This document shows positions 1-22,212 of a stretch of 22,212 nt of DNA, piece after piece. Every line of letters starts with the position of its first letter. Positions within the stretch are counted from its first letter, which is position 1. The notes below the pieces were generated by a model. It worked only from the letters and a program-made list of their open reading frames with translations, ran no database searches and had not been told where the DNA came from. Made by a program: the position numbers and the translations under genes. Source of the stretch: a virus; the IMG/VR virus record IMGVR_UViG_3300008050_000365, positions 1 through 22,212 of that record. The stretch is one strand, 5' to 3'.

Positions 1-563
1 AATACGGAATCTAAGGATGCTGTATTCTTTTTCTTTGATTTCTTTTTCTTTGATTTCTTTTTGGGGGTGAAATTTTCAATATCAGTTTCGCTCAACCTAA
101 ACATATTTGCATATGGATTTTTGGAAGAATCAAATCTCTGTTGTATTTGAACTTTAAAATCTTCTGGTATTATGCCATTTTCGTCCATTATTTCGAAACA
201 CTTATACTTCACATAATCTTGTTTCTTCTCTCTTTGGATTCTTCGAAGAAAGGCGTAATATATAATTTGAGTGAAATATGAAAATGGATTATTAGATTTT
301 TCTGGGTCGAAGTTGGTGCAATACATTAAACAGTTTTCTATTCCATCCCCGACCATTTCTTCCCTATATGGATAGTTGATGAAATTTGGCCTATAAGATA
401 AATGTTCTGCTATCTTTAAAAAGCATTCTCCGATATAATCGGTAACTGGAGGTTTTGGTTCTCCAGAATCTAATGCTTCGTTAACAACAACTTTCCATTC
501 TTTCATTGCTTGAAAAAATTCTTTGTTATCAACGTAATGTCCTGATGTATCTTTTTCAGTCAT
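1..563 (-). CDS. 55: Late-transcription sigma factor gp55 (3' end outside window)
   Basis: This is the T4-type late sigma factor, which redirects host RNA polymerase to TATAAATA late promoters with the sliding clamp as activator. I translated it from ATG 563; the frame is still open at base 1, so 187 codons are visible and the C-terminus is missing. T4 gp55 is about 185 residues. The N-terminus (YVDNKEFFQAMKEW) and the central NPFSYFTQIIYYAFLRRIQ stretch match what I remember of gp55 from T4 and marine T4-like phages. A lysine/serine tract (KKKSKKKKSKKK) follows the core. The last visible residues, ASLDSV, may begin the hydrophobic clamp-binding tail that T4 gp55 carries. An in-frame TGA lies three codons upstream of the start, and no good ribosome binding site is present. 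A near-consensus sigma70 promoter sits directly upstream. Confidence 0.9.
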   Translation of the reverse strand, partial: MTEKDTSGHYVDNKEFFQAMKEWKVVVNEALDSGEPKPPVTDYIGECFLKIAEHLSYRPNFINYPYREEMVGDGIENCLMYCTNFDPEKSNNPFSYFTQIIYYAFLRRIQREKKQDYVKYKCFEIMDENGIIPEDFKVQIQQRFDSSKNPYANMFRLSETDIENFTPKKKSKKKKSKKKNTASLDSV

Positions 564-571
564 ATAAACTC

Positions 572-599
572 ATTATAGAAATAATATTCAATATGTCAA
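572..599 (-). promoter_or_regulatory. Host sigma70-type promoter for gp55
   Basis: On the minus strand TTGACA (599-594) is followed after 16 bases by TATAAT (577-572), both perfect consensus hexamers. The expected start of transcription is near 565, two bases before the gp55 ATG at 563. It lies in the 126-base gap between the stop of the Sm-like gene (690) and gp55. I infer that the host holoenzyme transcribes the late sigma gene before late transcription begins. Confidence 0.8.
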
Positions 600-689
600 T
601 CTTTTTTGTTGACAACTTTTAGATTTAATTGTACAATCTTCTTTGTCTTGGTTCATTAAATGTTTTCTTAATACTCTAAAGCCTTAAGA

Positions 690-1238
690 CTACCAACCAA
701 ACATATCTTTATCTGTATCATAATAGTCATTGTCATCTGATTCTTCATCATCTTCATTTTCAGATAAATTTTTAATATTCTGAGCATCTGATATTAATTT
801 GCCGATTATATCTTTTATATCATCTGGGTCGATTTCTATGGTCATGTTTTCACTAACATTGTCAATAAATTCGTCTTCGTCCATGTCATCAGAATTTGTT
901 AATTTTTCGAGGAGATTTTCCATCAGTGCCGGATTATCTTCTTTTTCTTTCTCGTCGTTATAGAGTTCTGATACATTATCAGAAGGTTCACTTATAGCCA
1001 CGATTTGATGGTGTGGAATTTTTACTTTTTGTTCTTTAGATAATTCTAACCAATTTCTCATCACCAATGCTTCTTGTCTAAACATGTTATTTGGCCCTGC
1101 TTGGTCCATCATAGTAATTATCTTCATCTGATAAGGTCTATAAATCGTCATAGAATGTTCACCTTTTCGGATTACTTGCCCTATGATATTATCACCACTT
1201 GCTAAATTAAGAATGCGATATGTTTTATTATCTGTCAT
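690..1238 (-). CDS. Hypothetical protein with Sm-like N-terminus and acidic C-terminal tail
   Basis: This 182-residue protein lies between uvsW and gp55, a place where I recall conserved proteins of unknown function in marine T4-like phages. The N-terminal part (YRILNLASGDNIIGQV, then YRPYQMKIITM) has the small strand-rich LxxGxxIxGxV...P pattern of Sm/LSm-like barrels; this is a resemblance, not a demonstrated homology. From about residue 84 it becomes strongly acidic, ending in runs of D and E and a terminal DMFGW. The start overlaps the uvsW stop by 11 bases and is preceded by GAAGGG about 8 bases upstream, so it is probably translated with uvsW. An RNA-binding or recombination-linked role is possible, but I cannot assign one. 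Confidence 0.8.
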   Translation of the reverse strand: MTDNKTYRILNLASGDNIIGQVIRKGEHSMTIYRPYQMKIITMMDQAGPNNMFRQEALVMRNWLELSKEQKVKIPHHQIVAISEPSDNVSELYNDEKEKEDNPALMENLLEKLTNSDDMDEDEFIDNVSENMTIEIDPDDIKDIIGKLISDAQNIKNLSENEDDEESDDNDYYDTDKDMFGW

Positions 1239-2745
1239 TATGTTTCCCTTCTATATGTAGGGAAATTTGTTTATAATCGAACTCTTCTGTTTGATAAATT
1301 TTCAATCTTCTCTCATAGTGCCTGAGGGTATGGTTTTTATATGCTTTCCAATGCAGGTCATCTGCTATATCATATAATTTTGCAACATCTTTATGCTCTG
1401 ATTTACGCAACTGGCGACCAATGCTTTGAAGAATCCGTATCCTGCTTTTAGATGGCGAAGCAAATATAATGTTATGTAGTCTACGAATGGAGATACCAGT
1501 GCTGAAAGTACCATAGGAGGCTACGATGATTGCATTGTCCTTTTTTTCTGTAATCTGTCTTATTTCCTCACGAAGTTCTACATCCGTTCCCCCAAACACG
1601 AAAAAAATGTCCTGAGAGTCCCCTGCTTTGCTTCTAAGGAGTTCAAACAGTGGTTTTCCATGTTTCTCGACATACTGGTAGAGAATTAGAGTATTTCCTT
1701 TTAATTGTAGACCTAAATCAGCAATAAAGTCGTTTCTTTCCTTATTAGTAACAATCCAGTCTATTTCATCCTGATATTTTATCTTCTTTACCTCCTCTCT
1801 GGTTTTTTCGGGATACTGTAATAGAATACAGTCAATTTTTAGTTTTGATAGCAAGTCTTTACTCATAAGTTTCTTTGTTGTGGTGACATTGAGTACTCTG
1901 CCAAATAAACCCTCAATGACGAGTTTATGGGTAATCGAATCATCAAGTGTTCCTGTTGTACCAATTCTGTAAGGACAGTTTTCTAATTTTGTCATCAGAG
2001 TGGTCAATGACTTTGCTTTATATAGATGGCACTCATCACCAAAACATGCTTCAAAATTATTGAAGTATTCTTTATTCAGTTTATAGATGCTTTGCCATGT
2101 TGAGATGATTACTCTCTTTTCTGATATTTTATCTCTCCCCGCAAACACACAATGGCAGTTATCTTCTGCTTTCCAATTAGTCTGAGATGAGTATTCATTA
2201 AAATCCGTCAACATCTGTTGTACGAGAGATGTGGTAGGAACGATGATAAGAATTTTTTTATCTGATGGAATTATATCAAGGTAGTATCGAACAAGAGCAT
2301 AGATGATAAGACTTTTACCAGAACCTGTTGGAGACAAAAGTAGACATCGCTCATTGTTTATTGCATGAGTGACTGCTTTAATTTGATGCTCATGTGCAGT
2401 AATAGATTTTCCACCCGCAATTGGCTTAAGGTGTTCGTCTATAAATTTTTGAATGTGTTCTTCTTTTACTTTACCAGTTTTAATAATTGGTTCTGGTTCG
2501 ATTATCTTATAGTTTCTATCATCGGCAAATTTCACAACATAGTCATACAGACCTTTGTATATGGTTTGCTTGTATATGTTGTATAGTTTAATTTGACCAT
2601 CCCATAGTCTATTTCTAAACGATGGCATATATTCATGACCGGGAACCTTGAATGTAAAAAAATCCGAGAGTTCTTTAGCAGTGCTTTTATCACAATCGAT
2701 TTTAATGTTCACAGAATCAATACTGGTAATTGTGAGTTCGTTCAT
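1228..2745 (-). CDS. uvsW: UvsW RNA/DNA helicase
   Basis: This is the superfamily 2 helicase that in T4 unwinds R-loops and branched DNA and shifts replication from origin to recombination-dependent mode. It is 505 residues against 503 in T4. Visible motifs are Walker A SPTGSGKS (138-145), the DECH box (237-240), TGTL motif III (264-267), the GTFSTGIS stretch (412-419) and motif VI QSIGRQLR (440-447). The N-terminal domain (IDCDKSTAKELSDFFTF, RNRLWDG) matches the T4 UvsW N-terminal domain as I remember it. The start lies 8 bases after the deaminase stop without a clear ribosome binding site, so translational coupling is likely. Confidence 0.95.
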   Translation of the reverse strand: MNELTITSIDSVNIKIDCDKSTAKELSDFFTFKVPGHEYMPSFRNRLWDGQIKLYNIYKQTIYKGLYDYVVKFADDRNYKIIEPEPIIKTGKVKEEHIQKFIDEHLKPIAGGKSITAHEHQIKAVTHAINNERCLLLSPTGSGKSLIIYALVRYYLDIIPSDKKILIIVPTTSLVQQMLTDFNEYSSQTNWKAEDNCHCVFAGRDKISEKRVIISTWQSIYKLNKEYFNNFEACFGDECHLYKAKSLTTLMTKLENCPYRIGTTGTLDDSITHKLVIEGLFGRVLNVTTTKKLMSKDLLSKLKIDCILLQYPEKTREEVKKIKYQDEIDWIVTNKERNDFIADLGLQLKGNTLILYQYVEKHGKPLFELLRSKAGDSQDIFFVFGGTDVELREEIRQITEKKDNAIIVASYGTFSTGISIRRLHNIIFASPSKSRIRILQSIGRQLRKSEHKDVAKLYDIADDLHWKAYKNHTLRHYERRLKIYQTEEFDYKQISLHIEGKHNDR

Positions 2746-2753
2746 AACAATAT

Positions 2754-3281
2754 TTATGGATGAAATGGTTTCCCATCAACAAGGATTGTGATGTTACTTC
2801 CAATTTCTCCACTCCACCGTTTAGTAAGAACGCCTGCTTCTTTTAGCATAGACATTCCAAGTTCGGTTGATTTATTCCACCTGTCATTTACATGTTCATA
2901 CATTTCTTCATGACCAACAACAGCAGAGATGCCGGATTGAATGATTGCTCTTGCACAATCTGTACATGCAAACCACGGACAGTACATGATGAGTCCGGTG
3001 GAACAGATTCCTCTTTCAGCACACTTATAGATTACGTTTCGTTCTGCGTGTTCAACATAGTCATACTTTTGTGGCCGAGTCCACCTATCCTCTTTGTCTG
3101 AAATTCTATCAGGCAAACCGTTCACACCCCATCCTATGACGCCTGCGTGTTCTTTTACAAGGATTGCACCAAGTTGAGTAGACGGGTCTTTACTATATGA
3201 TTGTGCATACGAATATGCATGACGAAGAAATGTTCGACACATAGAATCATTTTCTACGAGTTCAAGAACATCATTGTCCAT
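2754..3281 (-). CDS. cd: Deoxycytidylate (dCMP) deaminase
   Basis: This zinc-dependent cytidine-deaminase-fold enzyme converts dCMP to dUMP for dTTP synthesis. With the start chosen here it has 175 residues. The signature is HAE (78-80; H is a zinc ligand and E the general acid/base) plus PWFACTDCA (102-110; C106 and C109 are zinc ligands). The longer frame begins at ATG 3308, but those nine extra residues come from the region that encodes the conserved C-terminus of UvsY in another frame. I therefore prefer ATG 3281, which has GGAG about 11 bases upstream and an 11-base overlap with uvsY. It sits between uvsY and uvsW, so nucleotide supply and recombination genes are cotranscribed. Confidence 0.9.
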   Translation of the reverse strand: MDNDVLELVENDSMCRTFLRHAYSYAQSYSKDPSTQLGAILVKEHAGVIGWGVNGLPDRISDKEDRWTRPQKYDYVEHAERNVIYKCAERGICSTGLIMYCPWFACTDCARAIIQSGISAVVGHEEMYEHVNDRWNKSTELGMSMLKEAGVLTKRWSGEIGSNITILVDGKPFHP

Positions 3282-3705
3282 TAATGAATTTTCTCCACTC
3301 AATCGCATTGCGGATATTCCACTGGCGATTGTTGATGGATTTGAGAATAGAGTCTAGATAGTTAATCTTCTCTTTCTGATATGCCACTCTGTTGGAGAGT
3401 TTCTGTAGGTCTTCATCGGAGTCCATATACAGGTCGATGTCTTGTTTTAGTATTTTAAACTGGAAAGGTTCCCAACCATATTCTTCAAGTTGGTCTTGAT
3501 CCAATTTACCTGTATAGTATTCCCACTTTGTTTTCTTTAGCCTATAGTAGTCACTGTTCAGTTTCTGTAGGACAAGTTTCTCATCAAGATAAAAGTTGAG
3601 ATACTTACCGTGCAATTGGGGAATGGTCATTGATTCGACATCCAGTTCGGTGTCGTCAATAGGCATATCTTCGGCCACTAATTTTCTTATTTCACTTAAA
3701 TCCAT
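3271..3705 (-). CDS. uvsY: UvsY recombination mediator
   Basis: In T4 UvsY loads the UvsX recombinase on single-stranded DNA coated with gp32. This protein of about 144 residues keeps the family layout: an N-terminal MDLSEIRKL, a central KTKWEYYTGK (T4 has a similar YYSG), a predicted coiled coil, and the C-terminal NAIEWRKF seen in marine T4-like UvsY proteins. T4 UvsY is 137 residues. An upstream in-frame ATG at 3714 exists, but it lies inside the -10 hexamer of a sigma70-type promoter. ATG 3705 fits both the promoter and the family N-terminus. No Shine-Dalgarno sequence precedes it. It heads the uvsY-deaminase-uvsW group. Confidence 0.85.
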   Translation of the reverse strand: MDLSEIRKLVAEDMPIDDTELDVESMTIPQLHGKYLNFYLDEKLVLQKLNSDYYRLKKTKWEYYTGKLDQDQLEEYGWEPFQFKILKQDIDLYMDSDEDLQKLSNRVAYQKEKINYLDSILKSINNRQWNIRNAIEWRKFINGQ

Positions 3706-3712
3706 ACACAAC

Positions 3713-3740
3713 ATTATACAACAGAAAACAGAAAAGTCAA
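3713..3740 (-). promoter_or_regulatory. Host sigma70-type promoter for uvsY operon
   Basis: On the minus strand TTGACT (3740-3735, one mismatch) is followed after 16 bases by a perfect TATAAT (3718-3713). The expected transcription start is near 3706, one base before the preferred uvsY ATG at 3705. It has the same 16-base spacer and nearly the same -10-to-ATG distance as the promoter of gp55. Confidence 0.7.
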
Positions 3741-3757
3741 GTCATGAATCAGATCAG

Positions 3758-4036
3758 TCAACCTTTCAATAATACAGGGTTGCCGTTTTCATCATATGCC
3801 CACCATACATTATATCCGTCGGCATTCTCGCGTGCCCAAGCCCTTGGGTCTAAGATTGCTGGATTTTCGGGCGCCACGTGGTCCGGGCCTCCCGGATCTC
3901 CAGGAAACCATTGGGGAACGAACCTTCCTGAATACGCGGGTCCCGGGTCCATAGGGCCCTGTTCATTCAGACCCTCCCGTCTACCGGCTTCGTATGCTTC
4001 TCTTAATAGTTTATCGTTTTTAATTTCATATGACAT
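3758..4036 (-). CDS. Small orphan with AYEAGRR leader; putative internal head protein
   Basis: I do not recognise a named family for this 92-residue protein. Residues 7-25 (NDKLLREAYEAGRREGLNE) are nearly identical to the leader of the gene at 14288-14593 and similar to one in the gene at 5225-5932. The leader looks helical and ends in L23-N24-E25 before Q26, the (L/I)xE pattern cleaved by T4-type prohead proteases. The rest is Gly/Pro-rich (GPMDPGPAYSG, FPGDPGGPD) and ends in an aromatic YNVWWAYDENGNPV stretch, similar in style to the end of the 14288 gene. Its DNA is markedly more GC-rich than its neighbours. The start has AAGGA upstream. I infer a capsid-targeted protein; a tail accessory role is also possible. 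Confidence 0.7.
   Translation of the reverse strand: MSYEIKNDKLLREAYEAGRREGLNEQGPMDPGPAYSGRFVPQWFPGDPGGPDHVAPENPAILDPRAWARENADGYNVWWAYDENGNPVLLKG
3977..4025 (-). repeat. Leader repeat, copy A
   Basis: This 49-base stretch matches 14528-14576 at 42 of 49 positions by my count, including 25 of the first 26. It encodes the NDKLLREAYEAGRR leader of the orphan at 3758-4036. Both copies lie at the 5' ends of otherwise largely dissimilar genes. Confidence 0.8.
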
Positions 4037-4081
4037 TATGGAAATCCTTCTTTATGTCTTTCTTATATGTATAATATAATT

Positions 4082-4603
4082 TTATTTAGTTGCTTCTTCA
4101 ATCTTTGCGATTTGCTGTTGAATGACTTCTGTTCGGTTCGGCCAAAGAATGTATTCTTTGTCTGGGTTCTTTAGAAGGTTATAAAGAAGTGGCATAATGA
4201 GTTTCTTTACATCGTCCATTTTCTCTGTGTATTCTTCTTCGAGTTCGCCTTTTCTTTCTTCGACCTCATCGATGATTGCTCGAATGTCTGAACCCTGCTG
4301 TGCAAACATTTGTGACAGTTCATCTGTTTCTAGTGATACAATCTGATCAATCTTTCCTTCGATTCTAGACAGGTCATCGTTTGGAACGGCGAAGTCTTCT
4401 GTTTCAGTATTCTGTAGAGCCACCAATACTGAACTGAGTTTGCTTTCAAGTTCGTCTATCTTTTCTACAATTACCGAAGAAACCTCAGAAGCAACTTCGG
4501 AAGCCACTTCTTGTGTCTCTGCTAGTCTTTCAGAGCCACCGTCGAGTTCGTCTGCATCTACTGCGGTGAATCCAAAATCATAATTTGAATAGTCTTCTGC
4601 CAT
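4082..4603 (-). CDS. Acidic coiled-coil protein of unknown function
   Basis: This protein of 173 residues has heptad-like, Glu-rich segments from about residue 28 to 135, including EKIDELESKLSSVLVAL and RIEGKIDQIVSLETDEL, which suggest a long coiled coil. The C-terminus (KKLIMPLLYNLLKNPDKEY followed by ILWPNR) is compact and less charged. I have the impression that this NPxKEYIxWPNR ending recurs in other phage proteins, but I cannot attach a function to it. The start is 4 bases after the gp3-like stop with AAAAGG upstream, so the two are probably cotranscribed from the late promoter at 5160-5167. A structural or assembly role is an inference from context only. Confidence 0.8.
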   Translation of the reverse strand: MAEDYSNYDFGFTAVDADELDGGSERLAETQEVASEVASEVSSVIVEKIDELESKLSSVLVALQNTETEDFAVPNDDLSRIEGKIDQIVSLETDELSQMFAQQGSDIRAIIDEVEERKGELEEEYTEKMDDVKKLIMPLLYNLLKNPDKEYILWPNRTEVIQQQIAKIEEATK

Positions 4604-4607
4604 TTGT

Positions 4608-5144
4608 TTATACCTTTTCGATTTCGTATGTGTCGAATGTTAGTGTCATGGTTGCTATCTGTGGTTCAGTTTCTGTTGGTGTAGTTAAGAATCTTAGTCC
4701 ACTGAGGTTTGTGGGAAAACAACTATTAAACTTCACACGAACATTCTCTCGCATTGCACTGTTTAGTAAAATGAGAGTTGCATCAGAATATTGGTCTGCG
4801 GGAGAAACTTGTTCTGTTGCATCTTCTATATTTACAATAGAACGCATCCAGTCATAGACTTCTCTCCAGTTAGCCAAATCTTCATCAACAATAAAACTAA
4901 CTTCCAATGATTCAAATGTCATTTTAGATGTTGGATGTTTCACATTGATGAATCTTGTTGGTTGTAGGATTTCACCGAAGTTCATGCCAGGGAGATTAAC
5001 TTCTTGGCAGAAAAACTGAACAGAAGGTAATCTCTGAATACCAAAAAAGAATCCAGTGTTCTGGATGTAGTTGGTATTAGATGGCTGACGCTGAAGAATA
5101 TCAACGGAGACATTTGGGGATAGACCTGGAAGTTCTGTTGTCAT
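4608..5144 (-). CDS. 3: Tail completion / sheath stabiliser protein, gp3-like
   Basis: This 178-residue protein has the tail-tube-like pattern of the tube-terminator family: an N-terminal NTNYIQNTGFFFGIQRLP, then FFCQEVNLPGMNFGEI, a VSFIVDEDLANWREVYDWM helix, and a C-terminal strand ATMTLTFDTYEI. In marine T4-like phages the gene after gp23 is usually annotated as gp3, which in T4 (176 residues) caps the tail tube. Size and position agree, but the sequence link to T4 gp3 itself is weak from memory, so another tube-fold protein remains possible. The start is set by AGGAGA 7 bases upstream. It has its own exact late promoter, TATAAATA, right upstream. Confidence 0.75.
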   Translation of the reverse strand: MTTELPGLSPNVSVDILQRQPSNTNYIQNTGFFFGIQRLPSVQFFCQEVNLPGMNFGEILQPTRFINVKHPTSKMTFESLEVSFIVDEDLANWREVYDWMRSIVNIEDATEQVSPADQYSDATLILLNSAMRENVRVKFNSCFPTNLSGLRFLTTPTETEPQIATMTLTFDTYEIEKV

Positions 5145-5159
5145 ATAGTTCTCCTATTG

Positions 5160-5167
5160 TATTTATA
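5160..5167 (-). promoter_or_regulatory. T4-type late promoter TATAAATA for gp3-like gene
   Basis: This is an exact TATAAATA on the minus strand, the sequence recognised by gp55-loaded RNA polymerase. It begins on the last base of the U-tract of the terminator just upstream. T4 late transcripts start about six bases beyond this box, which would be near 5154, inside the GGAGA ribosome binding site of the gene starting at 5144. Confidence 0.8.
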
Positions 5168-5197
5168 AAAAAACACTCCCCCGAAGGAGAGTGTTTT
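5167..5197 (-). terminator. Rho-independent terminator with UUCG loop
   Basis: The minus-strand transcript forms a 12-pair stem, AAAACACTCTCC with GGGGAGTGTTTT (one G-U pair), closed by a C(UUCG)G tetraloop and followed by seven U. It ends the transcript of the orphan gene at 5225-5932. Confidence 0.9.
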
Positions 5198-5224
5198 AAT
5201 AGTTCTATGATGACTCGCCGCTGA

Positions 5225-5932
5225 TTATACTCCGCCGCCGCCGCCGCCGCGTGGCGTCCCCATACCAGGGGGCGTTGGTTGATTCGAGTGTGCGCATCTC
5301 GGGCCACGACATGAATCCTTAAAGTATAGCCTCCACGGGCCCGGATCTAACCATTGCCACCAGGTGCCCTCACCGTCTTGCCGCGTCTCTCCATGTTCCC
5401 CGCGACCCCAGTCCTCGGGCCCGCCTGATCTTGGTGGTGCGGGCCACCCGCCTGGGCCAGGATTCGACGCGCTGGCCATGCGTCCTGGCATTGCATTCCC
5501 GATGCCCATACCAGAGCCTGGTGCCATACCAGATTGTTCATACATGCGCCGACCTTCAACAACATCTTCATCATCAGACTTCCATGAAGGCCTTGTCCAT
5601 GTCGCTCCTTTTTTCTTCATTGCGTCCCTTTTTGCTTGAATTGCTGGCGGAACAAAGTCGTCTGGCATCGCGTCCTGCATATACATACCTAATTCATCAC
5701 CCGCTGCAAGTGAGAATCGATTTGCTGGCCCTGTGGGCGGCGTCACCGGCGGGGCAGTTACAATTGGCCTGCCCCATCTATCAAATTGTTGTCCTTGACG
5801 ATTTGATGTATGTGCAGCAGGCCCACGTTCTAATAACCCTTGACGATATCCTTCTTGATATGCTTGTCTCTTTTTAAGTTCTCTCTTAGAACTCTCTGAA
5901 AGTTCATTCCAGTTATGTTTGCTGAAGGTCAT
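5225..5932 (-). CDS. GC-rich Gly/Pro-rich orphan with leader; putative internal head protein
   Basis: I do not recognise a family for this 235-residue protein. Residues 22-36 (RQAYQEGYRQGLLER) are a diverged form of the AYEAGRRxGLxE leader of two other small proteins here, ending in L33-L34-E35, a possible prohead-protease site. The middle has a charged stretch (AIQAKRDAMKKKGATWTRP). The C-terminal half is rich in Gly, Pro, Met and Trp (GTWWQWLDPGPWRLYF) and ends in six glycines. GC content is clearly above the neighbours, especially 5350-5520. AAGGAGA precedes the start. The gene has its own late promoter and terminator and sits next to gp23, which suggests strong late expression. Long overlapping frames on the opposite strand are shadows of its composition. 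Confidence 0.75.
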   Translation of the reverse strand: MTFSKHNWNELSESSKRELKKRQAYQEGYRQGLLERGPAAHTSNRQGQQFDRWGRPIVTAPPVTPPTGPANRFSLAAGDELGMYMQDAMPDDFVPPAIQAKRDAMKKKGATWTRPSWKSDDEDVVEGRRMYEQSGMAPGSGMGIGNAMPGRMASASNPGPGGWPAPPRSGGPEDWGRGEHGETRQDGEGTWWQWLDPGPWRLYFKDSCRGPRCAHSNQPTPPGMGTPRGGGGGGV

Positions 5933-5963
5933 ATTAATCTCCTTGGGAATTTGTTTGTTACCT

Positions 5964-5971
5964 TATTTATA
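5964..5971 (-). promoter_or_regulatory. T4-type late promoter TATAAATA for orphan at 5225-5932
   Basis: This is an exact TATAAATA on the minus strand between the gp23 terminator and the orphan gene. The expected transcript start is near 5958, giving a leader of about 26 bases that contains AAGGAGA before ATG 5932. Confidence 0.8.
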
Positions 5972-5995
5972 AGAAAAGAAAATTAGACCCCAAAG

Positions 5996-6022
5996 AAAAA
6001 GGGGAGTCCCGAAAGACTCCCC
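5996..6022 (-). terminator. Rho-independent terminator after gp23
   Basis: The minus-strand transcript has an 8-pair perfect stem, GGGGAGTC with GACTCCCC, extended by a U-G pair around a UUCG loop and followed by TTTTTCTTT. It lies 43 bases past the gp23 stop codon and would set the 3' end of the capsid-gene message. Confidence 0.9.
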
Positions 6023-6064
6023 GATTTCAATCATCACTATTGTGATGGTTATGGTTAATTCACA

Positions 6065-7531
6065 TCATGGGTATGATGTTCCAGCAGCAGCCGCACCACC
6101 ATGTAGTCCGTCAATACGGAAGATACGGAAGTATTGGTTTGCTCGCTTTGCGGCCGCCGAAGTTGGTTCCGAGTCAGCATAGGCGTTATTGGCACCCGCG
6201 AATGGGTTCATTACCATTCCGTAACGAGTCTTGAACCCGATACGAGGTTGGAAGTCATTCTCACCAACGGCGCGTACCATCTGTAGTGGTACATACGGGC
6301 AGTAGAACAGTCCTGCATCGTAAGGCGAAGAACCTCTGTAACCCACACAAGCATAGTTAGTACCTGCTGAGTATGGGTCGATGTAAACTTTCATCTTACC
6401 ACCAATGGTTCCGACAAAGGTGTTACCAGTGTCATCTACTTCATTGATTGCTTGGTCACCACCAGAGATTTGAAGGAAACCACTCATTGCGAGTGCGGAA
6501 GCAACATCGGCAGTTACGATAACGAAGTTACCCTTACCGCGACGAGTATCCTTAGCAATTTGGTTTGCTTCTCGTTCCAGTTGGAACTGAAGTCCACGGA
6601 AGCGTTCTGCACTCCATCGTCCATCAGAGTCTCTGTCTAAGTCGTAAATACCACCCTGTTCTGTTGGGAAGGTTGCTGTGGCAGCAGTACCGCCGACACC
6701 CATTCCTGTACCGGCTCCACCCTTGAAGTAGAGGTCAGTCTGTTGGGCACCGAGTTTAGCGATTCGGTAGATAGTACGGATGACTTCACGGTTGATTTCT
6801 GCAAGGACTTCGGTGCTAAGAATGTTAGCAAGTTCAGTCTCTGCGTCTAGTCCGTGAACTGCTTTCAAGTCCTGAGCAAGTTCTGAAGTGTACTCTGCTT
6901 TGAGGGCACGAGTCTTTGCTTCAACAGCAGTTCGTTCGATGCTGAATGCCATTTCTGGGAATACCCAAGCACCAGAGGCACCAAGAACTTCTGCTTGACT
7001 TGTTGCCATACCACCGGAAACACCGATGATGAAGTCTGCTGAGATACCAGTGGACAAACCAGCGGTCTGAGCATAACTTGAACCTGCAACACCGAATGGG
7101 TCGCCAAGTGTGATACCCGCAACATATCCGCTAGTTACACCTGCTGAGTGTTGCATTCCTGGCTCATCGAAGAGTGCTTCGGTTCCACCTTGAGTTGCAT
7201 ACTTAGCACGAAGTGCGAAGATAAGTCCAGTAGGTCCAGTCATTGGCTGAACACCACATACGTCGTAAGCCATTAGGTTAGGCATTGCACGACGAACGAG
7301 TGAGATGAGGATTGGGTCGAAACCCTTGATGTTACCCTCACCTTCGTTTGGTGACATACCTGCACCAACGAGGTTGTTTGCTTGCTCCTGTAGAGCCTTC
7401 TCTTGGTTCTCTAAAAGAACGGTTGTGACATTCTTTCTATAAGAGTCCTTAATCGCAGGAAGGCTTGGATGCTCAATGATGGGCTTCCATTTTTCTGCTA
7501 GGAACTGGGCTGCTGTGTCTAGATTGTTCAT
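6065..7531 (-). CDS. 23: Major capsid protein gp23
   Basis: This is the main shell protein of the T4-type head, assembled as a prohead and then trimmed by the gp21 protease. It is 488 residues against 521 in T4. The N-terminal region (PIIEHPSLPAIKDSYRKNV, LLENQEKALQEQ) and the body (GFDPILISLVRRAMPNLMAYD, QPMTGPTGLIFALRAKY) are the hallmark gp23 segments used for environmental surveys. A likely propeptide cleavage site is L47-Q48-E49 before Q50; T4 cuts after E65. The start at 7531 has AGGAGAA just upstream. A near-consensus late promoter precedes it and a strong terminator follows, so it has its own message at high level. Confidence 0.97.
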   Translation of the reverse strand: MNNLDTAAQFLAEKWKPIIEHPSLPAIKDSYRKNVTTVLLENQEKALQEQANNLVGAGMSPNEGEGNIKGFDPILISLVRRAMPNLMAYDVCGVQPMTGPTGLIFALRAKYATQGGTEALFDEPGMQHSAGVTSGYVAGITLGDPFGVAGSSYAQTAGLSTGISADFIIGVSGGMATSQAEVLGASGAWVFPEMAFSIERTAVEAKTRALKAEYTSELAQDLKAVHGLDAETELANILSTEVLAEINREVIRTIYRIAKLGAQQTDLYFKGGAGTGMGVGGTAATATFPTEQGGIYDLDRDSDGRWSAERFRGLQFQLEREANQIAKDTRRGKGNFVIVTADVASALAMSGFLQISGGDQAINEVDDTGNTFVGTIGGKMKVYIDPYSAGTNYACVGYRGSSPYDAGLFYCPYVPLQMVRAVGENDFQPRIGFKTRYGMVMNPFAGANNAYADSEPTSAAAKRANQYFRIFRIDGLHGGAAAAGTSYP

Positions 7532-7579
7532 CCGTTTATTCTCCTGTTAACTTTCTAATGTTTTTAAAACTGAGTTCTT

Positions 7580-7587
7580 AATTTATA
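7580..7587 (-). promoter_or_regulatory. Probable late promoter for gp23 (TATAAATT)
   Basis: The minus strand reads TATAAATT, seven of eight bases of the T4 late consensus, in the 71-base gap between gp22 and gp23. The start would fall near 7574, giving a leader of about 43 bases. T4 gene 23 also has its own late promoter. Confidence 0.55.
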
Positions 7588-7602
7588 TAGTAAATTTAAA
7601 AT

Positions 7603-8724
7603 TTACGACTGTGTGTTGTTTTCTGCACTATCGGCAAGTCTACCAACACTGTTGAAGTACGCATTCATACGAGGGGTCATATTATCAAGTGATCGTCCAC
7701 CCACCGAATGTGCTTCTTCGAATGATTCGTTTAGAAGTGTTGTAACACCTCTTGCTGAACTATTGAAGTAACTTTCCTTGATTGTTGCTAGTTTATCAGA
7801 GAATTCTGATTCACTGCTATATTCAAGTCCTCTTGCGAGCGAACGGAACTTCTCAACTTCAGTGGCAGCCAATCCGTGACAGGCTGCTTCGAAGATAGCA
7901 TCGCAGTTAGATTCTTGCTTTCCTTTGGAAAGGTTTACATTCTCTTGAATGCTATGGTTCAATTTACCAGTCAGTTTTTCAACCTTATCAGTAAGTGCAT
8001 CAACCAAGTCTACCTTTGAGGGTGGTACTTCAATGTAATGATTTTCGAAGAGGTCTCGAAGGCCACCCATGAAGGATTCAGTTACTTCGTTTTGAATGCC
8101 TCTATCAATTGCGAGTTCGTTTGTTGACATCCATTCATTGACAACATAGTTCATGTAGTCGTCAAGTTTATTTGCCATTGTATTCTTGGCACTTGAAACT
8201 TCTTCTACGAAGACATCTCTCGATTGACGAACCAATTCTGCTTGAATTTCTTCAACTCTTGAATTTACGGCTGCTTCGAAGATAGCGGCTGCTTTTCTCT
8301 TGAATGAATCTGTTAGTTCTTCACCACTGAAGAGTGCTTGAAGATGCTCTAGTTTTGCGCCTTTGTTCTTTTGTTTATCTTGAAGACTCTTCTTTGCATT
8401 GCCTTTTGTTTTTACTGGTCGAGCAAATTTTACACCCTTACCGTCAGCAGTTTCAGAACCCTTACCAGTCGCATCTTCTTCGTCATCTTCCATGAGAGAA
8501 AATTGGGATGCTTTGTAGAGTTCTCTACCAATTGCTTCTGATAAAGATGCATCGTCTTCGAAAGAAGCAAGTCTATGCATTACACCATTGATATACTCTG
8601 GTGTTGCTCCCATTTCAGATAGTTCGGAAATTACGGATTGAACCTCTCGACCTAAATTGGTCCGAGTTTCTCGGTTTGCTCTTTCAACTAAGTTGCGAGC
8701 GGAATTTATTACACTGTTTGCCAT
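7603..8724 (-). CDS. 22: Prohead scaffold core protein gp22
   Basis: This is the scaffold around which the prohead shell forms; T4 gp21 chops it to small peptides during maturation. It is 373 residues, longer than the 269 of T4. The sequence is charged and helical, with few aromatic residues. About eleven (L/I)xE patterns are scattered along it (for example LSEA, IFEA twice, IKES, LNES), as expected of a protease substrate. Segments such as LEHLQALFSGEELTDSF and AAAIFEAAVNSRVEEIQAEL are typical of marine gp22 proteins as I recall them. The position between gp21 and gp23 is canonical. GGAGAGT lies upstream of the start at 8724. Confidence 0.9.
   Translation of the reverse strand: MANSVINSARNLVERANRETRTNLGREVQSVISELSEMGATPEYINGVMHRLASFEDDASLSEAIGRELYKASQFSLMEDDEEDATGKGSETADGKGVKFARPVKTKGNAKKSLQDKQKNKGAKLEHLQALFSGEELTDSFKRKAAAIFEAAVNSRVEEIQAELVRQSRDVFVEEVSSAKNTMANKLDDYMNYVVNEWMSTNELAIDRGIQNEVTESFMGGLRDLFENHYIEVPPSKVDLVDALTDKVEKLTGKLNHSIQENVNLSKGKQESNCDAIFEAACHGLAATEVEKFRSLARGLEYSSESEFSDKLATIKESYFNSSARGVTTLLNESFEEAHSVGGRSLDNMTPRMNAYFNSVGRLADSAENNTQS
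7882..7899 (-). repeat. 18-base exact repeat in gp22, copy 1
   Basis: This is identical to 8269-8286. On the minus strand it encodes AIFEAA, a possible gp21 cleavage site (IFE before A). The two copies lie about 390 bases apart within gp22. Confidence 0.8.
8269..8286 (-). repeat. 18-base exact repeat in gp22, copy 2
   Basis: This is identical to 7882-7899 and also encodes AIFEAA. Confidence 0.8.
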
Positions 8725-8763
8725 TTGGAGACTCTCCTTAAATGTCTTTTTTTATGTCAGTAC

Positions 8764-8771
8764 TGTTTATA
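8764..8771 (-). promoter_or_regulatory. Possible late promoter for gp22 (TATAAACA)
   Basis: The minus strand reads TATAAACA, seven of eight bases of the late consensus, in the 58-base gap upstream of gp22. The start would be near 8758, leaving a leader of about 34 bases with GGAGAG before ATG 8724. It is weaker evidence than the exact boxes. Confidence 0.4.
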
Positions 8772-8782
8772 TCTATGTTTTT

Positions 8783-9427
8783 TTATAATTTGGACAAGAA
8801 ATCAGCGAAGCACCATTCTGTTACTTCATCAATCATTCCTTGCGGCGCAGTTTTAATGATTTTCTTGTATTTATCTACATTGGATTCTTTAATTATACCA
8901 TTATCCCATACCCATTCTTTGCCTTCCATGATACCATCTACAAATGCATTTGGTGCTGATGGGTCGGCCACGATGTCTACGGCTGCAAGCATAAAGTCGT
9001 CTGAAACAAACTTCGAACCATTCTTCTCTTCAAGACTTCCCATACCACGGGATGAAACGCCAAGTTGTGCGCCTTCGTCAAGAAGATTCTTTACAATCTT
9101 ACCCATTGGAGTATCCATGATTTTGGCTTTACCAATAACATCATCATTGTTCTCATATAAATCTGTGATGATGTGGGATACTCTTTCGAGGTTGACTGTT
9201 GGTCCTTCTGGATGTCCAAGTTCACCAAATGCTCTTTTACCAGAAACGAAGTTGTTATTATAGTTTTTAACTTCATCCATGAGAATTTTCTTTGGATATA
9301 CTCTGCCGTTTCTGTTCTTTTGCTCTGCTTGCATAAACACACCACTAATGTAGTAGTTGGCAGGACCACCTTCTACATCTTCTTTGATGAGTTTAATGTC
9401 TTCAGTTGTTTCTGTAATGAGTTTCAT
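8783..9427 (-). CDS. 21: Prohead core protease gp21
   Basis: This is the serine protease of the T4 prohead; it sits in the core, cuts after (L/I)xE and matures gp22, gp23 and internal proteins. It is 214 residues against 212 in T4. Conserved blocks are ISGVFMQAEQKNRNGRVYP, GELGHPEGPTVNLERVSHI (candidate catalytic histidines H72/H85) and QLGVSSRGMG (S125/S126 as nucleophile region), with VDIVADPSAPNAF after them. The N-terminus MKLITET contains ITE before T and resembles the MELITE leader of T4 Alt, suggesting self-processing. It starts in a TAATG overlap with the upstream small gene. Confidence 0.95.
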   Translation of the reverse strand: MKLITETTEDIKLIKEDVEGGPANYYISGVFMQAEQKNRNGRVYPKKILMDEVKNYNNNFVSGKRAFGELGHPEGPTVNLERVSHIITDLYENNDDVIGKAKIMDTPMGKIVKNLLDEGAQLGVSSRGMGSLEEKNGSKFVSDDFMLAAVDIVADPSAPNAFVDGIMEGKEWVWDNGIIKESNVDKYKKIIKTAPQGMIDEVTEWCFADFLSKL

Positions 9428-9786
9428 TATGGTGCGCCTCCTCCGCCGAATCCTCCGTCACCGGGATACAGTGTCGGTCTACCTTGTTTGATTGGTTGCT
9501 GGTTGCTGGTTGATTGGGAATTTCCTGGCTCTCCTGGCGGTGGAACTTGCTGTGCCCATTGTCCATCAACGAACACATAATAATTCCATGTCCAGTATCC
9601 ATCGGGATATGCACCGTCATAGTAAACATTAGCATAATAGTTAGCATCCCACACTTCCTGTCCACCGGGATACCCGGCCGGCATCGAAGGCGGTGGTGGT
9701 ATAGGAGGTAACTCCTCGTTTAATCTCATTGGATTAGCACAACTCTCTATAAGATTTCTATATGATTTTGTGTTTAATCGTTTCAT
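9427..9786 (-). CDS. Small Tyr/Pro/Gly-rich protein; putative prohead core or internal protein
   Basis: This is a 119-residue protein of no family I recognise. The N-terminus (SYRNLIESC, then RLNEE) holds two (L/I)xE sites, at residues 12-14 and 22-24, matching the position of capsid-targeting leaders in T4 internal proteins. The remainder is poly-Pro (PPIPPPPSMPAGYPGG), then a Tyr/Trp-rich repeat-like stretch (YYANVYYDGAYPDGYWTW) and a Gly-rich end. It overlaps both neighbours by TAATG junctions, in the place where T4 has the small prohead core proteins gp67/gp68. A core or packaged protein is an inference from location and leader. Confidence 0.75.
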   Translation of the reverse strand: MKRLNTKSYRNLIESCANPMRLNEELPPIPPPPSMPAGYPGGQEVWDANYYANVYYDGAYPDGYWTWNYYVFVDGQWAQQVPPPGEPGNSQSTSNQQPIKQGRPTLYPGDGGFGGGGAP

Positions 9787-10133
9787 TATTGTCCGCCTGC
9801 TCCCATTGGTGCAGCCCCTGCTCCTGGCATACCACCTGGACCACCTTCTGGTTTTGGTTTATTTTCTGATTGTAATAATTCTTTTGCAAAGTATACCATT
9901 TCAGGATAAAACTTTTTGTAAAGTTCATCTAAAATTCTTGAGTCAGCAGAACCTTCTTGTTGCATCTGTTGAATAAACACATCCACTTTTGGATAACCTT
10001 TAATCTTATCGAAGAATTTATCATCAATGCTAGGCGCAGGACCCCCGCCTGGTCCACCCATGCCTGGCATACCGGGCATACCGGGTGGCGGCCCTTGCTC
10101 AATTATCAAGTTGTGCTTTTCGAATAGGTTCAT
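9786..10133 (-). CDS. Small collagen-like Gly/Pro protein; putative prohead core protein
   Basis: This 115-residue protein has an N-terminal leader EKHNLIIEQG with I10-I11-E12 before Q13, a possible gp21 site. A short collagen-like Gly-Pro-Met tract (GPPPGMPGMPGMGGPGGG, residues 14-31) follows, then a charged helical centre (about 36-92, SIDDKFFDKIKGYPKVDVF and onward), and a second Gly/Ala/Pro/Met tail. It starts in an ATGA overlap with the upstream gene and ends in a TAATG overlap with the next. No known domain is evident. Position and leader suggest a prohead core or internal head role, analogous to gp67/gp68 of T4 but not demonstrably homologous. Confidence 0.75.
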   Translation of the reverse strand: MNLFEKHNLIIEQGPPPGMPGMPGMGGPGGGPAPSIDDKFFDKIKGYPKVDVFIQQMQQEGSADSRILDELYKKFYPEMVYFAKELLQSENKPKPEGGPGGMPGAGAAPMGAGGQ

Positions 10134-10429
10134 CTTTTCTTCATGGCCTTAGTGATGGCCTTTCTTTTTTTATGAAGGAATCGGTCACTAGAATCTACAT
10201 CACCATCGTTGTCGATGTCTTTATCTTTTCTGTCTTTATGCTTACCCTTTAATGCTTTTTTGTTTACGGGGTCCAACTCTTCGTCATCTTCGCCGTAGAG
10301 CATTTCTTTCTTCCTCTCAATAAAATAATTCATCTTATCATAAAGAGAAGACTCTAGGACTTCTCTCGTTTCAGAGAGGTTTCCACTCATGATGTTTGTG
10401 AAAATTTTGTTTACTTTTCTGCTTGCCAT
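10130..10429 (-). CDS. Small prohead-region protein with EF-hand-like loop
   Basis: This 99-residue, highly charged protein has an N-terminal helix pair (MASRKVNKIFTNIMSGNLSE, then EVLESSLYDKMNYFIERKKEM) resembling small prohead-core proteins of marine T4-like phages as I recall them. Residues 71-82 (DIDNDGDVDSSD) have acidic residues at positions 1, 3, 5 and 12 and Gly at 6 of a canonical EF-hand/dockerin calcium loop. The C-terminus is a basic stretch (HKKRKAITKAMKKR). LSE (18-20) is a possible gp21 site. AGGAGAG precedes the start, and the stop overlaps the next ATG. It may correspond to gp68 by position. Confidence 0.75.
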   Translation of the reverse strand: MASRKVNKIFTNIMSGNLSETREVLESSLYDKMNYFIERKKEMLYGEDDEELDPVNKKALKGKHKDRKDKDIDNDGDVDSSDRFLHKKRKAITKAMKKR

Positions 10430-10432
10430 TTT

Positions 10433-12127
10433 TTATCTCTCCTGAGCGAATCTTGCTATTTTTACAAATGAACCGGAATCTGATGTGAGCATTTCTCTCA
10501 TCTTTGTTTGATTTTCCTCATTTAATTCATCATGTAGGTTGATTAAGTTTTCAGAAATATCAGGTGTTATATGGATGATACTTCCGTTGATATTTATATC
10601 AACTGGCATTTTGGAAGTATTTGATGTCTGTAATTGTTGGATAACGGATTCTTTCAATCCAAGTGCTTTTACCCAATGGTCAACACTTGCACTGATGATT
10701 CTGCCGCTGATGTTGCCATAAGAGATATCACTCTTATCACGAACATTTGCTTTAGGAGCAACGACATTTAGAACCTTCTTGCGAAGTTCGTTATCAATCT
10801 TATCTGCTCTTACCATAATGAAACGAGTCTTACCACCCTTTGACTGGACAGCAAGTTTACCTGTTGTATATTTCTTTACTGCTTGCTTGACTTGTTTTGC
10901 AATTGCGGCGGTGTTGTCTTCATCCAGTTGATAGGATTCTTTTACGATTTTACCATGATTCTTTTTCATATATTTCTTTATGGCCCTTACGGTCAACCCT
11001 GCACCACTACTCCTCAGATAATCAATATCGATTACTTTATTTCCACTAACTGTTCCAGTAGCAACACCTGCATTTGCGATATCCTTAGCAAACTGATTTG
11101 CCTGTTTATTGGAAGGGAATTGATAGGACGCATTTGCCTCATCCAGTTCAACAGATTCTTTACGGATAAATTTCTTTAGTACCTGACCAACCTTTGCATC
11201 GGGGTCAAGAACAATTGTTCCACCTCGATGTCTTGAGATTTCTTTGTGTGCATTGTCTCTTGTAAGTTTCGCCGCAACAACTTTACCTTTTTTATCTGTA
11301 ATTACATAAACATCTCTTCGTAATTCATCCAGTTGAACAGATTCAGCAATATCCCAGCCTTTTCTTTCATAACTCTTCAAATCTTTTCTGTCGATCACAA
11401 TCACTTTACCCTTTTTGTCTACTACCATAACTTCTTTCTTTGGGTCTTTTAATTGTCTTCCGCCCAGACCCAACTTCTGCCGCTGCGCCTTCTTAAGCCA
11501 CTTGGGTTTGTTGTGGTGACGGACTGTAACTTCATCCAGATAGGATTCCTTTGCATAGAGAGGATTTCCCTTTGCATCTTCCTTTGCAACAAGTTTATTG
11601 TTCTTTGCAAATTGCATGGCTTTTTGATGACTGACATGACTACCGTGGAATGCGAACATCTTGATGCGACCACGCTTTGGGTCACTGATGGTTGCCATTA
11701 ATACCTTGTCTTGCTTACCAGAACCCATCGACATCTTAGGTCTTTCAACTACAACAAATCTAGTTGTGGGACCAAGAACAGATTGCACATTCATTAGAAT
11801 CTTTGCCTTGCCGCTCTCGATGTGTTTCTTGATTTCGGGACTTGCTGGAACATCAAAATCTCTAAATGATTTTGCTTCGTTTAGATGATATCCCTTATCG
11901 TCGCAATGTTCGCATCCTTCACCGTCACACTTGGGACATGTGACCTTTTTCTTTTCAGCACATTTGCAATCTGCACATCCACAATCTTCTAATAAAGTAG
12001 AGGAAATATTTGCTCTGCGAGCATCAATACTATTAATGACCTTTTCGGCCAAGATATGAGAAAAGGTATTGTACATGTCTCCGATGTTATTATCAGTAGA
12101 TTCGTTGATTAATTTTTTATAATCCAT
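10433..12127 (-). CDS. Multi-module virion protein with repeated ESxxLDE linkers; putative prohead polyprotein
   Basis: This 564-residue protein lies between portal gp20 and the prohead genes. Its N-terminus, MDYKKLINES, resembles the Y-x-x-(F/L)-I-x-E-(A/S) leader of T4 internal proteins. A Cys-rich zinc-finger-like segment follows (49-75, with CPKCDGEG as in DnaJ). Then come blocks separated by LNE84 and by AKESYLDE199, AESVQLDE268, RKESVELDE330 and VKESYQLDE403. The blocks between them are about 115, 69, 62 and 73 residues, followed by a C-terminal part of about 160, and most are Lys/Arg-rich. Every boundary ends in LxE, the cleavage pattern of T4-type prohead proteases. I infer a polyprotein cut by gp21 inside the head into several small basic, perhaps DNA-binding, proteins. 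It starts in a TGATG overlap with gp20. An uncut structural protein is the alternative. Confidence 0.85.
   Translation of the reverse strand: MDYKKLINESTDNNIGDMYNTFSHILAEKVINSIDARRANISSTLLEDCGCADCKCAEKKKVTCPKCDGEGCEHCDDKGYHLNEAKSFRDFDVPASPEIKKHIESGKAKILMNVQSVLGPTTRFVVVERPKMSMGSGKQDKVLMATISDPKRGRIKMFAFHGSHVSHQKAMQFAKNNKLVAKEDAKGNPLYAKESYLDEVTVRHHNKPKWLKKAQRQKLGLGGRQLKDPKKEVMVVDKKGKVIVIDRKDLKSYERKGWDIAESVQLDELRRDVYVITDKKGKVVAAKLTRDNAHKEISRHRGGTIVLDPDAKVGQVLKKFIRKESVELDEANASYQFPSNKQANQFAKDIANAGVATGTVSGNKVIDIDYLRSSGAGLTVRAIKKYMKKNHGKIVKESYQLDEDNTAAIAKQVKQAVKKYTTGKLAVQSKGGKTRFIMVRADKIDNELRKKVLNVVAPKANVRDKSDISYGNISGRIISASVDHWVKALGLKESVIQQLQTSNTSKMPVDININGSIIHITPDISENLINLHDELNEENQTKMREMLTSDSGSFVKIARFAQER
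10591..10598 (-). promoter_or_regulatory. Possible internal late promoter (exact TATAAATA)
   Basis: An exact TATAAATA lies in the 3' part of the polyprotein-like gene, within a 7-base inverted repeat GTTGATA-TTTA-TATCAAC. It would start transcription near 10585, upstream of the small prohead genes and gp21. A chance match inside AT-rich coding DNA is quite possible. Confidence 0.35.
10921..10945 (-). repeat. Linker repeat 4 (KESYQLDE)
   Basis: This is one of four short interspersed copies with plus-strand core CATCCAG(TTGA)TAGGATTC or CATCCAGTTsAACAGATTC. It encodes the KESYQLDE linker that separates two modules of the polyprotein-like gene. Confidence 0.75.
11140..11164 (-). repeat. Linker repeat 3 (KESVELDE)
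   Basis: The plus-strand sequence CATCCAGTTCAACAGATTC is nearly identical to the copy at 11326 and encodes the KESVELDE linker. Confidence 0.75.
11326..11347 (-). repeat. Linker repeat 2 (AESVQLDE)
   Basis: The plus-strand sequence CATCCAGTTGAACAGATTC differs from the copy at 11140 by one base over this core and encodes the AESVQLDE linker. Confidence 0.75.
11533..11554 (-). repeat. Linker repeat 1 (KESYLDE)
   Basis: The plus-strand sequence CATCCAGATAGGATTCC is the shortest of the four copies, lacking one codon compared with the others, and encodes the KESYLDE linker. Confidence 0.7.
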
Positions 12128-13635
12128 CAGAATTCTTCTTCCTCTTCTTTGTAAAGACCACTCTTCTTTTCTTTAGATATCTGCTTATCCATATCCTTGA
12201 TTTCTGTTTCATTAAACTTAAGAATGTTCTTTCTCACCCAATCAATGGAATAGTACTTACCTATGTATTCATTTACCTCTCTTAGAATCTCCATTCTTTC
12301 TTTTAAGATTTCTGATTCTTTGAGTTCTGTGAAGTATGAGTCCGTAGCAAAGTCAAAATACACATTTTGTGCAATGCTTTGCCAGTCATCTTTGGTGATG
12401 ATATTCTTAAGAATCAATTGAGTTTTGAGTAAATCTAAGAACAAGTCACTAAATTTTGATCTCAATCTCTGAATGAATTTGAAGAATCGAATTTCATCAC
12501 GGGTAATTTCAGCACTTCTTCCCATATTGAAACCATTTTCTGCTTCCAGCCTACTGATAGGAACATTCAAAGCACGGAACAGTTTCTTCTGGAAGTAATC
12601 AACATCTTCCATTTCGCCTAAATTTTGTCCACCATCAAGAGTAGTGATTTCAGTTCCTCTACCACCTTCTCTTCTTGGCAACCAATAATCTTCAAGCATG
12701 TTCATGTGCTTTTTGTCGTCTTTGATTTCACCAGTGGATGCATCATAGACAAGTTTATTTCTATATTGATTCATCAATTGCTTGAGATATTGTTCGGCTT
12801 TATTCTTTGGAAGGTTGCCGACATCAACATAAAATACTCTTCGTTCTGGTGCCCGGGAGATTCTGTAAATAACAACAGAGTCTTCAATCATTCTTAATTG
12901 ATTAAGAGGACGAATGGCCTTATGTAGATATCCGATTACCATTTTCTTAGAACCATCAAACAATCCAGAAGTAATATAAGAAATAGCATCCGGTGATATC
13001 TTTACACCCTTTTCTACAAATTGGGGTGTGTATGTTTTGTTCTTGGGAGTTGCGTCATACATGTAAAATTCATTTGCCGATTTTACAATCTCAACTCCAT
13101 CTTTGTTTTTTTCTTTTTTAATTTCACGAATTTTCTTAATTCGAGTTGGATCAATTGACCGGAGTTCAATAATTCCCTTTTTCTTGTTATTTTCATCTAC
13201 AATTTTATGGAAATATAGTCTACCATCAATAAACCATTTTCTAAAGACATCAATACCTTTGTTGTTAAAATCCAACAAAGTCAGAATCTCTTTAAATTCA
13301 GTATTAATTTTATCTTTAATAGAATCACTCTGTTCGTAATGATCCATATTAAGTTTTACGGGTGTTCTATATTCATCAAAAACAACACCTTCATTTACAA
13401 TATCTTGAACCGCGAGTTCAACCTCCGGCGACAATATCATAGTTCTATAATGATTAATAAATCCCGAATCAGATTTTTGATCACCTTCTAGGTCAATGTA
13501 TGAACCATAGAATGCGCCCGATGCAACTTGAGTCGCACCGTCATCGAAATCTGGTGCGACAAAAGATTGTGCTTTGGGATCTGGTGCGTCGGGACTCTTT
13601 TTTCTTCCGAAATTAAATCCAAATAACTCTGGCAT
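12127..13635 (-). CDS. 20: Portal vertex protein gp20
   Basis: The dodecameric portal through which DNA enters and leaves the head; it also starts prohead assembly and docks the terminase. It is 502 residues against 524 in T4. Typical segments are GAFYGSYIDLEGDQKSDSGF, FINHYRTMILSPEVELAVQD, GRLYFHKIVDENNKKKGIIE, LRSIDPTRIKKIREI and the DYWLPRREGGRGTEITTLDG loop, with PISRLEAENGFNMGRSAEI after it. These are the conserved gp20 regions used as marker sequences. The C-terminus is a run of Lys and Glu. The start has AGGA about 9 bases upstream, and the stop overlaps the next gene by TGATG. Confidence 0.97.
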   Translation of the reverse strand: MPELFGFNFGRKKSPDAPDPKAQSFVAPDFDDGATQVASGAFYGSYIDLEGDQKSDSGFINHYRTMILSPEVELAVQDIVNEGVVFDEYRTPVKLNMDHYEQSDSIKDKINTEFKEILTLLDFNNKGIDVFRKWFIDGRLYFHKIVDENNKKKGIIELRSIDPTRIKKIREIKKEKNKDGVEIVKSANEFYMYDATPKNKTYTPQFVEKGVKISPDAISYITSGLFDGSKKMVIGYLHKAIRPLNQLRMIEDSVVIYRISRAPERRVFYVDVGNLPKNKAEQYLKQLMNQYRNKLVYDASTGEIKDDKKHMNMLEDYWLPRREGGRGTEITTLDGGQNLGEMEDVDYFQKKLFRALNVPISRLEAENGFNMGRSAEITRDEIRFFKFIQRLRSKFSDLFLDLLKTQLILKNIITKDDWQSIAQNVYFDFATDSYFTELKESEILKERMEILREVNEYIGKYYSIDWVRKNILKFNETEIKDMDKQISKEKKSGLYKEEEEEF

Positions 13636-13665
13636 AATAATAAATCCTCATATTGTAGTTTCCTA

Positions 13666-14256
13666 TTATCCTACTTCACCGACTCCGCCGAGATCAACGG
13701 ACTCAATAAGGTTGGCTTCAGGGGCGTCACTCGCTAAGAAGTAGGAGTAACTCATCGTCACTGTGAACTCAGAAAGAGTATCACTTGCATCAGAATCAAG
13801 TGCCATATCACCAATCACGGTTGGGAAACAATGGAAAAATGAATAGGTCTTGATTGGGTCATTTTGTCTATCTAGTTGGTCAACACTCCATGTTGGAAAC
13901 AGTCCACCCGCAAGGAAACTTCCTTGTGTTAGGTCATGTGCTTGTTCTGCAACATTTCCAATAGTGGAATTGATTGCTTCCATCCATCTTTCGAACTTGG
14001 TTCGAAGATTGAATTCGCTGTCACTGATGACGGTCAATGACCAGTCATCGAAGGTTCTGTTTCCAGGCAACTTGAGTTGTCGTCCACGGAAAGGAACTAA
14101 AATTGTACTAAGGTTAGAAGCGGGAAGCGATGCAGTACGAACAAGAAAACTGGCTGCTTGGTCAGTCCCCTCGGGGCCGATTGGACCGTTTACACGGAAC
14201 AGGTTAGGTCGAACGCCGCCGCTTTTTAGATTGTTTTTGAAATCGTTAATGTTCAT
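13666..14256 (-). CDS. 19: Tail tube protein gp19
   Basis: The tube subunit stacks as hexamers inside the contractile sheath and forms the DNA channel. It is 196 residues against 163 in T4. The pattern NLFRVNGPIG, TASLPASNLSTILVPFRGRQ, the LPGNRTFDDWSLTVISDSEF strand block and the FERWMEAIN helix is characteristic of the T4-type tube fold. A C-terminal strand follows (FTVTMSYSYF) with a short Gly-rich tail. AGGAAG precedes the start. It lies between a small orphan and the portal gene, in the usual 18-19-20 order. Confidence 0.93.
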   Translation of the reverse strand: MNINDFKNNLKSGGVRPNLFRVNGPIGPEGTDQAASFLVRTASLPASNLSTILVPFRGRQLKLPGNRTFDDWSLTVISDSEFNLRTKFERWMEAINSTIGNVAEQAHDLTQGSFLAGGLFPTWSVDQLDRQNDPIKTYSFFHCFPTVIGDMALDSDASDTLSEFTVTMSYSYFLASDAPEANLIESVDLGGVGEVG

Positions 14257-14287
14257 TCTTGTGCTTCCTGTTTAGTGTTGTGTCTTA

Positions 14288-14593
14288 TCATCCAAGGGGA
14301 ACATATTGCCAGTAGCAACTATTGGGGCAAGTCCATATCCAATATCCAATTACATTTCCATCTGCATCATATACAGCAATATTATGCCCATCATGCGTGC
14401 CGTGGAAGTCGGGTTGCTTAAAAGGGGTTACATACGGATAATCGCCTGGCTCATTGAGCCACCCTTTCGGATTATATTCCATACCGCCCGGGCCCTGTGG
14501 TGCTTGCTTTTGCTCCCGCAGGCCTTGCCGTCTACCTGCTTCGTATGCTTCTCGAAGAAGTTTGTCGTTTCTAATTGGTGAGTTGTGATTCAT
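14288..14593 (-). CDS. Small orphan with AYEAGRR leader; putative internal head protein
   Basis: This is a 101-residue protein with the start set at ATG 14593, which has AAGGA 8 bases upstream; a longer frame to 14647 would run into the end of gp18. Residues 9-27 (NDKLLREAYEAGRRQGLRE) are nearly identical to the leader of the gene at 3758-4036. L25-R26-E27 before Q28 fits a prohead-protease site. The body is Gly/Pro-rich (APQGPGGMEY, GWLNEPGDYP) and ends in NIAVYDADGNVIGYWIW with two Cys and several Trp/Tyr, comparable to the end of the 3758 gene. It is an unusual insert between sheath and tube genes. I infer a packaged protein. Confidence 0.75.
   Translation of the reverse strand: MNHNSPIRNDKLLREAYEAGRRQGLREQKQAPQGPGGMEYNPKGWLNEPGDYPYVTPFKQPDFHGTHDGHNIAVYDADGNVIGYWIWTCPNSCYWQYVPLG
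14528..14576 (-). repeat. Leader repeat, copy B
   Basis: This matches 3977-4025 at 42 of 49 positions by my count and encodes the NDKLLREAYEAGRR leader of the orphan at 14288-14593. Confidence 0.8.
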
Positions 14594-14613
14594 TTTTTTA
14601 TTCCTTATTACTA

Positions 14614-14621
14614 TATCTATA
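14614..14621 (-). promoter_or_regulatory. Weak late-promoter candidate (TATAGATA)
   Basis: The minus strand reads TATAGATA, seven of eight bases of the late consensus, between the gp18 stop and the orphan at 14593. The start would be near 14608, with the AAGGA site still in the leader. Confidence 0.3.
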
Positions 14622-14633
14622 AGACTTTTTGTA

Positions 14634-16622
14634 TCATCCACCAGCAATTTCGCTGAAATCTACACCAGAACGGGCAGCAACGAAGTTGAGTTGAATGAAG
14701 TTAATTGAACGAGTTGGTTTCACGAAGATGTCTGCAACAAACTTGTTGTTGTCAATGACTGTTGAAGTGTTGTTGGTTTCGTCACAAACAACCTTAAAGT
14801 CAGTGATACCTCTTCGTCCCTGAATATCTCGCAAGAACGGTTCAATCATATTCTTGAACTGGGCTCTTGTGAATGCATCATTCTGCTCGAAGAGTTGGAA
14901 CTTCGATGCAGTGGAGATTGCTTTCTCCATCACGATGAAGAGTCTTCTGACATTGATTCTATCGAATGCACTTCCCTTAGATTGTAGTGTCTTGTCACCG
15001 AAGAGGACTGTACCTTCTCCGGGGAATGCAACTACAGGATTTACACTGTCAATATAGAGGTCATCTCTGTATGATTCAGGTGTGGGGTTCATCGCTAGTT
15101 TTACAACTCCACGAATCTGGCCACGGTTGAAACCTGCGGGAGAGAACCACGGGTCGTTAACATTATCTGTTCTTGCACAGAGTCCTGCCATATCACCGTT
15201 CAATGGAATCCATCGCAATTGGTCATTGTGACGGTCGTATTGATACTTCCAACCACTGTCAAGGAATGCATAGGAACTGTTCTTATTGAGTTGAGTGTTC
15301 CTGTAGTCTTTGACATTTTCTACCTGAGTAGAAAGTGCAGTTACATTTACAACATCTCCATATGCTGGTGAAACGAATGCTACGCAGTCTTTTCTTGCAT
15401 CTGCAATATCAATAACGCTTCCTGCAAGTGATGCACTTGCGGCACCTGTAAGAATAAGTGAAACATCAACTGTGTTTGTGTCAGCAAACAAGTTGTATGA
15501 TGTTAGCATTTGTGTGTCGGATGATGTTGCACCATATGCTCCAGAAACACCAGAGTAGTATTTTCTTGCAACATTTCCGAAGATGGTTCCTGTGCCACCC
15601 GCACCTGCGATGGTCGAGTTTGCTCCAGAACCACCACCAGCGGCAAGAGTAGGTAGTGAATTACCCACATTAATGTACTTGGAGTTTTTATTGATAACAT
15701 CAGCATAGAAGTTTGAGTTTCCGTCGCCATCTCTTGCATCTTGGGCAAGTGAGACTCCGTTGTAGACTTCCATAACTTCACCAGTGACTCCGGTGAAGTC
15801 TCCGTCTTCGTCGATAACGAGAATTGAGAATTGGTCGCCAGTACCACCAGAGAGTTTCTCTAGGTTGGTTGAGGTGTATGGTCGGGAAACATATGATTTA
15901 TATGCGAATTCCCATGTTGCTGTTGTTCCTATTGTGACTGCATCAGTAATCGCAGGCGAAATACCAATTGTGGTCCCAGGCGAACCGTGAGTTACGCCTG
16001 TTACAGTGAATGTTGTACTTAGGTTTCCGATTTTAATCTTATCACCGGCAATCGCGGCAGTTTGGCCACCAGTACCACCAGTTCTAGCAACAATTGTGGA
16101 TAGTCCTGATACCTGGCCGGAGAGTCCCATCTCTTGACTTGTTCCCTTAGTAGCGTGTGTTCCCCATCCAGAAGTTAGTCCTGCAAGACCCTCTACAACG
16201 GCAACTCTAAGACTGTTACCAAATGAACCGGGATACTTTGCGAAGAATTTGGTATCTCCTGCATCACTATAAATTGCACCACCGGCAGAATAACCTGCAT
16301 CATAGACATCGGGGTTTTTGATAATTGCGCCTGAACCACCAAATCCTGCATTCATTGAGTCAGTAGTGGTTGCTCTTGCTACTGTACAAGAACCCCCATA
16401 ACTAAGAAAGTTTGCAGTATTTAACCAGTTCTCATAATTGTCTGTTGTTGGTTTCCCATATAATGAAGTGAGTTGGGTTTCATTAGGCACAAGTACTCGA
16501 TACTCTTCTGGGCCCCAATCAGCACGAATAACAGCGGCTGCTCTTGTAGTAGAGACAGTGGGGATTATGCTTGTGAAATCCTTCTCTGTGACGGTAACGC
16601 CTGGACTTACTTTAAATGCCAT
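14634..16622 (-). CDS. 18: Contractile tail sheath protein gp18
   Basis: This sheath subunit contracts to drive the tube through the host envelope. It is 662 residues against 659 in T4. The N-terminus (MAFKVSPGVTVTEKDFTSII, RAAAVIRADWGPEEYRVLVP) and the C-terminal domain (NPVVAFPGEGTVLFGDKTL, FDRINVRRLFIVMEKAIS, FVKPTRSINFIQLNFVAARS) are diagnostic of the family. A Gly/Thr-rich segment around residues 160-245 probably forms a surface domain, the variable part of sheath proteins. AAGGAG lies 8 bases upstream of the start. The 74-base gap before it holds a weak CTAAC hairpin but no clear promoter. Confidence 0.96.
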   Translation of the reverse strand: MAFKVSPGVTVTEKDFTSIIPTVSTTRAAAVIRADWGPEEYRVLVPNETQLTSLYGKPTTDNYENWLNTANFLSYGGSCTVARATTTDSMNAGFGGSGAIIKNPDVYDAGYSAGGAIYSDAGDTKFFAKYPGSFGNSLRVAVVEGLAGLTSGWGTHATKGTSQEMGLSGQVSGLSTIVARTGGTGGQTAAIAGDKIKIGNLSTTFTVTGVTHGSPGTTIGISPAITDAVTIGTTATWEFAYKSYVSRPYTSTNLEKLSGGTGDQFSILVIDEDGDFTGVTGEVMEVYNGVSLAQDARDGDGNSNFYADVINKNSKYINVGNSLPTLAAGGGSGANSTIAGAGGTGTIFGNVARKYYSGVSGAYGATSSDTQMLTSYNLFADTNTVDVSLILTGAASASLAGSVIDIADARKDCVAFVSPAYGDVVNVTALSTQVENVKDYRNTQLNKNSSYAFLDSGWKYQYDRHNDQLRWIPLNGDMAGLCARTDNVNDPWFSPAGFNRGQIRGVVKLAMNPTPESYRDDLYIDSVNPVVAFPGEGTVLFGDKTLQSKGSAFDRINVRRLFIVMEKAISTASKFQLFEQNDAFTRAQFKNMIEPFLRDIQGRRGITDFKVVCDETNNTSTVIDNNKFVADIFVKPTRSINFIQLNFVAARSGVDFSEIAGG

Positions 16623-16696
16623 GTAAATTCTCCTTGGATCTTTCTAACTATGTTAGTCGTATATTCTTAAATTATGTATATGATTAAAGTATTTCA

Positions 16697-18812
<2,116 letters not shown>

Positions 18813-18840
18813 AATAAAAATTCTCCATATACCTTATGTA

Positions 18841-19161
18841 TTACGCATAAGTGTTACCGTCATAGTCCATAGATGGACCTTGTACCCATGTTGTGCTATA
18901 TGATGTGTAGTCGTCTATACCAGAAGTCGAACCAGATGGCCCTGTAACATATGTTTGTATAGTAGAAAGTGCGGCGGTAGCACCACTTGGCCCCGATGCT
19001 GTGAAGTCTTCTGAGTCCCAGAAAGTAACATCTGTTGTGCGAATAATCTTGGAGGTCTTTACTGGACCATACACATATGATTTTGCAATGAAGTTGAAAT
19101 CGGAAATGATACTTCTTCTAGTATCAAAGTCTCCTTCATAATCTTCATTAAGAGTAGATGA
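18841..19161 (-). pseudogene. 15: C-terminal part of gp15, separated by an in-frame stop
   Basis: Directly after the TAA at 19164-19162 the same reading frame continues for 106 codons (SSTLNEDYEGDFDTRRSII, then SYVYGPVKTSKIIRTTDV) to TAA at 18843-18841. DYEGDFDTRR and the YGPVKTSKII stretch are typical of the second half of gp15 in marine T4-like phages as I recall them. Together with the upstream part it gives 273 codon positions, the size of T4 gp15 (272 residues). There is no ATG with a ribosome site near the junction; a GTG at 19074 would lose the conserved part. The tail carries GPSG motifs. It would be made only by readthrough, or if the TAA is an error. Confidence 0.8.
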
Positions 19162-19662
19162 TTACAATATGACTGGAACATCTACCTTTGTGTGTAGGGT
19201 AGTCATGTTTAGAGACACATTGAATTCTGGAGTAAAGTAGGGCAATATCTGTTCTGTGATTTGCAATGCATCATCCATGTGTCGTACCATTGCAGATAAC
19301 TGGAAGGAGAAGTTATAGGGAACCTCTGCATAGTCATATGACACTGGACTGCCGGCAGTAACACCAGTGCTGGTATGATACTTATTCATAGTGTTTCTTT
19401 TTCGCTGAGAGTCATAATCAATGCCAGTTATTTCAAAAGCCAAACGAGGAAGTGTAATTTCTGTTTTTGGTCCATCACTAATTGAACTTCGTTCATAGAT
19501 TCTTCTTAGAAACTTTTCTTTAGGGCCATAAGATATGGGCACTCTAATTTTTTCTTTTGTTGTTCCATCTGCATTTTTTCTGGTAATGTAGATGTCGTTA
19601 AACAAAGAACCAAATGCAACAACTAGATTTCTAACAGAGTTGTGGTAAAATGTATTAAACAT
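19162..19662 (-). CDS. 15: Tail sheath terminator / tail completion protein gp15, truncated
   Basis: gp15 in T4 (272 residues) forms the hexamer that closes the tail and binds the neck. This frame has only 166 residues: MFNTFYHNSVRNLVVAFGSL, IRVPISYGPKEKFLRRI, PRLAFEITGIDYDSQRKRN and a C-terminal MTTLHTKVDVPVIL, all typical of the first 60% of the family. The frame then meets TAA, but it is followed in register by the missing part. GGAGGG lies upstream of the start, which overlaps the gp14 stop by TAATG. A single change of TAA to CAA would restore a full-length protein. As written it should be non-functional unless read through. Confidence 0.85.
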   Translation of the reverse strand: MFNTFYHNSVRNLVVAFGSLFNDIYITRKNADGTTKEKIRVPISYGPKEKFLRRIYERSSISDGPKTEITLPRLAFEITGIDYDSQRKRNTMNKYHTSTGVTAGSPVSYDYAEVPYNFSFQLSAMVRHMDDALQITEQILPYFTPEFNVSLNMTTLHTKVDVPVIL

Positions 19663-20600
19663 TAGATATTACCCTCCGAGAATGGGTCGGTGTCCGTGAA
19701 GTCGAAGATGGAATCACCCTGTAGTTCAAAGTCATCTGCATCATCAAATGCGTCTGCGATGAGAATTGTAGTTGTTGCTGGTGATGCAGTCTTACCTGCC
19801 TTATAGAATACACCAGAAGTTGCTCCAGTAACACCTGCGGTATTACCAACACCAACAACGAATCCGCTTGCACCAGAAGGTCCTGCAACTGTGAGGAGTT
19901 GATATCCTGCACCAGAAGGTCCAGCAGTTCCTCCGGTGGCCCACGAAACAACAGTACCATACCAGTCTGCACTAGAACCAAGAGTTCCATAACCAGAAGC
20001 ACCTTGATATACAACTTCACCAATACTGTAATCGTTGGTTGCTCCACCAGTGACATAGATGTTGAATGCAACATTTTCTTCGGTGTTTGTTATTGTATCA
20101 ATATCAGTAAATCCAGTTTCGAAATCTTCTTGACTATACTCGAAGAGTTCACAGGAAAGTTTATATGTGTATAGTTTACCCAATTGATAAAATGGATTTT
20201 CGTGTTCTACGAATTTAATTTCAAACAAACCTTTTGATAGGGGAAGATAAATTAAATCTCCCTCTCTTGGTCTGTTGATATCATTTTCGTGCGACAGATT
20301 CTTTTCAAATATCTTTTTAGAAACTATAAATTCTACAGTATCTTTAATTTGGATTCCGAATTTAGAAGCAAAATCTCCTTCACCCTCAAATCCATCGACG
20401 CTGGAAATATATACTTCAATATTAATTCCTTGTTCGAATTTTGAAATGGTATCTTCACCAAACAAGAAATCTTTATTTACCAATGTTCTTGGAATATAAA
20501 TGACATCATGACCGTACATTCGAATTGCTTCGATTGTAATGTCTTCAACCAGATTCTGTTCTGATTTAACTTGATGTCTAAAAAACTTGTTGGTTGCCAT
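19662..20600 (-). CDS. 14: Neck protein gp14
   Basis: This head-completion (neck) protein binds below gp13 and joins head to tail. It is 312 residues against 256 in T4. The N-terminal 175 residues (MATNKFFRHQVKSEQNLVED, IRMYGHDVIYIPRTLVN, LSKGLFEIKFVEHENPFYQL, YTYKLSCELFEYSQEDFETG) are canonical. Residues of about 178-285 form an inserted Gly/Ser/Thr-rich block with GPSGAG and GPSGASG motifs, before a canonical acidic end (FDFTDTDPFSEGN). At DNA level the two GPSG motifs share an exact 14-base repeat (19870-19883 and 19909-19922). It starts 3 bases after the gp13 stop. Confidence 0.92.
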   Translation of the reverse strand: MATNKFFRHQVKSEQNLVEDITIEAIRMYGHDVIYIPRTLVNKDFLFGEDTISKFEQGINIEVYISSVDGFEGEGDFASKFGIQIKDTVEFIVSKKIFEKNLSHENDINRPREGDLIYLPLSKGLFEIKFVEHENPFYQLGKLYTYKLSCELFEYSQEDFETGFTDIDTITNTEENVAFNIYVTGGATNDYSIGEVVYQGASGYGTLGSSADWYGTVVSWATGGTAGPSGAGYQLLTVAGPSGASGFVVGVGNTAGVTGATSGVFYKAGKTASPATTTILIADAFDDADDFELQGDSIFDFTDTDPFSEGNI

Positions 20601-20603
20601 TTA

Positions 20604-21347
20604 TTACCCTACCATAAAGTCTGGTGGAAGTTCATACATTAGTTGTACATTCTCTTCAATCTTGTCAATTTCTGTTTGAGCCCTTTCTACAATTTCTCTT
20701 CCATTAAAAGACACTCCACCAGGAAGTTGAATTCCGTCAAACTTAGATAAATTTGAACCCCATTGTCTTCTGAATATTTCAGTAACATATCTTTTAAGAA
20801 GCCTGTCGTTGTAAATTTCAGGATATGTATCTGGGTCTAGCACAATATATGCCTCAGCAACAATATAATCATCGACATTTACGTCTTCACTCCAGTCCAT
20901 ATCAATTTTAAGTTGATTTGTGACTCTACTAAATCTAATAGATTTTTCGGGAGAGAGAATATCTTGAATCAATGAAAGGTGACTCTTAGTAATGCTATAT
21001 TGCATCATGCCCTGATTCGGATTTCTAATTCCATAGAAATCATTCAATGCCATTTGATATCGAACATCAAAGAGATTTGTTGTCCCCTCGCTAAACTGGA
21101 ATAATTTTATAACAGAAATCACACTATTTCCTAGTGTAATGTATTCGTTATCAATATCGTCTTGGGTGATTTGATGTTTAAGATAAGTTTTTTCTACACC
21201 ATCAAAGTGATACTCTGCAAAGAATTGCAAGGCGTCATCTATTCTGTCTTCCAGTTGAGCATCATCTACATTAATTTCAATAACTGGAGCGCCGAGTCTT
21301 CTCAGAGCGTATTCTTTTAGTGTGCTTCTTGATGTTGGTTGTGCCAT
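20604..21347 (-). CDS. 13: Neck protein gp13
   Basis: This head-completion protein binds the portal after packaging. It is 247 residues; T4 gp13 is longer (309), but marine relatives are usually about this size. Typical segments are the N-terminal STLKEYALRRLGAPVIEINV, DDALQFFAEYHFDGVEKTYL, the DFYGIRNPNQGMMQYSITKS stretch and the C-terminal LPGGVSFNGREIVERAQTEI. AGGAG lies 8 bases upstream of the start at 21347. It is followed almost without a gap by gp14, so gp13-gp14-gp15 form one translational group. Confidence 0.93.
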   Translation of the reverse strand: MAQPTSRSTLKEYALRRLGAPVIEINVDDAQLEDRIDDALQFFAEYHFDGVEKTYLKHQITQDDIDNEYITLGNSVISVIKLFQFSEGTTNLFDVRYQMALNDFYGIRNPNQGMMQYSITKSHLSLIQDILSPEKSIRFSRVTNQLKIDMDWSEDVNVDDYIVAEAYIVLDPDTYPEIYNDRLLKRYVTEIFRRQWGSNLSKFDGIQLPGGVSFNGREIVERAQTEIDKIEENVQLMYELPPDFMVG

Positions 21348-21398
21348 GTTTAATGCTCCTGCTATATCTCCAATATATGTATGCCAACAGAGAACTAA

Positions 21399-21677
21399 TC
21401 AAACACTGGTATCATCAGTTTCTTTGTCCATCTCAATTTGTTTTTCTAATATTTTCAGTTCTGGTAGGGATTTTATATATCTGTCCCCGTTTATCCAAGG
21501 AAATTCATCTCCCACTTGATTCACACCATTGCTTAAATAATGTTTTCTGTTTTGAAAATATATTCTATACCAACCTTCTGGTTTTTTATATTCGGGGTCA
21601 AAGGTTTTTATAATACCCTCTTCAAACTGATGTCCGTTTATATCGACAATATCATCTTTATGAATAAAATGACTCAT
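21399..21677 (-). CDS. Small hypothetical protein
   Basis: This 92-residue protein starts at ATG 21677, which overlaps the preceding stop by ATGA; a longer frame to 21743 would overlap the upstream gene by 70 bases and is less likely. It has a strand-rich, SH3-like looking first half (HKDDIVDINGHQFEEGIIKTF, GWYRIYFQNRKHYLSNG) and a charged helical end (LPELKILEKQIEMDKETDD). I do not recognise a family. It probably belongs to the same transcription unit as the gene before it and gp13. Confidence 0.7.
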   Translation of the reverse strand: MSHFIHKDDIVDINGHQFEEGIIKTFDPEYKKPEGWYRIYFQNRKHYLSNGVNQVGDEFPWINGDRYIKSLPELKILEKQIEMDKETDDTSV

Positions 21678-22212
21678 ATTTGCCAGTTTGGACGGAATGA
21701 CATGCCACCAGATGCTGCATAAAAGAATGGTTGATATGTCCAACCTCGGCCGGGCGCAGCCATTGTTGGCATTTCACCATCCACCCCCGACTGTGCGGTG
21801 ACATTGCTTGCACGTTGATTGTTGAACGCCACACTTTCTGTTTTCCAATCATCAAAGTCATAATACATCCAAGAAGTATCATCGTCATTCCAGGTAGGCT
21901 TGTTATCACAGTCGCAATAACCCAAGTCGTTGCAACTACCGTCTGAACATAAACAACAAGGAACGGTATATTTTGCGCCCCATGAGTCATCAAATTGATA
22001 ATTAATACATCTGTATCCATTATGATCTTTAAACTTGTCGTAGTTGTTTCCAGTAAATTCTTCTGGGTTTAAAAGAACAAGTTTATTTGTGTTCTCTTCT
22101 TTTCGGAATACTGTTATTCCTTCTCTATTATATGCGGTGTTTTGGCTAAAACCCTCTGCGAGCAACCACCTTGTTTCGTTTCTTGGAGTGAATGTTAACA
22201 CTGTATTTTTAT
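21674..22212 (-). CDS. Cys-rich orphan, 5' end outside window
   Basis: The frame is open to the right edge of the window, so the true start is not visible; a GTG at 22201 has no convincing ribosome binding site. About 178 residues are visible. RWLLAEGFSQN contains LAE before G, an LxE pattern. A cluster of six Cys in 17 residues (PCCLCSDGSC, then YCDC; 21908-21958) suggests metal binding or disulfides. It is followed by an Asp/Trp/Tyr-rich stretch (WNDDDTSWMYYDFDDWK) and a Gly-rich end. The style resembles the Trp/Tyr-rich tails of the orphans at 3758 and 14288. No function can be assigned. Confidence 0.7.
   Translation of the reverse strand, partial: KNTVLTFTPRNETRWLLAEGFSQNTAYNREGITVFRKEENTNKLVLLNPEEFTGNNYDKFKDHNGYRCINYQFDDSWGAKYTVPCCLCSDGSCNDLGYCDCDNKPTWNDDDTSWMYYDFDDWKTESVAFNNQRASNVTAQSGVDGEMPTMAAPGRGWTYQPFFYAASGGMSFRPNWQI

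Follow-up and report, generated by a model that had tools for sequence, protein, structure and literature searches.

Candidate capsid-targeting leader on mostly unrelated proteins of an uncultured marine T4-like phage group

A short N-terminal leader of the form AYxxG...[AG]LxE is shared by proteins with mostly unrelated bodies in a T4-like myovirus and its relatives, and probably acts as a capsid-targeting propeptide that docks on the prohead core and is removed by gp21, the body being kept in the head. This interpretation, drawn from comparative sequence analysis, is well supported because conservation falls away at LxE/Q (the slash marks the predicted cut), the bodies are unrelated and the same motif is present in gp23, and also because the leader co-varies with lineage and T4-type decamers occur in the same records. 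The sequence-only reading of this DNA had proposed that the leader targets proteins to the capsid as in T4 and has an LxE of the gp21 type as its end: the leader and its end stand on the comparative evidence just listed, but likeness to T4 in leader sequence and in basic cargo was not found.

Leader genes in the window

The window, a stretch of 22,212 bases, comes from a T4-like myovirus and has all its structural genes on the minus strand. The gene order is gp16, gp17, gp18, leader gene A, gp19, gp20, four smaller or unassigned genes, gp21, gp22, gp23, leader gene B, a gp19-like gene, 4082-4603, leader gene C and uvsY, so that the leader genes lie beside a gp20-gp21-gp22-gp23 head block, the head module of T4-like phages. 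The genes most relevant here are those for the major capsid protein gp23 (6065-7531; phrog_138, E=6e-146), the prohead protease gp21, presumed to be the processing enzyme (8783-9427; phrog_207, E=5.9e-79), and the scaffold gp22, to which the leaders are presumed, by analogy with T4, to dock within the core (7603-8724; phrog_237, E=8.8e-71), all on the minus strand. The nearest cultured gp23 is 55% identical to that of the window.

Three minus-strand genes carry the leader at the places where it had been noticed. Gene A (14288-14593, 101 aa, containing NDKLLREAYEAGRRQGLREQ) lies between the genes for the gp18 sheath and the gp19 tube; its leader comprises residues 1-27 (14513-14593), ending in EAYEAGRRQGLRE, with a predicted cut between E27 and Q. 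Gene B (5225-5932, 235 aa) is directly downstream of gp23, has AYQEGYRQGLLER at residues 24-36, and would lose residues 1-35 (5828-5932), which end in AYQEGYRQGLLE before R. Gene C (3758-4036, 92 aa, containing NDKLLREAYEAGRREGLNEQ) is just upstream of uvsY, the same place as L004:353-1228, and its leader would be residues 1-25 (3962-4036), ending in AYEAGRREGLNE before Q. An HMM of the leader, made from 24 rows that all came from outside the window, matched exactly these three among the window ORFs at E<1 (36.0, 30.3 and 16.9 bits), the top score among 20,200 shuffled ORFs being 7.9 bits. The bodies differ, as had been claimed: in BLASTP, A and C match in the leader (E=1e-12) and share a faint YD.(D/N)GN stretch, and the match of B to A falls mainly within the leader (E=0.004). 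None of the three genes had a PHROGs or Pfam family below E=0.05.

Short N-terminal stretches ending in LxE are also found in two neighboring minus-strand genes that did not figure in the sequence-only reading. The gp67-position protein (9786-10133) begins with MNLFEKHNLIIE followed by QGPPPG, and its relatives have MNLFEKYNLISEQ, MNYGHINFITEQ and MNTGQIDFIIEQ. The Gly/Pro/aromatic protein at 9427-9786 has a different N-terminus, ending RLNE/E, and has a short aromatic stretch in common with leader proteins of L015 and L018; with only 17-24 aligned residues, it is not claimed that those are the same protein under another leader. A second gp19-like tube gene (4608-5144; phrog_45) occupies the place annotated as gp3 in cultured relatives.

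Conserved leaders and differing bodies

Conservation was examined in 27 leader ORFs from 17 records, a set anchored on the LxE motif and aligned on its final E. Omitted were L003 (on the L010 contig), L016 and L017 (each almost a copy of L018), a copy within a 546-aa ORF, the G010 gene at 64504-65211 and the partial match L122. Columns -14 to +1 hold 1.8-4.4 bits (4.39 for the E, 2.75 at +1) and those from +2 onward at most 0.67, so that conservation ends at LxE/Q. The leader ends in LxE in 26 of the 27 and in MxE in one, in a set anchored on that motif, which agrees with the (L/I)xE form of gp21 sites. The following (P1') residue is Q in 20, R in three, T in two, and N and M in one each, window gene B being among the seven without Q. 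The predicted cut falls after 21-52 residues. An A at -11, a G at -7 and an A or G at -3 are nearly fixed and would lie on one face of a helix. For gene A, a low-confidence AlphaFold2 model gave a helix at residues 8-29, disorder at 30-51 and a small beta part at 55-99 (mean pLDDT 62.5, 14 sequences).

An all-against-all comparison of the bodies (351 pairs) found three clear relations (L007 with window gene B, 48% over 194 aa; L015b with L018; and L110a with L110b) and three additional short matches of 17-24 aa. A conserved short N-terminus on unrelated bodies is the layout of T4 capsid-targeting sequences. A second leader-like copy (REAWKAGFDAGRESLSEQ) is present within the body of L005:7329-8111.

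In the mechanism envisaged, the leader would fold into an amphipathic helix, and a conserved face of small residues (A-xxx-G-xxx-[A/G]) would dock small proteins of unrelated sequence onto the core of the prohead, probably onto gp22, while the head is assembled. The gp21 protease would then cut behind LxE, in most cases ahead of Q, leaving the body in the head. By this reading the leader proteins would be packaged internal proteins; their ejection into the host with the DNA is the least certain part of the explanation.

The core proteins gp67 and gp68 of T4 are cut by gp21 and degraded. It is possible, though unlikely, that the leader proteins are prohead core (scaffold) parts of that kind, built in through the same helix, then cut up and lost at maturation rather than delivered as cargo. 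Such a fate would fit the further LxE sites or second leader-like copy in the bodies of L004, L005, L015b, L007 and window gene B, the Gly/Pro-rich stretch after the leader, which is predicted to be disordered, and the gp67-position gene, which has the same layout and lies at the same genome place as its T4 counterpart. Unlike conserved core genes, however, the leader bodies are almost wholly different from one genome to the next, and some have parts that look foldable or functional (the small beta part, DxDxDG loops in genes marked by [LIM]xEQ, and hydrophobic stretches).

The cut motif in gp23 and at other N-termini

Between LLENQE and the mature domain, the gp23 proteins of the leader clade have a single [LI]xE, reading L[QN]E/Q or IQE/Q, which is the predicted cut site and which the sequence-only reading did not mention; in the window, the gp23 alignment places it at L47-Q-E49/Q50 (7382-7393, minus strand). 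In L016-L019 the motif is ALNEQ, which is also how leaders most often end, and L012 and L013 have the gp23 motif and no leader. The gp23 propeptide of T4 has 65 residues (PMC9026906, in excerpt) and ends in LTE/A in the T4 sequence. In the gp23 alignment the T4 and clade sites do not share a column and are linked by motif and segment, and LTE/A-like sites occur at that segment in many other clades.

The same preference is seen more widely when residues following [LIM]xE are counted in the first 60 positions and compared with the rest of the proteins (genes being taken by a simple greedy choice of ORFs). Four leader-clade records together gave 48 N-terminal [LIM]xEQ against 9.8 expected (G004, 21/3.8; G010, 13/2.3; G011, 7/2.3; G015, 7/1.4), and two outgroup records gave 7 against 5.4 (G027, 3/2.2; G013, 4/3.2). 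Q is the leading excess residue in each of the four and in neither outgroup. Intermediate values were found for G012, without the leader (8/2.8), and G016, with it (5/1.8). About 10 of the 48 are the chance expectation, and some of the occurrences look like chance.

That the leader is an uncut docking helix, anchoring proteins to another part of the virion such as the neck, tail tube or outer shell, seems quite improbable. Leader genes do adjoin sheath, tube and gp3-position genes, and a helix of the form A-xxx-G-xxx-A could plausibly make a stable contact, but conservation ends exactly at LxE/Q. That motif also occurs in the gp23 of the leader clade, where N-terminal [LIM]xEQ shows its strongest excess.

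Leaders of the T4 type are found in the same records. The ipIII-type decamer M..[YF]..[FIYLM][LIMV].E begins 8 of 361 genes from G004, G010, G011, G015 and G016, where shuffling predicts 0.15, and one of 320 genes in the outgroups G012, G027 and G013. Examples are MKDYRTFLSE/Q and MKQYNTFLSE/Q, and the bearers include a zeta-toxin-like kinase (PF06414) and a DUF6267 protein. At L107:5179-6006, a zeta-toxin-like kinase (PF06414, E=9.7e-7) adjoins a leader gene and has its own T4-type start, MLSFSNYLGE. A cytidylyltransferase of the cultured cyanophage S-RIM14 (L167:3950-5128) starts with the T4-type decamer MKKFSTFISE/A, the only such start among 21 neighboring genes examined in four phages.

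Two large proteins (L102:14862-16502 and L110:3521-4855) contain a stretch resembling the N-terminal arm of gp23, EQAxNxVGxGMSPVVGxEGEIKG, with 24 of 43 residues identical to gp23 (E=5e-9); in gp23 this stretch lies just after the predicted cut site. It is possibly a capsid-arm mimic or a second gp21 site.

Distribution, known systems and cargo

A search of genomes for the leader and a table of its neighbors, both suggested in the sequence-only reading, showed that it recurs at particular places of the structural block in close relatives. Among the best 80 of 238 confirmed IMG/VR loci selected by gp23, the leader is present in 14 of 18 whose gp23 has 72% identity or more (a count that includes L005) and in none of the 62 more distant ones. 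The four close loci without it are L012, L013, L020 and L021, and the contigs of the last two stop within 750 bases after gp23. An iterated leader model run on 82 sources (the window plus L004-L084, with L001, L002 and L003 omitted as duplicates) gave 21 forward matches at E<1 in 15 sources, or 16 with L005, which was admitted for its position and for its E=0.0015 when whole records were searched; reversed ORFs of the same sources gave none. Whole-record searches found a match at E<=1 in 10 of 14 and 8 of 13 records. In most records the leader gene is directly after gp23; other places are the gp18/gp19 gap (window, L006), the gap that follows gp20 (L006) and the positions ahead of the gp67-position gene (L015) and of uvsY (window, L004). 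The 118.5 kb G004 record has copies far from the head block as well, at 9044 and 16098. The second of these lies within an ORF of 546 aa, at an internal ATG (codon 410) that has AAGGAG in front of it; a separate gene in L110 corresponds to this stretch.

Tandem arrangements also exist, with three leader genes in a row in L104 and two each in L008 and L110. These, and the similarity of leader DNA in some paralogues (between A and C, 13 of 54 bases differ over the last 18 leader codons), might suggest a DNA-level repeat spread as a recombination patch without function at the protein level, a disfavored and very improbable explanation given that the reading frame is kept in 27 of 27 leader ORFs and that changes between the closest paralogues are mostly silent (silent/changed codons: A-C, 7/2; L104a-b, 8/3), although the ratio is reversed in L104b-c (2/5) and L110a-b (4/7). 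Among same-genome paralogues, mostly silent change is seen in the closest pairs (A-C, L104a-b and L008a-b) and not in distant ones; for A and C, this indicates a conserved protein rather than a fresh DNA copy.

The degenerate DNA pattern A[YF]xAGxxxALNEQ occurs 11 times, in 10 stretches, among 2.9 million viral contigs (IMG/VR). Nine of these matches begin no later than residue 36 of an ORF, and an over-specified version of the pattern gave no match there. A scan of 84,980 genomes of bacteria and archaea gave 13 stretches, most from one family of internal matches; none was the N-terminal leader of a plausible gene, one being at residue 36 of a 52-aa ORF. No convincing relative was found by tblastn of proteins A and C and the 26-aa leader against 50,697 phage records, no related locus with protein C, and no leader at E<1 in the head regions of the cultured marine T4-like phages P-HM2, Melnitz-3, Mosig and S-PM2.

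In T4, internal proteins that are otherwise diverse bear targeting sequences (PMC3012670, PMC9026906), and the targeted proteins are basic, with targeting positions 4, 7, 8 and 10 (PMC9026906). Like those of IPI, IPII, IPIII and the Alt propeptide, the leader described here is short, N-terminal, common to unrelated small proteins and ends in a gp21-type LxE, and its phage is T4-like and encodes gp21, gp22 and gp23. Unlike T4 ipIII (MKTYQEFIAE), it is longer and of different sequence, without the aromatic residues at 4 and 7, aliphatic residue at 8 and E at 10 of the T4 decamer; P1' is A in T4 and Q here, the cargo is Gly/Pro-rich and lysine-poor, and there are more candidate proteins per genome. 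Since its sequence is unlike that of T4 and the cargo is not basic, the leader is regarded as an analogue of the T4 targeting sequence rather than as a demonstrated homologue. The giant phage SPN3US offers another parallel in gp245, a prohead protease that cuts off N-terminal propeptides of 20 and 24 residues and prefers a particular P1' residue (Ser), but the motif differs and the excerpted text describes no shared leader family (PMC10052503). A search of open-access papers on capsid targeting, on proteins inside the head and on T4-like or marine phages showed nothing about this leader among the entries listed, which falls short of establishing its absence from print. The arrangement looks like the known T4 layout of one leader on diverse cargo, with a different label and many more cargo candidates in an uncultured marine group.

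The capsid-targeting reading can tentatively be extended to an expanded head-loading platform. Interchangeable leader types (the AYxxG helix, the T4-type decamer and others), mostly ending in LxE/Q to match a gp21 with its P1' preference shifted to Q, may bring at least a dozen rapidly changing proteins from each genome into the head for injection into the host, among them aromatic, calcium-loop, membrane-like and enzyme-like ones. If the capsid-targeting reading is right, the rule of an N-terminal leader plus an LxE/Q matched to gp23 would allow sequence alone to reveal which proteins an uncultured marine phage group is likely to inject, comparison with a second targeting signal unlike that of T4 would show what the core recognizes, and a new tag would be available for loading proteins into phage heads.

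The [LIM]xEQ-marked genes number 44 of 287 in G004, G010, G011 and G015. Their content of G+P is 0.20, versus 0.10 in the rest (p=1.5e-14), and their median lysine fraction is 0.035, versus 0.066 in other G004 genes; in the leader bodies the lysine fraction is 0.00-0.08, and these are not the basic, lysine-rich proteins that T4 packages. By gene count, a broad aromatic pattern was not enriched (9/44 marked vs 32/243 others, p=0.15), and a strict one ([WYF].[NDGK]G.W-like) was found in 6/44 vs 1/243. The strict motif recurs in unrelated bodies (L005, L009, L015, L018, L019, L104, L102:9035-9367 and window 9427-9786). Hydrophobic runs were not enriched (2/44 vs 17/243), and a search for TATAAATA was not significant (3 sites vs 1.21 expected, with as many in 12 of 100 shuffles).

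Several individual genes are of interest. A calcium-loop-like DxDxDG after residue 40 is present in 9/44 marked genes (one of them gp23) and 12/243 others, the loci including L102:7503-8135, L102:9468-10457, L102:12901-13944, L104:4-528, L128:11676-12512, L128:15494-16105 and L128:17533-18468. Two paralogous leader proteins at L110:4821-5932 have long, hydrophobic, glycine-rich stretches and are possibly membrane-inserting cargo. A 913-aa ORF (L128:12496-15237) with nucleotidyltransferase-like, DUF192 and HNH parts has MKSYREIQANIREQ at its N-terminus, and a trypsin-like secreted lipoprotein, as judged by eye, is encoded at L103:13581-14399 beside a leader-like gene.

Follow-up and report, generated by a model that had tools for sequence, protein, structure and literature searches.

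The gene that directly follows the portal gene in this marine T4-like virus of bacteria is likely a gp67-type prohead-core gene that has turned into a modular polyprotein carrier, from which gp21 would release several basic internal proteins. The window, i.e., the whole analyzed stretch of DNA, is a 22,212-base fragment of the viral genome with nearly all genes on the minus strand. A polyprotein precursor had been proposed by the sequence-only reading. Comparison of sequences supports this proposal: blocks are swapped at the linkers, the cleavage motif is absent within blocks while control motifs are intact, the gp23 leader carries corresponding sites, and the motif agrees with the T4 consensus.

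Gene Context of the Putative Precursor

The relevant genes of the head locus are:

12127..13635, minus strand: gp20 portal, immediately upstream of the precursor gene (PF07230, E 1.3e-182)
10433..12127, minus strand: whole precursor gene, 564 aa plus stop, ATG start
10130..10429, minus strand: 99-aa basic gene with a DxDNDGDxD motif at the place of T4 gene 68 (phrog_22379, E 1.3e-18); order conserved in relatives
8783..9427, minus strand: gp21-type prohead protease, Peptidase S77 (PF03420, E 1.7e-36; phrog_207, E 5.9e-79)

The start of the precursor ORF overlaps the gp20 stop by one base. Further head genes in the window encode the gp22 scaffold (PF25623) and the gp23 capsid protein (PF07068), giving the order gp20, polyprotein, three short genes, gp21, gp22, gp23. 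The gene thus lies between portal and protease as first described, with the correction that three short genes intervene before gp21. Its place directly 3' of gene 20 and upstream of genes 68 and 21 is that of gp67. The gp21-type protease at 8783..9427 is presumed to be the processing enzyme of the polyprotein.

Several other features of the region were noted. The motif KDKDIDNDGDVDSSDxxLHKKRKAI of the 10130-10429 product (minus), calcium-loop-like with a basic tail, was also noted in numerous polyproteins and other products of head loci (L008-L018 and L214; L numbers denote loci of other phages). Upstream of gp21, short genes (at 9786-10133 and 9427-9786 of the window, minus; L037:12738-13091) are Pro/Gly/Met-rich after leaders that include MNLFEKHNLIIE and MKTGQIDFITE, each followed by QGPPPG, and likely encode head-internal proteins. 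An N-terminus resembling NDKLLREAYEAGRRxGLxEQ is common to otherwise unrelated small proteins, several of them Pro/Gly-rich (window 3758-4036, 14288-14647 and, more loosely, 5225-5932, all minus; L022:6180-6542); its sequence suggests another type of head-targeting leader that has (L/I)xE at its end. A gene starting ...DFGFTxxDxxEL (window 4082-4603, minus) has counterparts close to the polyprotein gene of three other phages (L303:1103-1489, L293:11416-12033, L300:3383-3745). Proteins similar to UvsW and UvsY are apparently encoded in the window as well (1228-2745 and 3271-3714); they were named by ORF sequence and T4-like gene order.

Linkers and Segments of the Putative Precursor

The precursor is divided as follows:

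12101..12127, minus strand: leader MDYKKLINE, residues 1-9, with the spacing Y-x-x-(F/L)-I-x-E of the T4 IPIII leader
11987..12100, minus strand: gp67-like prohead-core block, residues 10-47, with sites LAE28 and LLE47 (hhalign, gene position)
11876..11986, minus strand: Cys-rich zinc-ribbon-like piece CPKCxGxGCxHC, residues 48-84, ending in LNE84 (sequence; phrog_1418, E 1.5e-5 over 34-85)
11531..11875, minus strand: module F1, residues 85-199, pI 9.9, ending in ESYLDE; recurs in other phages
11324..11530, minus strand: module F10, residues 200-268, pI 10.1, ending in ESVQLDE, also with IAE262; recurs in L303
11138..11323, minus strand: module F5, residues 269-330, pI 9.8, ending in ESVELDE; recurs in L275 and L293
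10919..11137, minus strand: module F4, residues 331-403, pI 9.6, ending in ESYQLDE; predicted b-a-b-b-a-b (ferredoxin-like) fold
10649..10918, minus strand: basic block, residues 404-493, pI 10.3, ending in LKE; pLDDT below 50
10436..10648, minus strand: conserved acidic C-terminal domain, residues 494-564; separate gene in other T4-like phages, pLDDT about 80

The linkers, assigned by sequence, are located at:

11531..11548, minus strand: linker ESYLDE
11324..11344, minus strand: linker ESVQLDE
11138..11158, minus strand: linker ESVELDE, DNA GAATCTGTTGAACTGGATGAG
10919..10939, minus strand: linker ESYQLDE

All four linkers were recovered with the ends claimed for them (residues 199, 268, 330, and 403), as were LNE84 and INE9. 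Their general form is ES(Y/V)(Q/E)LDE. Four full linkers compare with 0.001 expected, and none of 20,000 shuffles gave more than one. The motif (L/I)xE occurs 12 times in the protein against 4.06 expected by shuffling (P = 2e-4), additional sites being LAE28, LLE47, IAE262, LKE493, ISE526, and LNE537.

Blocks 85-199, 200-268, 269-330, and 331-403 comprise 115, 69, 62, and 73 aa, and block 404-492 comprises 89 aa. These five interior blocks have pI values of 9.6-10.3, whereas the end segments (10-84 and 493-564) are acidic. The expectation of mostly basic blocks of 62-115 residues therefore held for the sizes and for the interior; residues 404-564 form two units, and the ends are acidic.

The leader MDYKKLINE matches by sequence the T4 type of internal-protein leader ending in (L/I)xE. 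Its spacing is that of the T4 IPIII capsid-targeting sequence (CTS), MKTYQEFIAE. In the T4 CTS, a role was reported for residues 4, 7, 8, and 10 (PMC9026906). INE9 is kept in L040 and L022 and is missing in L023 and L024; an (L/I)xE site at the place equivalent to LNE84 is present in L040, L022, and L023. Alignment of the N-terminal block to T4 gp67 gave an hhalign probability of 71 (E 3.7e-5, 46 columns), and residues 1-84 look, by sequence, like a gp67-type leader and prohead core to which a small peptide resembling a zinc ribbon is joined. In pelagiphage, cyanophage, and other T4-like phages, a short gp67-like gene was also seen immediately behind gp20 (L183:1964-2170, L184:6043-6216, L104:3240-3410, and others); gp67 and gp68, and also alt, have been reported as missing from marine T4-like cyanophages (PMC2984593). 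Other T4-like phages encode the C-domain by a gene of its own, with 78-125 aa; the two forms align at an hhalign probability of 99 (E 8.4e-18). A relation of the C-domain to T4 gp68 was considered and judged absent by eye. Since the N-terminal ~84 residues resemble gp67-type core plus a zinc-ribbon-like piece and the C-domain is a separate gene elsewhere, only the interior blocks look like cargo.

Exchange of Blocks between Phages

Loci of relatives were fetched with portal, protease, and polyprotein sequences, and the gp20-gp21 interval was read. Within the clade of 72-92% portal identity, the N- and C-termini are related and the middle differs, with 0 to about 6 blocks. Close relatives have no block (L033, 143 aa), one block, flanked by the linker-like KLEE and by ESVQLDE (L022, 274 aa), two (L024, L029), three (L031), or more (L023, L040, L037). 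More distantly related phages either encode the two ends separately (L104, L108, L106, L136) or have them in one fused gene, which lacks blocks in L107 and contains them in L004. Another lineage has one block between two linkers before the C-domain (L084, L090) or a blockless junction (L092), and a further lineage has a 510-aa polyprotein between gp20 and gp21 (L279).

Thirty-two polyproteins were cut at the linkers, and the resulting 126 pieces were clustered; the identical or near-identical pairs L303/L305 and L224/L291 were each counted once. The block order in the window is [N+F1]-F10-F5-F4-[x+C]. In L303 (815 aa, 8 linkers), it is 94 aa-F1-F4-F10-F1'-F6-66 aa-F3-C-like, and in L307, F4 precedes F1. 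F5 (55 aa) is alike in the window, L275, and L293 and is flanked by unrelated blocks in the latter two. F1 occurs in other contexts in L040, L023, L037, L300, L303, L306, and L307, and F4 is found in L004, L303, and L307 and also in L023, L037, and L293. F10 is present in L303, and its RQLKDPKKEV core in L006-L020; F3 is common to L024, L029, L031, L040, and L303. No relatives of block 404-493 were found by this clustering. The comparison of block content suggested by the sequence-only reading thus showed that the blocks of the window recur elsewhere in different number and sequence, with the same linkers at their borders. Their occurrence in other orders and contexts marks the linkers as boundaries of exchangeable units. 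The ends of BLAST matches lie near linkers more frequently than by chance (35% vs. 14% within 10 aa); this was dropped as evidence because the linkers themselves match, and block clustering and motif avoidance were used instead.

Across 111 loci, the gp20-gp21 interval ranges from about 230 bases to 5.7 kb and may hold collagen-like or fibre-like genes (L093, L139, L070). This variation in size and content points to a general insertion hot spot.

When cultured phages were searched by tblastn with the window protein, L303, and L279, matches were short or lacking. The cultured relative Caulobacter phage Cr30 encodes the same kind of protein together with a gp21-type (S77) protease; the Cr30 protein has 682 aa, 16 (L/I)xE motifs against 7.7 expected (among them INE75, LEE142, INE287, LNE361, and LDE418), and one block resembling the C-domain. 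Beyond the gp20-gp21 interval, such polyproteins were also seen next to a "cytidyltransferase" gene of nucleotidyltransferase-like type (L006, L016; cultured S-CAM9, P-TIM68, and Cr30).

Avoidance of the Cleavage Motif within Blocks

The T4 gp21 cleavage consensus is L/I-X-E (PMC9026906). The gp23 leader sites LLE42 and LQE49, the latter followed by Q, are conserved across the clade, which is consistent with this consensus. If gp21 cuts at (L/I)xE, blocks that are meant to survive should be without the motif. Among 42 distinct interior blocks (3,356 aa) from the clade of the window and phages sharing its blocks, (L/I)xE occurred once against 13.8 expected, and none of 2,000 shuffles was as low. 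The sole interior site, ESVDELYE, is a diverged linker missed by the search pattern. With one block per family, the count was 1 against 8.4 (P = 0.0016). The control motifs ExL (15/13.9), LxD (29/25.1), and LxxE (15/13.6) were near expectation. The related motif (V/F/M)xE was depleted too, with 9 against 16.4 in the clade set (P 0.025) and 17 against 31.1 in all blocks. For (L/I)xE, avoidance was weaker when all 64 blocks, including those of more distant phages, were taken (19 vs. 27.8, P 0.04).

Outside the blocks, the motif was enriched in N-terminal (41/18.3) and C-terminal segments (31/20.0) and in gp22 (11/4.7) and gp21 (8/2.5) of the window; non-head proteins were neutral (39/32.4). These numbers bear on the main alternative, by which the whole chain is disposable prohead core mass that is cut by gp21 only for exit, like T4 gp22 and gp67, the blocks being neither kept nor injected and their variation being neutral. 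The gp67-like N-terminal block, the place of the gene among core genes, the richness of the end segments in (L/I)xE as in gp22 and gp21, and the cutting of T4 gp67 to fragments (PMC9026906) all agree with such a role. Nevertheless, we regard it as unlikely: motif depletion in the interior blocks and enrichment in gp22 are the reverse of what is expected for destruction, the blocks are basic whereas the end segments are acidic, and the fast turnover of blocks among close relatives suits adaptive cargo.

Conservation of Linker DNA

The 21 bp consensus of the linker DNA, derived from the ESVELDE/ESFELDE codons in ten genes, is GAATCCGTTGAACTGGATGAA. Codon usage in the linkers differed strongly from that outside the linkers of the same genes, with TCC for Ser at 90% vs. 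13% (P 7e-23), CTG for Leu at 67% vs. 8% (P 1e-18), and GTT for Val at 96% vs. 49% (P 2e-5); as the linkers are tied by descent, these P values overstate independence, and it is the effect size that counts. In the 134.8-kb record behind L303, every match to the linker DNA pattern falls in the polyprotein gene. The linker DNA is conserved beyond the need of the peptide, in a pattern that fits copying or recombination through it, and the 21-bp linker may also serve module exchange. Tentatively, the linker could have a dual function as gp21 cut site in the protein and as DNA homology element for the insertion, loss, and reordering of cassettes, the gene being a recombination-driven cassette array for head-packaged, injected proteins. 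Such an array would be loosely comparable to an integron, but all within one open reading frame.

The conservation of synonymous positions indicates that part of the linker conservation is not about the peptide and would suit a chain that stays whole, with the linkers as flexible spacers and recombination points only, but this is very improbable, as the avoidance of (L/I)xE and not of ExL, LxD, or LxxE has no explanation without cleavage, the gene adjoins a protease of that specificity, and the linkers have P1 Glu in 94 of 94 cases (Glu was already demanded by the search pattern) and P3 Leu/Ile in 90 of 94.

Predicted Structure and Searches for Function

AlphaFold2 gave a mean pLDDT of 50.7 for the whole protein. 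Confident parts were 332-397 (F4, b-a-b-b-a-b; most F4 residues at about 68-87) and 494-563 (C-domain), and F1 was intermediate. Linker regions were mostly low, and blocks 200-268 and 404-493 were mostly <50. In a second AlphaFold2 model of residues 85-403 alone, the pLDDT of F1 and F4 was raised. An alignment of 35 fragments made earlier for this purpose was discarded because of misalignment by MAFFT. No confident part crosses a linker, which agrees with blocks as separate domains; the overall model is poor, and low-confidence blocks were not counted as evidence. Since the model is weak, it supports separate folding only for F4, the C-domain, and partly F1.

Neither the window protein nor any of ten related polyproteins had a Pfam family above the cut-off, a PDB sequence search with the blocks gave no match, and Foldseek against the PDB gave no significant match, the best being a weak ferredoxin-like similarity to F4 (E 7e-3). 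Structure matches in BFVD were mostly to uncharacterised phage proteins. Given these results, a role of the blocks as injected effectors rests on analogy.

Proposed Processing and Comparison with Known Systems

For the modular carrier, we infer the following course. The gp67-like leader, and probably the acidic C-terminal domain too, would build the chain into the prohead scaffold core. During maturation, the gp21-type protease would cut after the (L/I)xE of every linker and at the extra sites of the end segments. Trimming would affect the end segments, whereas four or five proteins of 62-115 aa, most of them basic, would remain intact and stay with the DNA in the head. Like T4 internal proteins, they would probably be ejected into the host along with the DNA. 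The interior blocks would be exchangeable cargo that is gained, lost, and reordered, with the repeated 21-bp linker DNA as the probable site of homologous recombination.

T4 internal proteins are the classic example of phage proteins delivered with the DNA. The polyprotein resembles the CTS-targeted, gp21-processed IPI, IPII, IPIII, and Alt in its short leader with a putative cut after (L/I)xE, its small, basic, and diverse predicted products, and its place among late head genes. While the T4 proteins have one gene and one cargo per leader, the polyprotein has one leader and a string of cargo units, each followed by a putative cut site and exchanged as a whole; the window carries four linkers, and a single ORF can have up to 8 (L303). 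T4 internal proteins are diverse, have only the CTS in common, and contact DNA through Lys (PMC3012670); they have a cleaved leader, and T4 gp22 and gp67 are cut into several fragments (PMC9026906). The likeness to T4 gp67 lies in the position directly after gene 20, a tentative alignment of the N-terminal 46 residues (hhalign probability 71), and several (L/I)xE sites. T4 gp67, however, has 80 aa with a strongly acidic tail and no cargo, whereas the polyprotein genes encode 143-658 aa with inserted blocks, the 564-aa window protein having a basic interior.

Prohead-protease substrates of phiKZ and SPN3US are head proteins cleaved behind a short motif with Glu as its last residue, in some cases more than once, but 13 of 14 SPN3US sites remove N-terminal propeptides, and no string of separate products is reported there (PMC10052503). 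Polyvalent proteins (Iyer et al. 2017, PMC5512222) are also multi-domain, shuffled, and proposed to enter the host with the DNA. Unlike these, which have recognisable enzymatic domains and often an embedded peptidase, the polyprotein has small blocks, no peptidase of its own, and apparent cut sites for the head protease; no recognisable effector or peptidase domains were detected in the window protein and ten related polyproteins. No description of such a polyprotein was found in the literature searched, which was mostly open-access.

Phage "cytidyltransferase" genes (GRFNPPTxGH) often have CTS-like leaders (L006:88-2463, L016:163-1572, L185:316-1461, L308:1569-2693), among them MKNFREITE, MRKFRDLVE, and, in S-MbCM6, MKKFSAFLSE. 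Cytidyltransferases have repeatedly been found in cyanophage virions (PMC3037559, PMC10665884), which independently supports that leader-bearing proteins can be packaged.

If the proposed processing is correct, a core gene of the gp67 type would serve marine phages as a plug-in carrier of cargo as well. Dozens of small proteins delimited by linkers could then be catalogued and examined for roles in anti-defence or host takeover. The linker alone would predict the start and end of each mature protein. A natural cargo system based on a polyprotein might further be a model for packing more than one protein into phage heads.

Follow-up and report, generated by a model that had tools for sequence, protein, structure and literature searches.

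The tail gene gp15 is essential in T4, and a frame that resembles it is cut by a TAA codon in the window, by which we mean the whole stretch of 22,212 nucleotides analysed here (IMG/VR virus record IMGVR_UViG_3300008050_000365). Does this stop belong to the phage lineage, is it tolerated by some form of decoding or gene splitting, or is it a private change of a single base?

A gp15 frame interrupted at codon 167

Translation of window positions 18841-19662 on the minus strand gave 273 codons and a closing TAA; codon 167, at 19164-19162, is also TAA and the only stop inside the frame, which confirms the single in-frame interruption described in the initial annotation. The gp15 frame and the genes around it are laid out as follows.

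18342..18812, minus strand: next gene downstream of gp15, intact, 156 aa both in the window and in the sibling contig described below
18841..19161, minus strand: gp15 C-terminal 106 codons in the same register, with the terminal TAA; matches PHROG 227 and PF16724, and the T4 gp15 alignment runs through the stop
19162..19164, minus strand: premature in-frame TAA, codon 167; 19164 is the sole mismatch to the sibling contig in 6083 bases
19162..19662, minus strand: gp15 N-terminal 166 codons and the premature TAA; defined by translation, matches PHROG 227 and Pfam PF16724
19662..20600, minus strand: gp14-like neck protein (head closure Hc2), intact; PHROG 460 E 8.9e-80, Pfam PF11649 E 4.5e-39
20604..21347, minus strand: gp13-like neck protein (head-tail adaptor Ad2), intact; PHROG 211 E 9.4e-40

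Profile searches bore out the earlier impression that both halves look like gp15. The N-terminal part (166 aa) matched the PHROG 227 'tail sheath stabilizer' family (E 8.7e-54) and the Pfam family T4-gp15_tss (PF16724; E 2e-50, 171.7 bits with a cut-off of 25), and the C-terminal part (106 codons) matched the same two families (E 3.7e-11 for PHROG 227; E 1.3e-10 and 41.3 bits, cut-off 25, for PF16724) at the profile positions next after those covered by the N-terminal part. Judged by these alignments, chance does not explain two related halves in one register. As in T4-like phages, the gp15 frame adjoins the neck genes, the gp14-like and gp13-like genes lying directly upstream; from T4 gene order, we take the downstream gene at 18342..18812 to be the small terminase (gp16). 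The ends of gp15 (18841-19010, minus strand) and gp14 (19662-19960, minus strand) both form Gly/Ser-rich tails with GPSG, GASG and GATG motifs.

With an X placed at the stop, the joined 273-codon frame matched T4 gp15 (PDB 3j2m, 272 residues; E 7.7e-29) and also 4huh, and the alignment to 3j2m was unbroken across the stop, codon 167 facing T4 Met168 by manual count. Residues 1-217 of T4 gp15 (PF16724, PHROG 227; PDB 3j2m, 4hud, 4huh) were aligned by residues 1-215 of the window frame, which differs from the T4 protein in its TAA at codon 167 and in the Gly/Ser-rich tail after about residue 215, unaligned to T4. Among the matches listed, the nearest annotated isolates were Pelagibacter phage HTVC008M and the cyanophages Syn10, S-WAM1 and S-CAM9 (36-47% identity), and most of these gp15 matches were annotated as tail sheath stabiliser. 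A hexameric ring completing the tail is established for T4 gp15; the hexamer binds gp3 and the last sheath ring, which makes the tail competent for head joining (PMC3004832). A predicted structure model of the window gp15, built with 11 sequences, had a mean pLDDT of 42.4 and was too poor for placing codon 167 in the fold.

The stop codon among relatives and in a near-identical contig

We scanned IMG/VR with the N-terminal part of gp15, which gave 104 relatives, and kept the best 80. In these 80 (62 distinct DNA sequences) codon 167 was always a sense codon, encoding Q in 28, N in 23, D in 9, T in 7, G in 6, E in 4 and S in 3, and it was Gln in all 28 relatives with at least 69% identity. Seventy-five of the same best 80 were complete at the 3′ end, with products of 249-303 residues, and the other 5 ran off their contigs. 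Two observations that, according to the initial annotation, would tell against a recent lesion were thus absent: none of the best 80 of 104 relatives shared the stop, and none of the 75 complete ones ended near residue 166. In 11 close proteins that we aligned (products of 11 of the 80 loci), Leu166-Gln167-Ser168 was invariant, and the length differences fell mostly in the C-terminal Gly/Ser-rich tail. These comparisons show that the stop interrupts the conserved core of gp15 and does not characterise the lineage.

A contig of 7255 bases, L082 (IMGVR_UViG_3300025133_002360), proved to be a near-identical sibling over one stretch.

16130..22212 of the window: stretch common to the window and L082, 6082/6083 identical, no gaps

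Position 19164, where the TAA begins, is the one mismatch in this overlap of 6083 bases. The gp15 gene of L082 (2712-3533, minus strand of L082) is identical to the window gene except for this base and, unlike it, encodes an intact 273-residue product without an internal stop. The window thus lacks the continuous frame of about 250-300 residues that is present in L082 and in all 75 complete relatives among the best 80 of 104. This is the testimony of one contig, and L082 may share a sample, or a related sample, with the window; a pattern scan over the stop site with either base allowed, in a search set that may omit records very near the window, found no other contig. A 30-base pattern from the major capsid gene retrieved only L167, about 81% alike in that stretch, and a 29-base pattern from the sheath gene found no contig, so that private differences could be checked in 6083 of the 22,212 bases. 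On this evidence from sequence comparison, the window gp15 is best described as an ordinary gene of a marine T4-like phage with a private single-base change.

Origin of the stop

Three readings would give the TAA a function or a meaning of its own, and even taken together we regard them as highly improbable. The initial annotation had listed stop readthrough among the options, that is, a real TAA read by a suppressor tRNA or passed by leaky termination to yield both short and full-length gp15. The frame downstream of the stop is open and conserved, and a suppressor tRNA may sit in the genome beyond the 22 kb window; against this, none of the best 80 relatives and not even the 99.98%-identical L082 has the stop, scans of the window and of 9 related loci gave no tRNA gene, and 14 of the 25 other listed genes stop at TAA. 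With no positive evidence for it, and with the stop missing from relatives and sibling alike, readthrough drops to a very small probability. Less likely still is a split gp15 whose two parts are made as distinct proteins, each from a start of its own: both halves are kept in one register, but past the stop the frame offers no start before a GTG at codon 197 (19074), which lacks a purine-rich ribosome-binding site, whereas GGAGGG precedes the start of gp15 itself, and initiation at this GTG would lose the conserved residues 168-196. The complete relatives, 75 of 75 among the best 80 of 104, are single frames of 249-303 residues, and we rejected a natural split because no possible restart has a ribosome-binding site and because complete relatives are unsplit. 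Least credible of all is reassignment of TAA to an amino acid throughout the phage, for which nothing was found in favour. The same 14 of 25 other listed genes end in TAA, the conserved ones at lengths near those of their relatives, and the gp13 frame would extend by 327 codons if TAA were sense; the earlier judgement that general recoding is unlikely therefore stands. Among the papers listed on premature stops and errors in viral contigs and on stop recoding in phages, none was directly usable here.

Of the other origins that had been proposed, a recent nonsense mutation and a sequencing or assembly error are the ones the data support, since the near-identical contig differs at this base alone and all of the best 80 of 104 relatives have a sense codon; a mixed population would look like an error at the level of contigs. 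To see how segregating variation behaves in this group, we took the near-identical pairs among the 80 loci (more than 1 kb in common, at least 98% identity), of which there were 40, several with 0-4 differences. Twelve pairs were chosen; those omitted were 6 without a difference, 9 that differed at 1-16 positions and all 13 that differed at more than 17, and some loci occur in more than one chosen pair. Of the 50 differences, 2 lay outside called genes; among the 48 in coding sequence, 37 were silent, 11 missense and none nonsense. Within the coding part of the 6083-base overlap, 704 of 15,321 single substitutions (4.6%), and 101 of 1937 C:G to T:A changes, would make a stop; 4.6% is the plain rate for an unselected change, and because the finding was picked for being a stop, such rates guide the choice of origin and are not a significance test. 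With most of the 48 differences in the control pairs silent and none nonsense, segregating variants look filtered by selection and the window stop does not, and the window change looks like an unselected single hit rather than segregating variation.

We also looked for breaks in 12 conserved genes across 154 loci, 732 complete copies in all; left out were L001, L002, L083-L086 and six duplicate loci from contigs present twice. A script flagged 8 copies, of which, in our judgement from the alignment rows, one was a real break, a portal frameshift in L100, and none was an in-frame nonsense change. By the same judgement, the five gp14 flags were naturally short forms (215-217 aa), and the flags on gp16 of L159 and gp20 of L127 came from alignments that extend past the gene's own end. 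All 92 other complete gp15 copies in the 154 loci were unbroken. The L100 contig (IMGVR_UViG_3300030090_001730) carries its frameshift near residue 430 of a portal protein (gp20) that is otherwise 86% identical, and so offers a second example of a lone lesion in a conserved phage gene on a metagenomic contig.

Taken together, these observations make a one-base error in the assembled contig, whether from sequencing, library amplification or consensus calling, the probable origin of the stop, and more likely than a real defective allele. One base of the window contig would have departed from the near-identical L082 in the course of sequencing, amplification or consensus building, turning codon 167 into TAA, and the phage population would still make an ordinary full-length gp15. 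By analogy with T4, that protein would assemble into a hexameric ring on the tube cap gp3 and the last ring of the sheath, closing the tail so that it can join the head. Against an error, the rest of the 6083 shared bases are without a difference, so the window contig is not generally error-ridden, and breaks of this sort are rare in the region, with one real break and no nonsense change among the 732 copies.

The alternative, that the sampled genome or a sub-population truly acquired a nonsense mutation recently and makes a truncated gp15, is possible and clearly less probable; such a genome would be defective unless intact phages in the same cell complemented it. It would account for the same data as an error, namely the mismatch to L082 and the sense codons of the relatives. 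Transitions at C:G pairs, of which this is one, commonly arise spontaneously, and one difference per 5-6 kb is usual between near-identical contigs, several pairs differing at 1-4 positions. However, a lethal allele would not be expected to prevail in the assembled consensus, and neither the 48 coding differences of the 12 control pairs nor the 92 other complete gp15 copies include a nonsense change or a break, respectively. It is hardly plausible that the nonsense allele dominates the assembly in a marine phage population, maintained because some hosts suppress the stop or because intact siblings complement it. An allele both real and common would imply that complementation or suppression lets phages survive at sea with a broken tail gene, a notion with no support here.

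If the stop were real, a product ending at residue 166 would miss the rest of the family region (Pfam profile positions 160-215), and a phage with such a gp15 would, judging from T4, be expected to be defective. The locus serves mainly as a warning: a private difference of one base can give an essential gene on a metagenomic contig the look of a split gene, and one near-identical contig suffices to reveal this.

Small Pro/Gly-rich proteins elsewhere in the window

Apart from gp15, the window encodes small proteins with a common N-terminal segment of about 23-36 residues (for example KLLREAYEAGRRQGL) that ends in or near L/I-x-E and is followed by unrelated Pro/Gly-rich tails. One loose pattern search found 6 such proteins in 3 of 155 sequences.

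3758-4036, 5225-5932 and 14288-14647 (probable start 14593) of the window, minus strand: small proteins with the common N-terminal segment
17308+ and 16856+ of L094, and 9832+ of L096: small proteins with the same N-terminal segment

L/I-x-E is the site of the T4 prohead protease gp21, and T4 internal head proteins carry capsid-targeting propeptides (PMC9026906). The common segment looks like a possible propeptide of this type. Two further small Pro/Gly-rich proteins, at 9427-9786 and 9786-10133 on the minus strand of the window (P+G 0.29 and 0.30), have L/I-x-E within their first 24 residues. They adjoin the gene at 8783-9427, presumably the prohead protease gp21 from its place in the gene order. 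In the fetched loci, the 9427-9786 protein had no match and the 9786-10133 protein had 12.
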